A stretch of DNA of 64,000 nt from Salinirubrum litoreum (GTDB lineage Archaea; Halobacteriota; Halobacteria; Halobacteriales; Haloferacaceae): contig NZ_JAJCVJ010000002.1 of NCBI RefSeq assembly GCF_020567425.1, positions 248,001 through 312,000 on the forward strand, read 5' to 3'. The number at the start of each line of letters is the position of its first letter. Position 1 is the stretch's first letter. The notes beneath the pieces were generated by a model. The model was given only the letters and a program-made list of their open reading frames with translations. It searched no databases and was not told the origin of the DNA. Below, one piece after another: positions 1 to 64,000 of the stretch. Position numbers and translations under genes: made by a program.

Positions 1-123
1 GCGACCCACGCCCGACCGCCTCGTCCACCGTCGTCTCCGCCGGTGTCCACTGTAGATTGTTTCTCGGATCGTTGTCGTGTTCTTTCCCCAACAGCTTTCA
101 GCCCCCGGTCTGACCACCGTACG

Positions 124-666
124 ATGCACGGCGTCGTGTTCACCGAACTGAAGTCGTTCGTCACAGAGACCTACAGCGAGCAGGCGTGGCGGTCGATTCT
201 CGACAGCGCCGACACGAGTACGGGGCTCTACCTGCCGACGAGTCGGTACCCCGACGAGGAGGCACTCGCCATCGTCGCGGCCGCGAGCGAAGCGACCGAC
301 GTCCCGGTGCCCGAGTTGCTGGAGGCGTTCGGCGAGTACCTCGCCGGGTCGCTGTTGACGATGTACGGCGCACAGATCGACGACGACTGGAGCGTCTTCG
401 ACCTGCTCGAACGCATCGAGACACAGATACACACCGTCCTCCGGATGCAGGACGACGAGGTCGAACCGCCGGAACTGGCCTGCGAGCGCACCGGCGAAGC
501 GGAGGTCGTCATCGACTATCGGTCGGATCGGGAGTTGTGTGCTCTCGGGAGAGGGCTGGTCGCGGGTGTCGGCGACGCCTACGGGCAGTCGCTGTCGGTG
601 CTGGAACGACAGTGTATGCACGACGGCGCGGGCGCGTGTGAGATGGTCGTGCGACCGTCGTCGTGA
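124..666 (+). CDS. H-NOX (haem NO-binding, HNOB) domain protein
   Basis: A 180-residue single-domain protein that should bind haem and sense NO, O2 or redox state in the cytoplasm. Counting from ATG 124, the opening MHGVVFTELKSFV matches the start of H-NOX domains. His103 (in TQIHTVL) sits at the proximal haem ligand position, and Tyr132-x-Ser134-x-Arg136 (YRSDR) is the diagnostic YxSxR motif that holds the haem propionates. These positions are within one residue of the best studied bacterial H-NOX. An upstream in-frame start at 43 would add 27 residues that do not look like part of the domain, so ATG 124 is preferred. No cyclase, kinase or chemoreceptor domain is fused. The only close neighbour on the strand is a cupin gene, so the signalling partner is unknown. 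Confidence 0.9.
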   Translation: MHGVVFTELKSFVTETYSEQAWRSILDSADTSTGLYLPTSRYPDEEALAIVAAASEATDVPVPELLEAFGEYLAGSLLTMYGAQIDDDWSVFDLLERIETQIHTVLRMQDDEVEPPELACERTGEAEVVIDYRSDRELCALGRGLVAGVGDAYGQSLSVLERQCMHDGAGACEMVVRPSS

Positions 667-722
667 GTCGGCGTCGGTCCCGGTGCCACAGGTAGAAGCG
701 TCCCGGCCACCTGCACGCTCAC

Positions 723-1088
723 GTGGAGAAAGTCTCACTCGCAGACGCGTTCGCGTCGTTCGACGACCACTGGGAGCCACGCCTCGCGGCCGAACTGAAC
801 GGACAGGCCGTCAAACTCGCCAAGGTCGAGGGTGAGTTCGTCTGGCACCACCACGACGACGCCGACGAACTGTTCTTCGTCCACTCGGGCGAACTGCGAA
901 TCGAACTCAGGGACCGAGACGACATCGAACTCACGGCGGGCGAGATGGTCGTCGTCCCACGCGGTGTCGAACACCGGCCGGTCGCCGACGAGGAGAGCGA
1001 GATTCTACTGTTCGAGCCACGCGAGACGCGGAATACGGGCAACGTCGAGAGCGACGAGACGCGGGAGGAACTGAACCGGATCGACTGA
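723..1088 (+). CDS. Cupin-domain protein
   Basis: A 121-residue single-cupin protein starting at GTG 723, 56 bases after the H-NOX gene and on the same strand. Cupin motif 1 is visible as WHHHDDADELFFVHSGEL (about residues 41-58), with the His cluster and Glu that usually bind a metal. Motif 2 is GEMVVVPRGVEHRP (about 73-86) with its conserved His. The fold therefore looks complete and metal-binding. Substrate cannot be told from sequence; small cupins of this type include isomerases, dioxygenases and sugar-binding sensors. The acidic C-terminal tail is typical of haloarchaea. Co-transcription with the H-NOX gene is possible from spacing but unproven. Confidence 0.8.
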   Translation: MEKVSLADAFASFDDHWEPRLAAELNGQAVKLAKVEGEFVWHHHDDADELFFVHSGELRIELRDRDDIELTAGEMVVVPRGVEHRPVADEESEILLFEPRETRNTGNVESDETREELNRID

Positions 1089-1513
1089 CCTCCGCCGCAG
1101 TGTCGTCGGTCGGCCGAAGCGGACGACGACCAGATACCCCGCGATCAGCAGTTCGCAGACGGCACGGAAGGAGACGACAATTCGACACCGGCCGTGAGGA
1201 GGCGAGGCTGTGCGAGTCGGACTGTCAGCGTGGAGTCGGTCACGTCCGGGTCGACGGACGGTTCTGTTACGCGACTTCTCTTTCGAGAAGCGTGGGTTCG
1301 GGGTGTGAAGACGTCTGCATCGAAACGAACGAGACTGACAGGGGCGGTGGTCGCGAGAGCGTCAGATCCCGGCTGTGGAGATTTTGTATCGCGCCATACG
1401 ATTTATCGCCGGTCGAATCCCGGCTTTCGGCGGCCACAGCGACGGGTGGAGAGACAGCGGTTCGGCTCTGTGGAACCAACATCTTCAAAACCGACCGCCC
1501 CGCAGTCGTTCGT
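1089..1513. other. Intergenic stretch without a supported gene
   Basis: About 425 bases between the cupin gene and the zinc microprotein. Open frames run through it only because of high GC; none has a good start, family signature or normal haloarchaeal composition. An AT-richer patch around 1380-1400 and the motif TTCAAAACC near 1484 lie upstream of the next gene and may include its promoter. No RNA gene was recognised. Confidence 0.5.
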
Positions 1514-1675
1514 ATGAGCTTAGAGATGGAACACGACTGCCCGAGTTGCGGCGGGTCGAAGCAGTTCTGGCGGACGGCCAGTACCGAGCTCCACCTCGGG
1601 ACGAAGATCAAGTGGCGGTGCAGCGAGTGCGACTTCGGTCTCATCCAGATCAACGGCATCGACAGCACGGCCTGA
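1514..1675 (+). CDS. Zinc-ribbon microprotein
   Basis: A 53-residue protein from ATG 1514. It holds two CxxC knuckles, CPSC near residue 9 and CSEC near residue 37, separated by a basic and aromatic stretch, which makes a compact zinc beta-ribbon. The sequence resembles a widespread haloarchaeal family of putative zinc beta-ribbon proteins of unknown function (I believe DUF7838, unconfirmed). The frame stays open far upstream to about 1100, but that extension lacks haloarchaeal character. An AT-rich TTCAAAA about 30 nt before the ATG suits a leaderless start. Binding of nucleic acid or protein is plausible but not shown. Confidence 0.8.
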   Translation: MSLEMEHDCPSCGGSKQFWRTASTELHLGTKIKWRCSECDFGLIQINGIDSTA

Positions 1676-2429
1676 TCGGTCGGCACGGCGCGTTCGGAGC
1701 TATTTATAAACGAACTCGTCGGATTATATACCCCTTCTCCGGAGTGGATCGGCGGCCAGCTCGGCGTGTCGGCGGGGAGATCTCGGGAATTTGACCGGCG
1801 GGCCGGCGTGACGCGATCTCGACTCGGAGGGTGGTCGTCGGAAGACGAAGTTGGGATGTCTCCGGACTGGACGACAGCAGTGCTGACCTTCGCCTTCTGC
1901 GGGGATTCCGACTGCGAGTGATCGACACGACTCGACTACGACTGTCCTGTCCCCTTCGACTGTGGCAGTGACGCTACTGATGCTCGCGTTCGGAACGGCA
2001 CCTGCGCCAGCACCCGCACAGCAATCGTGCGAGCCACGAGCCTCCGCAGCCGACTGCGCTACTCACGTTGGCTCGCCCACACGGGGCGAGCCGGGTGCGT
2101 TACGCGTCCACCGGAAATCTTCGATTTCCGAGCCTTCGTTCGCAGGCTCACGAAGACCTCGCACGCTGTTGCTCGCGCACGCGCCGGCCGCGTCGGGCAT
2201 CCGTATCGAACAGCAGTAGCGGCAACCACCCCGAAATTCGCTCGTGAGTCCGCTCCGATCGAGATTCATCGATCTGTCGTCGCCGCGAGAGCCGGCGTGT
2301 AAATTGTATATCGCTATATCAAATTACCGTCACTCGTACAGAGCGCCCACGACGGTCGGTCCAGAGACAGCGCGGTCGCTCAGGGGGTCGAGACCTGCGA
2401 AGACAGGAGGTGAAGCGAGAAGGTGCGGC
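1676..2429. other. Long convergent intergenic region with hairpins
   Basis: About 750 bases between the converging zinc-ribbon gene and gcvPB. It has AT-rich islands (TATTTATAAACG near 1700, GTATATCGCTATATC near 2308) inside GC-rich sequence, and a chain of three perfect inverted repeats at 2070-2149, listed separately. No frame resembles a protein. It may hold remains of a mobile or repeated element. Confidence 0.5.
2070..2149. repeat. Three consecutive perfect inverted repeats
   Basis: Three perfect stem-loops lie almost end to end: 2070-2078 with 2084-2092 (9 bp, loop ACACG), 2112-2119 with 2123-2130 (8 bp, loop TTC), and 2130-2135 with 2144-2149 (6 bp, loop 8). They lie between two converging genes. 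Three adjacent perfect stems are unlikely by chance. The array could be a terminator-like structure, a small structured RNA or the end of a decayed element. Confidence 0.6.
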
Positions 2430-3887
2430 TTACTCGTCGTCGAGCGCGCGCCACGACAGTCGAGGGGTCCGCGCGGCAGACACCTGGTCGATGCGCCGGG
2501 CGGTCGTCGCGTGCGGTGCGTCGGCGAGGGTCGCGTCGTCCTCGCCGGCGGCCGCGTTGAACGCGCGAGCCAGGTCGTCCAGCGTCTCGCGGGACTCCAC
2601 CTCGGTCGGTTCCGTCAGCATCGCCTCCGGCACCATCTCAGGCCACTTCGTCGTCGGGGGGTGGACCCCGTAGTCGAGCATCCGCTTCGCGACGTCGGCC
2701 GCGTCCTGCTCACCGGTGCTGGCGGCGAACTCGTGGTGGAAGGGACCGTACGGGATGTCGTAGTCCAACTGGCTCCCGAGGTAGTTCGCGTTCAGCACCG
2801 CCTTCGCGCTGGCGTCGCGCAGGCCAGCGTCGCCGAGGCGGGCGATGTAGGCGTAGGCTTTCACGAGGACCAGCCAGTTGCCGTGGAAGCCGTGGAGTTT
2901 GCCGATGGACGACTCGGGGTCGTACAGTTCGTAGCCCGCGTCGCTCTCCCGGACGTGCGGGCGGGGGAGGTAGTCGGCGAGTTCCGCGACGACACCGACC
3001 GGGCCGGCACCCGGCCCGCCGCCGCCGTGGGGCGTGGCGAACGTCTTGTGGACGTTGTAGTGCATGATGTCGAAGCCCATGTCGCCCGGCCGGGCGCGGC
3101 CGAGCAGGGCGTTGAGGTTCGCGCCGTCGTAGTACAGCAGGCCACCGGCGTCGTGGACCATCTCGGCGATGGTCTCGATGTCGCGCTCGAACAACCCGAC
3201 CGTGTTCGGGTTCGTCAGCATCAGCGCGGCCGTGTCCTCGCCGACGGCGGCGTCCAGTGCGTCGAGGTCGACGCGCCCGTCGTCACCGGAGGGGAGTTCG
3301 ACCACGTCGTAGCCCGCCATCGCGGCGCTGGCGAAGTTCGTCCCGTGGGCACTCGCCGGGATGATCACCTCGGACCGGTCGTTACCGTGCGCCTCGTGGT
3401 ACGCCTTCGCGATCAGGATACCCGTCAGTTCGCCCGCCGCACCGGCGGGTGGCTGGAGCGTCACGGCGTCCATCCCGCCGATCCGCCCGAGGTAGTCCTG
3501 CAGTCGGTACTGGAGTTCCAGCGACCCCTCGACGGTCGCGTCGTCCCGGTCCGGGTGGACCGCCCCGTTCGGATCGGCGGCCACGTCCTCGGTGAACGAC
3601 GGGTTGTACTTCATCGTGCAGGAGCCGAGGGGATACGGGCCCGACTCGACGCCGTAGTTCATCTGCGAGAGCCGTGTGTAGTGGCGCGCGAGTTCCGGTT
3701 CCGAGAGGGCCGGCAGTTCCAGCGAGTCGCGGGTGAGTTCGTCGGGAAGCGGGGAGTCGTCGTCTCCCGACTCGTCGCCACCGTCACCCGCACCGCCGAT
3801 CTCCACGCGCGTCGTGTCCTTCTCCGAGAGCAGTGGCTCGTACCGCCCGTCGCCGGTCTGCCAGCGGGCCTGGTCGTAGTCCGTCAC
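2430..3887 (-). CDS. gcvPB: Glycine dehydrogenase (decarboxylating) subunit 2
   Basis: The 485-residue C-terminal half of the split P-protein of the glycine cleavage system. The complex decarboxylates glycine using PLP and passes the aminomethyl group to lipoyl GcvH. The PLP-binding lysine is in [19 protein letters not shown], and the conserved blocks [13 protein letters not shown]-like [12 protein letters not shown] and [12 protein letters not shown] are all present. Its start overlaps the stop of gcvPA by 4 bases (ATGA), so the two halves are probably translationally coupled, giving a 1:1 heterodimer. An acidic, low-complexity insert near residues 30-50 is a haloarchaeal adaptation. It works with the GcvT and GcvH encoded at 6.2-7.6 kb. 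Confidence 0.96.
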
Positions 3888-5206
3888 GGCCCCACCTCCG
3901 CGAGTGCCGCGACGAGTCCATCTACGGCCCCGACGTTCGTCTCCGTCACGCAGAGCTGAATCTCGTGTTCGCCGACGACGTGGACCGCGTACCCCTCCTC
4001 GGCGAGGTCGCCCGCGACCGCCGGTGCCGGCTGGTCGGTCGAGACGACGAACTCCCGGAAGTGGTGTCGGTCGTCGACGGGGGCCTGCAGGCCGCCCACC
4101 TCGTCGATCCGGTGTGCGAGGTCACGGGCGTAGCGCACACAGTCCTCGGCGAGGTCGACCATCCCGTCGGGTCCGAGGTGCGCGACGTGCATCGCGGTCC
4201 GGAGTGCGACCCACGCCTGGTTCGTGCAGATGTTGCTCGTCGCGCGCTCCTTCCGGATGTGCTGTTCGCGGGTCTGGAGCGTCAGCGTGTAGGCGCGGTT
4301 ACCGCGCCCGTCCTCGCTCGCGCCGACCAGTCGGCCGGGCACCTGCCGGAGGTAGTCCTCGCGCGTGGCGAAGATACCGAGTCCCATCCCGTAGCTCGTC
4401 GGCATCCCGAGTGCCCCCGCGCTCCCGACGACCACGTCCGCGCCGACGCTCGCCGGTTCCTGCAGGAGCGACAGCGCGAGCAGGTCGGTCCCGAGACAGA
4501 ACAGCGCCTCGTTCTCGTCTGCCAGCGCGCCGATGTCGGTCAGTCGCTCCTCGATACAGCCCCGAACCGTCGGGTTCTCGGCGTAGACGAGGACGGTCTC
4601 CGCGTCCGCGAGGTCGGCGAGCGCGTCCACGTCCGCAGTGCCCTCGCTCGTCGGGTACTCCGCGACCGTCAGGTCGGAGCCGGTGACGTAGTTGTCCAGC
4701 ACCGCGCGTTTCCCGTCTCTGAGGCTGTCGGGGACCAGCACGGTCGATCCGGAGGCAGAGCGAACGCGGTCCGCGAGTCTGGCGGCTTCGGCGAGTGCGG
4801 TCGCCGAGTCGTACATCGAGCAGTTGGCGACGCCCAGCCCCGTCAGTTCGACCAGCATCGACTGGTACTCGAACAGGACCTGGAGGAAGCCCTGCGTGAT
4901 CTCGGGTTGGTACTGGGTGTAACTCGTCAGAAACTCCGACCGGTCCGCGAGGTGGTCCACCGGCGAGGGGACGTAGTGATCGTAGTGCCCCCGGCCCATG
5001 AACTCCACGAGGTCGTCGTTGCGCGAGAGCATCTCGGCGACCTCGTGTCTGATCTCGCGTTCGGTGCGCGGCGCGATGTCGAACACGCCGTCGAAGCCGA
5101 CACCGTCGGGAATGTCGAACAGGTCGGCCTCCGACTCGGCACCGACCTCGTCCAGCATCGCCCGCGTCTCGGCTGGCGTGTGCGGTGCGAAGGGTGTGCC
5201 GCTCAT
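3884..5206 (-). CDS. gcvPA: Glycine dehydrogenase (decarboxylating) subunit 1
   Basis: The 440-residue N-terminal half of the split P-protein. It opens [18 protein letters not shown], the usual start of GcvPA, and carries the conserved segments [32 protein letters not shown] and [13 protein letters not shown]. It has the aminotransferase-like fold but lacks the PLP lysine, which lies in GcvPB. It is the first gene of a two-gene operon with gcvPB and overlaps it by 4 bases. The promoter should lie in the 5207-5290 region. Confidence 0.96.
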
Positions 5207-5570
5207 CTGTCGGCTCCGGGTACGTCTGTACGGACTGCGGCCGTCGGTCGTCCCCCGGCGGACGGACCGACGCGCGTGTTACGGGAGAGATGCATCGTGG
5301 GTACTTCGATCACGGGACTCACCGAGACTAAGCCTTACGCAGTCGGCGAGGGAGGTAGTTGCGTAACTCCGTAGGCACCGACTGTCGGCACGGGCGTCTG
5401 CGGAGTGGCCGACTGGTGGCAGACGATTCCGTAGAGAGACCGACTATCGCCACGGGCGTCCGCGTAGTGCCAGACTGGCGGCAGACGCACCGGTGTAGTG
5501 GCTCGCTGTCGGGAGAGAGCTATCTGGTAGGCACCGGATTACGAAGCGGTTCGCACACGACACGTTCGGT
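5207..5570. other. Divergent intergenic region upstream of gcvPA and a lipoprotein gene
   Basis: About 364 bases between the divergent gcvPA and lipoprotein genes, so it should contain both promoters. It is unusually organised: a 62-bp unit is present twice in tandem (separate entry). No ORF in it looks real. Confidence 0.55.
5377..5500. repeat. Two tandem copies of a 62-bp unit
   Basis: The segment starting ACCGACTGTCGGCACGGGCG at 5377 recurs as ACCGACTATCGCCACGGGCG at 5439, exactly 62 bases later. Similarity is strongest over the first 50 or so bases of each unit, ending in GGCAGACG, with a handful of substitutions. The pair sits between the divergent gcvPA and lipoprotein starts. It could be a duplicated regulator site or a chance duplication. 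Confidence 0.7.
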
Positions 5571-6170
5571 ATGGGAGTCCCACGACGTACCGTCCTCGTC
5601 GGGGCCGCCGTGACGCTCGCCGGTTGTAGCGGGGTGACGACCGGTGGTGACTCGGGGACCGACAGCCGAGCGGGTGACACGAACGACTCCGGAGAGACGA
5701 CCGCCACGCCGGACGAGACCACGACCGAGTCGGCGGGCTGTGACCCGGCCGACGTGACGCGTCCAGCAGTGCCGACCGACGCGGCTGTCGAGGGGCAGTC
5801 GTATCCATCGCCCCCCGCAGCACCGACGACCAGTTCGGTGACGGCGTTCCTCAGCGAGTTCGAGACGGCGTTCGCGTGGAACCGTGCCGTCGGCGAGTAC
5901 TCCGAGGTGACCGGGGTGAGGGTGCAGACGCTCGACGCCTTCGAACCTGTCGCGGTCGACCAGGGCTTCCGCGCCACCGGCAGGATGCGAGTGTTCGTCG
6001 TGATCGACGAGGGCGACGGCGACCGCCGAGTGGAGCGGTACGACTACGCCGCCAGCTACTTCGTCGGCGACGGTGGTGTCTACCGCGCCGAGACGGCCGA
6101 CAGACAGACCGACCCACGGGAGAGCGCGGGCCGACAGCTCGTCGCGTGCAGTGCAGACGGGGAGAACTGA
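5571..6170 (+). CDS. Tat-type lipoprotein of unknown function
   Basis: A 199-residue secreted lipoprotein. The N-terminus MGVPRRTVLVGAAVTLAGC has a twin-arginine pair, a short hydrophobic stretch and a lipobox LAGC with Cys19 as the lipid-anchored residue. A Thr/Asp/Ser-rich linker runs to about residue 58. The rest is a compact globular domain (SVTAFLSEFETAFAWNRAVGEYS onward) of a kind common in haloarchaeal lipoproteins but without known function. It is convergent with gcvH, with only 6 bases between stops, and splits the two glycine cleavage operons. A role in glycine metabolism is not implied by the sequence. Confidence 0.85.
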   Translation: MGVPRRTVLVGAAVTLAGCSGVTTGGDSGTDSRAGDTNDSGETTATPDETTTESAGCDPADVTRPAVPTDAAVEGQSYPSPPAAPTTSSVTAFLSEFETAFAWNRAVGEYSEVTGVRVQTLDAFEPVAVDQGFRATGRMRVFVVIDEGDGDRRVERYDYAASYFVGDGGVYRAETADRQTDPRESAGRQLVACSADGEN

Positions 6171-6176
6171 GGGTCG

Positions 6177-6557
6177 TTACTCGATCTGGTCGCGGTACGC
6201 CTCGGCCGACAGCAGGTCGTCGAGTTCGCTCTCGTCGGCGAGGGCGACCTCCAGCATCCAGCCGTCGCCGTAGGGGTCGTCGTTGACCAGTTCCGGCTGA
6301 TCGAACAGGTCGTCGTTGACGGCCGTGACCTCGCCGGAGACCGGTGCGTACAGGTCCGAGACGGCCTTGATCGACTCGACGACGCCGAACGTCTCGCCGG
6401 CCGAGACGTCGTCGCCGACGCCGGGGAGTTCGACGAACACCACGTCGCCGAGTTCGTCCTGCGCGAAGTCGCTGATTCCGACGCGGACGGTGCCGTCGTC
6501 GCGTCGTGCCCATTCGTGTGAGTCCAGATAGTGTGTGTCGTCGGGTACGTCGAACAT
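6177..6557 (-). CDS. gcvH: Glycine cleavage system H protein
   Basis: The 126-residue lipoyl carrier of the glycine cleavage system. The lipoylated lysine is in [16 protein letters not shown], in the standard beta-hairpin, and the family features [15 protein letters not shown] and [13 protein letters not shown] are present. Length is typical. Its ATG overlaps the gcvT stop by one base (TGATG), so it is the second gene of a gcvT-gcvH operon and probably translationally coupled. Confidence 0.97.
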
Positions 6558-7648
6558 CAGTAGTCCTCCAGGAAGGGTGGGGTCACAACTTTCGCGCGTT
6601 TCTGCTGGCCGCGCACGACGACCCGGACGCGCGTGCCGGGGTCGGCGTGGTCCGCCGGGAGGTAGCCGAGGGCGATGGGTTCGTTCAGCGTCGGACTCAT
6701 CGTCCCCGAGGTGACGGTGCCGACGACGTGGCCGTCCTCGTCGGTCACGTCGTAGCCGGTCCGGGGGACACCCCGATCCAACAGGGTGAGACCGACGAAC
6801 TTCTCCGCGACGCCCTCAGCGTGGGCCGCCTCCAGTGCGTCCCGCCCGAGGAACTCCGTGTCGAGTTTGACGGTGAAGCCGATGCCGGCCTCGTAGGGCG
6901 TCCGGGGGTTCGACTCGTGGTCGAAGTCCTGTCCGGAGAGGAGATAGCCCATCTCGATACGGAGCGTGTCGCGCGCGCCGAGACCACAGGGCTGGCAGTC
7001 GACGGCGTCCCAGACCGTCTCGGCCTCGCTCGTCGGCACGAGCAGTTCGTAACCGTCCTCGCCGGTGTAGCCGGTCCGGGCGGTCCAGCAGTCCACACCC
7101 GCGACATCGGCGTACTGCGCCTCGAACTTCGAGAGGTTCCGGATCGGTGCGTCGGTCTGTTCGGCGACGAGATCCGGTGCGTCCGGGCCTTGGACCGCGA
7201 ACATGGCGTACTCGTCGGTCGCGTTGCGGACCGTCGCGTCGAGGTCCCACTCGTCGCGGTGGTCGATCCACCAGTCGTGGATCTCCTCGTCGTGGCCCGC
7301 GTTCGGGACGAACAGGTAGCTCGCGTCGTCGGTCGGCAGTCGGTAGACCACCGTGTCGTCGATGATCGCGCCCTCCGCGTCGGTGATCGCCGCGTACTGG
7401 GAGTCACCGGGCGAGAGCGCGGTCACGTCGTTCGTCGTGAGCCGTTGCATGAGCGCGGTCGCGTCGGGACCCGCGACCTCTATCTCGCCCATGTGGGACA
7501 CGTCGAAGATGCCGGCCGCCTCCCGGACGGCCGTGTGCTCCTCGCGGATCGAGTCGAACTCGACGGGCATATCCCACCCGCCGAACTCGGTGAACTTCGC
7601 CCCGCGTTCGGCGTGTCGCTCCCGTAACGGCGGTTTCCGAAGGGCCAT
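6557..7648 (-). CDS. gcvT: Glycine cleavage system T protein (aminomethyltransferase)
   Basis: A 363-residue tetrahydrofolate-dependent aminomethyltransferase. It releases ammonia from the aminomethyl-lipoyl group of GcvH and forms 5,10-methylene-THF. Signatures include [13 protein letters not shown] near the N-terminus, DVSHMGE, the [10 protein letters not shown] block with the catalytic Asp, and [13 protein letters not shown] 7648 ([12 protein letters not shown]) is chosen. The frame remains open upstream to 8296, but that part is not homologous and would run through the divergent promoter region. An AT-rich patch (CATTTTG on the coding strand) near 7676 fits a TATA box for a leaderless transcript. 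Confidence 0.95.
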
Positions 7649-7871
7649 ACTCGAACGTCGGCTTTCCGCACAAAATGCTTTGGTATGTCGGCCGGCGTCA
7701 CCGCTGGCGGCGAACTCGCCGACAAGAGGCGTCTCCCTCCCGAAAACACGGATCGAGGCCACCGTGTGGTTCGGTGACAGACGTGACAACTTTGGGTTAT
7801 TTGTGGGATACTGCCGACCTTCGTCTGTCGATTGAGCCAGTTTCAACCTACTGGTGAAAGTCGGACGAGAG

Positions 7872-7894
7872 GCGTTTTCAGCTGTAGAAAACGC
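7872..7894. promoter_or_regulatory. Palindromic operator candidate upstream of a zinc microprotein
   Basis: GCGTTTTC (7872-7879) and GAAAACGC (7887-7894) form a perfect 8-bp inverted repeat with a 7-nt spacer. It lies about 10 bases before the TATA-like GATTAAGA (around 7902), which is itself about 28 nt before ATG 7934. This is a usual position for a dimeric activator or repressor site. Confidence 0.55.
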
Positions 7895-7933
7895 TCCTAA
7901 CGGATTAAGACGCCTTCGTTCGAGAGAGTAACT

Positions 7934-8107
7934 ATGAGCCGTCAGCAGGGGTCGGAGTTCGTGGTCGAGTGCAGTAGCTGTAACCAACCGTGGGTCTTCG
8001 CCGACAAGCAGGAGGCGTGGAAGTTCTGGATCAACCACGCGGACCACTACGGGCACCGCGCCGAGGAACCCGCCGCCGCACCGAAGGCCGATCCGCAGGA
8101 GTCGTAG
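7934..8107 (+). CDS. Small zinc-finger-like protein
   Basis: A 57-residue protein from ATG 7934. It has CSSC (residues 13-16) followed about 18 residues later by NHADHYGH, so a CCHH-type zinc site is likely. The middle is aromatic (WVFADKQEAWKFW) and the tail is Ala/Pro/acidic. The TATA-like GATTAAGA lies 28 nt upstream, supporting a leaderless start. It is divergent from gcvT. Small zinc-finger proteins of this kind are abundant in haloarchaea and some affect stress or swarming, but nothing here identifies its partner. Confidence 0.8.
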   Translation: MSRQQGSEFVVECSSCNQPWVFADKQEAWKFWINHADHYGHRAEEPAAAPKADPQES

Positions 8108-8299
8108 GCGCGTCTGTTCTCGGTGGCCACAGCAGTCGAGAGCGACTGCGATGTCCCCGGAGTTGGGGAGAGTGGACCGGGTGACTCCGACGTCGTGCGG
8201 AGAGAAAGAGAGACGGGGAGACTGAGAGACTGGGAGAAGAAGAGATGGAGAGAAGAAGGCACCTCCGAGCGACTGTGACGGAGAACTACGACCCAAAGC

Positions 8300-8305
8300 T
8301 ATAAG
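8300..8305 (+). promoter_or_regulatory. TATA-like box for a 35-codon ORF
   Basis: TATAAG at 8300-8305, preceded by purine-rich CCAAAGC (a possible BRE), is 28 nt from ATG 8330. This is the normal spacing between a TATA box and a leaderless start in haloarchaea. Confidence 0.55.
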
Positions 8306-8329
8306 TCACCGTCGCCCGAAGTATTTACT

Positions 8330-8437
8330 ATGAGCGTAGTAAGTTTCTCCACGACCGACACCGCCGACGTGAGCGCCACCGAGACCCGCCGCACCGCGAC
8401 CTTCGCGGAGATGTCCGACGCGATGCAGATCTACTGA
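8330..8437 (+). CDS. Uncharacterised 35-residue microprotein
   Basis: ATG 8330 to TGA 8437 encodes a Ser/Thr/Asp-rich 35-residue peptide starting [14 protein letters not shown] and ending [11 protein letters not shown]. It has no cysteines, no membrane segment and no recognised domain. Support comes from a TATA-like box at exactly leaderless distance and from codon use like its neighbours. It lies 170 bases before the EF-1A gene on the same strand, so it could be an independent microprotein or part of the EF-1A leader region. I do not recognise the family. Confidence 0.5.
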
Positions 8438-8607
8438 GGCCCGACTCTTCCGGCGGACTGTCGCACGTCTCCTCGCGTCTCACGAACTGGCCAGCAAGCG
8501 GAGCGTCTCGGTACGTTTCTGTAGCGCGTGTTGTTAGCACACTTCAGGAACCGTCATGGTCTCAGATGTGGTATCTATCTCAACGGCGGTACACGCCGAC
8601 CACAATC

Positions 8608-9876
8608 ATGAGTGACAAACCCCACCAGAACCTAGCGATCATCGGCCACGTCGACCACGGCAAGTCCACCCTCGTCGGACGACTGCTGTTCGAGACGGGG
8701 TCGGTCCCGGACCACGTCATCGAGCAGTACCGCGAGGAGGCCGAGTCGAAGGGCAAGTCCGGCTTCGAGTTCGCCTACGTGATGGACAACCTCGCCGAGG
8801 AGCGTGAGCGCGGTGTCACCATCGACATCGCCCACCAGCGGTTCGACACGGACAAGTACTACTTCACCATCGTGGACACGCCCGGTCACCGCGACTTCGT
8901 GAAGAACATGATCACGGGCGCGAGCCAGGCCGACCACGCCGTACTGGTCGTCGCCGCGGACGACGGCGTCGCCCCGCAGACCCGCGAGCACGTCTTCCTC
9001 GCGCGCACGCTGGGCATCGACGAACTCATCGTCGCGGTCAACAAGATGGACGTCGTCGACTACAGCGAGAGCGACTACAAGGCAGTCGTGAGCGAGGTGA
9101 AGGAACTGCTCGGACAGGTCCGCTTCGACACCGACGACGCGCGGTTCATCCCCATCTCGGCGTTCGAGGGCGACAACGTCGCCGAACCGTCCGAGCACAT
9201 GTCGTGGTTCGACGGTCCGACCATCCTCGAGGCGCTGAACGACCTGCCGGAGCCACAACCCCCGACGGACGCCCCGCTCCGCGTCCCGATCCAGGACGTC
9301 TACACCATCTCCGGCATCGGGACCGTCCCGGTCGGGCGCGTCGAGACTGGCATGCTGAAAAACGGGATGGACGTCGTGTTCAACCCCTCCGGCGCGCGTG
9401 GTGAAGTGAAGACCATCGAGATGCACCACGAGGAAGTCGACCAGGCCGGTCCGGGCGACAACGTCGGATTCAACGTCCGTGGCGTCGGCAAGGACGACAT
9501 CCGGCGCGGGGACGTGGCCGGCGAGGCCTCGAACCCCCCGCGCATCGCGGAGACGTTCAAGGCACAGATCGTCGTCATGCAGCACCCCTCGGTCATCACC
9601 GCCGGTTACACACCGGTCCTGCACGCCCACACCGCACAGGTCGCCGTGACCTTCGAGACCATCGACGCGAAACTCGACCCGAAGACCGGCGAAGTGGCGG
9701 AGGAGAACCCGGACTTCATCAAGTCCGGCGACGCCGCCATCGTGACGCTCCGCCCGCAGAAGCCACTCTCCATCGAGGTCGCCGGCGAGATTCCGGAACT
9801 CGGCTCCTTCGCGGTCCGCGACATGGGCCAGACCATCGCCGCCGGGAAGGTACTGGAGATCACCGACCGCGAGTGA
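8608..9876 (+). CDS. tef1a: Translation elongation factor EF-1 alpha
   Basis: The 422-residue archaeal EF-1A GTPase that delivers aminoacyl-tRNA to the ribosome. G1 is [10 protein letters not shown]3 is DTPGH, G4 is NKMD, and the switch I region [12 protein letters not shown] is intact. ATG 8608 ([16 protein letters not shown]) is the normal start; an earlier in-frame ATG at 8566 would add a non-conserved leader. In many archaea rpsJ follows this gene, but here the next gene is an unrelated AbrB-like ORF on the other strand. Confidence 0.98.
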
Positions 9877-9977
9877 GAACGCCGTCGCTGGCGTCCGAAC
9901 AGAAGTGACCCGAGTCGGCCTCGGGGAGTCGTCCGGGTACGCTGGCGGGGTGCCGTGCAGTCGTGCAGTCGTGTCGG

Positions 9978-10148
9978 TTACGCCAGTTCGAGGACGATCT
10001 CGCCGTCGCGGCTCTTGTAGACGATCCGGTCACCGATCTCGACCTCGTCGCCGGACGCCGCGAGTTCTTCGCGGACTGCTTTGATCAGACTGATCCGCCA
10101 ACGATCCGTCACTTTCGTCGTGCCCAGGATTTCCTCCTCGTCTGACAT
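9978..10148 (-). CDS. AbrB/SpoVT-like swapped-hairpin DNA-binding protein
   Basis: A 56-residue protein from ATG 10148. It reads ILGTTKVTDRWRISLIKAVREEL then VEIGDRIVYKSRDGEIVLEL. This matches the AbrB/MazE pattern of beta strand, basic loop, short helix with the P/xVREEL segment, then GDxxxx and a final strand. Such proteins dimerise through a swapped hairpin and bind DNA as regulators or antitoxins. No toxin gene is adjacent, so a transcription factor role is more likely. It is convergent with EF-1A. Confidence 0.75.
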   Translation of the reverse strand: MSDEEEILGTTKVTDRWRISLIKAVREELAASGDEVEIGDRIVYKSRDGEIVLELA

Positions 10149-10511
10149 CGTTGAGTCTCACGTGGGCATTGTAGTTATGGACTTTTAGCTATTCAGACGA
10201 ATTAGTCAAAAGTACCAACAAAATTTATATACTAGATATCCACTGCCGGGTGAAAGTGGTAACACGGCTGACGAGAAACAGCCCGCACTACCACGAGCCG
10301 TGGTATCACTCGCCCGAGACGTTCGCCGTATCTACCGGATAACGGACATGTTTGAGACTCGGGAACGACACGGGAGCGCAGTGGCCGTCGGCACGAGTCG
10401 GGACCGGTCACGGTCGGGTCGTGGTCGACAGAGCGGCGACTCCCGAGTCGGCGGGCGGGGAGGAGATGCCGGGGTGTACCGGCGACGGGTACTCGGTCTG
10501 TGTCGGGCGAG
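10149..10511. other. Intergenic region between the subtilase and AbrB-like genes
   Basis: About 360 bases. The part near 10165-10250 is AT-rich, with CTAAAAGTCCATAAC on the minus strand upstream of the AbrB-like gene and AAATTTATATACTAG on the plus strand near 10217. The second TATA-like motif points toward plus-strand sequence in which I see no convincing gene; a small RNA there is possible. The remainder is GC-rich and featureless. Confidence 0.5.
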
Positions 10512-12107
10512 TTACTGCTTTTCGGTGATCGTCAGGGTGTACTCGCCGCTCCCGTCGTAGGAGTCCACGAGCATCTGGAGGTCCGTGGACGTGTCCGGGT
10601 TCGAGATGGTGATCGTCTCCTGGCTGTCGGTCGTCCAGGAGCGGTAGTCGTATGCACTCGTGCTCGGACAGTAGGTCGTACCGGTGCTGGCGTAGAGGTC
10701 GAAGTCGGCGAAGCTCGGTCCGTCGAGTTCGACGACCACCTCCGAGGGACTACTGTAGGTCCACGCGTAGCTCCAGCACTTGGAGTCGGCGTAACTCGAC
10801 AGGCTGTCCGTGACCGACGAGGTGGTGGAGTCACCGCCGCCACCGCCGTCTCCGCCGTCGTCACCGCCACCGCCGCCGCCCGAACCCGGTTCGGTCTCGA
10901 CAGCGTTCGCGGCGTCGACGCGACCCGACCCCTGCTCGTCGCTGGACAGGCCGACGTCGACTGCCGTCGCCTTGAGGTGCGAGCGCAGGTCGGCAGGCGA
11001 CAGGTCGTACTGCGCCTGTGCGAGCCCCGCGACGCCGGAGACGACAGGGGTCGCCATCGACGTCCCGGAGATACGCTTGTACTTCGTGCTGGTCGTCCAC
11101 GTCGAGAGCACGTCCGTCCCCGGTGCGGCGACGTCCGTGTTCGGGCCGTAGTTGGAGTACGTGGCGAGGTTCTCGTTCTGGTCCAGCGCGGAGACGGCGA
11201 GACACTCGCTGTAGGCGGCCGGGTAGGAGACGGACCCGGAGGAGTCGTTCCCGTTCGCCGCGATGGGGAGCGTTCCGTTGTTCACGGCGTACGAGACGGC
11301 GTTCTTCATCGTGCTGGTGTAGCCACCGCCACCGAGCGAGAGGTTGACCACGTCGGCACCCTGGTCGGCGGCCCACTGGATGGCGTCCGCGATGTCGGCC
11401 GTCGACCCGGACCCGGACTCCGAGAGCGCGCGCCCGGAGAGGATGGTGGAGTTGCTGATGCCCGAGACACCGACGCCGTTGTCGGTCGTCGCGGCCGCGA
11501 TACCGGCGACGTGCGTGCCGTGGTACTCGTCGGCGAGGACGTCCGGGTACGGGTCGCCGTCGCCGTCGACGAAGTCCTGCCCCACGTCGGAGCCGAACTG
11601 CGCCGAGAGGTCCTCGTGGTCGTACTTGACGCCCTGGTCGACGACCGCGATGGAGACACTGGCCGACCCGAGTGTCGTGTCCCACGCGGCCGGGGCGTTG
11701 ACCTGTTGTGGGGCGTACTGGTCGCCGAATCGGGGGTCACTCGGCGTCAGCAGCGCCTGGTGGGTCGCGTTCTGCTCGGCGTACTTGACGCGATCCTTCT
11801 TCGTGACGGCGTCGACGAAGTTCTGCCGAGCCGTGTCTGCGGCCTCGGCCGGGAACTTCACGGCGACGTAGCCGAGCTGTTTGTTCTCGTGGACGATGTC
11901 GGCGTTGCCCGGCACCGCGTCGGCCACTGCACCGCTGGGGCTGTCTGCGGTCTTCGAGACACCGACGAGAATCTCGTCTTCTTTCGCACCGGGCGAGCGG
12001 CCGGGCGTCGCCTGCGTGACGCCAGCGAAGGCGGCGGCCGTACCGACCGCACCGGTCGTTTTCAGGAATCCGCGACGATTCAGATCCGGGGTGCTATCGT
12101 CTGCCAT
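10512..12107 (-). CDS. Secreted subtilisin-family serine protease (halolysin-like)
   Basis: A 531-residue extracellular protease. The Tat signal is LNRRGFLKTTGAVGTAAAFAGV (about residues 8-29). A propeptide follows to about residue 115, then the S8 catalytic domain with Asp in AVVDQGVKYDHEDL, His in YHGTHVAGI, oxyanion Asn in PIAANGNDSS and nucleophile Ser in SGTSMATPVVSG. After a Gly/Asp linker (GSGGGGGGDDGGDGGGGG) there is a C-terminal pre-peptidase (PPC) domain of about 100 residues, ending ADFDLYASTG and LMLVDSYDGSGEYTLTI-like sequence. ATG 12107 (MADDSTPDLNRRG) is chosen over the upstream ATG 12119. All triad residues are intact, so it should be active. Confidence 0.93.
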   Translation of the reverse strand: MADDSTPDLNRRGFLKTTGAVGTAAAFAGVTQATPGRSPGAKEDEILVGVSKTADSPSGAVADAVPGNADIVHENKQLGYVAVKFPAEAADTARQNFVDAVTKKDRVKYAEQNATHQALLTPSDPRFGDQYAPQQVNAPAAWDTTLGSASVSIAVVDQGVKYDHEDLSAQFGSDVGQDFVDGDGDPYPDVLADEYHGTHVAGIAAATTDNGVGVSGISNSTILSGRALSESGSGSTADIADAIQWAADQGADVVNLSLGGGGYTSTMKNAVSYAVNNGTLPIAANGNDSSGSVSYPAAYSECLAVSALDQNENLATYSNYGPNTDVAAPGTDVLSTWTTSTKYKRISGTSMATPVVSGVAGLAQAQYDLSPADLRSHLKATAVDVGLSSDEQGSGRVDAANAVETEPGSGGGGGGDDGGDGGGGGDSTTSSVTDSLSSYADSKCWSYAWTYSSPSEVVVELDGPSFADFDLYASTGTTYCPSTSAYDYRSWTTDSQETITISNPDTSTDLQMLVDSYDGSGEYTLTITEKQ

Positions 12108-12312
12108 GATGCAACCCACCGTATGTCAAACCCACATTTAGATTTTTGGTTCTTTTTCTGTACTTAACTCCACACATAACTCGGAGCGAGTTGAAAGTAG
12201 TTCTCAGCGTGCTGAGGATTCACCGTGCCGGAGTGCAGGGAGACAGGTGCGGCCCGGACGCGGGAGCAGACGGAACCACCACCGATTTGCGCGGTGACCG
12301 TCTACGGGCCGT

Positions 12313-12765
12313 ATGGACCTGTTGAACCGGCTCTCGGGGGGGAGCGAATCCACCGAGGGTGTCGGGTTGTTCGTCGACGGGCCGAACGTGCTCCGCGACG
12401 AGTTCGACGTCGACCTCGCCGACGTGCGGGCGGCCGCAGAACGCGCCGGCCACCTGCGTACCTGCCGGTTGTACCTCAACGAGCGCGCGCCGCCGGGGTT
12501 GATCCAGGCCGCCGAGGCGAACGGCTACGAGGTCGTCGTCACCTCCGGCGACGTGGACGTGAAACTCGCGGTCGACGTCACCCGGTTCGTCTGCGAGAGC
12601 GACCCGGCGGTCGTCGCGGTCGCATCGCGGGACACCGATTTCAAACCCGCACTGGAGGTCGCGAACGCGGCCGGCGTCCGGACACTCGCCATCGCACCGG
12701 GGACACACGGTCGCTCCGACGCGCTCCGAAACGCCGCCAGCGACGCCGTGACGCTGGGTGAGTGA
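12313..12765 (+). CDS. NYN-domain (PIN-like) putative nuclease
   Basis: A 150-residue protein with the LabA/NYN fold. The first acidic motif is LFVDGPNVLRDEF (about residues 17-29), and a second group DVDVKLAVDVTRFV and SRDTDFKPALEVA supplies the other Asp residues of a Mg-dependent PIN-like site. It looks like the archaeal TIGR00288 family. RNA cleavage is likely from the family, but the substrate is not known. It stands alone, followed by a TatD-like gene on the same strand. Confidence 0.85.
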   Translation: MDLLNRLSGGSESTEGVGLFVDGPNVLRDEFDVDLADVRAAAERAGHLRTCRLYLNERAPPGLIQAAEANGYEVVVTSGDVDVKLAVDVTRFVCESDPAVVAVASRDTDFKPALEVANAAGVRTLAIAPGTHGRSDALRNAASDAVTLGE

Positions 12766-12960
12766 CCGGCAGTCGCCGTGGTGAGTCCACGCCGAGCGCT
12801 CGCGGCGACAGTTCGAAGCTCGTGAGACCTGTCTCGGCTTCGGATAGATTTCTGAGATGGGAGAGAGTCGACACCAACAGTCGTTTGTGAAAAGAACCGG
12901 ATACGGTCGACGAGCGAAGCGAACGTCCCATTTTTTAAGCGGGCGGCCGACCCCTCGGGT

Positions 12961-13806
12961 ATGGAGTCACTCGGGATGCCGGTCCTCGACGACCACCTCC
13001 ACCTCGATCCGGGATCGGGGCAGGGGATGGACGCGGTCGAGGACTTCGCGGTCGTCGGCGGGACACACCTGCTGGTCGTGAACAAACCCTCGTGGCACCT
13101 CGGCGTGGAGGCCGAGACGGGCGACGACTTCCACGCGGTGTTCGAGGAGACGATCGACATCGTCGAACGAGCCACCGAGCGACTGCGCGGCCGGGCGTGG
13201 TCGGTGCTGGGTGTCCACCCCGGGCTGATCTCACGGCTGGTGGACGAACGGGGCTTCTCGCCCGCCGAGGCGCGCGACCTGATGCAGGCCGGACTCGACG
13301 TGGCGGCGGAGTACGTCGCGTCGGGTGAGGCGCTGGCGCTGAAGTCCGGCCGACCGCACTACGACGTGAGCGACGCGGTGTGGGACGCCTCGAACGCGGT
13401 GATGTGCCACGCCTTCGAACTCGGGGCCGACCTGGACTGTGCGGTCCAACTGCACACCGAGGGTGCGGACGACCTGACCGAGATCGCGGAGTGGGCAGAA
13501 GAGCGGGACCTCCCGCGTGAGCGCGTCGTCAAACACTACGCGTCGGGGAGTCTCGTCGGCCCGACACCCTCGGTGATGTGCCGGAAGGAGTGGTTAGAGA
13601 CGGCCGTGGGACGCGACGTGCCGTTTCTGATGGAGACGGACTTCGTGGACGACCCGGACCGGCCGGGTGCGGTGATGGGACCGAAGACGGTGCCGCGTCG
13701 GGTCCGGTGGTTGCTGGAGGAGGGCCACGACGAGGCCATGCGGCGTGCACACGTCGAGACGCCACGGGACGTGTACGGGATCGATACCGAAGCGACGCTA
13801 GAGTGA
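12961..13806 (+). CDS. TatD-family metal-dependent hydrolase
   Basis: A 281-residue amidohydrolase-fold protein. It starts MESLGMPVLDDHLHLDPGSG, where DDHLHLD is the metal-binding HxH motif on strand 1. Further probable ligands are the Glu/Lys region after SGEALALKSGRP, His in QLHTEGA, His in VVKHYASG and Asp in METDFVDDP. TTTTTTAAGC about 28 nt before ATG 12961 is a good TATA box for a leaderless start. TatD proteins are usually nucleases or deacylases; this archaeal branch is uncharacterised. It is followed by a long repeated noncoding element. Confidence 0.85.
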   Translation: MESLGMPVLDDHLHLDPGSGQGMDAVEDFAVVGGTHLLVVNKPSWHLGVEAETGDDFHAVFEETIDIVERATERLRGRAWSVLGVHPGLISRLVDERGFSPAEARDLMQAGLDVAAEYVASGEALALKSGRPHYDVSDAVWDASNAVMCHAFELGADLDCAVQLHTEGADDLTEIAEWAEERDLPRERVVKHYASGSLVGPTPSVMCRKEWLETAVGRDVPFLMETDFVDDPDRPGAVMGPKTVPRRVRWLLEEGHDEAMRRAHVETPRDVYGIDTEATLE

Positions 13807-13862
13807 GAGGGTGAAACCGTCGGTGTGAACGCTGGCGAGTGAGTCGTGTAGAGCTTGGATGT

Positions 13863-14530
13863 TGTGATCGGAGAAAACTCGGTCGAGTCGGTCGCGGACA
13901 CTTCTGTCGAATCTGTCGCGGACGCTTCTGTCGCGGACGACAAGAGGTGAAAGCCCCCGGCCCCTTTCAGTCCCACCCGAAACTGTGCGACCCATCGTGT
14001 CGTCACCGGTCGTCACCCGGTTTCGCAACGCGGTGGTGGGAACCCGGCGGTCGCAGTGATCCCCGACCCTCCCCGACTGCCGACGACGCGACCTGCGAGC
14101 AGGTCCTCACAGAGTTCGGACACTGCTCGGTTTCGGTCGTCGGCAGATCGCGTCCGGACTGGGTTCCGGGTGTCGAAGTGGAGTCAGGTGACGAGTTGAG
14201 TGTGCGCTTCGATTCAATTTCCGGCGCGCGCGAGCAACCGCGCGCGAGGGAGGGGACCGGGCGGTGCGAAGAGGTCCCCGAGGCTGGGGAGGACGAGGTG
14301 CGGTGCCGTGCTGTCGCGGATGCGGTCGCGGTGCTGTCGCTGTCGAGTATTTTGTTTGTCCCGGATTGAGTAGCGGTACCGGTGCGGTTGCGGTCTGCAG
14401 TGCGGGCTTCTCGGAGATGCGCTACGACGTGTAGCGGTGCTGTCGCGGTCACGGTCTGCGGTGCTGATGCTGTCGTTGTACCAGTCGCGGTCGGTGTGCA
14501 GTCACGAACTCCGATCCCACGCACAGTCTA
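13863..14530 (+). repeat. Copy A of a structured noncoding element
   Basis: A stretch of about 650 bases, between convergent genes, with a clear relative at 22018-22700 in the same orientation. In order it has: GGTGAAAG (13946-13953) facing CTTTCA (13964-13969) and then GTCCCACC; a long stem 14077-14087 with 14136-14146 (11 bp) that encloses stem 14096-14102 with 14123-14129 (7 bp); a CGCGCGCG hairpin at 14225-14246; a 7-bp hairpin 14252-14258 with 14273-14279 and loop GGGCGGTGCGAAGA; the conserved tail CCGAGGCTGGGGAGGACGAGGTGC; and a low-complexity run of GCGGT and GCTGT triplets. Several base differences from copy B are paired and preserve the stems. It is not a protein gene. The boundaries are approximate. 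Confidence 0.75.
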
Positions 14531-14557
14531 ACCGAACCACAAGTAACCACGACTCGA

Positions 14558-15631
14558 TCACTCCTCTCTCGCACCCACCAACCCGTCGTCGTCCCGCACA
14601 GCCATGCTCGCCACCGGATCACCCTCGTAGACCGCCAACCCCTCCGCGAGACCGAGCACGTAACCGTCGTACTCGCTCTCGACTGTACCCCGCGACTCAC
14701 CCGCCGGGCCGACGATTTCCGCAACGACCTGCCCCGATTCCACCGCGTCACCCGGTGCGGCGCGATGGCGGACCAGTCCCGCGACCTCGGTTCGCGGACC
14801 GACGAACCGCCGGACCGGAAATTCGACCGGTGCGTCCGGCACGCCGGCACCCGGATCGGCCACCTCGCTGGGCACCGAATCGACCATCTCCAGGTGTGCC
14901 AGCACGCCGTACACGCCCGCGACGCCGGCCCGCACCCAGTTCGAGTCGACGACGCTGTGCCCCCCTAATTCGGCCGTGAACGCCGGAATGCCCGCCCCGT
15001 TCAACACCGCGCCGGCGGTCGACCGCTGGAGCGACTGGTCGAGATACTCGCCGGTCGGGTACTCCGTCACGACCGGGAGCCCGAACGCCGAGACGAGGTC
15101 GGACAACTCCTCGGCCAGTTCCGCCGCTGTCGACTCCTCGCGCCGGTCGCCGTACAGCACGCGGTCCCGAATCGAAAAGGGCACCGACCCGATCTGTGCG
15201 GTGTGCAGGTCGATCAGCGCGTCGGCCGACGAGACGAGCAGATCGTACAGCCTGCTGTCGATACGCTCCTGTACCTCCGGCGGACGAGGCGACTCCGACT
15301 CGGACCCCGGATCGGGAAAGTAGCGGTTCGGATCGTCGTCGCCGTAGTACGACACCCGAGAATTCCGCCGAACTCCGGCCGGATTCACGACCGGGACGGA
15401 GACCACGGTCCCGCGCAGTCGTTCCGGGAGGTCCGCGCGCACGGCGTCCTGTGCGACAGCGACCCCGGTCGCCTCGTCGCCGTGGACCCCGCCGGTGAGC
15501 CACAGCGTCGGTCCCGGTTCCGTGCCCTCGGCGACCACCACCGGGAGCGACTCGGTCCCGCCGGTCGGCAGATCGGTCGCGTCGAGCGTCCCGCGAACGA
15601 CGGTCCCCGGGTCCGCGTCTGGGAGTTCCAT
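14558..15631 (-). CDS. Succinylglutamate desuccinylase/aspartoacylase-family protein
   Basis: A 357-residue zinc carboxypeptidase-fold deacylase. The first zinc motif is GGVHGDEATG (His and Glu ligands), the third ligand is in LIDLHTAQ, and the substrate-binding VNPAGVRRNSR and the later FTAELGGH with catalytic-type Glu are present. The C-terminal 90 residues (RRFVGPRTEVAG to the end) resemble the lipoyl/barrel-sandwich domain often fused to this family. ATG 15631 (MELPDADPG) is chosen because the frame upstream to 15670 is not conserved-looking and GCTTTTTCTCC lies about 28 nt before it. The true substrate (an N-acyl amino acid or other amide) is unknown. Confidence 0.85.
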   Translation of the reverse strand: MELPDADPGTVVRGTLDATDLPTGGTESLPVVVAEGTEPGPTLWLTGGVHGDEATGVAVAQDAVRADLPERLRGTVVSVPVVNPAGVRRNSRVSYYGDDDPNRYFPDPGSESESPRPPEVQERIDSRLYDLLVSSADALIDLHTAQIGSVPFSIRDRVLYGDRREESTAAELAEELSDLVSAFGLPVVTEYPTGEYLDQSLQRSTAGAVLNGAGIPAFTAELGGHSVVDSNWVRAGVAGVYGVLAHLEMVDSVPSEVADPGAGVPDAPVEFPVRRFVGPRTEVAGLVRHRAAPGDAVESGQVVAEIVGPAGESRGTVESEYDGYVLGLAEGLAVYEGDPVASMAVRDDDGLVGAREE

Positions 15632-15694
15632 ACCCGAGTGTCGGTCGACCGGGAGAAAAAGCCTCGACACCGATCGGTCGTGGTCGGGGTCCGC

Positions 15695-16372
15695 TTACGC
15701 CTCGAAGCCGGCGAGGACGCCCTGCCCGTCGGTGCCGCCGATATCCGGCAGGGTCGCGCGCTCGGGGTGTGGCATCAACACCGCCACACTCGCTCGGTCG
15801 CCGATCACGCCCGCGACGTTCCCGGTCGACCCGTTCGGGTTCGCCGACTCGGTGACGTTCCCCGCCGCATCGCAGTACCGGAACAACACGCGGTCCTCGG
15901 CCTGGATCGCCTCGTAGCGATCCGCCTCGATCTCGAACCGACCCTCACCGTGTGCGATGGGCAGGGAGATCACCTCGCCCTGCTCGTAGGCCCGCGTCCA
16001 CGGCGTGTCCGCGCGTTCGACCCGCAGGTGGACGTGTTCACACTGGAAGCGTGCGCTCCGGTTGGTGGTGAACGCGCCGGCCGTCAGCCCCGACTCGCTC
16101 CCGATCTGCGCGCCGTTGCAGACGCCCAGCACGGGCATCCCGTTCTCGGCGGCCTCGCGGACTTCGGCCATGATCGGCGACCGGGCGGCCATCGCGCCGG
16201 CCCGGAGGTAGTCGCCGTAGGAGAAGCCGCCGGGCAGGAGAATCCCATCTGTCTCCTCGGGGAGGCCGTCCTCGTGCCAGACGCGGTCGGCGTCGATACC
16301 GAGGTGTGCCAGCGCCTGCACCGCGTCCCGGTCGCAGTTCGACCCGCCGAACTGCACGACAGCGACCGTCAC
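15695..16372 (-). CDS. purQ: Phosphoribosylformylglycinamidine synthase subunit PurQ
   Basis: The 225-residue glutaminase subunit of FGAM synthase, step 4 of purine synthesis. It has the class I amidotransferase nucleophile Cys in GVCNGAQ and His-Glu in PHPERA, plus the PGGFSYGDYLRAGA block. The start codon is GTG 16372, one base after the purS stop, so purS and purQ form a tight operon. The large subunit PurL is not in this window. Confidence 0.96.
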   Translation of the reverse strand: MTVAVVQFGGSNCDRDAVQALAHLGIDADRVWHEDGLPEETDGILLPGGFSYGDYLRAGAMAARSPIMAEVREAAENGMPVLGVCNGAQIGSESGLTAGAFTTNRSARFQCEHVHLRVERADTPWTRAYEQGEVISLPIAHGEGRFEIEADRYEAIQAEDRVLFRYCDAAGNVTESANPNGSTGNVAGVIGDRASVAVLMPHPERATLPDIGGTDGQGVLAGFEA

Positions 16373-16373
16373 G

Positions 16374-16640
16374 CTACGCCTCCGGGGTCGCGCGCTCCGC
16401 GACGGTCACGTCGTAGTCGTGGATCGTCGGGTTCGCCAGCAGGCGTTCGGCCATCTCCGCGGCCTCCTCTTCGGCGGTCCCGGCGTCGGGCGCGTCGAGG
16501 TCGATCTCGAAGCGGTCGGCCGAGCGCAGGTCGTCGAGTTCGAAGCCGAGTCGTTCCAGTGCGCGCTGTGTCGTCTCGGCCTCCGGGTCGAGGACGCCGT
16601 GTTTCAGTCGGACGACGACGGTCGCGGTGTAGGCGGTCAT
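16374..16640 (-). CDS. purS: Phosphoribosylformylglycinamidine synthase subunit PurS
   Basis: An 88-residue PurS, the small bridging subunit of the FGAM synthase complex. MTAYTATVVVRLKHGVLDPEAETTQRAL is the family pattern (VxLKxGVLDPqGxxv). ATG 16640 is chosen; the frame is open to 16697 but upstream sequence is non-homologous. It is the first gene of the purS-purQ pair. Confidence 0.95.
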   Translation of the reverse strand: MTAYTATVVVRLKHGVLDPEAETTQRALERLGFELDDLRSADRFEIDLDAPDAGTAEEEAAEMAERLLANPTIHDYDVTVAERATPEA

Positions 16641-16739
16641 CGGTCGATGGTGCGTGGTCGTGGGTAAAATGGGTTTTGGACGCGATCGGCTATGCACGTT
16701 CTTCCAAAATCGACCGTCGGACGGTGTCGGCGAGACAAC

Positions 16740-16895
16740 TCACTCGTCGTACTGCATCGCGTCGATCAAGACGTTCTGCTCGCGTGACCACTCCTCGTCC
16801 GGCGTCGTCCGGACGTGGTCGGCCCACGCGATTACTCGTTGGACTTTGTGGCGGTCACTGCTCTCCTGCTTCTCTCGAAGCCGTTCGTCGCTCAT
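16740..16895 (-). CDS. Conserved small haloarchaeal protein
   Basis: A 51-residue basic/acidic helical protein from ATG 16895 (MSDERLREKQESSDRHKVQRV). It contains IAWADHVRTTPDEEWSREQNVLIDAM, a pattern I believe recurs in small haloarchaeal proteins of unknown function. No motif shows an activity. It lies 99 bases upstream of purS on the same strand and may share its transcript. An extended start at 16967 would add a less convincing 24 residues. Confidence 0.6.
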   Translation of the reverse strand: MSDERLREKQESSDRHKVQRVIAWADHVRTTPDEEWSREQNVLIDAMQYDE

Positions 16896-17088
16896 CGAGT
16901 GCCTCCTCCGCGTTGAGTCGCTGTGTGTGGTTTTAGAGGCTTTCAACATCAAGATGTCACCGAACATCCGACAGGGGTGGAGCGAGTCGAGAATATCTGT
17001 TGCCGTGTGGTCGCTCGGCAGTGGTATCGACCTTCGAATCCTTGCACAGAACGGAAGCGGTTTACCTCACGGTGCCGTCCGGCCGGAT

Positions 17089-17124
17089 ATGTCTCAGCCC
17101 GAACGGCAGGAGGTGACGGTATGA
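17089..17124 (+). CDS. 11-codon upstream ORF overlapping purU
   Basis: ATG 17089 to TGA 17124 encodes MSQPERQEVTV. Its stop overlaps the purU start by 4 bases (ATGA). TTTACC at 17061 is 28 nt upstream, which would place transcription start at this ATG, so it would be read as a leaderless ORF. Inside it lies a strong Shine-Dalgarno for purU. The arrangement suggests coupled or regulated translation of purU. Confidence 0.5.
   Translation: MSQPERQEVTV
17109..17116 (+). promoter_or_regulatory. Strong Shine-Dalgarno sequence for purU
   Basis: GGAGGTGA at 17109-17116 ends 4 bases before ATG 17121. It is a near-perfect anti-16S match, unusual in a haloarchaeal window where most genes look leaderless. 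It decides the purU start. Confidence 0.75.
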
Positions 17125-18137
17125 CGCGCGAGTACACCCAGATCACCGTTATCGGAGACGACAAGACCGGAATCGTCGCCAAGTTCACCACCCTGCTGTT
17201 CGAGCGCGGAATCAACATCGAGGACATCGACCAGGCGGTCCGCGAGGGGCTCTTCCGGATGACGCTCCACGCCGACACCGCCGAGATGGTCTGCTCGAAG
17301 GAGACCCTCCAGGAGGCGCTCGACGACCTCGGCGACGAGATGGGCGTCGACGTGCAGGTGCGGTTCCCCTCCGACCGGGAGACGCAGGGCATCGCGGTGC
17401 TCGTCACGAAGGAGTCCCACTGTCTCGAAGCACTGTTTCAGGCGTGGGCCTCCGGCGACTTCGACGCGGACATCAGCGTCGTGATCGGCAACCACCCGAA
17501 ACTCCAGCCACTCGCAGCGCACTACGACGTCCCGTTCCACGACATCGGCGACGAGAAGGGGTCGCCCGACGAGGACGAACTGCTGGACCTGTTGGCCGAG
17601 TACGACGCCGACCTCATCGTCCTCGCGCGCTACATGCGCATCCTCTCGCCGAACGTCGTCTTCCGGTACGAAGACCGGATCATCAACATCCACCCGAGTC
17701 TCCTCCCGTCGTTCCCCGGTGCGGCGGCCTACCGGCAGGCGAAAGAGGAGGGGGTCCGCATCGGCGGCGTGACGGCCCACTACGTCACGACCGATCTCGA
17801 TCAGGGGCCGATCATCGCCCAGCGCGCGTTCAACATCCCGGACGACGCGAGCGTCGACGAGATCAAGGAACTCGGGCAACCCCTCGAGGCCGAGGCGCTG
17901 GTCGAGGCCATCAAACTCCACCTCGACGACGCCGTGACGATCCACCGTGGGCGGACCAGCTATCGCGACGGCGTCGACCCCGAGCGCTACCAACTCGGCA
18001 TGGCCGAAGCCATCGAGTCGGCGAACCCGGACCGACCGATCGACGGGATGGGCGACGTGATGGAGGGTCGTGACGACGAGAGCGAGAGCGAGCAGACCGA
18101 CGAGGCGGACTCGCCGGAAGCGACCACGGACGACTGA
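17121..18137 (+). CDS. purU: Formyltetrahydrofolate deformylase
   Basis: A 338-residue enzyme that hydrolyses 10-formyl-THF to THF and formate. The N-terminal ACT domain (about residues 1-85) opens TQITVIGDDKTGIVAKFTTLL. The C-terminal formyltransferase fold has LVTKESHCLEALFQAW, the catalytic Asn/His/Asp set as SVVIGNHPKL, INIHPSLLPSFPGA and TTDLDQGPII. The last 40 residues are an acidic tail. It follows the purS-purQ locus divergently and converges on purC, so it sits among purine genes. A shared role in balancing one-carbon units with the window's glycine cleavage system is an inference. Confidence 0.92.
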   Translation: MTREYTQITVIGDDKTGIVAKFTTLLFERGINIEDIDQAVREGLFRMTLHADTAEMVCSKETLQEALDDLGDEMGVDVQVRFPSDRETQGIAVLVTKESHCLEALFQAWASGDFDADISVVIGNHPKLQPLAAHYDVPFHDIGDEKGSPDEDELLDLLAEYDADLIVLARYMRILSPNVVFRYEDRIINIHPSLLPSFPGAAAYRQAKEEGVRIGGVTAHYVTTDLDQGPIIAQRAFNIPDDASVDEIKELGQPLEAEALVEAIKLHLDDAVTIHRGRTSYRDGVDPERYQLGMAEAIESANPDRPIDGMGDVMEGRDDESESEQTDEADSPEATTDD

Positions 18138-18202
18138 GCGGTCGGCGATCGAGGACCGAACCGTCGGGCACTGGCTGCCGACGCGGTGGCGACCGCCTTC
18201 TC

Positions 18203-19276
18203 TTACAGGTCCCGCACCGCGTCGACCGCCGCGTCGATGTCGGGCGCTTCGAACCACTCCGAACCGGTGTAGGCGTTGGCACCGGCGGCGTAGAGGTTCG
18301 CGACCGCCTGCCGCACGTCGTGGGGCAACTCGCGGGGTTCGACGGCACAGAGCGTCCGCCAATCGGCGACGCCCTGCGCGTCGGCCTCGGCTTTCGCGTC
18401 CCCGACGGCCTCGACCCACTCTGGCTGTTCGCGCTTGTACCACTGGCGGACGACCTCCTTCGAGACCTCCTGGCCGGCGTAGCCGAACCGGTTCTCGTCG
18501 AAGGTGCCGGCCACGTCCGCGACTTTGATCGCGCCGTCGTGGTAGAGACACTCGATCTTCCCGTCCTCGTGGGTGAAGTCGGCGCGACTCGCCCGGTCGG
18601 TGAGCATGTGGTTCACGGCGAGCGCGAGTTCTTCGAGTCGGTCGACGCTCGCGTGGCCCGCGATTGCGTCCGCCTCGTCGCGGGAGAGGTAGCGGTCCTG
18701 TTCCTCGAACTTCGTAGAGAACTCGACGACCGGCCGGGGGAGATCGACGACCTCGTCGGGCCACTCGTCGTAGTCCAGATCGAGTTCTGCCGGCTCTCGG
18801 CGTTTCCGGAGGCTGGACCCGAGGGGAACGGTGTTCCGGAAGACGATCTCGAGGGGGATCAGGTAGTTCTCGCCCGCCTCGCGGTGGAACGCCTCGTAGT
18901 CGTACTCGCCCGCGTCGTAGGGTAGATCGGGCACTTGCGTCAGATCGATGGCCATCTCACGGGGCGCGCTGGGCGCGTCGCCGAGGTCGACGATTTCGCG
19001 GGTCCCGGCGTCGGCTGTCGACTCGCCACTCTCGTCGGCGTCCGACACGCTCGCCGGGTCGACCACGCCCCGGTAGTGGGTCGGGATGTGGTTCACGTCG
19101 AACAACTCGAAGTTGAACGCGCCCATCGTGCAGAGACTCGCGCCCTTCCCCGGAATCGTGTCGGGCATCGTCCCCCAGTCGAAGACGGAGTAGTCGTCGG
19201 TGAAGACGAACGCCCCACGGCCCAGTTCCTCGGCGGTCGGCTCCCGGTCGACGCGGAACTCCTTCACGCTGGTCAT
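18203..19276 (-). CDS. purC: Phosphoribosylaminoimidazole-succinocarboxamide synthase
   Basis: A 357-residue SAICAR synthetase that joins CAIR and aspartate using ATP. The N-terminal [23 protein letters not shown], the [17 protein letters not shown] block (typical VPLEVVVRNxxxGS) and the C-terminal [21 protein letters not shown] (DGKxE..D..I.V.D) are all present. It is longer than bacterial PurC because of an insert near residues 85-115, usual in haloarchaea. ATG 19276 ([14 protein letters not shown]) is chosen over 19303. It is convergent with purU. Confidence 0.94.
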
Positions 19277-19444
19277 GGTCGGGACAGTGCGGCCACGGGC
19301 CATGAATCTTTCAGTTCCGTGCGCAAGCTGGGCATCGGTGGCAGGAATCTATCCGCGTTCGTGCATCACTCGTCGGGTGGAACGGACACGGTCGTCGGCT
19401 CCTCGCGTCGCCGACTCCACGCGGGAGGCGGTGTCGTCCTCCGC

Positions 19445-19951
19445 TCACGCCGACTCCCCGTCGACCGGTTTCACGAGCAGGAGCGCCGGATCGTCGCCGT
19501 AGTAGTCGGCGTCGTACTGCGACGCCTCGAAGCCGAGCGACCGGTAGAAGGAGCACGCCCGGTCGTCGTCCGGCGAGACGGCCAGTCTGACGAGGTGGGA
19601 GTCGGCGTCCGCGTGTCGCTCGGCGACGGCGGCGAACAGGCGGTCGAACAGCGCCGCACCGTAGCCCTGTCGCCGGTGGTCGGGGGCGACGACGACCTCC
19701 GCGACGTGGGTCGGATCGCCACGAACCGCCAGCAGGTAGCCGACGACCGCCCCCGTCTCTCCGACCGCGACGAACACGTCGAACGCCGAGAGCGCGGCCC
19801 CGGGAGTCGCCCCCGTCGCCGGCGACTCGGCCGGGTCCGGCACAGACACATCGGCCAGCGCCGCCGCCAGCAGGTCCGGACTCGGCCGTGAGAGATGCGA
19901 CTGGAGACGGTCGAGTGCAGACCGGTCGGTCGGTCTCGCGCGGCGGATCAC
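19445..19951 (-). CDS. GNAT-family N-acetyltransferase
   Basis: A 168-residue acetyltransferase fold. Motif A, the acetyl-CoA site, is VAEVVVAPDHRRQGYGAALFDRL (R/QxxGxG/A), and motif B ends ACSFYRSLGFEASQYDADYYGDD, as in RimI-like proteins. Its ATG overlaps the TMEM19 stop by 4 bases, so it is the second gene of an operon with it. The substrate is not predictable; protein N-terminal or small-amine acetylation are both possible. Confidence 0.85.
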   Translation of the reverse strand: MIRRARPTDRSALDRLQSHLSRPSPDLLAAALADVSVPDPAESPATGATPGAALSAFDVFVAVGETGAVVGYLLAVRGDPTHVAEVVVAPDHRRQGYGAALFDRLFAAVAERHADADSHLVRLAVSPDDDRACSFYRSLGFEASQYDADYYGDDPALLLVKPVDGESA

Positions 19952-21288
19952 GGGCCGGCGGGGAGCAGGAGGAGCGCGAGCAGGACGCTGACGACCGCGC
20001 CGGAGAGCGTGGCGGCGAAGTTCACCGCCTCGTTGCCGACCCGGTCGCCTTCCAGCGTCGCACCGAGGATCGAGTCGACCGTCATCCCACCGACGCCCCC
20101 TGCGGCGACCACCAGCGCGCCGAGTGGACTCACCGACAGCAGGCCGACCGCGATCAGCGCGATGAGGCCCGCACCGACGACGCCGGCGATCTCACCCTGC
20201 CACGTGACGCCCCCGTCGGTCCCCGGCGGGACACGCTCGAAGGTGGTGATGAGACGCGGCTGGTCGTACAGGCCGCCGATCTCCGAGGAGAGCGTGTCGC
20301 TCATCGCGGCCGCGAGCGACCCGGCGAAGGCGAACACGAACAGATCCGCGAGCGCCGGCACCGGCAACTGTGGACTGGCGGCGTAGCCGACCACGGCGAC
20401 GAGTGCGACCGCCGCGTTGCCGAGGACGTTGCCGGTCCCGCGTGCGCCGTCGTTGTCCTCCGCGACGCCCCGCTCCTGCTTCGCCTCGTACTTGAACTTC
20501 GTCGAGAGCGCGCCGATGCCGAAGAAGGCGATCAGGGGCGCGAACCAGCCGAGACCGCCGAGGACGATGGTCAGCATCCCCAGCAGGACGCCGGTCAGCA
20601 TCCCCGGCACCGAGGCGGTCCCGAGCGCGTAGGAGGCGTACCCCAGCGCGAACATCACGCCGAGCGCGAAGGCGATCTCCGGAAGCGTCACGACGAGGTC
20701 CAGCGCGCTCAGACCCCACAACAGCAGGCCGACCGACAGCATCACCAGCGGGTCGTCCCGCTGGAACAGCATCGTGCGGAGCAGCGCCGCCACGAGGACG
20801 CCCGTCGCGGCGAGAAAGGCGCTGGTCGGCGCGTCGAGTGCCGTGAGTGCGGTCCCCTCCGCGAACTGGACCGCGAGTCCGCCGAGGCTCCCGGCGAGGA
20901 AGCCGCCGCCGGCGAAGCCGGCGACACGCGGGAAGGGGTCGTCACTCTGGGTCCGGACGACCTGCTCTGTGAGGTTGCCGTAGGAGAGCACGAGGACGCT
21001 CGTCGCGAAGACGGTCGCCGGCATCCGGAACTCCTCGCGGGGGACGGTGGTCAGCAGTGCCAGGCCGGTCGCGGCGAGCGCGAAGCCCGCCAGCCCGTTC
21101 AACTGGCCGTCCTCGTGGTCGCCGGGGCGGGCGAACAACTCGAACAGTCGCCCCTCCGTGACCACGAACGCCGCGAGGAGCGCCACGGCGACGAAGGGGG
21201 CCGCCGCCGCCGCCCCGAGCGCCGGGGCCGCGAGCGCGAGGGTGCCGACGAGGGCGAATCCCCCGGCACGCCGGACTCTCGATGTCAC
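19948..21288 (-). CDS. TMEM19/DUF92-family membrane protein
   Basis: A 446-residue polytopic membrane protein with about 10-12 hydrophobic segments. The DUF92 hallmark region is in the second half: GWFAPLIAFFGIGALSTKFKYEAKQERG, GNVLGNAAVALVAVVGY, AGSLAAAMSDTLSSEIGGL and GGVGGMTVDSILGATLEG. The family includes plant VTE6, a phytyl-phosphate kinase, so an isoprenoid-phosphate kinase role is a reasonable guess. The divergent neighbour is a cis-prenyltransferase-like protein, which fits. Haloarchaeal members are fused to an extra N-terminal membrane half, as here. Confidence 0.8.
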   Translation of the reverse strand: MTSRVRRAGGFALVGTLALAAPALGAAAAAPFVAVALLAAFVVTEGRLFELFARPGDHEDGQLNGLAGFALAATGLALLTTVPREEFRMPATVFATSVLVLSYGNLTEQVVRTQSDDPFPRVAGFAGGGFLAGSLGGLAVQFAEGTALTALDAPTSAFLAATGVLVAALLRTMLFQRDDPLVMLSVGLLLWGLSALDLVVTLPEIAFALGVMFALGYASYALGTASVPGMLTGVLLGMLTIVLGGLGWFAPLIAFFGIGALSTKFKYEAKQERGVAEDNDGARGTGNVLGNAAVALVAVVGYAASPQLPVPALADLFVFAFAGSLAAAMSDTLSSEIGGLYDQPRLITTFERVPPGTDGGVTWQGEIAGVVGAGLIALIAVGLLSVSPLGALVVAAGGVGGMTVDSILGATLEGDRVGNEAVNFAATLSGAVVSVLLALLLLPAGP

Positions 21289-21371
21289 GACCCTCTCTAC
21301 CTCCGACGCGCACTTAACCCTCCCGACACCGAGCCGACGACTTTACTCCCCCCGCGCTCGCACGGCCTGTC

Positions 21372-21980
21372 GTGGGCCTGTACGACACCTACCTCGGCGT
21401 CCGGGACCGCCTCCACTCGGCCGACCCGCCGCGTCACGTCGCGGTGGTCATCACCGAGCGCGACCTGCTGGAACAGGGTGCCTACGAGACGCTCTCGGCG
21501 TTCTTCGGCTGGGCGTTCGAGTACGGCGCGGAGCGCGTCACGGTCTCGGTGTCGGTACTGGACGAGGCCGTCGTCCCCACCTTGGAGCGCGAACTGCGGG
21601 AGGTGGACGCCCCCCGCGAGGTCGCGGTGCGTGGCCCGGACGACACCGAACAGGCCGACGCGCCCATCCAGATCAGTATCGGCCTCGGCGGGAAGGCGGA
21701 GTTCGCGGAGGCCGTGAAGTCGGTCGCCCGCGAGGTGGAGGCCGGGCGGTTGGAACCAGACGACATCACCGAGGCCGACGTGGAGGAGCGACTGGTGTTT
21801 CCCGACGAACCGGATCTGGTGGTGAAGACCGGTGCCGAACGGTTGTCTGACTTCATGATCTGGCAGTCGGTCTACTCGGAACTGTACTTCACCGACGTGA
21901 ACTGGCGCGACTTCCGGAAGCGGGACTACCTCCGGGCCGTGTTGGACTTCAAGGACCGACAGCGACGATTCGGGCGATAA
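21372..21980 (+). CDS. Cis-prenyltransferase-like protein lacking the catalytic Asp motif
   Basis: A 202-residue member of the undecaprenyl diphosphate synthase family from GTG 21372. The C-terminal half keeps the diagnostic LVVKTGAERLSDFMIWQSVYSELYFTD, NWRDF and a final RQRRFGR. Near the N-terminus, where active enzymes have MDGNxRWA, this protein reads HVAVVITERDLLEQG. The catalytic Asp and the phosphate-binding GNxR are missing, and the protein is shorter than active enzymes. It therefore resembles the non-catalytic subunits of heteromeric cis-prenyltransferases (NgBR type). Partner subunits are not in this window. It is divergent from the TMEM19 gene. Confidence 0.8.
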   Translation: MGLYDTYLGVRDRLHSADPPRHVAVVITERDLLEQGAYETLSAFFGWAFEYGAERVTVSVSVLDEAVVPTLERELREVDAPREVAVRGPDDTEQADAPIQISIGLGGKAEFAEAVKSVAREVEAGRLEPDDITEADVEERLVFPDEPDLVVKTGAERLSDFMIWQSVYSELYFTDVNWRDFRKRDYLRAVLDFKDRQRRFGR

Positions 21981-22017
21981 GTGGGATTCTCTGAGACAGT
22001 CGGAGGCGTTTACACGA

Positions 22018-22700
22018 CTCCTGTCGAATCGGTCGAGTCGGTGCCTGACAACTCGGTCGAATCAGTCGTGGGCGACGAGGGGTGAAAGCCCCTGCGCTCT
22101 CGACCTCCCGCGACTTGGTGCGCGCTTCCCTCAGGCTGGCGGGGCAAGCCCGCCAGCCTTCAGTCCAGTGCTACCGGCGCCGGGGGGAGGGCCGAGAGCG
22201 CGGCCCCTTTCAGTCCCACCCGGAACTGTGCGACCCACCACGTCGTCACTGGTCGTCACCCGGTGGGTCGTCGCAGGTCTGGAACCCGGCGTGGCTCGTA
22301 CTCCCCACTCCTCCCCGACTGCTGACGACCGAACTGCGGGCAGGTCCTCGCTGTCGCTCGGACACTGCCCGGTTTCGGTCGTCACCAGCTCGCATCCTCA
22401 GTGGGTTCCGAGTGTCGAACTGTGGTTGGGTGACGAGTGTGGCGTGGGCTTTCACTCACGATCCGGCGCGCGCGACTGACGCGCGCGAGGGAGGCCACCG
22501 GGCGGTGCGGAGAGGTGGCCGAGGCTGGGGAGGACGAGGTGCAGATGCGGTCGCGGTCTGCGGTGCGGTTGCGGTTCCTCGCGCTCGCACGAGTAGCGGT
22601 GCTGGTGCGGTCGTGGTTGCAGAGGATGTCGCAGTCGCAGTTTGCGGTGCTATCGCACTTCCAATCTCAATCGGCGATACCGCCACAGTCACGGTTGCAG
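22018..22700 (+). repeat. Copy B of a structured noncoding element
   Basis: Related to 13863-14530, same orientation, again between convergent genes. Shared parts are GTCGAATC upstream, GGTGAAAGCCCC (22081), CCCCTTTCAGTCCCACC (22204-22220), AACTGTGCGACCCA, the P1 stem 22319-22330 with 22377-22388 (one C-C mismatch) around P2 22337-22343 with 22365-22371, the CGCGCGCG hairpin 22467-22487, the 7-bp hairpin 22493-22499 with 22514-22520 (loop GGGCGGTGCGGAGA), the tail CCGAGGCTGGGGAGGACGAGGTGC and low-complexity GCGGT runs. In this copy the first hairpin carries about 110 extra bases, closed by GCGCTCTCG (22094) and CGAGAGCGC (22193), with a perfect 11-bp hairpin 22133-22143/22149-22159 inside. 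Confidence 0.75.
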
Positions 22701-22759
22701 TCGCTCTCGAACCACGACCCATACGAAGAAAATCCACAGTCCGAAGCGCCGACCGCACC

Positions 22760-23446
22760 CTACAGCTCTATCTCGCCGTCCATCTCCGGCACTTCGTCCT
22801 CCAGCCACTCCCGGAACCACTTCACGCGCTTCAGTCGCCGGTGGGCGATGCCCTCCGCCGTGTCGCTCTCGATGCGCCGGGAGGCGTCACGCCCGCGTTC
22901 GAGGACGCGTTCGATCATCTCGGCGGCGTCCATGTGCGTCCGGGCCTCGTAGCCCATCCGGAGCAGCATCAGCGCCGTCCCGTTCGCGCCGACCTTGTCG
23001 AGGATGTCCGCCTCGATCAGACAGCGCGTCTCCAGCGAGACGTCCGCGAGTGGACCCTGATAGGAGTGGTCCTCGACCGACTGGCACACCTGCTCGACGA
23101 ACGACTGGGGGTAGTCGCCGTGGGAGGCGAGGAACTCGCGGGCGACACGGGCACCCTCCTCGGCGTGGACGTCCTGTTCGGCGTCCAGTTTGGCGATGTC
23201 GTGGAACAGCGCCGCGACCCGGACCACGTCCACGTCCGCGCCCTCGCGCTCGGCGATCTTCGCCGCCAGTTCCTCGACGTTCAGGATGTGGTTGAAACGG
23301 TACTCCGCGCTGTGCCACGGGTACCACCGCATCCGGCCGCCGTCCTCCTCGTTCTCGACGCTCGCCGTGAGATAGTCCGAGACGAACTGTCGCATCTCCT
23401 CGTACTCCGCCTCCGAGACGGAGGACTCCTTGATCTCAACGCCCAC
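22760..23446 (-). CDS. HD-domain phosphohydrolase
   Basis: A 228-residue protein with the full HD metal set: His in YRFNHILNVEELA, the His-Asp pair in ALFHDIAKLDAEQ, further His in DVHAEEGARVAREFL and VEDHSYQG, and Asp in IEADILDKVGANG. The family cleaves phosphomonoesters or cyclic nucleotides; archaeal HD proteins of this size are often annotated as predicted phosphohydrolases. ATG 23446 starts MGVEIKESSVSEAEYEE. Structure element B is immediately downstream. The substrate is unknown. Confidence 0.85.
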   Translation of the reverse strand: MGVEIKESSVSEAEYEEMRQFVSDYLTASVENEEDGGRMRWYPWHSAEYRFNHILNVEELAAKIAEREGADVDVVRVAALFHDIAKLDAEQDVHAEEGARVAREFLASHGDYPQSFVEQVCQSVEDHSYQGPLADVSLETRCLIEADILDKVGANGTALMLLRMGYEARTHMDAAEMIERVLERGRDASRRIESDTAEGIAHRRLKRVKWFREWLEDEVPEMDGEIEL

Positions 23447-23766
23447 AGTCCCACCTCCGGGACCGACCGTACTCGTTCATAGTTGGTCGAGATAAGGGTC
23501 GTTCGCTTCTTAGGCGTTACGACAGGATTACCACGACAGTACACTTTCCTCGCCCGAACACACCGGATTTCGCCCCTGCGCCGTCCGACGGTTCACGACA
23601 CGTCCGCGCCGAGACAGACCCCGAATACGACACGTCAGCCTGCGCCGGTCACACCACACGACAGACGACGACAGTCACACCACACGACGGACACCCGAAC
23701 AGAGACAGAACCACACGCCCTGCCGCCGGGGAAGCCGGTAAGTAGCTCCGCCGGCTTCCTCACTGC
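23447..23766. other. Divergent promoter region upstream of HD and AlaX genes
   Basis: About 320 bases. It is unusually rich in A, C and repeated CACAC motifs (CACACCACACGACAGACGACGACAGTCACACCACACGACGG), so a short near-repeat CACACCACACGAC occurs twice around 23651 and 23682. A perfect hairpin lies at its downstream end (separate entry). No ORF is convincing. Confidence 0.5.
23730..23759 (+). promoter_or_regulatory. Hairpin immediately before the AlaX start codon
   Basis: GGAAGCCGG (23730-23738) pairs perfectly with CCGGCTTCC (23751-23759), loop 12 nt, and ends 7 bases before ATG 23767. If the mRNA has a leader this stem would sit over the ribosome entry region and could control initiation. 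Alternatively it is a DNA operator. Confidence 0.5.
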
Positions 23767-24516
23767 ATGACCGAACTACGCTACCTCGCGGACCCGACCG
23801 TGCAGACCTTCGAGGCGACCGTCGACCGCGTCGAAGGCGACCGGGTCGTCCTCGACGCCACCCAGTTCTATCCGACCGGCGGCGGCCAACCGCACGACAC
23901 GGGCCGGCTGACGGGGCAGGGTGCGGACGGAACCGGTCGAACGTGGCACGTGACCGACGTGCAGAAGAAAGACACCGTCTACCACACGCTCGTCACGGAC
24001 GACGAGGACGCCGAACCGACGCCGGCCGAGGGCACCACCGTCACCGGTGACCTCGACTGGGAGCGCCGCTACGCACACATGCGCTACCACACCGCACAGC
24101 ACCTCCTCTCGGCGCACCTGCTCGACGCCTACGACGCCGAGACGACCGGCAACCAACTGTACGCCGACCACGCGCACCTCGACACCGGCTACGACCGATT
24201 CACCGAGACCGACCTCACAGAGATAGAGACCGAACTGAACAGCCTCGTCGAGTCGGCACTCCCCGTCAGGTGGTACGAACTCGACCGCGCGGTCGCCGAG
24301 GAGCGACTCGACCCCGAGCGCACGCGCATCCACCTCCTGCCGGACTCGATCACCGAGGTCCGGATCGTCGAGATCGGTCCCGCAGACGACCCGCTCGACC
24401 GGACGGCCTGTGCCGGCACGCACGTCGCCACCACCGACGAGATCGGCGAGATCGAGATCACCGGCAGGGAGACGAAGGGGAGCGACGAGGAACGGCTGAA
24501 CTTCGTCCTCCGGTGA
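23767..24516 (+). CDS. alaX: Alanyl-tRNA editing protein AlaX
   Basis: A 249-residue free-standing trans-editing enzyme that removes Ser or Gly from mischarged tRNA-Ala. The N-terminal DATQFYPTGGGQPHDTG is the glycine-rich motif of AlaX-M/L. The zinc ligands are in HTAQHLLSAHL (HxxxH) and CAGTHVATTDEIG (CxxxH), with the usual GxxxxDH/HLDTG region between them. There is no synthetase catalytic domain, so it acts in trans. A perfect hairpin lies just upstream of the start. It is convergent with the FkbM methyltransferase gene. Confidence 0.93.
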   Translation: MTELRYLADPTVQTFEATVDRVEGDRVVLDATQFYPTGGGQPHDTGRLTGQGADGTGRTWHVTDVQKKDTVYHTLVTDDEDAEPTPAEGTTVTGDLDWERRYAHMRYHTAQHLLSAHLLDAYDAETTGNQLYADHAHLDTGYDRFTETDLTEIETELNSLVESALPVRWYELDRAVAEERLDPERTRIHLLPDSITEVRIVEIGPADDPLDRTACAGTHVATTDEIGEIEITGRETKGSDEERLNFVLR

Positions 24517-24546
24517 GACGCGGTCGAGACACTACCGAGTCGGTCG

Positions 24547-25392
24547 TCACTCGTCTCGCGGCAGGCAGTGCCACTCGCTCCCGCGTCGGCGAATCCGGTA
24601 GTCACAGTCCCGCAGGAGGTCGGCGAGCGCCGACTCGTGGTCCGCCCGCGTCCGGTCTGTGTCCGGCACGTCGTGGACCTCCAGGTACACCACCGGGCGA
24701 TGTCGGCGCAGGGTCTCGCGTGCACCCAGCAGCACCTCGTACTCGAACCCCTCCACGTCGATCTTCAGGTGATCCGGCGGCGACAGTTCGGCGGCGGCGA
24801 CCAACGCGTCGACGGTCGCCACCGGGACCGAGACGGTATCCTCGACACTGGCCTCCCACGCTCCCGCGTTCCCGGCGTTGAACGAGCCGAGTTCGTCGTA
24901 GTTCGACCGGTAGAACGTCGCCGCGCCCGACTCGCTCCCGAGACCGACCCCTCGGACGTCGATCCGGTCCTCGAAGGCGTTCAGTCGGACGTTCCGCCGG
25001 CACTGCTCGACGACGCTCGGCGACGGTTCGAAGGCGACGACCTGCGCGTCCGGACACGTCGCGGCGACCGCCAGCGCGTAGACGCCGGTGTTCGCCCCCG
25101 CGTCGATCACCACGTCGCCCGGGTCGACGCTTCGGCAGAGCGTCGCCAGGAGTCTGTCGTCTCCGTGTTTGTTGACGAGTTCGTAGCTCCGGAAGGACGC
25201 TCCGTCGACCGACTTGCTGGGCGCGAGCAGTTCGTACCGGTGGTTGAGTCCGACGAGCAGGTAGTACGTCGAGAAGACCACCAGGCGGAGTCGACGACCG
25301 ACGCCGACCGCGACACGCCGGAGTGAGTCGGTCGAGCGACGGGCGGCAGGTCGGCCCGCGAGTGTGCGGCGAAGTCGGGCGAGCAGAGACAC
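24547..25392 (-). CDS. FkbM-family methyltransferase
   Basis: A 281-residue SAM-dependent methyltransferase. The SAM motif I is VIDAGANTGVYALAVA, followed by VVAFEPSPSVVEQCRRNVRLN. The FkbM signature is DHLKIDVEGFEYEVLLGARETL, with PVVYLEVHD after it. The frame is open to 26202, but that extension is antisense to a lipoprotein gene. GTG 25392 (VSLLARLRRTLAGRP) has an AAAGCTC patch about 30 nt upstream and gives a normal length. FkbM enzymes methylate sugar or polyketide hydroxyls, so a role in surface glycan modification is possible. Confidence 0.8.
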   Translation of the reverse strand: MSLLARLRRTLAGRPAARRSTDSLRRVAVGVGRRLRLVVFSTYYLLVGLNHRYELLAPSKSVDGASFRSYELVNKHGDDRLLATLCRSVDPGDVVIDAGANTGVYALAVAATCPDAQVVAFEPSPSVVEQCRRNVRLNAFEDRIDVRGVGLGSESGAATFYRSNYDELGSFNAGNAGAWEASVEDTVSVPVATVDALVAAAELSPPDHLKIDVEGFEYEVLLGARETLRRHRPVVYLEVHDVPDTDRTRADHESALADLLRDCDYRIRRRGSEWHCLPRDE

Positions 25393-25536
25393 GTCCGCAT
25401 CTGTTCGGGCGACGGCATTGAGCTTTCGACTCGGGAGTCCCGAGCGACAGCGACACCGCCGGTGATAGCAAACTGACGACTGCGTCACAATATCACTCGA
25501 ACTACGTTCTTCTCCTCGGGTGACGTCTCTCACTGT

Positions 25537-26604
25537 ATGAAGCGCCGCACGTTCGTCGGGACGACCGGCGTCGTCCTCCTCGCTGGCTGTGCAACTCAAC
25601 CCACGACCGAGACCCCGACTGCCGATCCGACCCCGACCTCGACGGAGCGACCCACGACGACCCCGGACGGGACCGACACGCCGACCACGGAGCCGACGGA
25701 GACGCCCGAACCGACCGACACGCCCGACGACGCGGCCGCAGCGCTCGAGCGGGCACAGACCGCACTCGTCGCCACCGTCGAGGCGTTCCTCGCGGTCAGC
25801 GACCGTGACGACCCCGACTTCGGGACGGACGTGGCCGGCGACGCGACCGACTTCGATCCGAAACCCGCACTGGAGGAACTGACGACCGCCGAGGCCGCCA
25901 TCGCCGAGGCAGAGCGACTGGCGACGGGCGAGCAGACGCAGACCGTCGAGACGCTCCGACTGACCGCCCGGTTCCTCGGCGACACGGTCGCGCTCCAGCC
26001 ACAGCACGTCAGACTCTACACCCGCGTCCGCGAGATGGAACGGCTGTTCTACCGCGAGGGGGGACTGAGTCGGACGCAGGACCGCGTACGGGCGCTCCGG
26101 AACGACGTCGACGACCTCGAACCGGCACACGAGCGACTCCGCAGACAGCTTCGAAACCTCGACAGCGAGCGGATGCAACGGGTGCGGGCGGTCTCGTACC
26201 AACAGTTAGAACGCCGTGTCGGACTCTACGAGGGTGAACGGGAGGCGGCCGCGATCGTCCGGGAACGCTTCCGGCGCATGGTCACGGCCCAGCGTGCCTT
26301 CGAGGAGGGACAGAACACCTACGCCGGCGGAAACCAGTTCGGGCGGGCAGAGAGCCGGTTCGGCTCCGCTCGCACCGACTTCACCAGCGCCGCCGGCTAC
26401 CAGTCGAACTTCGAGGCCCCGCCCTCGTTCCGCCCGGTGCTCCGGCGGTCGACCTGTTACTGCGAGACGATGGCGCAGGCGGCACTCCAGTTCCGCGAGG
26501 CGGCGACGGCCCGCCAGAACGGGAACGACGGCGAAGCCGACCGCCGCCGCGACCGCGCCCGACGGGCGGTCGACGACCTGAGCGAGTGTAACTTGCGAGG
26601 GTAG
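25537..26604 (+). CDS. Tat lipoprotein with Thr/Pro-rich linker and helical domain
   Basis: A 355-residue secreted lipoprotein. MKRRTFVGTTGVVLLAGC has the twin Arg and lipobox with Cys18. A Thr/Pro/Asp-rich linker (TPTADPTPTSTERPTTT onward) extends to about residue 65. The remainder is almost all amphipathic helix, rich in Arg, Glu and Ala (ALEERTTAEAAIAEAERLA-like and VREMERLFYREGGLSRTQDRV), which suggests a helical bundle or coiled coil outside the cell. A pair CYC near residue 306 and a Cys near the C-terminus could form a disulfide. I do not recognise the family. Confidence 0.8.
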   Translation: MKRRTFVGTTGVVLLAGCATQPTTETPTADPTPTSTERPTTTPDGTDTPTTEPTETPEPTDTPDDAAAALERAQTALVATVEAFLAVSDRDDPDFGTDVAGDATDFDPKPALEELTTAEAAIAEAERLATGEQTQTVETLRLTARFLGDTVALQPQHVRLYTRVREMERLFYREGGLSRTQDRVRALRNDVDDLEPAHERLRRQLRNLDSERMQRVRAVSYQQLERRVGLYEGEREAAAIVRERFRRMVTAQRAFEEGQNTYAGGNQFGRAESRFGSARTDFTSAAGYQSNFEAPPSFRPVLRRSTCYCETMAQAALQFREAATARQNGNDGEADRRRDRARRAVDDLSECNLRG

Positions 26605-26619
26605 GAGTATAAGAAGTTT

Positions 26620-26691
26620 AGTCCCGAGCGGATTCGAACCGCTGTCCTGGGCTCCAAAGGCCCAGATGATTGGCCACTACACCACGGGACT
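26620..26691 (-). tRNA. tRNA-Gln (anticodon UUG)
   Basis: A 72-base cloverleaf on the minus strand. The acceptor stem is AGTCCCG with CGGGACT, the D-arm contains GTAGTGGCCAATCA, the anticodon stem TGGGC with GCCCA encloses loop CTTTGGA, so the anticodon is TTG (Gln, CAA), and the T-arm is AGCGGTTCGAATCCGCT. No intron and no encoded CCA. A TATA-like CTTTTTATAA on the minus strand at 26771-26780 lies about 80 bases upstream and could give a precursor with a roughly 50-nt leader. Confidence 0.96.
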
Positions 26692-26909
26692 GACGGTCGA
26701 GTGCGTGGGCGTCGAGTGACGGCGGTCTCCCACCGGCGACCGCACTCGCTACTGAGTATCGGTCACGCGGTTATAAAAAGTCCGGATTGATGGACGGTGG
26801 CTCCGCCGACGACCCCCGTCTGCCGTCTCGGTCGACCCCGTCACCGCGTGCGTCGTCGAGACTCGGGCAGTGTCGTGGGGACGTCGAAATCGAGAGTGAC
26901 GTGACCGTC

Positions 26910-27080
26910 TCAGGCGCCACGCTCCGCGCGTTCGACGGTGTAACTGCCGCAGTCGGGGCAGACGTGGTACTGCACCTCGAACCCCGCCTGACAGCCGTGA
27001 CAGCGGTACGACGGCGGCTCCGGTTTCGTCAGACCCGCGAGCCGTTTCAGCCGACTCAGCGGTGTGCTCCTCCCACCCAT
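26910..27080 (-). CDS. Zinc-ribbon microprotein
   Basis: A 56-residue protein from ATG 27080. Its basic N-terminus MGGRSTPLSRLKRLAGLTKPEPPS precedes a two-knuckle zinc ribbon, YRCHGCQAGFEV and YHVCPDCGSYTVE. TGTTAATG on the coding strand lies about 28 nt upstream, supporting a leaderless start. The function is unknown; such ribbons often bind nucleic acid or partner proteins. Confidence 0.75.
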   Translation of the reverse strand: MGGRSTPLSRLKRLAGLTKPEPPSYRCHGCQAGFEVQYHVCPDCGSYTVERAERGA

Positions 27081-27280
27081 GCCTTCGATGTTACACGTGC
27101 TACTCGCATTAACATTCCGGTGAGATTACAGTCGTGAGAGTCGCGTCAGGTTCGGTGAGGAGTCCACCAGCGACACGCCGGAGCGACTGTCCGCAGGCCG
27201 GCAGGATTCGCCACGAGTCGGCGACTCGTCAGCTCTGACGGCGCGGCGATCCGGCGGTGACAGACGAGAGCGCGACAGGT

Positions 27281-27715
27281 TCAGTCGGCGGGCGTCTCGG
27301 GTTCGAGTTCGAGATAACAGCAGGCGTCGGTCTCCGCGTCGAAACAGTCCGGACACTCCGGGTTCCGGTCGATGATCGTGTCCAGTCGCTCGGCCACGGT
27401 GTCGTCGATGACCGGTTCGAGTTCGCGGGCCTCGGCGCGGAACTCGGCGACGTCGAGGACGTTGGCGAGGAAGCGTTCGATGATGCAGTACGTCTGGAGC
27501 GCCTCGCGGGCGCGGACGATGCCGTCGTCGGTCAGCGTGACGCCCTTGTACTTCTCGTGTTCGGCCAGGCCGCGGTCTTCGAGTTTGCCGATCATCTCGT
27601 TCGCGCTGGCCGGACTCACGTCGAGTGCGTCCGCCAGCGCGCCGGTCGCGGCCGGGCCGTCTTCCACTCGTTGAAGCAGGTAGATCGCCTTGAGGTACTG
27701 GTCTGCCGTGTTCAT
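27281..27715 (-). CDS. DtxR/SirR-family metal-dependent transcription regulator
   Basis: A 144-residue regulator. The N-terminal winged helix opens NTADQYLKAIYLLQRVEDGPAATGALADALDVSPASANEMIGKL, a close match to DtxR/IdeR/MntR proteins. The dimerisation and metal domain has the typical GVTLTDDGIVRAREALQTYCIIERFL and later the Cys-rich PECPDCFDAETDACCYLE tail. Fe or Mn binding is expected. Its start overlaps the ferritin-like gene stop by 4 bases, so the pair is an operon. With sufCBD downstream, an iron-response role is likely. Confidence 0.9.
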   Translation of the reverse strand: MNTADQYLKAIYLLQRVEDGPAATGALADALDVSPASANEMIGKLEDRGLAEHEKYKGVTLTDDGIVRAREALQTYCIIERFLANVLDVAEFRAEARELEPVIDDTVAERLDTIIDRNPECPDCFDAETDACCYLELEPETPAD

Positions 27716-28218
27716 TCCCGAGTCTCCATGATTCGCGTCACTTGTTCGACGCCCTCCTCCTCGTCGGCCCGTATCTCACGGAGCATCGAGAGCAGACGGT
27801 CGCGGTCGATTCCGAACTCGGCGTCGCTGGCCTCGATAGCCTCGATCAGGTCGTCGTAGAACTTGTAGGCCGTCTCCTCGTTACACAGTTGGTCGTAGAG
27901 GACGCCGTCGAAGTCCTCGGGCTTCGTCTGGCCGTACTTCGCCTCGACGAGGCCGTCGATCTCGTCGAACGGGATCGTCTCGGCGTCGAGTTCGTCGATG
28001 ACGGCCGAGAGACGTTCACGGTGGCGGGCCGACTCCTCGGCGGCGTCGGCCAGCAAGTGCTCGATCTCGGGGTCGAGTGTCCGCTCCTCTGCGGACAGCG
28101 ACTCGTAGTGGTTGTGGGCACGGGACTCGACGACCTCCTCCAGCACCACGCCGATCTGGAGCAGGCGCGCGAGTTGGTGGTCCGACGAGACCTGGGAGCC
28201 GACGCTCACGCCGACCAC
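27712..28218 (-). CDS. Ferritin-like domain protein
   Basis: A 168-residue four-helix protein. Helix motifs with Glu and His at ferritin-type spacing are visible: VLEEVVESRAHNHYESL, AAEESARHRERL, CNEETAYKFYDDLIEAIE. This resembles rubrerythrin/ferritin-like di-iron proteins, though full metal coordination cannot be confirmed by eye. The start is GTG 28218, with GGAGG at 28232-28236 upstream; GTG 28209 is the alternative. It is the first gene of an operon with the DtxR-type regulator (4-base overlap). A role in iron storage or oxidative stress is inferred. Confidence 0.75.
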   Translation of the reverse strand: MVGVSVGSQVSSDHQLARLLQIGVVLEEVVESRAHNHYESLSAEERTLDPEIEHLLADAAEESARHRERLSAVIDELDAETIPFDEIDGLVEAKYGQTKPEDFDGVLYDQLCNEETAYKFYDDLIEAIEASDAEFGIDRDRLLSMLREIRADEEEGVEQVTRIMETRE

Positions 28219-28424
28219 CGGCCGTCGAGGCCCTCCGGAGGATGCATACGACGTTCTCCGGGCCTGTGTGACTTAAACAGTTCCCTGTTCGGCGGCCGAG
28301 AGCGACGACTCGGCGTCGAGTGCGGTGGCTCGGAGTCGATCGAACGTAGAGAATCTGCGTCGAATCGAGAGAGTCCGAACCGGGAGCCGAATCGTGGAAG
28401 ACGACTCGGAGAGGACGGTCGGCG

Positions 28425-29636
28425 CTACTCGCGCAGACGCGCGGCGACCAGCGACTCGATGTCCTCGCGGAGTTCGTCGACCGCGATCTCTTCGAGGACG
28501 GGCACGAAGAAGCCCTCCACGAGCATGTTTCTCGCAGTTCGCTCCGGGATGGACCGGGAGGTCATGTACAGGAGGTCCTCCTGGTCGACCTGCCCGACCG
28601 TCGCGGAGTGCGACGCCTCGGTGTCGTGGTTGTTGATGATCAGCTTCGGCGAGGCGTCCGCCTCGGAGTCGTCCGAGAGCATCAGCGTGTTCTCACGCTG
28701 GTAGGAACTGGTGTCCCACGCCTCGCGACCGACGTCCTGCACGCCCTCGTAGACGGAGCGCGCGCGGTCGTCGAGGACGCCGCGCGTCACGAGGTCGGCC
28801 GTGGTGTGCTCGGCCTCGTGCCAGACGCGGGCGTTCACGTCGAAGTGCTGGTCGTCGTGGCCGAAGAACGCGCCGACGATCTTCGACTCAGAGGAGTCGC
28901 CAGACAGCGTCGTCTCGATGTCCGAGCGCGTGAGTCGGGAGCCGATGTTCCCCTCGATCCAGTTGACCGAGGCGTAGGTGTCGGCGCGGCCGCGCTTCAG
29001 CGTCACGTTGTAGGTGTTCTCCGAGAGGTTCTGGAGCGATCCGTACTGGACGTAGCTGTTCTCGCCGGCGGCGACCTCGACGAGGTTCGAGTGGTAGCGG
29101 TTCCCCTCGATCTCCTCGCCGGTCTCGATGCTCTCAAGGATCGTCACGGACGACGACGCCTCGGTGACGATGAGCGTGTGGGTGAACAGCGACCGGCCGT
29201 TCATCTCGGTCCGGATCTTCACGTCGGTCGCGTCGACGCCCTCGGGGACGTAGACGACCGTGCCGGTCGTGAACAGCGCGACCGACAGCGCGGTGAGGTA
29301 GTTCGTCTGCGGGTCGATGACCGAGCCGAACCGCTCCTCGACGAGGTCGGGATGCTCGGCGAGTGCCGTCTCGAAGTCGAGGACTTCGACGCCCTCGGCG
29401 GTGACGCGCTCGGTCGCCTCCTCGGCACCGAGCGGATCGACCAGCGACTCGAAGTCGAGGTCTTCGAGGTTCGTCCAGCGACGGCCGGGCGTCTGGATGA
29501 CGTCCGGCAGGTCGAGCGTCTCCAGCGCCTCGAGGGCGTCCAGTCGCGTCTGGGTGAGCCACTCGGGTTCGTCGCGCTCCTCGGAGAGGGTTCGGACCGT
29601 CTCCGGGGAGAGGTTCGCGGGTAGCTGTGCCGCCAT
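28425..29636 (-). CDS. sufD: Fe-S cluster assembly protein SufD
   Basis: A 403-residue SufB/SufD-family scaffold subunit with the parallel beta-helix core. Segments such as VVYVPEGVDATDVKIRTEM, SYVQYGSLQNLSENTYNV and FFGHDDQHFDVNARVWH, and the C-terminal IINNHDTEASHSATVGQVDQEDLLYMTSRSIPE, are the SufD type (SHSATVG with conserved His). It is the last gene of sufCBD; its ATG overlaps the sufB stop by one base. It forms the SufBC2D complex with the two upstream products. Confidence 0.94.
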   Translation of the reverse strand: MAAQLPANLSPETVRTLSEERDEPEWLTQTRLDALEALETLDLPDVIQTPGRRWTNLEDLDFESLVDPLGAEEATERVTAEGVEVLDFETALAEHPDLVEERFGSVIDPQTNYLTALSVALFTTGTVVYVPEGVDATDVKIRTEMNGRSLFTHTLIVTEASSSVTILESIETGEEIEGNRYHSNLVEVAAGENSYVQYGSLQNLSENTYNVTLKRGRADTYASVNWIEGNIGSRLTRSDIETTLSGDSSESKIVGAFFGHDDQHFDVNARVWHEAEHTTADLVTRGVLDDRARSVYEGVQDVGREAWDTSSYQRENTLMLSDDSEADASPKLIINNHDTEASHSATVGQVDQEDLLYMTSRSIPERTARNMLVEGFFVPVLEEIAVDELREDIESLVAARLRE

Positions 29637-31066
29637 TATCCGAGACTCCCCTCCATCTCGAGTTCGACGAGTCGGTTCAGTTCGACGGCGTACTCGATGG
29701 GCAGTTCCTCCGTGATCGGCTCGATGAAGCCGCTCACGATCATCTGCTTGGCGTCGTCGTCGTCGAGGCCGCGGCTCTGGAGGTAGAAGATGTCCTCGTC
29801 GCCGATCTTGCCGACGGTCGCCTCGTGGGCCACGTCGACGGTGGACTCGTTGATCTCCATGTACGGCATCGTGTCCGACGTCGACTCGTTGTCGAACATG
29901 AGCGCGTCACACTCGACGGCCGTCGAGGAGTTCGACGCCCCGTCGGCGATGTGGACGAGGCCACGGTAGTTCGTGCGGCCGCCGTCCTTACTGATGGACT
30001 TCGACTCGATTGTCGACTTCGTGTTCGGCGCGTTGTGGTACACCTTCGCGCCGGTGTCGATGTTCTGGCCCTCGCCCGCGAAGGCGATGGTGATGTGGTT
30101 GTCCGACGCGCCGCGACCCTTCAGGATCGAGGAGGGGTACAGCATCGTCGCCTTCGACCCCATCGACCCGGAGATCCACTCCATCCGGCCGCCCTTCTCG
30201 ACGATGGCTCGCTTGGTGTTCAGGTTGTACGTGTTCTTCGACCAGTTCTGCACCGTGGAGTACTGGACGTGGGCGTCCTCGCCGACGAACACCTCGACGC
30301 CGCCGGAGTGCAGGTTAAAGGCCGAGTACTTCGGCGCACTGCAGCCTTCGATGTAGTGAACCTCGGAGCCGGACTCCGCGACGATGAGCGTGTGCTCGAA
30401 CTGGCCCATCCCCTCGGAGTTCATCCGGAAGTACGCCTGCACCGGCATCTCGACGGTCACGTCCTCGGGGACGTAGACGAACGACCCGCCGGACCAGACC
30501 GCGCCGTGGAGCGCGGCGAACTTGTTGTCGCTCGGGGGGACACACTTCGTCATGAAGTGCTCGCGGACGATGTCCTCGTAGTCCTGGACGGCCTCGTCCA
30601 TGTTGCAGAAGACGACGCCCTTCTCCTCCCAGCGCTCCTGCATGTTCTGGTAGACGACCTCGGACTCGTACTGCGCGCCGACGCCCGAGAGTGCGTTCTT
30701 CTCGGCCTCCGGGATGCCCAGTTTGTCGAAGGTGTCCTTGATGTCGTCCGGCAGGTCGGTCCAGTCGTCGACGCCGCCGCGGACCTCGACGTCGGGTCGG
30801 ATGTACGGGACGATCTCGGCCACGTCGACCTCGGAGAGGTCCGGTTGGCCGGGCCAGTCGGTCGGCATCGGCATCTCCTGGAACTGCTTCAGCGCACGCA
30901 GGCGGCGCTGCAGCATCCACTCGGGTTCGTCTTTGTCCTCGCTGATGACCCGGATGGTCTCCTCGGTCAGGCCCTTGTCGGCCTTGAAGGCGGACTTCTC
31001 CTCCTTCTTGAACTCGAAGCGGGCCTCGGTGTCTGTCTCTTTCAGGTGGTCTTGTTCGGAACTCAT
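29636..31066 (-). CDS. sufB: Fe-S cluster assembly protein SufB
   Basis: The 476-residue scaffold subunit of SufBCD. Typical blocks are DWPGQPDLSEVDVAEIVPYIRP, GIPEAEKNALSGVGAQYESEVVY, VWSGGSFVYVPEDVTVEMPVQ, AYFRMNSEGMGQFEHTLI and SEVHYIEGCSAPKYSAFNLHSG, the last carrying the conserved Cys that receives sulfur. The C-terminus has NESTVDVAHEATVGKIGDEDIFYLQSRGL. It is encoded 31 bases after sufC and overlaps sufD by one base. Confidence 0.96.
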   Translation of the reverse strand: MSSEQDHLKETDTEARFEFKKEEKSAFKADKGLTEETIRVISEDKDEPEWMLQRRLRALKQFQEMPMPTDWPGQPDLSEVDVAEIVPYIRPDVEVRGGVDDWTDLPDDIKDTFDKLGIPEAEKNALSGVGAQYESEVVYQNMQERWEEKGVVFCNMDEAVQDYEDIVREHFMTKCVPPSDNKFAALHGAVWSGGSFVYVPEDVTVEMPVQAYFRMNSEGMGQFEHTLIVAESGSEVHYIEGCSAPKYSAFNLHSGGVEVFVGEDAHVQYSTVQNWSKNTYNLNTKRAIVEKGGRMEWISGSMGSKATMLYPSSILKGRGASDNHITIAFAGEGQNIDTGAKVYHNAPNTKSTIESKSISKDGGRTNYRGLVHIADGASNSSTAVECDALMFDNESTSDTMPYMEINESTVDVAHEATVGKIGDEDIFYLQSRGLDDDDAKQMIVSGFIEPITEELPIEYAVELNRLVELEMEGSLG

Positions 31067-31097
31067 GGGTTTGTGGTGTTGTAGGGTCGGAGCCTAA

Positions 31098-32012
31098 TCA
31101 GGCTGTCTCGTACACGTCCTCGCGGACCCAGTCGTAGCCCTCCTCCTCGAGGGTCTGGGCCAGCGACGCGTCCCCGCTCTTGACGACCTTCCCGTCCAGC
31201 ATGATGTGGACGTGGTCGGGTTCGACGTAGTCGAGGATGCGCTGGTAGTGCGTGATCTGCAGGATGCCGGTCCCCTGCTCGTCGCGCAGGGCGTTGATGC
31301 CCTTCGAGACGTCCTGCAGGCGGTCGATGTCCAGCCCGGAGTCGATCTCGTCCAGCACCGCGATGGACGGCTCCAGGATGGCGGCCTGCAGCACCTCGTT
31401 CTGCTTCTTCTCGCCGCCGGAGAAGCCGGCGTTCAGGTAGCGCTGGGCGAACTTCGCGTCCATCTCCAGCAGTTCCATCTTCTCCTGCAGGATCTGCTGG
31501 AACTCGGCGACGCCGACCTCGCCGTCGTCGGCGGGGCCCTCCATCGGGGAGGTCTCGTAGCCCGCGTCCTCCTCGTCGTCTGCGGCCTCGCTCTCCTCGT
31601 CCTCGAACAGTTCCTCGCGCTCCTCCAACTTGGCGTTGAGCGCCGTGCGGAGGAAGTTCGTCATCGTCACGCCCTCGATCTCGGCGGGGTACTGGAAGCC
31701 GAGGAAGATGCCGAGCGCGGCGCGCTCGTTCGGTTCGAGGTCGAGCAGGTTCCACGTCGCCTTCTCCGCGGGGATCTCGAAGTCCTCGCCGAAGTCACCG
31801 TCTTCGAGGTGGAGCAGGACCTCACCCTCGGTGACCTCGTAGGCCGGGTGGCCGGCGATGACCTTCGCCGTCGTCGACTTTCCGGAGCCGTTCGGTCCCA
31901 TCAGCGCGTGAATCTCGCCCGAGTTGACCTCCAGATCGACGCCGCGAAGGATGGTCTCGCCGTCCTCCTCTGCGACCTCTGCGTGGAGGTTCTTGATCTC
32001 TAGTGTGGCCAT
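31098..32012 (-). CDS. sufC: Fe-S cluster assembly ATPase SufC
   Basis: A 304-residue cytosolic ABC ATPase powering SufBCD. Walker A is GPNGSGKST, the signature is FSGGEKKQNE, and Walker B is IAVLDEIDSGLD, with the H-loop His in ILQITHYQRI. It is about 50 residues longer than bacterial SufC because of an acidic insert (EEREELFEDEESEAADDEEDAGY) near residues 125-160, a haloarchaeal feature. It is the first gene of the operon. CCTAAACC on the coding strand about 30 nt upstream may be its TATA element. Confidence 0.96.
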   Translation of the reverse strand: MATLEIKNLHAEVAEEDGETILRGVDLEVNSGEIHALMGPNGSGKSTTAKVIAGHPAYEVTEGEVLLHLEDGDFGEDFEIPAEKATWNLLDLEPNERAALGIFLGFQYPAEIEGVTMTNFLRTALNAKLEEREELFEDEESEAADDEEDAGYETSPMEGPADDGEVGVAEFQQILQEKMELLEMDAKFAQRYLNAGFSGGEKKQNEVLQAAILEPSIAVLDEIDSGLDIDRLQDVSKGINALRDEQGTGILQITHYQRILDYVEPDHVHIMLDGKVVKSGDASLAQTLEEEGYDWVREDVYETA

Positions 32013-32256
32013 AGTAGTTGGGTAGCCTCGTACTCGGACAGTGGTTTAGGTCGCCCATAATCCTTACGGGTTCACCGGGAGCGAATTGCGAGAGTCGGAA
32101 AATTACTTTTGGAATTAGAAACAGTCGACCGTCACACGCCGAACCGGCCGTCCGGCGAGGTTCCGGCGTACGACGCCCGAAACCAGTGTGTGCCGGCAGT
32201 TGCCACACTGATCTGTTGGCCGAGTCGGCGACGAGTGCTGTCCGTGAGTCCGCCGG

Positions 32257-35200
32257 TCACATGAACGAGCCGAGTCCGGTCTGTTCCTGGCCGCTCTTCA
32301 CCTCGTCCCACGACATCCCGAGTGCCTCGATCACGCGGGCGATGGGTCCCTTCAGCGTCTTCTCCAGCATCGTCTCGTAGTCGATCTCGAACTCGTCGGG
32401 CACCTGGTCGGCGTACTCGAAGCAGATCACGTCCGGGTCGGCCTTGAACTCGCCGTAGAGGCTGTTCCGCTGTGGGTCGAGACCCTTCTCGTCCTCCATC
32501 CGCCGCCAGAAGTCCGGGTGGACCTTGTCGAGGTAGAGGCGTTTGGGCTTGCTCCCGCGCTGGAAGTTCGTCCCGAGGAACGCGTTCGCGTACTTCGCGC
32601 CGCGAACCTGTGCGGTGTCGGTCTCGTACGCGTCCAGTCGCTTGCCGATGCCGCCGGGAATCCCGATCTCGTCTAAGTCGACCGCGCCGTCCTCGAAGGC
32701 GTCGATCTCCGACTTGAGGTACTGCCGGATCTCGTCCACGTCGGTCCCGGTGACGATCATCTCCAGGACGTCCTTCTGGACGCGCTTCGTGATCGGCGCG
32801 ATGTCGGAGCGTTTGTACTCGAAGCCCGTGATGTCGATGTCGTCGACGTACTTCCCCTCTTTCCAGACGATGTGACCCGCGTACCGCTTCTTCTTGCCCG
32901 CCTGGAAGAACCGTCGGTAGAGCTTCTCGAACTCGATCTGGAACCGGTGTTCCAGCGCGTTCAGTTCGCGTTCGGCGAACTCGTCGTAACCGTCGTTGAT
33001 CTGCGACTCCAACTCGAAGCCGGTTTCCAGGATCGTCTGGCGCTCGCGGAGTTCGCGTTCGGTTGCGTCGGGGTTCGCATCCCGCATCGCCTCTGGGATC
33101 TCTTCTGCGGGGACGAGGTCGTCGTCGGATAGCTGTCCGATTTCTAACATGACGCTGTCAGTGTCCCCGTAGGTCACCTCGTGGCCGATGCTGTTGGATA
33201 TCTTCTCGGTCTCGCGGATGACCTCGCGTCCCGTGGCGGTGACGGCCGCGCCGACCTCCTTGTCGTACAATCTGAAGCGATCCCACCCCGTTACGCCGTA
33301 TAGCGACTGCCCGACGAACTGGAACTTTCCGTTACGCCCTGCCAGAAGTGTGTGGTTGTCCTCGACAGTTACGCAGTACGCGCCCTCGTCGGCGGTACTC
33401 CGCCCACCCGAACGATGCATCCGGAAGCTGTTCTTCGCACCCTCTGTGCAGTAGATTCGCCACGAGCCGCCGTTTTGTCCGTAGCTCGCGGTCAGGCCGA
33501 GGTGCGCACAGAGGCGGAGTACGTCGTCGCGTAGTCGGTCGCTGGAGGTTGTGTATCGCCACGAGTTCGGCTGACGGTCGCCGTCGCCTGCGATCATCGT
33601 GTCGAGGAACAGTCGCTTCTGTCGCTCGGAAGCGTCGAAGACGAACTCGGGAATACACTTCTCGAAGCTCCCTGTGCCGCCGAGTCGTTCGAGAAGTCCA
33701 CCGAGGAGTTTCGAGGTGAACTGGTAGCTCTGGTCGTTGACGTAGTAGTCGAACCCCATCCGGTCGAGCAGGTCGCCGATTCTGGCGTGGTCGCTCTCGG
33801 CAGTGTCGACCCCCGCGCCACCGTCTGTTCGTGCTAGTGCGTCCTGTGCGATCTGGATGGTCGTCGCACTCCCCCGGAAGTTCTCGCCGAACTGCTTGTC
33901 TTCGGAGGTGGAGACGCTCCCTTCCGTGATGTACCACGCCAGCAGTTCGAGGAAGTCGTCTGAATCGTACGTCCGGGGAATCCACTTCCGGCCCGACTCG
34001 CGGTGGACGAAGCTCAGTTCACAGACGGACTCGATGTACTCGCGGTGACGCTCGAACTCCTCGGCGTCGAAGACGTAGCCGGTCTGTCCCACGTCGGCTT
34101 TCGGTACTCTCCGGGGTGTCCAGCCGAGTTCCGTGGTGAAGGTTCGGCCGTGGACCTCCGGGCGGACCCACACCTCGTAGTCGCCGTCGAGCAGTTCGGT
34201 GAGGTCGATCTCCTCGATCTCCTCGCCGTGGTCCATCGACCAGTCGTGCGGGAGTTCGTAGTGTGACGACCCGTTCAATTCGCCGGCTTCGACGAATCGG
34301 TAGTCGTCCCACGATGCGCCGTTTTTGTCGTCCTTCCGCACCAGCATCCGGTGGTTCGGCGTCACCCGGAAGTCGGTCTTGCTCGTCTCGATGTCTACCA
34401 GTTCGCCGCGATAGTCGGGGTAGGCGTGGGTCTCCGTGACCTGCTTGACCTGCATCTCCTGACGCTCGGGGTCGAGCGAGTACACGTCGTCACCGACCGA
34501 CAAGTCGCGGATGTTCCGGACCCCCTCGGGTGTGAGAACGTCGGTGTCCGGCGTGAAGCAGTTCATGATGACTTTCACCGCCGCCTGCTGTTGGTCGAAC
34601 TGCTGGTACGCTTCGGAATCCGGATCGTGTTCGTTGCGGCGCGCCTTCTTCTCATCGCGTTCGGTCAGCAGTTCGTCGACCATCTCCCGGATGATGCCGT
34701 CGGGTTCCTGCTGGAACTCGGTCCCGTTCGGGGCGGTGTAGACCGGGCCGTCGTAGTCGTCGGGGGCCTTCGTCTCCGGGGAGGCGTTGATCGTCACCAT
34801 GCACATCGGGTACAGCGACTGACCGACCCACTGGAAATGACCGTTCCGGCCCGCGAGAACGACATGGTTGTCCTTCGCAGTGATGCAGTGGACCTGACCG
34901 TCGTGGTCTTCCACCTCGGCGTCGGCCTTCCTCATCGACCCCCGCTTACCGATGGAGACGTACCACGTGCCGTCCGACTGCTTCGAAACAGTCGGCTTCT
35001 CTCCACACTGTATCGCAAGCCGTGCCACGTCCTCTTTGAGTTGGTCGCTCTTCGTCCAGAACTTCTGCAGTCCGCTCTCTGTGCTTCTCCCGTCGCCTGC
35101 GACGAGCGTGTCCAGTAGCGTCCGGAGGTGTGTCGCATCAAGTTCGAAGACCCACGCTGGCAGTCGCTTGTTCGCATAGCCGTCGCCACAGTAGTCCGCG

Positions 35201-37527
35201 AACCAGTCGTAGAGGAACCGGTTGGAGATGTTGAACCCGGCTTTCTCCACACTGTAGTTAATATCCATCCGGTCGAGAAGGTCTCGAATCGACGCACGAC
35301 CGCCCTCATCCTGCTGATGGAGTTCGATTCCGTGTGAGTCGCGCGTGAAGCTCCCCTCCGTGACGAACCACCCGATCAGTTCGAGCCAATCGTCCATCCG
35401 GAACGAACAGGGCATCTCAGCGTGTCCCCTGTCGTACTTGAGGAACAGTTCGTCTGCCTGTTCGTCAATCTCGTCCCGGTGTTCACGGTACGTCTCCACC
35501 GGGAGCAGGTACTTGCCGGTCTTCCCCTCGATGGACGCGAGCCGTGACGTGCCGTTCGCCCAGTCGAGTTCCGACTCGACGCTCTGTGGCATCTGCGCTC
35601 GGAAGCTCGACAGGCCGTCGTGTGCGTAGACGACAACGTTACCGTCGGAGGCCTCACCAGCGAGATCGAACCTGTCTCGCTGGGCACCCGACATCGGTTC
35701 GTGGTTCGGGAACGCGAACCGCTCCGAATCGGGGATGTCACGGTACGCATCGAACTCGTAATCTTCCGGATAGAGGTCGTCCCACCCCCGCTCCTTCGAG
35801 AGAAGGAATCGGTGGTTCTCGGTCACCTTGAAGTCGTACGTGTTACCCGAGGCGTGGTGGAGTTCACCGTACTGGTTGTCGTACGACTGAGTATCTATCA
35901 CCGGCTTCACCTCACACTCGAAGGTGTCCGGATTCAACGTGTACACCGGGTCGCCTTCTTCGAGTTCCCGAATGTTCCGAATGCCACTGGGGGTTGCTAC
36001 GTCGGTGTCTTCGCTGAAACACTTCAGGTCGAGGACGGTGACGTTCTCCTTGACGCCCGTGATGGGATCGAACACCGCGCCGCCTTCGTACTCCTCGGCG
36101 TCGGCCTGTCCCTTCGTCGGCAGGGCGAACCGACCGAACGACTTGTGCAGGACGTACACGTCCACCGTGTCGCCGGGCGTCGGCGCGTCTTCGAGCAGAC
36201 AGCCGACGAACTGGCGTACCTCGTCCCAGAAGGCGATGATCTCCTGTTTCCGGTCGAGTTCGACACACAACTCGACGTCCCTGACGTTGTACTCCAACAG
36301 TCGCTCCGGGTCGTCCTCCCACAGGTCGCCGATGTCGCCCGAGTAGCGTTCCTTGCCGACGCCGAGTTCGACCTCGCCGACCGCGTCCAGTCGGTAGGAC
36401 TCCAACTCCGTGAACTGCGTGCGCTTGTAGCCGTACAGCAGGTCGAAGACGACCCGACCCTTCACGTCCGGACCGCCCCACCCGGAGCGCCACACTTCGC
36501 CGATCCGGGAGAGACGATCCGGATCGAGATCGTGGTCGGTCTCGGGGTCGACTTCCTCCAGTCGGTCGAGGAAGTACGGCGCGTCGAAGTCCTCGAAGTT
36601 CCACCCGGTCAGCACGTCCGGGTCGGTCTCCTCGACGTACGAGACGAAGGCGTCGAGCATCGCCCCCTCGGTCTCGAACGACCGGACGTCGATGTCGGTG
36701 TCGTCCTCGAGTGGCTCGTAGGTCGGCAGCGAGTCCGGGATCGGGCCGTCGCCCTCGGGTGCTTCGTAGAGCCACACGACGTACTCGTCGCGGTAGTTGT
36801 CGTGGCTGGTGAGACAGACGATCGGCTCCTCGCCGTCCTCCGGGAAGCCGGACCGGTCGTCCACCTCGATGTCGAAGGTGTTCACCCGGAGGTCACCCTC
36901 GGCGTCGACCGGGTAGACCTCCTCGTGGTGGACCTGTAAGGTGGTCTCGTCGTCGTCCAGCCAGCGGGCCGGCACGCGGATCCCGCTGCCGACGTCCTTG
37001 TCGATCAGGAAGCGGTTCGGAAAGAGGATGTCCGCCTCGTAGTGTTCCTCGAACTCGTCGCGGAGTTGGCCCACGTCGCGGGGCGTCCGGCCGATCAGTT
37101 TCGTCAGTTCTTCGCCACGGATGGAGACGAACGGGTCGCCGTCGGCGTCGGTCTCGCGGCTGTCGAGGATGGCGTCGAACTCGTCTTCGGGCCGCTGGGC
37201 ACGGTCGGCGAGTCGGCTGGTCGGGACGTAGAAGTACGGCTCGAAGCCGAGGACGCGGACGTGGAGCGGTTCACGCCCGTCGCGGCCGAAGACGTGGACG
37301 ACCGGATACTCCTCGCCGTCGGCGTACTCGACGCTGTAGTCCACCTGTGTCACCGCCACGTCGATCTCGCCGTCGGCGTCCGGGAACCGCTTGTCGCTCG
37401 CGTCGATCACCTCTGCGGCCTCGACGCCGCCGGCGACGGCGGCCGCCTCCGCGTCGGGACGGTCCTCGTCCGCCTCGCTGTGCCCGAAGTCGACGAGCGC
37501 GGACTGGCCCCCCGTGTCATCGCTCAT
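32257..37527 (-). CDS. polB: B-family DNA polymerase precursor with two inteins
   Basis: A 1756-residue precursor that would splice to about 937 residues. The 3'-5' exonuclease has Exo I FDIEVDDRSG, Exo II GWNFEDFDAPYF and Exo III YNVRDVELC. Polymerase motif A DLK/SLYP is split by intein 1, motif B KVIMN/SLYGVTGW is split by intein 2, and motif C YGDTDS is intact. The C-terminus ends GQEQTGLGSFM, where QTGLGSFM fits the PCNA-interacting PIP-box pattern. ATG 37527 (MSDDTGGQSAL) is preferred over GTG 37533. Unspliced, the protein should be inactive because both catalytic motifs are interrupted. It is the replicative or repair polymerase of the cell. Confidence 0.97.
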   Translation of the reverse strand: MSDDTGGQSALVDFGHSEADEDRPDAEAAAVAGGVEAAEVIDASDKRFPDADGEIDVAVTQVDYSVEYADGEEYPVVHVFGRDGREPLHVRVLGFEPYFYVPTSRLADRAQRPEDEFDAILDSRETDADGDPFVSIRGEELTKLIGRTPRDVGQLRDEFEEHYEADILFPNRFLIDKDVGSGIRVPARWLDDDETTLQVHHEEVYPVDAEGDLRVNTFDIEVDDRSGFPEDGEEPIVCLTSHDNYRDEYVVWLYEAPEGDGPIPDSLPTYEPLEDDTDIDVRSFETEGAMLDAFVSYVEETDPDVLTGWNFEDFDAPYFLDRLEEVDPETDHDLDPDRLSRIGEVWRSGWGGPDVKGRVVFDLLYGYKRTQFTELESYRLDAVGEVELGVGKERYSGDIGDLWEDDPERLLEYNVRDVELCVELDRKQEIIAFWDEVRQFVGCLLEDAPTPGDTVDVYVLHKSFGRFALPTKGQADAEEYEGGAVFDPITGVKENVTVLDLKCFSEDTDVATPSGIRNIRELEEGDPVYTLNPDTFECEVKPVIDTQSYDNQYGELHHASGNTYDFKVTENHRFLLSKERGWDDLYPEDYEFDAYRDIPDSERFAFPNHEPMSGAQRDRFDLAGEASDGNVVVYAHDGLSSFRAQMPQSVESELDWANGTSRLASIEGKTGKYLLPVETYREHRDEIDEQADELFLKYDRGHAEMPCSFRMDDWLELIGWFVTEGSFTRDSHGIELHQQDEGGRASIRDLLDRMDINYSVEKAGFNISNRFLYDWFADYCGDGYANKRLPAWVFELDATHLRTLLDTLVAGDGRSTESGLQKFWTKSDQLKEDVARLAIQCGEKPTVSKQSDGTWYVSIGKRGSMRKADAEVEDHDGQVHCITAKDNHVVLAGRNGHFQWVGQSLYPMCMVTINASPETKAPDDYDGPVYTAPNGTEFQQEPDGIIREMVDELLTERDEKKARRNEHDPDSEAYQQFDQQQAAVKVIMNCFTPDTDVLTPEGVRNIRDLSVGDDVYSLDPERQEMQVKQVTETHAYPDYRGELVDIETSKTDFRVTPNHRMLVRKDDKNGASWDDYRFVEAGELNGSSHYELPHDWSMDHGEEIEEIDLTELLDGDYEVWVRPEVHGRTFTTELGWTPRRVPKADVGQTGYVFDAEEFERHREYIESVCELSFVHRESGRKWIPRTYDSDDFLELLAWYITEGSVSTSEDKQFGENFRGSATTIQIAQDALARTDGGAGVDTAESDHARIGDLLDRMGFDYYVNDQSYQFTSKLLGGLLERLGGTGSFEKCIPEFVFDASERQKRLFLDTMIAGDGDRQPNSWRYTTSSDRLRDDVLRLCAHLGLTASYGQNGGSWRIYCTEGAKNSFRMHRSGGRSTADEGAYCVTVEDNHTLLAGRNGKFQFVGQSLYGVTGWDRFRLYDKEVGAAVTATGREVIRETEKISNSIGHEVTYGDTDSVMLEIGQLSDDDLVPAEEIPEAMRDANPDATERELRERQTILETGFELESQINDGYDEFAERELNALEHRFQIEFEKLYRRFFQAGKKKRYAGHIVWKEGKYVDDIDITGFEYKRSDIAPITKRVQKDVLEMIVTGTDVDEIRQYLKSEIDAFEDGAVDLDEIGIPGGIGKRLDAYETDTAQVRGAKYANAFLGTNFQRGSKPKRLYLDKVHPDFWRRMEDEKGLDPQRNSLYGEFKADPDVICFEYADQVPDEFEIDYETMLEKTLKGPIARVIEALGMSWDEVKSGQEQTGLGSFM
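33307..34560 (-). other. PolB intein 2, in polymerase motif B
   Basis: A 418-residue intein between Asn of KVIMN and Ser of SLYGVTG. It begins CFTPDTDVLTPEG, with block B TPNHRMLV, and has DOD motifs LELLAWYITEGSV and LFLDTMIAGDGDR. It ends DNHTLLAGRNGKFQFVGQ before Ser+1, again Gly-Gln. It is clearly related to intein 1 (shared start, end and endonuclease order) but diverged, so the two probably descend from a common ancestor rather than a recent duplication. Confidence 0.92.
34819..36021 (-). other. PolB intein 1, in polymerase motif A
   Basis: A 401-residue intein between Lys of DLK and Ser of SLYP. It starts with Cys (CFSEDTDVATPSG), has a block B His in TENHRFLLS, and a two-motif LAGLIDADG (DOD) homing endonuclease with LELIGWFVTEGSF and LLDTLVAGDGRS. 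It ends DNHVVLAGRNGHFQWVGQ before Ser+1. The terminal residues are Gly-Gln instead of the canonical His-Asn. The endonuclease motifs look intact, so it may still be mobile. Confidence 0.92.
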
Positions 37528-37696
37528 GGGCACACCTTCGGCGCACCCGTGTAAAAACTACTCACCTTCGGCGCGTTGTGGACCGACAGTGACGGCAGTC
37601 GAGCGCGTCGCCACTGGGCGAGGCGAACGCAGGAGGAAGGTGGCTTGGTCAGCGCGGGGTCGTGCAGTCGATCGAAGTGGCTCGGAGTCGGTCGCC

Positions 37697-37969
37697 TCAG
37701 GTGTTGAGGAAGTAGACCTGCTTCCGGGCGTCCTTGAAGCTGTAGCGGGAGCCGACGAGGTCGGACTCCTCCAGGCGGTTCAGCGCGTAGCGGACGGTGC
37801 GGTCCGGCAGCAACGACTCCTCGGCGAGTTGGCCCTGCGAGAGCGGTGCGTCGCTCTCGAGTACTTTCGCGACGAGCTTCGCGCTCGGGGGAAGCTCGCG
37901 GAGACGTTCACGGAACTCGGCGTCGGAGAGGGGGTCCTCCCGGTTGGCCTCTGCGGTACTGGTGCTCAT
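37697..37969 (-). CDS. Winged-helix transcription regulator (paralogue 1)
   Basis: A 90-residue protein. After an acidic tail it reads RELPPSAKLVAKVLESDAPLSQGQLAEESLLPDRTVRYALNRLEE, a MarR/TrmB-like winged helix with recognition helix LPDRTVRYALNRL. It is clearly paralogous to the protein at 45742-46014 (PPSAKLVAKVL and LAEExLLPxRTVRYAL shared). It lies just upstream of polB on the same strand. GAACAG occurs near its own promoter (37987), as it does at the other copy. The targets are unknown. Confidence 0.85.
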   Translation of the reverse strand: MSTSTAEANREDPLSDAEFRERLRELPPSAKLVAKVLESDAPLSQGQLAEESLLPDRTVRYALNRLEESDLVGSRYSFKDARKQVYFLNT

Positions 37970-38264
37970 ACTACACGCCAGCGAGTGAACAGTCGTAAAG
38001 CTTCCCTACTAATGTGACAAGGTCCCTCAGACACCTTAAGGACATAATAGTTTGCGGTGACGACGATTCCTGCCGGACGATCATGCAGGACAGATCGCAC
38101 GACTGCGCAGTGTCGGTCGGTCGACACGGTGCGGAGAGGACAGCGACGAGAGACACGGGACACGGCGGCCGACCGGCAGACAGGCGTACCGTAAGTGACC
38201 GAATGGGCGGAGAGACCCGACCGGGTGGGCGAAGGCTTTTGCGTCGCGCGTGTGACTCGCTACC

Positions 38265-38657
38265 GTGATTCCAGAGAGTCACCGGGACATCTTCGAGCGG
38301 GAGTCGTTCGCCCACTTCGCGACGGTCATGCCGGACGGAACGCCGCAGGTCACGCCGGTCTGGGTCGACCACGAGGACGGCGAGTACGTCCTCGTCAACA
38401 CCGCACGCGGGCGGCGAAAGGAGAAGAACGTCAGGCGAAATCCGAAAGTCGGCGTCTCGGTGCTCGACCCCGACGACCCCTACCGGTACGTCTCGGTTCG
38501 CGGCGAGGCGGAACTGACCGAGGAGGGTGCCACCGACCACATCGACGAACTCGCGAAGCGGTACATGGGTGTCGACGAGTACCCGCACCACGGCGAGGAG
38601 TCCGGAGCGCGCGTCATCGTCCGCATCTCGACGGACCACGTCGTCACCAGCGGGTGA
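38265..38657 (+). CDS. PPOX-class F420-dependent oxidoreductase
   Basis: A 130-residue split beta-barrel flavin/deazaflavin-binding protein from GTG 38265. FAHFATVMPDGTPQVTPVWVDHEDGEYVLVNTARGRRKEKNVRRNPKVGVSVLDP is the classic F420-binding PPOX pattern (ARGRxKxxNLxRxPxV). The family reduces or oxidises small molecules using F420. GGCTTTTG lies about 30 nt upstream. The substrate is unknown. Confidence 0.88.
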   Translation: MIPESHRDIFERESFAHFATVMPDGTPQVTPVWVDHEDGEYVLVNTARGRRKEKNVRRNPKVGVSVLDPDDPYRYVSVRGEAELTEEGATDHIDELAKRYMGVDEYPHHGEESGARVIVRISTDHVVTSG

Positions 38658-38721
38658 AGACGCCGGAACCGGCCGAGCGGTCCGCCGGCGACGGGTGACT
38701 CACACGGTGACGGCAGGCGAC

Positions 38722-38904
38722 TCAGCCGCCGGGGACACGCCCCTCGTCGCGGAGCGTGTCGGTCTGTGGATCGTCGCCGTGTCGGCGGTAGCGACCCATG
38801 AGACAGTCGCAGTCCGGACAGTGGACTAAGACGAGTCTCGCCTCCTCGTGGCGCGTGAGGTCGGTCGGCTCGTGTGTCTCGCCGCACCGTCTACAGGTGG
38901 GCAT
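38722..38904 (-). CDS. Cys-rich zinc microprotein
   Basis: A 60-residue protein from ATG 38904 (MPTCRRCGETHEPTDLTRH). CRRC at 4-7 and CPDCDC at 29-34 make a zinc ribbon, followed by a basic MGRYRRHGDDPQTDTLRDEG tail. ACTTATGTG on the coding strand about 28 nt upstream fits a leaderless promoter. It is divergent from the methyltransferase. The function is unknown. Confidence 0.7.
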   Translation of the reverse strand: MPTCRRCGETHEPTDLTRHEEARLVLVHCPDCDCLMGRYRRHGDDPQTDTLRDEGRVPGG

Positions 38905-38996
38905 ACCGTGTGGTACGCTACCGAGACACATAAGTTCGGTCCGCCTGCGAGACACATCCAATACGTCTTTAGTCCCCGAGTGTGCATCTCGGAGTA

Positions 38997-39704
38997 GTGA
39001 AAGGGAAGGAGTGGTATCAGTCGGACGACGTCGCCGAGGAGTACGACGCCAAGCGGTTCTCGCGTGGCGGCCGACTGATCGACAGGCGGGAGAAGCAGGC
39101 CGTCCTCGACGCACTGGCACCGGTCGACGGAAAGGACGTGCTGGAGATCGCCTGTGGCACCGGCCGGTTCACCGCGATGCTCGCCGAACGCGGCGCGGAC
39201 ATCGTGGGCCTCGACATCTCCTCGGAGATGATGGAACAGGGGCGGGAGAAGGCCCGACGGGCCGGCGTCGCAGACCACATCGAGTTCATGCGCGGCGACG
39301 CCGCGCGACTCCCCTTCCCGGACGACCACTTCGACAGCGTGTTCGCCATGCGCTTCTTCCACCTCGCAGACACCCCCGCGAAGTTCCTCGCGGAGATGGC
39401 CCGGGTCTCGAAAGAACAGGTGTTCTTCGACACGTTCAACGGCCGCAGTCTCCGGGTGCTCTACAACTGGTTGCTCCCGATGGGCTCGCACCTCTACGCA
39501 AGTGACGAGGTCGAACGACTGCTGGCCGACGCGGGGCTCCGACTGGCGAACGCCGAACACGACTTCCTGCTCCCCTACGGCTTCTACCGGAAGATCCCGA
39601 ACGGCGTCGCCGGCGAGTTTCGAGGGCTCGACACCGCCATCCGCGACACGCCCGTCGGCGACGAACTCGCGTCGGTGTCCTACTGGAACGCCCGCGTGAA
39701 GTAG
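38997..39704 (+). CDS. Class I SAM-dependent methyltransferase
   Basis: A 235-residue UbiE/Methyltransf_11-type enzyme. Motif I is DVLEIACGTGRFTAMLAERG, then IVGLDISSEMMEQGREKARRAG, FMRGDAARLPFPDDHFDSVFAMRFFHL and MARVSKEQVFF. GTG 38997 (MKGKEWYQSDDVAEEYDAKRFS) is chosen: CTTTAG at 38968 is 28 nt upstream. GTG 38982 is the alternative. A small-molecule (quinone-like or glycerolipid) substrate is possible but not determined. Confidence 0.85.
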   Translation: MKGKEWYQSDDVAEEYDAKRFSRGGRLIDRREKQAVLDALAPVDGKDVLEIACGTGRFTAMLAERGADIVGLDISSEMMEQGREKARRAGVADHIEFMRGDAARLPFPDDHFDSVFAMRFFHLADTPAKFLAEMARVSKEQVFFDTFNGRSLRVLYNWLLPMGSHLYASDEVERLLADAGLRLANAEHDFLLPYGFYRKIPNGVAGEFRGLDTAIRDTPVGDELASVSYWNARVK

Positions 39705-39944
39705 CACACTCCGGTCGCCAGCGTCCCGGTCGTCACCACACCACGCGCCACCTGCCCGGCGTCGTCGTCGATCTCGAAACGAAACGTAATTTCACTTCTC
39801 CCCCTCGAATTCCACGTTCAGAGAGAACTGTGTCGTGTTCTGCCGCATCTCGTCACCGATCTCTGCGATTCGGCGACGAACCCGTGCAAAGGGTGACTCG
39901 ACGGAAAGGCATTTACCATGTGATTACGTACCACACTCTCGACC

Positions 39945-40124
39945 ATGTCCGACGACGCCGACGCAGACGGGTTGGAGCGGACGGGTGGCGAGCCACCCGA
40001 ACCGACCGGTGCGGAGACGGTGGAGGCGTACGACGAGGACGACGGAGTCGTCTTCTACGACGCCGAGAACCCGCTCGCGTGGCTTCGAACGACACTCACC
40101 GTCCGACTGAGCGAGCAGGTCTGA
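39945..40124 (+). CDS. Conserved small acidic protein
   Basis: A 59-residue very acidic protein from ATG 39945. The C-terminal half DGVVFYDAENPLAWLRTTLTVRLSEQV is a recognisable haloarchaeal pattern (I believe DUF7331, unconfirmed). The N-terminal half is low-complexity Asp/Glu/Pro. The function is unknown. Next gene is 46 bases downstream on the same strand. Confidence 0.7.
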   Translation: MSDDADADGLERTGGEPPEPTGAETVEAYDEDDGVVFYDAENPLAWLRTTLTVRLSEQV

Positions 40125-40170
40125 GACGGACCGCGAACGCTTTTTGTCGTTGGGACCTCACCACCGAGTA

Positions 40171-40500
40171 GTGTTAGACGAACCGTGGCCGGACGAACCC
40201 GACGAGCCGAACCCCGAGGACCGCTGGGGGAATCCCGAGCGTGACCTGGTGCGGGTCCCGAAGGCACCGGAGGTGTCGACGCCGTCGGGGTCCAGCGCCG
40301 ACGTGCCGGCGGAGGTCGCTCAGAACTTCTGGAGCGCGGTCGTCTTCGCCAACGTCGGCCTGTTCGGGGTGAGCCTCGGCGCGATGCTGATCGGGTTTCG
40401 AGGCGACTGGCTCTGGGGTGGGGCCGCCGTTCTCGTCGGCGCACTCGCGCTTCTGCGGACCTACCTCCAGTACCGGTCGTTCGTGACGCGCGAGGAGTGA
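40171..40500 (+). CDS. Small two-TM membrane protein
   Basis: A 109-residue protein from GTG 40171 (MLDEPWPDEPDEPNPEDRWG). After an acidic, Pro-rich cytosolic tail, SAVVFANVGLFGVSLGAMLIGF (about 58-79) and WGGAAVLVGALALLRTYLQY (about 84-103) are two membrane segments. CTTTTTG about 30 nt upstream is a possible TATA box. The family is a haloarchaeal DUF of unknown role, near rad50. Confidence 0.75.
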   Translation: MLDEPWPDEPDEPNPEDRWGNPERDLVRVPKAPEVSTPSGSSADVPAEVAQNFWSAVVFANVGLFGVSLGAMLIGFRGDWLWGGAAVLVGALALLRTYLQYRSFVTREE

Positions 40501-40555
40501 ACGCGACCATCGGTGAGACACAACCGCTATTCCGTTCCGGCTTCTCTCGTCGGTC

Positions 40556-41020
40556 GTGCGAACTGTTCGTGACGACACCGGTCGACGCTACCTGCTCGTC
40601 AAGCAGTCCGGCGAGTCGAGTCTCGTCCGCGACCCCGAGACCGGCGAGGAAGAGTACGTCGCCAACGACCGGCTCTCGGCTGTCGAGGGAACCTCGCCAC
40701 TGGCGACCGCCGCGACCGCCGTCCCCGAGAGCGTCCGCCGACTGCTGACGGCGGTCCCGAACGACCGTGCGCTCGGCTTGGTGGTCGAACTCGCCGACAC
40801 CGGACCGACGCCGGTCGTCGATCTGCTCGCGGCGTACGACCTCTGTGAGAGCGACCTCCACGGCCTGCTCTCGGAGTTCCGGGCGGCGGGACTCGTGCGG
40901 GAGGCCGAGGTTCACAGCGCGCGCGGCTACGACGCGACCGACCTCGCGCGCGAAGCCGTGGCGCACCTCAGGCCGGACGCGGACCTCGGCCCGGACGTGG
41001 CGACCGACGACGGCGGGTAG
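40556..41020 (+). CDS. Winged-helix-type protein adjacent to rad50
   Basis: A 154-residue protein from GTG 40556. An N-terminal segment MRTVRDDTGRRYLLVKQSGESSLVRDPETGEEEYVANDRL looks like a small beta domain. The second half LGLVVELADTGPTPVVDLLAAYDLCESDLHGLLSEFRAAGLV fits a winged helix that reads a DNA or effector signal. It converges on rad50, with 4 bases between stops. I do not assign a function. Confidence 0.7.
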   Translation: MRTVRDDTGRRYLLVKQSGESSLVRDPETGEEEYVANDRLSAVEGTSPLATAATAVPESVRRLLTAVPNDRALGLVVELADTGPTPVVDLLAAYDLCESDLHGLLSEFRAAGLVREAEVHSARGYDATDLAREAVAHLRPDADLGPDVATDDGG

Positions 41021-41024
41021 CCGA

Positions 41025-43727
41025 TCAGTCGTCCGCCAGCGACTCCAGTTCCGCGACCGTCGCCCCCCGTTCCCGCCTGACGGACGACCGATTGGTCGTC
41101 GCGTTCTTCTCGACCGTGACGAGGTCGTCGGCCGCGCCGACCAGTTCCTCGTCGTGGCTGACCATCACGATCTGGCGAACACCGAGGTCGCGCATCTCCT
41201 CGACCAGATCGACGAGTCGGGAGACGTGCCCCGAGTCGAGGAAGACGGTCGGTTCGTCGAGGATCAGCGGCGGCATCGGGGCGGCCCCCTCGATGCCCTC
41301 GGCGAGCAGGCGGTAGATCGCACAGCGCAGGCTGAGGTTGAACAGCGCCCGCTCCCCGCCGGAGAGCTGTGTCGGGTCGAGCGCGCTCCCGTCCTTCTGG
41401 AAGACGGTGAGTTCGTAGCTGTCGTCGAGTCTGATCCGGGCGTAGGCGTCGTTGCCGTAGATCAGGTCGAACGTCTCGTTCAGCAGGGTCTCCAGTTTGC
41501 CGACGTTCCGCTGGCGGAGTTCCGCCCGGAGGTCGCCGTACATCGCTTCGAGGCGTTCGGTCTCGGCGTGGAGCGATTCGAGGCGGTCGACCCGCGTTTC
41601 GAGGGCCGTGTACTGCTCGCGGAGCTCCTCCAACTGGGCGATGTCGGCTTCGACACCACCGATCTTGCTCTGGGTCTCGTCACGTCGCTCGCGCAACTCT
41701 TCGAGTTTCGGCTCGACCTTCTCCAGATACGACTCGGCGCGTTCCTGCTCCGCGCGGGCCGAGTCGATCTCCTCGTCGTCCACCGCGTCCTGCAACTCGG
41801 TTCTGCGCTCCCGCAGGTCGGCGAGGCGGTCCCGGCGCTCGTCGTTCAGGTCGGCGAGGCTCTCGCGTTTGTCCCGGAGGTTGTCGATCTCGCGTTCGGC
41901 GTCCGTGATCGCGTCGAGTTTCGTGTCCAGTCGGTCCAGCGTCTCCTGTTCGGCGTCGACCGTCTCCAGTCGGTCGGCGAGGTCGTCTGCCTCCTCGCGT
42001 TTCGTCTCTGCTTTCTCCCGCAGTGTCTCGGCGTCGTCCCGCTTCTCGTCGGCCTCGGATTCGAGGTCGTTCGCCTCCTCGCGTCGGGTTTCGGCAGTCT
42101 CACGCTTCTCGTCGGCGTTCGACTCCTTCTCCGCCAGCAGTTCCTGCATGTTCTCGCGGTTCTGCCGCAGGGTGGCGACCTCGCTCTCGACGTCGGCCAG
42201 TTCCTCGGCACGCTCGATCTGCTCGTCCAGTCGTTCACGCTCCTCGGCGAGGTCGTCACGCTCTGCTTGCAACTCGTCGAGACGCTCTCTGTCGTCGGCG
42301 AGCGACTCGACGTGCGGTGAGTCCTCGACCGGTTGTCCGCACTCGGGACACTTGCCCTCGGCTCTCAGTCGTTCGGCCTCCTCGATTGACTGCTGGAGCG
42401 TGTTGAGTTCCCGGCTCACCGCCTGCTGGTCGCTCCGGAGGTCCTCGCGCTCGCTCTTCAGTTCCGCGAGGTGCGACTCGGCCTCCCCGAAGTCGGCTGG
42501 CGCGTCGTCGAACTCGCTCTTCAGACCCTCTATCTCCTCCGCCATCGACGCGATCTGCTCGCGCTGGTCGGCCAGTTGCTGTGCACGCCGGTCGGCCTCG
42601 GTTTCGAGTTCGTCGGCTTCCGCGCGGTTCCCTTCGGCGTCGGCCTCCAACTCGTCGGCACGGCTCTCGAGGTTGTCGGCCTGCGTGGTGAACATCTTCG
42701 CCTGCTGGTCGGCCTCGGTCTTCTCGTCTCGAAGCGTCGACTCGCGGTCGGTCAACGCGTCCTGTCGATCGGCGATTGTCTCCTCGCTCGCCTGTTCGAT
42801 CTCGGTCTCTGCCAGTAGATCGTCGACGTCGTCCTCCAGCGACTCGATCCGGTCGCGCGTCTCGGTGATCCGGTCCCGGAGGACCTCGCGTTCTCGCTCG
42901 GTGTCGGCGATGTCGTCCTCCAGTTCGTCGATGTCTTCGGCGACCGACTCGACCTGTTCGCGTCTCTCCTCGTAGGTTTCGAGGATCTCCTCGGCGTCGG
43001 CCAGCGTCTCCTCGGCCGACTCCTTGTTCGCCTCGAACCGGTCGATCTCGGCGTCGATCTCGTCGAGATCACTCTGGAGGGCGTTCCGTCGCTCGTGGAG
43101 GTTCTGCGCTTCTTTCTGTTCGATCTGGCTCTCCAACTCGTTCAGGCCGCCGCGTTTGTCGGCCAGAACGTCGTTGACACCGAGTCGGGCCTCGCGGGCG
43201 CGTTCGCGGTACTCCTCCAGTTTTCCGAGTTGGAGGAGGTCGTCGATCATGTCCTGGCGGTCGGTCGGACTGGCCTCGATGAGTTTGTTGACCTCGCCCT
43301 GCCGGACGTACGCGCAGTTGACGAACGCCTCGGCGTCCATCCGGAGCAACTCGGTGACGAACGCCCGGACGTCGGTCGCACCCTCGATCGTGACCGCGTC
43401 GTCCCCGGTCGCGTCGGTGCGCTCCAGCACGCACTTGGTCGTGCTCGGCGTCCCGCCGTACTCTCTGATCTCACGTGCGATGTGGTACTGCCCGCCGTCG
43501 TGGGTGAACCACAGGTCGACGTCGCACTCGTCCTCGCCGTTCGAGATCACGTCTTCGAGGGTCTCGTCCAGCGCTTTCCCGCCGTAGAGTGCGAAGAAAC
43601 AGCCCTCCAGCAACGAGGACTTGCCACTGCCGTTCAACCCGTGGATGACCGTCACGCCGTCTGCGAGTTGGAGATCGGTGTCGTCGTACGGCTTGAAGTT
43701 CCGGAGTCGGATGCGGTCGAACCTCAC
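41025..43727 (-). CDS. rad50: DNA repair ATPase Rad50
   Basis: The 900-residue SMC-like subunit of the Mre11-Rad50 complex. Walker A is [13 protein letters not shown] (residues about 29-41), followed by two long coiled-coil arms. The zinc hook is CPECGQPV with Cys460 and Cys463. The C-terminal head has the signature [14 protein letters not shown], Walker [15 protein letters not shown] and SHDEELV. All ATPase motifs are intact. Its stop lies 4 bases from the convergent ORF, and its start overlaps mre11 by 4 bases, giving a mre11-rad50 operon. Confidence 0.97.
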
Positions 43728-45277
43728 AGGAAGTCCTCCATCGAGACCTGGCTGTCGGTGTCGTCTGTGCTGTCGGCGTCGGTGTCGGTAGTGTCGTCCG
43801 CGGTTTCGGTGCCGTCGGTGTCGGTATCAATAGTGTCGTCTGCCGTTTCGGTGCTGTCGGCGTCGGTGTCGGGAGTGTCGTCTGCCGTTTCGGTGCCGTC
43901 GGTGTCGGCATCGGCAGTATCGACTGCGGTTTCAGTGTCGGAACTACTGGCGTCGTCGGTGTCAGCAGTCTCTGCTGTCTCGGGGCCGTCTCCGGCGAGG
44001 TCGTCTGCGGGTTCGGTGCTGGCTGCGGGTTCGTCTGTCTCGCCCGCGTCGGCCTCCGCTTCCACGTCGGTCTCGTCGGCTGCGTCGGTTGCGTCGGTTG
44101 CGTTGGCCGGGGCAGCAGGATTCGACTCGTCTTCGTGTGCTGCCGTCTCGCTCACCTCCGCCGGACTGAACGCCTCGTCGTCCGAGTCCAGGAGGTCGGT
44201 CACGCGCGTCTCGACCTCCTGGCGGACGTTCGAGTCCGCGACTTTGCTCGCCCGGACCGTCTCGTCAACGTCGCGGGCCGCCGTCGAGAGCCCCATCTCG
44301 CGGACACGCTCCCGGACGGCGTCGTCCGGGTCGGCGAAGGAGACGTCGATGTCGGTCTCCCCCTCCTCGATCTCCCGTCGGTCGGTCACGCGGGCGATCA
44401 GCGCGCCTGCCTCGGCGGCGTACTCCTCGACGCTCGCGGGCGTCACCGGCTCTCCCTCGCCCGTGATCTCGACGATCGCGACCGCGTCGTCGAGATCGAA
44501 CTGCCGGACTCGCTCGCGGACGCGTTCGATCCCTTCGCCCTCGCCGAGGTCGACCGAGACGAACGCGAAGTCGCGGGTGTAGTCGTCGAGCGACCGGCGA
44601 CTGATGTCGACGTCGTCGCCGAACTCGACGATGTTGTAGCCGCGTTCGTCGCGTTCGCTGGCGCTCGCGCGTTCGGTCGAACCGCAGTACGTGACCCACG
44701 TGCCGGCCACCTCGGCGGTGTCCGGCGTGTGGTTGTCGCCGAGGAGCAGCGCGTCGAAGTCGACGTTCGACTCGGCGAGCACCGTCTCGGTGTCCCAGTT
44801 CCCGTGGACGAACGGCGTGAACAGGCCGTGGCTGACGAGCACCGCGTGGGCGGCGTCGTGTGGTTCGAAGTCGTACGCGAGGTCGTCTCGGCGAGACTGC
44901 GGCACGTGGTCGAGGCCGTAGACCGCCACGTCGCCGAGGCGGTACGGCCCGGCCCCGAGTCTGGTCGCCAGGCCGAGGTTCTCGAACAGGTCGAGCCACT
45001 GTCCGCCCCGCGTGGACTCGTGGTTGCCGACGACCGCGAGAAAGGGGATGTCGGCGTCCGCGAGTGTCCGGAGGGCGGCGAGCGTCCCCAGCAAGTCCTG
45101 GAGGTCGGGCCGCCGGTCGTGGAACAGGTCGCCGGCGTGGATCACCGCGTCCACGTCGTCGTCGATGGCGTCGGCGACGACTGCCTCGAACGCGTCGAGG
45201 AAGTCCTGCCGGCGCTCCGGCGAGTGGTACTGCTGGTACCCGATGTGGGTGTCGCCGGTGTGGATCACCCGTGTCAT
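43724..45277 (-). CDS. mre11: DNA double-strand break repair nuclease Mre11
   Basis: A 517-residue Mre11. The phosphoesterase motifs are [49 protein letters not shown] and [10 protein letters not shown], all with their metal ligands. From about residue 375 the protein is an Asp/Glu/Thr/Ala-rich tail encoded by imperfect 42-bp tandem repeats. The final nine residues SQVSMEDFL contain QVSMEDFL, which fits the PIP-box consensus Qxx(L/M)xxF(F/L). It starts the mre11-rad50 operon and overlaps the upstream ORF by 4 bases. Confidence 0.96.
43767..43934. repeat. Four imperfect 42-bp tandem repeats in mre11
   Basis: Units start at 43767, 43809, 43851 and 43893, each 42 bp and each of the form GTGCTGTCGGCGTCGGTGTC plus an AGTGTCGTCTGCCGTTTCG-like second half. 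They encode 14-residue Asp/Thr/Glu/Ala repeats in the Mre11 tail. The reading frame is kept because the unit is a multiple of three. Confidence 0.85.
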
Positions 45278-45648
45278 CTGTCCGGTCGTTGGCCCCCTGC
45301 CGGTTTGACGTTTTCCGTCGGGTGCGCTCGGGCGTGCCGACCACCGGCCGACACGTCGGTCTCGTTCGCAACCGTCCGGAACCGGTCGAGGGTCGCCAGC
45401 ACGCGCTGTCCGCGCCGAACGAGGGTGCGTCGGTTCTGCGCGTCGGCGCGCGCGACCGCCCGCCGGAGTCTCGTCTCACCGCCCTCTGCGAGGAAGGCGG
45501 CGGCCGTGTCGAGTCGTTCGACTGCGGTCTCGGCGTCGGCGACGACGCGGTCCGCACGCCGGTCGTCGGTGTCGGTGTCTCCCGGGACGAAGCCCCGTCC
45601 CGCCGCGAGTGCCGCGAGCGCACGCTTGACCGTGTTCGTGGACGCCAC
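45274..45648 (-). CDS. Conserved helical protein in the mre11 operon
   Basis: A 124-residue Arg/Ala-rich protein starting MASTNTVKRALAALAAGRGFVPGD. It is mainly helical, with repeated basic segments (RRAVARADAQNRRTLVRRGQRVLATLDRF), and its C-terminus is low complexity. The last 4 bases overlap the mre11 start, so it is translationally linked. No domain recognised. DNA binding is a guess from charge and position. Confidence 0.65.
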   Translation of the reverse strand: MASTNTVKRALAALAAGRGFVPGDTDTDDRRADRVVADAETAVERLDTAAAFLAEGGETRLRRAVARADAQNRRTLVRRGQRVLATLDRFRTVANETDVSAGGRHARAHPTENVKPAGGQRPDR

Positions 45649-45741
45649 GGGCGGTGTGGTCCCGTGATCGGTGAAAAGGGCTCGGTCGGGCGCAGACGGT
45701 GGCTCGCTGGGTGGTGCGGCGAGTCGACTCGCAGGGGGGCC

Positions 45742-46014
45742 TCAGATCGTCAGCGTGTAGATGCGCTTCCGGGCGTCGGTGAAAGAGAACCGCGAGTCCA
45801 CGGCGTCGGCGTCCTCCAGTCGGGAGAGGGCGTACCGGACGGTGCGGGACGGCAGCAGCGTCTCCTCGGCCAGTTGGCTCTGAGTCATCGTGTCCTCGTA
45901 GTCGAGCACCTTCGCCACGAGTTTCGCGCTCGGGGGCATCTCACGGATCGGCGTCCAGCGGTCGCCGGTCGTCTCCTCGCTCGCGTCGGCAGGTCTCGCT
46001 TCTGACGTACTCAT
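45742..46014 (-). CDS. Winged-helix transcription regulator (paralogue 2)
   Basis: A 90-residue paralogue of the protein at 37697-37969. MPPSAKLVAKVLDYEDTMTQSQLAEETLLPSRTVRYALSRLEDADAV is the winged helix, with FTDARKRIYTLTI at the end. It is divergent from PAN. A perfect inverted repeat GAACAG-N10-CTGTTC overlaps its TATA region (46037-46058), which suggests autoregulation and perhaps control of the divergent promoter region. Confidence 0.85.
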   Translation of the reverse strand: MSTSEARPADASEETTGDRWTPIREMPPSAKLVAKVLDYEDTMTQSQLAEETLLPSRTVRYALSRLEDADAVDSRFSFTDARKRIYTLTI

Positions 46015-46036
46015 CGTACTCTCACGGTGAGGATGC

Positions 46037-46058
46037 GAACAGATAATATTTGCTGTTC
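46037..46058. promoter_or_regulatory. Inverted repeat overlapping the TATA box of the winged-helix gene
   Basis: GAACAG (46037-46042) and CTGTTC (46053-46058) flank ATAATATTTG, which contains the AT-rich TATA element of the minus-strand winged-helix gene, about 30 nt before its ATG at 46014. A further TGTTC follows. A dimeric regulator bound here would block TBP access. Confidence 0.6.
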
Positions 46059-46225
46059 TGTTCTATTACTCTCAAGAATTAGACCACACCGTCGAGCGCC
46101 TGGTCGCGCTCCGGTCGTCTGGACCGTGAACGGGTCGTAGACCGCCGACAACGGGGACAGCGCGGCGACCGGCGAGGACCCCGGCTACCCGAAGCCTCTT
46201 AAGAATCACCGCCGTAAGTCTGGTG

Positions 46226-47440
46226 ATGACCGACACTGTGGACGACGTCGATCTCCCGTACGAGGAGGAGACGTCGCAGCAGGAGAAGATCGAGTCGCTC
46301 CAGGAGCGACTCGACGTTCTCGAGACCCAAAACGAGGAGATGCGCGACAAACTCCTCGACGCGAACGCCGAGAACAACAAGTACCAGCAGAAGCTGGAAC
46401 GCCTGACACACGAGAACAAGAAGCTGAAGCAGTCCCCGCTGTTCGTCGCCACCGTCCAGGAGATCACCGACAACGGCGTCATCATCAAACAGCACGGGAA
46501 CAACCAGGAGGCGCTCACGGAGGTCACCGACGAACTCCGCGAGGACCTCGAACCGGACGCCCGCGTCGCCGTCAACAACTCGCTGTCCATCGTCAAGCGA
46601 CTGGACAACGAGACGGACGTGCGTGCCCGCGTGATGCAGGTCGAGCACAGTCCGGACGTGACCTACGAGGACATCGGGGGACTCGAAGAACAGATGCAGG
46701 AGGTCCGCGAGACCGTCGAGATGCCCCTCGAACGCCCGGAGATGTTCGACACGGTCGGCATCGACCCGCCGTCCGGCGTCCTGCTGTACGGGCCGCCGGG
46801 CACCGGGAAGACGATGCTGGCGAAGGCCGTCGCCAACCAGACCGACGCGACCTTCATCAAGATGGCCGGCTCCGAACTGGTCCACAAGTTCATCGGCGAG
46901 GGGGCGAAACTCGTCCGCGACCTGTTCGAGGTCGCCCGCGAGAACGAACCCGCCGTCCTGTTCATCGACGAGATCGACGCCATCGCGTCGAAGCGCACGG
47001 ACTCCAAGACCTCCGGCGACGCCGAGGTCCAGCGCACGATGATGCAACTGCTCTCGGAGATGGACGGCTTCGCCGAACGCGGCGAGGTGCGGATCATCGC
47101 CGCGACGAACCGCTTCGACATGCTGGACGAAGCCATCCTCCGCCCGGGTCGCTTCGACCGCCTCATCGAGGTGCCGAAGCCGAACGAGGAGGGTCGCGAG
47201 ATCATCTTCCGGATCCACACCCGGAACATGAACGTCTCCGACGACGTGGACTTCGCGCAGTTGGCCGAACTGGCGAACGACGCGTCGGGGGCAGACATCA
47301 AGGCCATCTGTACCGAGGCCGGGATGTTCGCCATCCGCGACGACCGCACGGAGATCTACATGCGGGACTTCGTCGAGGCGTGGGAGAAGATCCAACAGGA
47401 GTCCTCGGACGAGGGCGACGCCTCCCGCGCGTTCGCCTGA
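46226..47440 (+). CDS. pan: Proteasome-activating nucleotidase PAN
   Basis: A 404-residue AAA+ unfoldase that feeds the 20S proteasome. The N-terminal coiled coil is QEKIESLQERLDVLETQNEEM, then an OB domain with TVQEITDNGVIIKQHG. The AAA module has Walker A GPPGTGKT, Walker B AVLFIDEIDAI, and arginine finger region LRPGRFDR. The C-terminus ends SRAFA, giving AFA where the HbYX motif usually has hydrophobic-Tyr-any, so Phe may replace Tyr. ATG 46226 is chosen over GTG 46223. CTTAAG at about 46198 is 28 nt upstream. Confidence 0.96.
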   Translation: MTDTVDDVDLPYEEETSQQEKIESLQERLDVLETQNEEMRDKLLDANAENNKYQQKLERLTHENKKLKQSPLFVATVQEITDNGVIIKQHGNNQEALTEVTDELREDLEPDARVAVNNSLSIVKRLDNETDVRARVMQVEHSPDVTYEDIGGLEEQMQEVRETVEMPLERPEMFDTVGIDPPSGVLLYGPPGTGKTMLAKAVANQTDATFIKMAGSELVHKFIGEGAKLVRDLFEVARENEPAVLFIDEIDAIASKRTDSKTSGDAEVQRTMMQLLSEMDGFAERGEVRIIAATNRFDMLDEAILRPGRFDRLIEVPKPNEEGREIIFRIHTRNMNVSDDVDFAQLAELANDASGADIKAICTEAGMFAIRDDRTEIYMRDFVEAWEKIQQESSDEGDASRAFA

Positions 47441-47467
47441 TCGGCGAGCCGTCTTTTTACGGTCGTT

Positions 47468-47605
47468 TCAGCCGAGCACCGCGAACAGCAGGTACGGCAC
47501 CAAGAAGAGGAGTACGAACATCACTGCCAGGATGAGCCCGTAGCCGACGCCGGTTCCGAGGGCGGTCCGCCACGAGTCGTGGTCGAACTCGTCGAGCGCG
47601 TTCAT
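47468..47605 (-). CDS. Single-span membrane microprotein
   Basis: A 45-residue protein from ATG 47605 (MNALDEFDHDSWRTALG). One hydrophobic helix, VGYGLILAVMFVLLFLVPYLLFAVL, covers residues about 19-44, with the acidic N-terminus likely in the cytosol. Haloarchaeal single-span proteins of this type are common. It is between pan and the DHQ synthase II gene on the opposite strand to pan. The function is unknown. Confidence 0.7.
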   Translation of the reverse strand: MNALDEFDHDSWRTALGTGVGYGLILAVMFVLLFLVPYLLFAVLG

Positions 47606-47667
47606 AGTCGGTCGTGGGACCGGTGCGACTTGAAGCTACGTCTCGACGCGCCGCCGACCGACGCGTC

Positions 47668-48852
47668 TCACTTCTCGATGATGCTCTCCTCGACCGCCTC
47701 GCCGAAGTGGCGGGCGGTGTCCTCGTAGTAGACCAGCACCTCGTCGCCGACTTCGAGTTCCGTGACGGGTTTCCGGCCCTCGCTGGTGGCGACTTTGATC
47801 GTCTCGGCGTTCTGGAGCAGGGTGCCGATGGTGTCGACGCCGTCGTCGGTCTGGACCTCGGCGTCGACGCGGAACATCGGCCGCTTCTCGATCTTGACGC
47901 GGCCGACGACCGTCTCGCGGGTGTGACCGGCGGTGTCGACGATCTGGACCTCGTCGCCCGACTCGAGTTCGGAGAGGTAGACCGTGCCGCCGTCCGGCGT
48001 CCGGAGGTAGGCGTGGACCGCCCCGGCGTTCACCCGGAACGGGCGGGAAGCGACGTACGGCGACTCCGCGGTCTCGGCGTGGACGAAGAACAGGCCGCGG
48101 GACATCGACCCGACGAGCATCCCCTCGTCGTGGTCCATCAGCGTCCCGGTGTCGACACAGACGCGGTCGGCCATCCCGGTCGGTTCGATCTCGGTGATCG
48201 TCGCGGTCCGCAGGTCGAGGTGTTCGCGGTCGGCGGCGTCGCGTTCCTCGACCGTCTTGCGGATCTCGTCGGGGTCGTCGGTGTCGAGCAGGACGCCCTC
48301 GGCACCCTGTTCGAGCGTCTCGAAGGCGGTGCGGGCCTCGGCGGCCGACGTGACGCCCGCGATCAGGTTCGTCTCGTCGCCGATGCGGGCGATGAGGTTT
48401 TCGAGGGGGATGATCGTCCAGTCCTCGCCGATGACGATGGTGTGGTCGGCTTCGACGGCCGCCTCCTCCGCGAACGCCTCGTACCGGTCGCTGAAGATGC
48501 GGACGTACGCGCCCTGTGCCCGGTCGTCGCGTCGGCGGAGCGTCGTCAGGTCCGCAGAGCCGGAGAAGTCGCTCGGCAGGTCGATGGTGCCGTCGCCCTC
48601 GCCGTTCTTGCCGACGACGTAGGCGTCGGCGGTCGCGTCGTCGTCGGTGTCCTCGGCGTCGGTGATCTCCACGTCCGCGTCGGTGCGGAAGGCCGCCACC
48701 GACACGTCGCCGAGTTTTCTGACGTCCGCTACGTCCGACTCGTCGACGAGTACCCAGTCGACGCCCGCTTCCAATCCGGCGGTGATCCGTCGCTTCCGTG
48801 TCTCCCAGTCGCCGACGCTGTCGTCGGCTTTGATCCACACGCTCCGTGTCAT
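47668..48852 (-). CDS. 3-dehydroquinate synthase II
   Basis: A 394-residue archaeal DHQ synthase II, which oxidatively deaminates and cyclises ADH (2-amino-3,7-dideoxy-D-threo-hept-6-ulosonate) to 3-dehydroquinate. It is not related to bacterial AroB. It starts MTRSVWIKADDSVGDWETRK and has the family's ENLIAR, TAFETLEQGAEGVLLDTDDPDEIR, DRVCVDTGTLM and the FRVNAGAVHAYLRTPDGGTVYLSEL block. ATG 48852 is chosen over 48900. It matches the ADH synthase gene at 49999-50814, so the early shikimate steps here follow the alternative archaeal route. Confidence 0.95.
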   Translation of the reverse strand: MTRSVWIKADDSVGDWETRKRRITAGLEAGVDWVLVDESDVADVRKLGDVSVAAFRTDADVEITDAEDTDDDATADAYVVGKNGEGDGTIDLPSDFSGSADLTTLRRRDDRAQGAYVRIFSDRYEAFAEEAAVEADHTIVIGEDWTIIPLENLIARIGDETNLIAGVTSAAEARTAFETLEQGAEGVLLDTDDPDEIRKTVEERDAADREHLDLRTATITEIEPTGMADRVCVDTGTLMDHDEGMLVGSMSRGLFFVHAETAESPYVASRPFRVNAGAVHAYLRTPDGGTVYLSELESGDEVQIVDTAGHTRETVVGRVKIEKRPMFRVDAEVQTDDGVDTIGTLLQNAETIKVATSEGRKPVTELEVGDEVLVYYEDTARHFGEAVEESIIEK

Positions 48853-48948
48853 TACCGACTCAACTCGGGGCGGTGGCTTGAACGTGGCGACTGTCGGCAT
48901 ACCTGCCGGCGGTCGGGTGACACGGGTGAGCGACTCAGCCGTCTCGAT

Positions 48949-49818
48949 TCAGAAGCGCCACTCGGTCGGCCCGCCGGTCGACGACGTGTCCGTGTCGTCG
49001 TCGCCGGCGCCCACGTCGGTCGCGTCGGCGTCCTCGGGGGCGTTCACGTCGCCCGCGTCGCCCTCGTTCCCCTCGCCGGCCACCGCGACCGCCGGGTCGT
49101 CCACCCCGCCGTCGGCCTCGGTCCGGGCGTAGGTCGCCGTCAAGTGGTCGATCAGGTAGTCGACGGTGTCGGGACCGTAGGTCCAGAAGCCGTAGAAGCC
49201 GTCGGCGCGTTCCTCCGCGAGGAGCGCGCACTTGTTCTCCGGCACGCCGCCGCCGTCGTAGGCGACGAACCAGGACCTCTCGATCTCCTCGGTGCGCTCG
49301 GGATGGAGCGTGAACTGCTCGGTCGCCGGGAGGTCGATGTCCGGGTAGGCGTACGCGTGGACGTTCAGGTCGTCCCGACCGCCCAGTCGTTCGTACACGT
49401 CGAGTTCACCGGCGAGAACCGAGACCGTCTGGAAGCCGGAGTGGAGTTCGCCGGAGCCGACGCGCCACGCCCGGTCTTCGATCTCACGCGAGGCCGCGAG
49501 CATCCGCCCCTTCGAGAAGGAGGTGAACATCGTCTCGTCGAGATGGTCGAGAACCGACTCGTAGGAGGTCGACTCGAAGCCCGGTTGCGTCTCGGCGTCC
49601 GCCAACAGCGACTGCACGCCCGCCGCAGTCAGAAAGTCGTCGTCCTCGCCAAGAACCACGTAGTTGTTCGGACCGTGATCCGTCTCCTCGGCCCGGACGA
49701 CCACGTTGCGATCCGCGAAGTGGTCAGAGAGTGCGTCGAGCAACCCGTCGTCCGGGTTGAAGACCGTCAAGGTCTTCTGGTGTGTCTCGACGCCTGCGAT
49801 GAGTTCCGTGAGGGACAT
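48949..49818 (-). CDS. DICT sensory domain protein
   Basis: A 289-residue protein. The opening MSLTELIAGVETHQKTLTVFNPDDGLLDAL is the usual DICT start, and the domain extends past RNVVVRAEETDHGPNNYVVLGEDDDFLTAAGVQSL. The middle (ERSWFVAYDGGG, LAEERADGFYGFWTYGP) looks like a further sensory portion. The C-terminal 60 residues are acidic low complexity. DICT domains accompany cyclases and two-component proteins, but here it stands alone. ATG 49818 is chosen over 49875. It sits between DHQ synthase II and ADH synthase. Confidence 0.85.
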   Translation of the reverse strand: MSLTELIAGVETHQKTLTVFNPDDGLLDALSDHFADRNVVVRAEETDHGPNNYVVLGEDDDFLTAAGVQSLLADAETQPGFESTSYESVLDHLDETMFTSFSKGRMLAASREIEDRAWRVGSGELHSGFQTVSVLAGELDVYERLGGRDDLNVHAYAYPDIDLPATEQFTLHPERTEEIERSWFVAYDGGGVPENKCALLAEERADGFYGFWTYGPDTVDYLIDHLTATYARTEADGGVDDPAVAVAGEGNEGDAGDVNAPEDADATDVGAGDDDTDTSSTGGPTEWRF

Positions 49819-49998
49819 CCCCTTAAGTACCCCTACGGGAGCAGCTACTTGTGCCTTTGTATCGGCCGATGACACGAGCGGGCCGCTCGACCCCCAGTAC
49901 TACGGTTCGTGAGGGCTCCATCGACAGGACCGTCCCGGTCGACAGGTCCGGCACGGCTCCACGGACGCGCCCTGCCACGCCTGCACCGACGGCCCCTG

Positions 49999-50814
49999 TC
50001 ACGCCTCCACCGACAGTCCAGCCTCGCGGAGTGCGTCGACGGCAGACAGGTCGTCGTGGAGCACGCCGGCGACCGCCCGCGTGATCGCCTCGGGGTCGTC
50101 GTGCTGGAAGATGCTCCGGCCCATCGAGACGCCGGCCGCGCCGGCGTCGACCGCGCCGCGTACCATCTCGACGGTCTGCCGGTCGGTCCCGCGACTCCCG
50201 CCGGCGATGACGACCGGCAGTCGCGTCGAGGTGACGACGTGCTCGAAGGAGTCGGCGTCGCCCGAGTAGCCCGTCTTCACCACGTCCGCGCCGAGTTCCT
50301 CTGCCAACCTGACGGCGTGCCCGAGACTCTCCGGGTCGTGTTCGTCGACGCCCGGCCCGCGAGCGTACGCCATGGCGAGGACGGGGACGTTGTACCGCTC
50401 TGCCTCGGAGATGACGCCGGCGAGGTCCTCGATCTGTTCGGGTTCGTGGTCGCTCCCGACGTTGATGTGGAAGGAGACCGCGTCCGCACCGACCCGGATG
50501 GCGTCCTCGACGGTGCCGGTGAGTCGCTTGTCGTTCGAGTCCGGTCCGATCGTCGTCGAGGCGTTCAGGTGGACGATGTAGCCGCGTCCGTTCTTGTGCG
50601 GGTGGACGCGCGGGGCGATGCCCTTCTGTGTCAGGACGGCGTCCGCGCCGCCGCGTGTCACCGCGTCGATGGTCGATTCGATGTCCTTCAGACCCTTCAC
50701 CGCGCCCAACGTGATTCCGTGGTCCATCGGGACGATCAAGTACTGCCCGCCTGTGGAGATCCGTTCGAGTCGAGACTGGAGACCTGCGTTCATGAGTGTG
50801 TTATCCTCTGCCAT
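49999..50814 (-). CDS. 2-amino-3,7-dideoxy-D-threo-hept-6-ulosonate synthase
   Basis: A 271-residue class I aldolase-fold protein, the first enzyme of the archaeal alternative route to dehydroquinate. [23 protein letters not shown] and the Schiff-base lysine region VVKTGYSGD are visible, with [19 protein letters not shown]. The annotation as ADH synthase rather than fructose-bisphosphate aldolase rests on its position with DHQ synthase II and trpCBA. It starts at ATG 50814 ([15 protein letters not shown]), 7 bases after the trpA stop; ATG 50793 is an alternative. Confidence 0.88.
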
Positions 50815-50821
50815 GCGATGG

Positions 50822-51658
50822 TTATGTGCGTTCCGCTTTCGGTACTCGTTGCGCGAACCCGCGCCCGGCCCCGGCGACCAGTTCCTCGCTCAGGTCCGTG
50901 AGCCGTCGGGCGATCTCGGCCGGATCGTCGCCGGCCTCGTGGCCCTGGGCGACGATGTCGACGAGTGCGCTCCCGACGATGATGCCGTCTGCGCCGCCCG
51001 CGACGATGCGTTCGGCGTGGTCGCCGGAACTGATCCCGAAGCCGACCGCCTTCGGGACGTCCCACGCCGACAGGCGCGACAGACTGTCGGTCGTCTGGTC
51101 GGAGACGTCCGCCTGCGCGCCCGTGACGCCGAGTCGGGCCTGGACGTAGACGTAGCCGGACACCTGCGACATGATGCGCTGGAGTCGCTCGCCCTTCGTG
51201 GTCGGCGCGACGATGAAGATCAGGTCGAGGTCGAACTCGTCGCACGCGTCTCGAAGCGGGTCGGCCTCCTCCGCCGGCAGGTCGGGGACGACGAAACCGT
51301 CGAGGCCGACTTCTGCCGCCTTCTCGACGAACGGTCGGGGGCCTTCTTCCTCTCCAAATTGATAGATCAGGTTGTAGTACGTCATGCAGACCAGCGGCAC
51401 CGACACGTCGAGGTCTTCGACGAACTCGAAGAACCGCCGGGGCGTCATCCCGCCCTCCAGCGACCGGACGACCGCACTCTGGATCGTCGGTCCCTCCGCG
51501 ATCGGTTCCGAGAAGGGTAAGCCGAGTTCGATGACGTCCGCGCCGCCGGCTTCGAGCGCTTCGACGTACCGCAGGGAGTCCTCGTAGTTCGGGTCGCCCG
51601 CCGCGAGGTACGGGACGAACGCGGGGCCGTCGGCGAACGCCTCGGGGATTCGGCTCAC
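50822..51658 (-). CDS. trpA: Tryptophan synthase alpha subunit
   Basis: A 278-residue TIM-barrel enzyme that cleaves indole-3-glycerol phosphate and channels indole to TrpB. The [17 protein letters not shown] block is present. Both Asp positions of the usual PFSDPLADGP are Glu here, including the residue equivalent to the catalytic Asp60, a conservative change. [14 protein letters not shown] is the phosphate-binding end. It overlaps trpB by 4 bases. Confidence 0.96.
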
Positions 51659-52920
51659 CGCATCGCCCCCTGGAAGACGCTCATGTCCGGCGCGATGTCG
51701 ATGTCGCGCTTCGCGGTCTCCTCGATCGCGGCTTCGAGGTCCTTGTCGCCGCGCCCGGAGACGTTCACCATCACCGTCTCGCCGAGCGACTCGTGGTCGC
51801 GTTCGAGGAACGCGAACGCGTGGGCTGTCTCCAGTGCGGGGATGATCCCCTCCAGTTGTGAGAGACGGTGGAACTCGGTCAGGGCCGCGTCGTCGTCGAC
51901 GTTGACGGCGTGGACGCGCCCGGTGTCGACGAGGTGCGCGAGTTCGGGGCCGACGCCGGCGTAGTCCAGCCCCGAGGAGACCGAGTGAGACTCCATGATC
52001 TGGCCGTCGCGGTCCTGCAGGACCTTCGTGCGTGCCCCGTGGAGGACGCCCTCGGTCCCGGTCGACAGCGACGCGGAGTTGGGCGCGACGCCCGCCTCCT
52101 CGTCGACCGTGAGCGACGAGCCACCGGCCTCGACCGCGTACAGGCCGACCGACTCGTCGGGGACGAACGCGGCGAACGCGCCCATCGTGTTCGACCCGCC
52201 GCCCGCACAGGCGAGCACCGCGTCCGGTTGCGTGCCGACCTGCTCGTCGAACTGCCGCTTCGCCTCCTTCGAGATGACCGAGTGGAAGTCCCGGACCATG
52301 GCCGGGAACGGGTGGGGGCCGACGATAGAGCCGATGACGTAGTGGGTGTCCTCGACGTTCGTCGCCCAGTCGCGCATCGTCTCCGAGATGGCCTCCTTCA
52401 GCGTCCCGCGCCCGGTCGTGACCGGGTTGACCTCGGAGCCGTTGAGTCGCATCCGGAAGACGTTGGGTCGCTGGCGGTTGATGTCGCGCTCGCCCATGTA
52501 GATCTCACAGGGCACGTCGAGGTGGGCCGCGGCCATCGCGGTCGCGGTGCCGTGCTGGCCCGCGCCGGTCTCGGCGACGATGCGCTCCTTGCCCATGTAC
52601 TTCGCCAGCAGGACCTGTCCCAAGGCGTTGTTCAGTTTGTGTGCCCCGCCGTGCAGGAGGTCCTCGCGCTTGAGGTACACCTCGCGGTCGTAGCGTTCGG
52701 AGAGGCGGTCTGCCCGCTGGAGCGGGATGGGTCGCCCGCCGAAGTCCCGCAGTCGCTGGCGGAACTCGTCCATGAACCCGTCCTCGTTGTCGAGGACGTA
52801 CCGCTGGTAGGCGTCGGTCAGTTCCTCGATTGCCGGCATCAGCGCCTCGGGGACGTACTGGCCGCCGTACTCGCCGAACTTGCCCGGTCGTGTCTCGTCC
52901 GTCTCGCTCGCCTCGCTCAT
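51655..52920 (-). CDS. trpB: Tryptophan synthase beta subunit
   Basis: A 421-residue PLP enzyme condensing indole and serine. The Schiff-base lysine is in [13 protein letters not shown], with [10 protein letters not shown] and the phosphate loop [13 protein letters not shown] 52920 ([25 protein letters not shown]) is used; the open frame upstream to 53082 is not TrpB. It is 49 bases after trpC and overlaps trpA by 4 bases. Confidence 0.97.
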
Positions 52921-52969
52921 CGTCGGTGCTCCCTCGGTGTGTCCGTCGTCGCCGTGTGTGTGGGTCGTG

Positions 52970-53788
52970 TCATGTGTCGTCCTCGGCTGTCGGCTCCGCC
53001 GCGTCGTTCGATGTCTGGTTCTCGGTCTCCGCGTCCGTGAAGCGTGCGGTTCGGTCCCGCACGTCACCGGCCATGATCGCACTGCCGATCAGCAGTGCGT
53101 CCGCGCCCGCCGCCCGCATCCGGTGTACGTCCTCGACCGTCGCGATCCCGCTCTCGGCGATCAGGGTCACGTCGGCGTCCTCGGGGACTGCACTCGCCAC
53201 GCGTTCGAACGTCGAGAGGTCGACCTCCAGTTTCGCCAGGTCGCGGTTGTTGACGCCGACGATCTCCGCGTCGGCGTCGAGTGCCTCGTGCAACTCCGCC
53301 TCGTCGTGGACCTCGACGAGCGGCTGGAACCCGCGCGCTTTCGCGGCCGCGACCAGTCCCGGCAGGTCGTCCACGAACCGCGCGATCAACAGAACCAGAT
53401 CGGACTCTGCGGCGTCCAGTTGGTCCTCACGCAGGAGAAAGTCCTTCCGGAGCACCGGCACGTCCACGGCCTCGCGGACTCGGGCGAGCGTCTCGAGCGA
53501 CCCGCCGAAGTGCTCCGGTTCGGTCAGTACCGACAGCGCCGTCGCGCCGCCGGCGACCATCTCGCGGGCGAGTTCCACGGGGTCGTCGTCGCGGGTCCCC
53601 TCGGTCGTGGGACTCGTGGGCTTCACCTCGGCGATCACCGGGACGCGACCCGCGCGTTCGGCGCGCGCGACCGCCTCGGGGAACGACCGCGCGTCGACCG
53701 TCACGCGGTCGTCACCGCCCGGTCGCGCCGCCGCGGCGTCGAGGATCGACTGCACCGCAGGCGCGACCTCACCGTCAGTAGCGTTCAT
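52970..53788 (-). CDS. trpC: Indole-3-glycerol phosphate synthase
   Basis: A 272-residue TIM-barrel enzyme closing the indole ring from CdRP. Signatures are [12 protein letters not shown] (catalytic Lys), [13 protein letters not shown] (second Lys), [15 protein letters not shown], and [12 protein letters not shown] and [12 protein letters not shown] at the C-terminal end. The last 30 residues are an acidic tail. It is the first gene of the trpCBA operon and carries a distinctive promoter with a direct repeat. Confidence 0.96.
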
Positions 53789-53795
53789 CGTTGTT

Positions 53796-53820
53796 CACTA
53801 ATGCACTAATCTGTTCATAA
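53796..53820 (-). promoter_or_regulatory. trpCBA promoter with repeated CACTAAT motif
   Basis: Upstream of trpC, CACTAAT occurs at 53796-53802 and 53804-53810, one base apart (8-bp period). GTTCA occurs at 53793 and 53813. CTTATGAAC on the coding strand at about 53812-53820 is a TATA-like element 28 nt before ATG 53788. The repeat thus covers the initiation region, the expected location of a repressor site. Confidence 0.55.
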
Positions 53821-53907
53821 GCCTTGCGTCCGCGCGGAGCAGGGCGTCCCCGTCCGGGACCACACACCACACGCTTGAAACCCGCGAGTCGCCAACAGCG
53901 AGATACG

Positions 53908-54363
53908 ATGGACGACGCGGGCATCTACGCACGGGAGTTCGAGCCACTGGGTCGGGCGGTCGAGATCGGCGTCGCGGGCGGGAAGGTCGTCGGCGTCTCC
54001 TTTCCCGAGACCGCACCGACGGACGCCGAGTCCGACCACCCACTGCTGGATCGCATCGACGACTACCTCGCGGGCGCGTCGGACCACTTCGACGACGTAC
54101 CGGTCGCGCTGACGGTCCCGACCGACCAGCGGCGTGTCCTCGACGCAGTCCGAAAACTCCCCTACGGCGAGACCGTCCGCCGATCGCGCGTGGCGAACCT
54201 CGCGGGGTTCGACGGCGACGACGAGGACGACCTGCGACTCGTCGCGGAAGCACTCCGAGAGAACCCGGTTCCACTGTTCGTGCCGGACCACCGCGTCGAG
54301 GGCGTGCGGGGGGCGACCCCCGGCGACGTGGCCGAGGCACTCCGGCGGTTGGAGCGGGACTGA
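53908..54363 (+). CDS. MGMT/alkyltransferase-like DNA-binding protein with Asp for Cys
   Basis: A 151-residue protein with the DNA-binding domain of O6-alkylguanine-DNA alkyltransferases. RRVLDAVRKLPYGETVRRSRVANLAG is the typical helix-turn-helix block (VLxALxxIPYGETxSYxxxA). At the active site NPVPLFVPDHRVEG replaces the usual NPIPxxVPCHRV, so the acceptor Cys is Asp. It therefore cannot transfer alkyl groups in the normal way, and may act as a lesion-recognition protein like ATL proteins (which carry Trp). ATG 53908 is divergent from trpC. Confidence 0.85.
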   Translation: MDDAGIYAREFEPLGRAVEIGVAGGKVVGVSFPETAPTDAESDHPLLDRIDDYLAGASDHFDDVPVALTVPTDQRRVLDAVRKLPYGETVRRSRVANLAGFDGDDEDDLRLVAEALRENPVPLFVPDHRVEGVRGATPGDVAEALRRLERD

Positions 54364-54424
54364 CTGGCCTCCGACCGCCGAGTCGGCCACAAGACATATT
54401 CTGTCGCTTCCGCCACCGTCGAGT

Positions 54425-54592
54425 ATGCCAGGGTTCGGTGTCGCCTTCCTGTTGGTCCTCCTGCTCGGCCTCCTCGCGCCGTTCGTCCTCTACTACCTGA
54501 TCTCGGCCGAGACGGCCGACCAGCAGACGCTCGATCGGGCCGACGCAGAGCGTGTCGCCCGGCAGGACGACCCGCCCGACGAAGGTGGCTGA
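54425..54592 (+). CDS. Single-span membrane microprotein
   Basis: A 55-residue protein from ATG 54425. The first 27 residues MPGFGVAFLLVLLLGLLAPFVLYYLI form one membrane helix, followed by a charged tail (SAETADQQTLDRADAERVARQDDPPDEGG) that is probably cytosolic or extracellular. No family recognised. It follows the MGMT-like gene on the same strand. Confidence 0.7.
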   Translation: MPGFGVAFLLVLLLGLLAPFVLYYLISAETADQQTLDRADAERVARQDDPPDEGG

Positions 54593-54679
54593 ACGGGGCG
54601 AGCGAGCGACGCCTGCGCGGCACCCGAGGCGTCTGCCGTAACCGGAGCCCGTTTCCGACCCGCGACCGAACCGACGTCC

Positions 54680-55861
54680 GTGTCCGACACGCCCGCGATT
54701 CCGTGGCGTTCGCCGACGCTCCACGTCGTCCTCGCCAGTTCACTGATGGGCGTGATGGGCGTCTCGCTGATCAGTCCGACACTGCCGGCGGTCCAGCAGG
54801 CGCTCGGCGTGACCGAGACGCAGGTGAGTCTCCTGCTGACAGCCTTCTCCCTGCCGGGGATCGTCCTCGCGCCGCTGATCGGGATTCTCGCCGACCGGTA
54901 CGGTCGCCGGGCGGTGCTGGTGCCGTGTCTCGTCGGCTACGGACTCGCGGGCGGGAGCGTCGTCCTCGTCCGGAACTTCGAGGTCATCCTCGCGCTCCGC
55001 GTCGTCCAGGGGAGTGCCGCCTCGGGGCTCGTCACGCTCGCCGTGACGCTCATCGGGGACGCCTTCGCGGGCCGCCAGCGCAACCAGTTGATGGGGATCA
55101 ACGGCGCGGTGATCTCGGTCGGAACGGCCTCGTACCCACTGCTCGGCGGGGCGCTCGCGGAACTCACGTGGACTGCACCCTTCGCGCTGTACCTGCTCGG
55201 CGTCCCGGTCGGCCTGCTGGCGCTTCGGGCGTTGCCGGGGCGCGAGCAGAGTGCCGGGGACGGCGAGAGCACGCGCGGCCTCGACTACTTCCGGGGTGTC
55301 GTCTCGGCAGTGCCGGCCCGACGCGCTCTGCTCGTCTACGGCACCTACGTCGCGGTGTTCGTCGTTCTCTACGGTGCGGTGTTGACGACGCTACCGCTCC
55401 TCCTCTCACAGGCGTACGGGCTGTCGCCGTTCGGCAACGGCTTGATCCTCACGGCGTCGTCGGTGATGACCGGACTCGTCTCCGCGAACAACGGGCGACT
55501 CGCCGGTCGGTTCTCGAACGAGCGACTGGTCGGCTTCGGCTTCCTCGCGTACGGCTTCGGCCTGCTCGGCGTCTGGCTCGCCGGGTCGCCGACCGAGACC
55601 GGCCTCGCAATCCTGCTGTTCGGCACCGGCATGGGGCTGACGCTCCCCTCGCTCGACACCGCGACGAGTTCGCTCGCCGGGCGGGAGTATCGCGGGGGCG
55701 TCACCAGCCTCCGGACGACGGCGATCAGACTCGGCCAGACGATCGGCCCGCCGCTGTTCACCACGGTCGCGGTCGTCACCGGCTACCGACCGCTCCTGTT
55801 CGCCGCGAGTGCCGCCACGCTCGCGGTCGGCGTCGTCGCCACGGCGGTCCTCGCTCGCTGA
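54680..55861 (+). CDS. Major facilitator superfamily transporter
   Basis: A 393-residue MFS protein with about 12 membrane segments from GTG 54680. The loop 2-3 motif is GILADRYGRRAVLV and motif B-like residues lie in ALRVVQGSAASGLVTLAVTLIGDAFAGRQRNQLMG. It fits the drug:H+ antiporter (DHA1) type. Start MSDTPAIPWRSPTLHVVLASSLMGVMG. The substrate is not predictable. Confidence 0.85.
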   Translation: MSDTPAIPWRSPTLHVVLASSLMGVMGVSLISPTLPAVQQALGVTETQVSLLLTAFSLPGIVLAPLIGILADRYGRRAVLVPCLVGYGLAGGSVVLVRNFEVILALRVVQGSAASGLVTLAVTLIGDAFAGRQRNQLMGINGAVISVGTASYPLLGGALAELTWTAPFALYLLGVPVGLLALRALPGREQSAGDGESTRGLDYFRGVVSAVPARRALLVYGTYVAVFVVLYGAVLTTLPLLLSQAYGLSPFGNGLILTASSVMTGLVSANNGRLAGRFSNERLVGFGFLAYGFGLLGVWLAGSPTETGLAILLFGTGMGLTLPSLDTATSSLAGREYRGGVTSLRTTAIRLGQTIGPPLFTTVAVVTGYRPLLFAASAATLAVGVVATAVLAR

Positions 55862-55951
55862 CCGATCTGTGGTGCCGATATCGTCGACGTTTCGATATCT
55901 TTGTGCCGAAGCGGATTTACAGTCTCTAGACAGCCGATAAAGGTTCTAACC

Positions 55952-56037
55952 GTCTCTCACAACGTCGTAAAACGACGTGAGACCGGGTAAACACCGGCCG
56001 AATCGGGGGTGAACGACGGTAAACCGTCTGAACACCC
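55952..56037. repeat. Two adjacent hairpins between MFS and a small membrane protein
   Basis: Hairpin 1: GTCTC (55952-55956) and ACGTCG (55962-55967) pair with CGACGT (55973-55978) and GAGAC (55979-55983), with a small bulge. Hairpin 2: GGGTG (56007-56011) and GACGGT (56015-56020) pair with ACCGTC (56023-56028) and CACCC (56033-56037). The motifs GTAAAAC, GGTAAAC and GGTAAAC recur around the loops. It is a leader or operator structure, about 60 bases before the next gene. Confidence 0.55.
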
Positions 56038-56094
56038 GGCAACGATCACTCGTTTATACGGGGGTGTCGCTCGTGGATGCAAGTGAGACGAACC

Positions 56095-56361
56095 ATGTCC
56101 GCCCCCGAACTCTCCGATCAGGCCGTTCGCACCGCCACCGACGCCCCCTGGGTCGTCGTGAGTCTGGTGACCACGCTCTTCCAGTACGTCCTCCTGCCCG
56201 TGCGAGCGGCGTCCTTCTGGCTCGCGACCATCCTCCCGTTCTCGTACCTGCCGATGCTGGCGACCGGCGTCGTCGGGGAACACCCCCTCGGCTTCCTCGG
56301 TCTGCTGTCGGTGAACGGGGTGGCGTTCGTGCTCGGCCAGGGCTACAAGCGCCCCGCGTGA
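56095..56361 (+). CDS. Small two-TM membrane protein
   Basis: An 88-residue protein from ATG 56095 (MSAPELSDQAVRTATDAPWVVV). WVVVSLVTTLFQYVLLPVRAASFWLATILPF is a long hydrophobic region, and FLGLLSVNGVAFVLGQGY a second. TTTATA lies at 56053. The upstream ATG 56077 is possible but gives a less typical start. No family recognised. The gene follows two hairpins. Confidence 0.65.
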   Translation: MSAPELSDQAVRTATDAPWVVVSLVTTLFQYVLLPVRAASFWLATILPFSYLPMLATGVVGEHPLGFLGLLSVNGVAFVLGQGYKRPA

Positions 56362-56400
56362 TCGAGCGAGAAGCCTGATCGACCCCCGCGTCTCACCCCC

Positions 56401-56505
56401 CTCCACCCCGCCGACGCACACACCCTCCCACGGGGCTCTCCATCCTCCACCCCGCCGACGCACACACCCTCCCACGGGGCTCTCCATCCTCCACCCCGCC
56501 GGCGC
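56401..56505. repeat. 44-bp perfect tandem repeat, about 2.4 copies
   Basis: The 44-bp unit beginning CTCCACCCCGCCGACGCACA and ending GGGGCTCTCCATC is repeated exactly at 56401-56444 and 56445-56488, then a partial third copy runs to about 56505 before diverging (CGGCGCTCCC). It is noncoding, between two convergent genes. The perfect copies suggest recent expansion. Confidence 0.95.
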
Positions 56506-56539
56506 TCCCAGCCTCCCGATTCGGCTCGCGTCCGTCGAC

Positions 56540-56845
56540 TTACTCGTCACTCGACGAGTCGTCTGCCAGTCCCGAGTCGACGGCGTCGGCTATCTCGCGT
56601 GCCTCGGCGACGTGGTCGTCGGCCGTCGCGTCGTCGGTGTCGTCGACCTCGGCGAGGAGTCGCCGGACGTGTCCGATTCGGTCGGCGACCACATCGCGGT
56701 CGACCTCGCCGTCGGCCAGGTCGGTGGCGACGGCCTCCGCCTCGCCGAGCCACCTGCTCGCGGTCGTCTCGACCGGTCGTTCGGCGGTGGCCGCCAGGTG
56801 GTCGGCGAGGGCGACGAGTCGGTCGTGGAGTGTCGCGTCGTCCAT
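56540..56845 (-). CDS. Conserved small acidic helical protein
   Basis: A 101-residue acidic protein from ATG 56845 (MDDATLHDRLVALADHLAATAERPVE). It is predicted helical throughout, with Asp/Ala/Val heptad-like patterning, and no Cys or membrane span. It is convergent with the 56095 gene across the 44-bp repeat. The family is not recognised beyond being haloarchaeal. Confidence 0.65.
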   Translation of the reverse strand: MDDATLHDRLVALADHLAATAERPVETTASRWLGEAEAVATDLADGEVDRDVVADRIGHVRRLLAEVDDTDDATADDHVAEAREIADAVDSGLADDSSSDE

Positions 56846-56940
56846 ACGTATCGCTCGTGCCCACGCAGAAAAGCAGCACCGGTCGCAGTCGGTTGCCCAC
56901 CAATCGGTCGATTGCTCGGTCCGTGTCGTCGTCTCGCCGG

Positions 56941-57759
56941 TCAGGCGTCGAGGAGTTCGTACGCGACGTCGACGAGTTCGTCGGGGTCGGCCGCTTTCAG
57001 TCGGTCGTCCCCCAGGAGGAGTCGGAGCCGTGGTCGTCCGATGTCCATCGGCACCTTCTCCGTGGTGAGGAGTCCGGCGTCTTCGAGTTTGTTCTTCACG
57101 CGCGAGAACGTCGCCTTGCTGGCGACGCCGATGTCCTCGCCCCACTTGCTGATGTCGTACAACAGGACCTCGTGTTTCGCCGCGACGAGCAGACTCAGCG
57201 CCACCTCGTCGAGTTCGTCGTCACCGCGCACCGCCTCGACGGAGTCCAGCACCGACGAGAACGTCTCGGCGACGTCCTCGCCGATGTCCTCCCGAAGCGC
57301 ACCGTCGACACGCGACCGAGGCGGTGTCCGGAGGTCGAAGCTGTCGGCCGACTCCCACTGCGCCGCACAGCGGTCGCCGGCGGCGGTGGTGAACTCCTCG
57401 TCGTCCGTCGAGAGGAGTGCGACGTGCGACCCGGCGGCGACCACGGCGTGGACGCCGGCTTCGGTCACGTAGAGGTGGTTGCCCTGCTCCGGGTCGGCGC
57501 TCCGGAGTTCGAGCGCGTCACTCGCGACGAGGTCGGCCGCGCGACTCGCCACGAGAAACTCCCGCCGGAGGTCCTTACAGACGGCCTCCTCGGCGAGCAC
57601 CTGCAGGGTCGGCAGGTCGCCGTCGTAGGCGGTCGCGGTCTCCACCAGCGCCTCCAGCGCCTCCGAGGACGGCTGGACGACGAAGACAGTTCCATCCGAT
57701 TCGGACAATAATTTCTCTATTATCGACCTGTAGTCTTTTTCGACTCTATTGGTAAGCAT
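56941..57759 (-). CDS. tbsP: TbsP-family transcription regulator
   Basis: A 272-residue regulator. MLTNRVEKDYRSIIEKLLSESDGTVFVVQPSSEALEALVE is the N-terminal domain. The C-terminal winged helix is LYDISKWGEDIGVASKATFSRVKNKLEDAGLLTTEKVPMDIGRPRLRL, typical of TbsP, a haloarchaeal regulator that in Haloferax acts with TrmB on gluconeogenic genes. ATG 57759 is chosen over 57807 because TATTTACG lies about 29 nt upstream. The targets here are unknown. Confidence 0.82.
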   Translation of the reverse strand: MLTNRVEKDYRSIIEKLLSESDGTVFVVQPSSEALEALVETATAYDGDLPTLQVLAEEAVCKDLRREFLVASRAADLVASDALELRSADPEQGNHLYVTEAGVHAVVAAGSHVALLSTDDEEFTTAAGDRCAAQWESADSFDLRTPPRSRVDGALREDIGEDVAETFSSVLDSVEAVRGDDELDEVALSLLVAAKHEVLLYDISKWGEDIGVASKATFSRVKNKLEDAGLLTTEKVPMDIGRPRLRLLLGDDRLKAADPDELVDVAYELLDA

Positions 57760-58145
57760 TCCCAGCGTAGGAATTACGACCAGGACGTAAATATCTACCT
57801 GAGGCATGTCGATCCGATTCTGAATATTGACCGCCTCGCCACGACATTCGGCGAGAAAAGTGAATGAATAAGAAGTAGTCGTCGGTATCGACCGACGAAC
57901 GTCCGAACTTGTCGGTGGGTGCCACCGTCGGTCGGTGGTGTGCGGAGGCGACGTTCGGTGGCCGGTCTTCCGCCACTCGCGATCAGTACCCGGCGACGAC
58001 GACCGTCAGTCGTGTGGTCCCACGTTCGGTGGTGACGTGGACGTCGAACGCGACCGCGACGAGGTGGGTCTGGCTGACCTGAGAGAAACCTTGCCAACCT
58101 CGGTCGCTGCGTACGTTTATAAACGATTAAGCGGCATCTAAAATA
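57760..58145. other. Divergent intergenic region before the first TnpB element
   Basis: About 386 bases. It holds the tbsP promoter (TATTTACG, minus strand, near 57788) and a good TATA box CGTTTATAAACG around 58114 for the tnpB gene. The left part carries the GTCGGT-rich decayed sequence 57900-58090 with no convincing ORF. There is no TnpA gene. The left end of the transposon should lie here but cannot be fixed. Confidence 0.5.
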
Positions 58146-59441
58146 GTGGTTGGGCCTACTCGCACCGTTAAGATCAAACTGGATGTACCCACCGAGCGAA
58201 GCGACGATCTCCATCGGACAAAAGACCAGTTCCTCTACTGTGCGAATACTGCAGCAGAATGGGCATGGAAACATCCAGACGACTACTGTGTAACCTCAAA
58301 GAGGAAAGCTAACGCTGCCCTATACGATCAACTTCGAGACGAGACGGAATTGACTGCTAACCTCGTCCAGAAGGGTATTGGGCGCGCTATCGAGGCCACG
58401 AAAAGCGGTGTGGCTCGCCTGAAAAAGGGCGAGAAGACGAGTCAACCACACTTCGACGCGTGGAGCGTCCTTTACGATAAACGCTCGGCAACGTTCCACC
58501 GCGATCACGTTTCGATATCAACAGTGACCGGGCGCGTCGAATGCGACTACGTGCTTCCCGACGCCCCTGAAGGAACACCGATTGGCGAGTACCTGTTGAA
58601 TGAGGACTACGAGTTTCGCATGGCCACGCTTCAGTACGACCGCCCCACGGAGTTCTTCTACCTTCACGCATGGATGCGACGAACGGAGACCGACAAGCAG
58701 TCTACGACCACATCTGACACCAAGCACAGAACAGTCCTTGGTGTTGACCTGAACGTGAATGGGTCGCTCGCCGTGACATCGACAGGTGCATTCATCAAGA
58801 ACGCCGACGCGATGAACCATCGGCGCCGTGAGTTCGAGAAGATCCGCGGCTCAATGCAGCAGACAGGCTCGCGGTCGGCACATCTGTCGATGCAGTCGAT
58901 CAAAGACCGTGAACACCGCTGGGCGCAAGGCGAACTCCACCGTACCTCGAACCAGATTCTCGACGAAGCTCGTGACCACGACTGTACGCACATCGCGTTC
59001 GAAGACTTGACCGATATTCGTAAACGAATGGCTGGTGCGAAGCGATTCCACGCATGGGCGTTCCGACGCTTGTTCGAGTACGTCGAATACAAAGCCGAGA
59101 GGTTTGGCATCGTTGTCAAGCAGGTGCGTCCTGCGTACACGTCTCAACGATGCTCGAAATGTGGCTTTACTCACAAATCGAATCGGCGGTCGAAACACCA
59201 GTTCGTGTGCCAGAAGTGTGAGTACGAACTGAACGCAGACTACAACGCGAGCAAGAATATTGCTCGCAGACTGCTCGGCCGACTCCACTCGGGGCAAACG
59301 TCTCCGGGTGGAGGCGCACGCTGTCAGTGTGCGCTACAGTCAGGGACACTGAACCTGAACGGCAATTCCAACGCTTCCTCCATAACGGAGGCAGAAGGGG
59401 AGTCCACTGACAAGCCCACAACTGAAGACGTGGGTAACTGA
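58146..59441 (+). CDS. tnpB: TnpB-family RNA-guided nuclease (IS1341-type, orphan)
   Basis: A 431-residue full-length TnpB from GTG 58146. RuvC residues are Asp201 (VLGVDLNVNG), Glu286 (HIAFEDLTD) and Asp365 (LNADYNASK). The zinc finger is CSKC (336-339) and CQKC (355-358). All are intact. TATA CGTTTATAAACG is 29 nt upstream. There is no TnpA transposase, so movement would need one in trans. The C-terminal region and 3' end should give the guide omega RNA. The codon use is less GC-rich than neighbours, a sign of transfer. Confidence 0.92.
   Translation: MVGPTRTVKIKLDVPTERSDDLHRTKDQFLYCANTAAEWAWKHPDDYCVTSKRKANAALYDQLRDETELTANLVQKGIGRAIEATKSGVARLKKGEKTSQPHFDAWSVLYDKRSATFHRDHVSISTVTGRVECDYVLPDAPEGTPIGEYLLNEDYEFRMATLQYDRPTEFFYLHAWMRRTETDKQSTTTSDTKHRTVLGVDLNVNGSLAVTSTGAFIKNADAMNHRRREFEKIRGSMQQTGSRSAHLSMQSIKDREHRWAQGELHRTSNQILDEARDHDCTHIAFEDLTDIRKRMAGAKRFHAWAFRRLFEYVEYKAERFGIVVKQVRPAYTSQRCSKCGFTHKSNRRSKHQFVCQKCEYELNADYNASKNIARRLLGRLHSGQTSPGGGARCQCALQSGTLNLNGNSNASSITEAEGESTDKPTTEDVGN
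59415..59434 (+). repeat. Hairpin at the right end of the first TnpB element
   Basis: CCCAC (59415-59419) pairs with GTGGG (59430-59434) over a 10-nt loop, inside the last codons of tnpB. Right-end hairpins of this type are recognised by TnpA in IS200/IS605 elements, so the element probably ends shortly after 59441. The downstream 59442-59530 sequence is AT-rich and may be the flank. Confidence 0.55.
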
Positions 59442-59614
59442 CGCGTACCACGCCCAATTCGTGACGTGAATGAGAGGTCTCGACTCGTTATAGACGAAAG
59501 TACAGTTTTTGGGTATTTTCTAGGATTTTAGAAAGATTCGATCAAGAAGTTCATTCGGCTATCGAAGAGAAGAGAGACAGATCAGATTTTGGGACTCAGA
59601 TTGATCGACACTGC

Positions 59615-60697
59615 TCACGCGAACGTCAGACCGTTCTCCGCAGCGATCCGGTAGCCGGCACTCGCCGTCACACTGCCGACGGCGTGAGACATGCTGACGA
59701 GGCCGACGAAGGCACAGCGTGTCCGTCCGTCGTCGCTGTACTCGTGGTAGATCGGTCCGCCGGACTCGCCCGCGTCCAGCGGCATCGAACACCGGATGCG
59801 ATCGTCGCCGGTGTATCGGTTCAACAGACAGCCCGACGCGCGCTGCTCGACGGCGGTGATGGTCCCCGTCGTGAAGCAGGTTCGCCACGTGGACTTGACG
59901 ACGTCCTCGTCCAGCGCCCGGAGGGCGTGGACACCCCAGTTCGTCTCGACGCCGCCCATCGTCCCCGAGTTCGGGACGTCGGTACGCATCGTCCGGTCGG
60001 CGACACCGAGGTCGACGACAGAGAGGTCCTGGTCCGGGTCGGTGGCGACGACCTCGCCGACCGTCTCACCGCGTCGTCGCAGTACGGGTCGCGGTGCGCC
60101 GGGCGCAAGTTCACACTGGGCTTCGGTGTCGAACTGGTGTGCACAGGTGATCGCCCGCTCGGTACCCGGGGCGTCCGTCACCTTCCACCCGAGCGAGACG
60201 GTGCCGAGGGGGTCGCCCGCTGCCGTCTGGACGCCGACGGCCTCGCCGGCGTAGAGGTCGGCAGCGTCACCGTAGCAGTCGGCTCCGGCGGTCACGTCCG
60301 GAACCACACCGGCGTCGTCGCGGACACGCACCTCGTGTGTCTCGACCGGGACCGTCGCTCCCGTGTCGTGATCCGGCGGTGCTGTCGTCCGGGGGTCCAC
60401 CTCGGCGACGAGTTTCGGCGTGTGCCAGTCGGCGACGGTCGCCGTCGCGTTCCGCCGCGTGACACGGAGGACGCCGTCGCGTGCGGCGAGAGCAGACACG
60501 AGTCGGTCGGCCGCCCGTTCGTGTTCGAGCCAGTCGACCGGCACCGAGCGTCGGGCGCGGACGCCGTCCCTGCCGACGACCGTCGGGACGGTCGTCCACC
60601 GGAGACGCTCCCCGCGCACGAGAGACGGGAGGCCGAGAGCGCCGACGAAGGCCGCACCGACACGTTCGAGGACCGCACGTCGGGTGTGCGAGCGCAT
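59615..60697 (-). CDS. Secreted trypsin-like serine protease
   Basis: A 360-residue chymotrypsin-fold protease. The N-terminus HTRRAVLERVGAAFVGALGLPSLVRG fits a twin-arginine signal. The triad is His in AITCAHQF, Asp in DPDQDLSVVDLG and Ser in LDAGESGGPIYHEY. The GESGGP motif is S1 hallmark. ATG 60697 is chosen; GTG 60721 is an alternative. A propeptide-like region of about 140 residues precedes the protease. The target is unknown. It is an accessory exoenzyme besides the subtilase at 10.5 kb. Confidence 0.82.
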   Translation of the reverse strand: MRSHTRRAVLERVGAAFVGALGLPSLVRGERLRWTTVPTVVGRDGVRARRSVPVDWLEHERAADRLVSALAARDGVLRVTRRNATATVADWHTPKLVAEVDPRTTAPPDHDTGATVPVETHEVRVRDDAGVVPDVTAGADCYGDAADLYAGEAVGVQTAAGDPLGTVSLGWKVTDAPGTERAITCAHQFDTEAQCELAPGAPRPVLRRRGETVGEVVATDPDQDLSVVDLGVADRTMRTDVPNSGTMGGVETNWGVHALRALDEDVVKSTWRTCFTTGTITAVEQRASGCLLNRYTGDDRIRCSMPLDAGESGGPIYHEYSDDGRTRCAFVGLVSMSHAVGSVTASAGYRIAAENGLTFA

Positions 60698-60817
60698 TCG
60701 AACGAGATGGACGCGCAACACGTTGGAGGCTCGGCCTGATAATCGAGATGCGCGCGGAGGACGGTACGGCACAGTGCTTTTGCGTCTCGCTCGTGAACTG
60801 CCCGCCGGGGAGCCAGT

Positions 60818-60943
60818 ATGCCCCTCGTTCCGCACCTACCCGCCGACGAACCGGATCGGGATCGCTCCGCTCCCGACGTCGGAGAGATCGTCGAGGACAT
60901 CCTCGACGGCGGCGACGACGGTCCCGCACCGTCGCCGGCGTGA
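60818..60943 (+). CDS. Possible 41-residue acidic microprotein
   Basis: ATG 60818 to TGA 60943 encodes MPLVPHLPADEPDRDRSAPDV followed by GEIVEDILDGGDDGPAPSPA. Composition is acidic and haloarchaea-like, but there is no domain and the promoter is weak (CTTTT about 43 nt upstream). It is divergent from the protease. It may be a chance ORF. Confidence 0.35.
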   Translation: MPLVPHLPADEPDRDRSAPDVGEIVEDILDGGDDGPAPSPA

Positions 60944-61151
60944 CCAGTCGTCGGGAGTGCAGTGCGGTCGGCCGTCGGGCGACAGACGGGTCCGGCGGCT
61001 ACCGTTCCCACCACGTACCAGCCGCGAGTGACCACCGACCGCCGCGTCCGACGACCGCCACGGTCGGCCGGCGAGGCGTCGGGCGTCCGACGACCGTCCG
61101 ACGCAGGTTTTTGTAGCAGGGCGACCCAGACTCACGTCAGCCGATCCCACA

Positions 61152-61463
61152 ATGACAGGTGAGCGTGACGACCACGACGTACCCATCGAGATCACCGTCG
61201 CCGAGGAGTCCGACGACCGGCCGAGCCTCGTCCCCGACTCGCGGATGGACGTGGCGGTTCGGGGACAGCTCTACCCGACCGGCCAACTCGAAGACGGCCG
61301 GTTCGTCGCGTGGTGGTACGAGGCCGACGCGCCGGCACTCGACGACCCTGCGACGACCGAGTGGGTCACCGCGCCGACGCGCTTTCTCGCGGCCGCGACG
61401 CTCCGAGAGTTGTGGGAAGACCCGACGACGTTCGGACAGGTGACTGCCGACGGGCAGGCCTGA
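61152..61463 (+). CDS. Conserved haloarchaeal hypothetical protein
   Basis: A 103-residue acidic protein from ATG 61152 (MTGERDDHDVPIEITVAEES). The second half MDVAVRGQLYPTGQLEDGRFVAWWYEADAP looks like a compact beta-rich domain. GGTTTTTGTAGC lies about 40 nt upstream. No family recognised. It precedes the PQQ lipoprotein on the same strand. Confidence 0.65.
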   Translation: MTGERDDHDVPIEITVAEESDDRPSLVPDSRMDVAVRGQLYPTGQLEDGRFVAWWYEADAPALDDPATTEWVTAPTRFLAAATLRELWEDPTTFGQVTADGQA

Positions 61464-61569
61464 GCGGTCCCACGGTCGGCCGCGGCCGAACGCCTCGACG
61501 CGCCCGCTCAGCGGTTCGTGGACGACACAGGCCACAAATCACTTTTCGGGGACGACCGTAGCCGGATCT

Positions 61570-62796
61570 ATGCCCTCCACACGTAGACGCCTCCTCGCTC
61601 TCGTCGGTACCGCAGGCGTCGGCAGTCTCGCCGGCTGTACTGGCGACCTCCTGTCGTCCGGCTCCGCGTCCGACGCCGAGCAGTGTCCCCCCTACGAGAT
61701 TCCACGCTGGACGGTCAACGGCCGTGACTGGTCGCCGCCGGTGGTCCACGGAAATCGCGTCCTCGCCGGTACACGCTTCGCGGTGACCGGCGACGTCGTT
61801 CGATCCCGACTCGTCTCCGTGAACGCCGACGACGGCTCCGACCAGGCGATCGGGACCGTCGAGGGCGGCGGCTTCGGCGTCCCACAGGTTCACGACGACA
61901 CGGTGTTCGTCGGCACCGGCACGGATCAGGTGTTCGCACTCCACGCCGAGACGGGTGACGAGCAGTGGGTCTACGACGCAGGCGGACAGGAGGAGTACGG
62001 CGGCGGCGCACCGGGGCAACCGGCAGTGGTCGGCGAGACGGTCGTCGTCGGAATCTCTCACTCCGAACAGCCCGACGCCGACCCGGTCGACCCGGCCGAC
62101 TACACACACCGCGTCGTCGGACTCGACCGCGACTCGGGGACCGAACGCTGGGCGACCGCGTTCGACGATCTGGTCTGGGCTGGGCCGACTCGTCTCGGTG
62201 GCTCGGCTGGTTCGAGTGGAGCGAGTGACGAGGTGGTCGTCACGACGCAAGGCGGGACGGTCGCGCGACTCGACGCGGAGACGGGAGACGTGCGGTGGCG
62301 CACCTCGCTCGACGCCGGCATCGAGCGACGGGCGCTCGTCGCAAACGACCGGGTCGTCGTGGCGACCGTCGAGGGAAGCGTCAGGGAACTGGACCCCGCG
62401 TCCGGCGAGTTGGGCTGGCGCGGCGCACTGCGGGGCGAGCCGGCCGACTGGGCGCAGACCGACGAGGGAATCGTCGTTGGCGACGACACGGGAGCCGTGA
62501 CCGCGATCCGTCCTGCGCGGGACGGCGAGCAACGGTGGCAGTACGAGGCCGGCGCGCCGGTCGGCGGCGTCGACGCGCGGGGCGGGGTGGTCTACGCCCT
62601 CGACCAGCGGGGCGTCGTTCACGCGATCAGCGCTGCGGAGGGGACCCGGCTGTCCCGCCAGCGATACGCAGAAGGCCGAGAGGACGACTGTGGGTGGAGT
62701 GGCAACGTCCCGCGGACGTACGGGCTGACCGCGAGTGAGGAGTCGCTGTTTCTCGCCGGGCGGTGGCTCGGTGCAATGACATCCTCCTGGGCCTGA
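61570..62796 (+). pseudogene. PQQ-like beta-propeller lipoprotein truncated by an insertion
   Basis: A 408-residue frame with lipobox signal MPSTRRRLLALVGTAGVGSLAGC and tandem PQQ/WD-like blades (VSVNADDGSDQAIGTVEGG, FALHAETGDEQWVYDAGGQ, GLDRDSGTERWATAF, RLDAETGDVRWRTSL, ELDPASGELGWRGAL, AIRPARDGEQRWQYEAG). Residues to about 402 belong to the gene. The last six, MTSSWA, are read from the right end of the IS1341-type element that starts at about 62777. The propeller therefore lacks its last blade. The gene would have been anchored extracellularly. Confidence 0.8.
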
Positions 62797-62805
62797 ATGC
62801 CAAGG
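62777..62805 (-). repeat. Right-end hairpin of the second TnpB element
   Basis: On the minus strand the sequence reads CCTTGGCATTCAGGCCCAGG followed by AGGATGTCA. CCTTGG (62800-62805) pairs with CCCAGG (62786-62791) with one mismatch, loop 8. This resembles the right ends of haloarchaeal IS1341-type elements as I remember them. The terminal TGTCA reaches 62777, so the element end is at or near that base. Confidence 0.6.
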
Positions 62806-62828
62806 TTTCCTCGCGCTGGGGGTATCGC

Positions 62829-64000
<1,172 letters not shown>

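Follow-up and report, generated by a model that had tools for sequence, protein, structure and literature searches.

Two copies of a repeated element in the stretch of haloarchaeal DNA analysed here (64,000 nucleotides, hereafter the window) differ by substitutions on both sides of their predicted stems, which raises the question of whether a fold is being preserved and, if so, in which kind of molecule. Here we report an analysis of these two copies (A and B), of their relatives in the same genome and of related units in other Halobacteria. The host is a haloarchaeon of the Haloferacaceae with a genome of 4.06 Mb, in which the window lies on contig C2; its closest named relative according to the UppS protein is Halogranum (84% identity), and no second genome of its genus was found among the relatives searched. 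Our preferred reading, to which we assign a probability just above one half (about 0.52), is that the copies belong to a dispersed, non-coding and non-autonomous family of structured repeats in which the fold of one strand (R+ and L−, see below) is under selection, most likely as RNA.

Modular structure of the repeats

The composite element consists of three structured modules, L, M (types A and B) and R, in each of which near-invariant anchors and loops are joined by stems whose letters vary widely between copies while their complementarity is kept. The L module comprises GAAAGCCCC, two variable stems (1 and 2) and inner hairpins, followed by GGCCCCTTTCAGTCCCACCC. The R module comprises GGCGCGCG-loop-CGCGCGAGGGAG, then a hairpin that is variable in its stem and near-invariant in its loop, and CGAGGCTGGGGAGGACGAGGTGC, or in short GGCGCGCG...GAGGGAG-hairpin-CGAGGCTGGGGAGG. 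Type A of the M module, to which both window copies belong, is present in 31 copies of the window's genome plus two shortened or altered ones, and type B in 50 copies. The coordinates of the two window copies are given in Table 1; R1 is a covariance model of the R module built from 15 sequences including copy A.

Table 1. Modules and stems of the two copies in the window, with the basis of each assignment.
Feature	Position	Strand	Basis and elements
Copy A, L module, shortest form, without inner variable stems	13949..13978	+	GAAAG 13949-13953; CTTTC 13964-13968; anchor GGCCCCTTTCAGTCCCACCC 13959-13978
Copy A, M module, type A	13979..14222	+	31-copy alignment, pair counts; nested stems 14010-14018/14186-14194, 14039-14045/14161-14167 and 14077-14087/14136-14146; inner stem ~14096-14129 (14096-14102/14123-14129)
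Copy A, R module	14223..14303	+	Model R1, 86.8 bits, E 1.2e-17 (copy A itself among the 15 sequences of R1); main stem 14225-14232/14239-14246; variable hairpin 14252-14258/14273-14279; conserved tail GAGGCTGGGGAGGACGAGGTGC 14280-14301
Copy B, full L module	22084..22221	+	Sequence reading, genome-wide anchor and stem counts; GAAAG 22084-22088; CTTTC 22207-22211; anchor 22202-22221; variable stem GCGCTCTCG 22094-22102/CGAGAGCGC 22193-22201; second stem CTCCC 22105-22109/GGGAG 22185-22189
Copy B, M module, type A	22222..22464	+	Sequence reading, 31-copy alignment; outer stem 22319-22329/22378-22388 (one C.C mismatch); inner stem 22337-22343/22365-22371
Copy B, R module	22465..22544	+	Model R1, 89.6 bits, E 2.9e-18 (copy B outside the training set of R1); variable hairpin 22493-22499/22514-22520

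In many L and R modules of the window's genome, extra perfect hairpins (such as GGCGGGACCTTCGGTCCCGCC-like cassettes) are inserted in the loops while the outer stems are still paired (e.g. L055, L064 and L131). An invariant CCTCCCC of the M module (14070-14076) is complementary to an invariant GGGGAGG of the R module (14285-14292), likewise in copy B, and the two are paired by RNAalifold; since both sides are invariant, this pairing gives no evidence of covariation. The window also contains a 42-nt unit in four direct tandem copies (43764-43973), a direct repeat of 209 nt with 74% identity (37694-37902 and 45739-45947) and a C-rich 44-nt unit in three tandem copies (56383-56514).

Covariation of the stems

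The initial annotation had taken the paired substitutions between copies A and B as strong evidence for selection on an RNA secondary structure. The letters and coordinates that it quoted are those of the sequence: the variable hairpin reads GGGGACC/GGTCCCC in copy A and GGCCACC/GGTGGCC in copy B, the inner stem reads CGAGCAG/CTGCTCG and CGGGCAG/CTGCCCG, respectively, and in the outer stem the pair C14081-G14142 of copy A is replaced by T22323-A22384 in copy B. The outer stem does not pair as cleanly as was assumed, because an adjacent C.C mismatch in copy B (22322/22385) had been overlooked; the corresponding column of the type A alignment lacks a standard pair in 14 of the 31 copies.

Wider sampling of stems in all three modules strongly supports the conservation of structure. 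For the R hairpin, 40 distinct 6-nt stems from the window's genome are 90.4% Watson-Crick paired, as compared with a mean of 42.9% and a maximum of 52.9% when the arms are shuffled between copies (2000 shuffles). A gap-free alignment of 15 copies of the 6-bp class has 98.9% of its cells paired and a covariation of 1.07 (0.21 when shuffled, with 0 of 500 shuffles reaching 1.07, and 0.02-0.26 with slid arms). Pairing in stem 1 of the L module is 0.796 against 0.595 in its shuffles (maximum 0.728), and stem 2 likewise exceeds its shuffles. The alignment of the 31 type A copies, with 46 pairs including the R main stem, is 93.6% paired (slid controls 31-39%) and has changes on both sides in 16 pairs, as opposed to 9.3 after shuffling (0/500).

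Relatedness between copies was taken into account with an R-scape-like procedure of our own, which redistributes substitutions over a tree and whose E-values are approximate. Applied to all columns of the 31 whole type A copies, it returned a single pair at E < 0.05, which lies outside the fold; because its power was too low, this test was replaced by one on 123 distinct R hairpins from the window's genome and others of several genera. This is the kind of larger alignment that the initial annotation had proposed, and in which a lack of significant covariation was to speak against its claim. Seven column pairs had E < 0.05, all of them nested pairs of the R hairpin (E 8e-12 to 0.03), so that stem covariation beyond shared ancestry, as expected of a structured non-coding RNA, was found. 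That the stems of R, L and M change their letters yet keep their pairing strongly supports the preservation of the fold itself. Folding energy was left out of the evidence because copy A, folded by itself, is in thermodynamic terms just mildly more stable than shuffled sequences (z −2.2 on the + strand, −3.1 on the − strand). In many units the R tail TGCGGTGC could pair with the L− loop GCACCGCA, to which it is complementary, but this pairing was set aside for want of demonstrated covariation.

Distribution among Halobacteria

Matches to R1 were found in at least 62 of 292 genomes and at least 19 of 77 genera of Halobacteria; these are lower bounds, since the filters were strict and no more than 16 candidates were scored in any genome. 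Among the named carriers are Halorubrum cibi, H. aquaticum, H. alkaliphilum, H. salipaludis and Haloparvum sedimenti. The typical unit in these other genomes is an R module followed by an inverted L module. Their R stems (29 distinct) are 88% complementary, compared with 54% when shuffled, and the terminal pair of L varies between sequences (CAAAG/CTTTG, CGAAG/CTTCG, GAAAG/CTTTC). As regards type A, matches in other genomes were mainly to the two end modules. The pattern of M type B, with 42 matches in the window's genome, has only scattered three-mismatch matches in 147 other genomes of the family, and type B looks lineage-specific. In the window's genus, L and R modules of order-wide occurrence would have been joined to a lineage-specific M module of two alternative types.

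Presence and absence of units at matching sites is clear in Halorubrum. Near uppS, R plus L is present in H. cibi and H. aquaticum; at the same site in Halorubrum sp. 48-1-W the R stem differs at four pairs, all of them compensated, and in H. alkaliphilum only 53 bp separate the aligned flanks that are 404 bp apart in H. cibi. Exact ends, terminal repeats or a target duplication, the last two being features expected of a MITE, were not definable at these sites, whose flanks are too diverged. Such a distribution suggests that the units are mobile. For copy B, the uppS orthologues of 80 named genomes yielded no clean empty site, because the genes that follow uppS are not in a conserved order. 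Among plasmid records, five from haloarchaea match a Halorubrum-type unit and none matches the window copy; no phage record matched the element. Several Halorubrum units (L252, L261, L274 and others) have tandem repeats of ~75 bp just past the inverted L, which carry GGCTGGGGCTTTGG followed by a TTTATAA sequence.

Working strand and comparison with known elements

If a single strand is the working form, G-U pairs are expected to be tolerated on that strand more than A-C pairs. Among distinct arms read in the R+/L− sense, 80 G-U stand against 35 A-C (counts that are not independent events), with ratios of 5:4 and 6:3 for the R hairpin, 17:6 and 18:11 for the R main stem, and 23:6 and 11:5 for the L stems. 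The M module, which contains the inner and outer stems of the initial annotation, has no such excess on the + strand (G-U 22, A-C 35). The G-U excess points to a single-stranded working form of the R+/L− strand, which is probably RNA from a putative transcript. TATA-like hexamers in other genomes are concentrated 14-24 nt upstream of the start of R, with none from −400 to −100; this position fits a candidate promoter, which would place the start of transcription ~25 nt downstream, inside the R stem. Most copies in the window's genome are without this site; these two points weigh against the preferred reading, as does the lack of a G-U excess in M. Single-stranded DNA or strand-biased deamination could yield a G-U excess of the same sign. 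Of the RNA secondary structure first proposed, the structure is strongly supported and its RNA nature no more than probable.

The fold might instead act as DNA, with hairpins of one strand being recognised by a transposase, a recombinase or a nucleoid protein without any RNA, as in the IS200/IS605-derived PATEs or in REPINs. We judge this possible but clearly less probable than the RNA reading. High copy number, intergenic placement and presence or absence between species agree with it, a bias of G-T over A-C on one strand is likewise expected of single-stranded DNA, and hairpins near the ends are typical of PATE-like elements (PMC3119063). The PATEs of Haloquadratum, which are related to IS200/IS605, resemble the present family in being non-coding, high-copy, haloarchaeal and palindromic, in that no obvious terminal inverted repeat is seen, in the heterogeneity of their sequence, and in being polymorphic between genomes (PMC3119063). 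By comparison of descriptions rather than sequences, the present family differs in that it has conserved loops on several hypervariable and independent stems, and it is also abundant in genomes that gave no match to a Y1 transposase. G013, which is 99% complete and has at least 14 R modules, had no match to the Y1 transposase (PF01797), and neither had G030 (81% complete); this argues against the DNA reading. A dependence on Y1 was rejected on account of such rich carriers, in which the availability of Y1 expected for PATEs and IS200/IS605 relatives was not observed. The window's genome has three Y1 matches, and neither an L nor an R motif was found in the flanks of its Y1 gene locus L163. A PATE or other IS200/IS605 derivative is expected to have palindromes close to its two ends whose sequence is related to that of the palindromes of an IS200/IS605 element in the same genome. 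In a search that covered Y1 loci, modules were not seen to flank the Y1 genes: only one of 12 such loci had a unit, ~1.4 kb away. Neither a terminal repeat nor a target duplication was seen at the Halorubrum sites with their diverged flanks. Some enzyme other than Y1 may mobilise the element.

REPs measure 20-40 bp and carry a GTAG or CGTC tag (PMC3116915, PMC3733652). Like REPs, BIMEs and REPINs, the present units are dispersed, intergenic, palindromic, modular and absent from genes (PMC3116915, PMC3733652). They differ in their modules of ~80-250 bp with several stems and in not requiring a Y1-type (RAYT) partner in all carriers; membership was rejected on the size, the number of stems and the missing Y1 of some rich carriers. 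With the structured RNAs of Rfam the family shares conserved loops and joints and stems that covary across genera; unlike them it has many copies per genome, which differ between related genomes, and its transcripts are putative. Searches of Rfam gave no match to the element even at permissive thresholds, and no score reached gathering level. Two sub-gathering matches to Acido-Lenti-1 (25.2 and 23 bits against 37) lie outside the R module, at L265:1404-1435 and L265:6-30. No description was found in searches of open papers by topic or motif, and the family is apparently undescribed so far.

Pairing could also be kept by mutation alone, if template switching at replication 'corrects' imperfect palindromes in both arms at once. 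Whole stems that differ together between unchanged flanks, and the perfect hairpins inserted in loops, are what such correction would produce. It is nevertheless improbable as the source of the pattern: correction alone does not explain the conservation of anchors, loops and stem positions across genera, on one strand standing G-U pairs are more numerous than A-C (80:35), and different sequences have switched the terminal pair of L.

Copy number and genomic placement

The window's genome has ~90 left and ~70 right modules; some L occur without R and some R without L (~90 copies read). Genome-wide, the left anchor GGCCCCTTTCAGTCCCACCC has 93 matches at no more than three mismatches; for the right anchor GAGGCTGGGGAGGACGAGGTGC the number is 36, and for the reversed controls it is 0 in both cases. 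Contig C3 (596 kb) is depleted in left anchors (2, where 13.7 are expected; P = 5e-5), and 30 of the 45 on contig C1 are clumped at 1.13-1.64 Mb.

When genes are called with a codon-usage program that was trained on the window, every one of the 86 left modules examined is intergenic. In the window, each copy is placed between two convergent genes, one pair being of the TatD and AstE/AspA types and the other of the UppS and HD-domain types. The genes next to the 86 left modules are convergent in 21 cases, tandem in 42 and divergent in 15, the rest being undetermined at locus ends; these counts are close to the background of gene pairs in the window (13:36:12), so the convergent neighbours of copies A and B reflect no family rule. 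The elements have no orientation bias, and their orientation does not follow that of tandem genes. A role as transcription terminators or 3' stabilisers of adjacent genes, which the setting of the window copies had favoured, is therefore very improbable and, as a general function, largely refuted by the neighbour counts and by the independence of element orientation from tandem genes.

Under the preferred reading, that of a non-autonomous haloarchaeal family built from structured modules and selected for the fold of one strand, most likely as RNA, the fold would serve the spread or maintenance of the element itself rather than the control of particular neighbouring genes. A more specific proposal, namely a hitherto undescribed, order-wide family of archaeal structured RNAs with dozens of dispersed copies and a promoter of its own, whose fold would be required for mobility or for a function in trans and whose L and R modules were rebuilt with two new M types in the window's genus, seems doubtful to us.

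Conclusions

This study adds a statistically clean example of pairing that is kept as the sequence drifts, dozens of times in a single genome and across one archaeal class, in a family intermediate between two known kinds of element, mobile palindromic repeats and structured RNAs. If the units work as RNA, they would constitute a high-copy archaeal RNA family that is missing from Rfam; if they work as DNA, they would represent a mobile element whose enzyme is yet to be named. With the covariance model, the anchors and the named carriers, either reading can be tested in Halorubrum that can be grown in culture.
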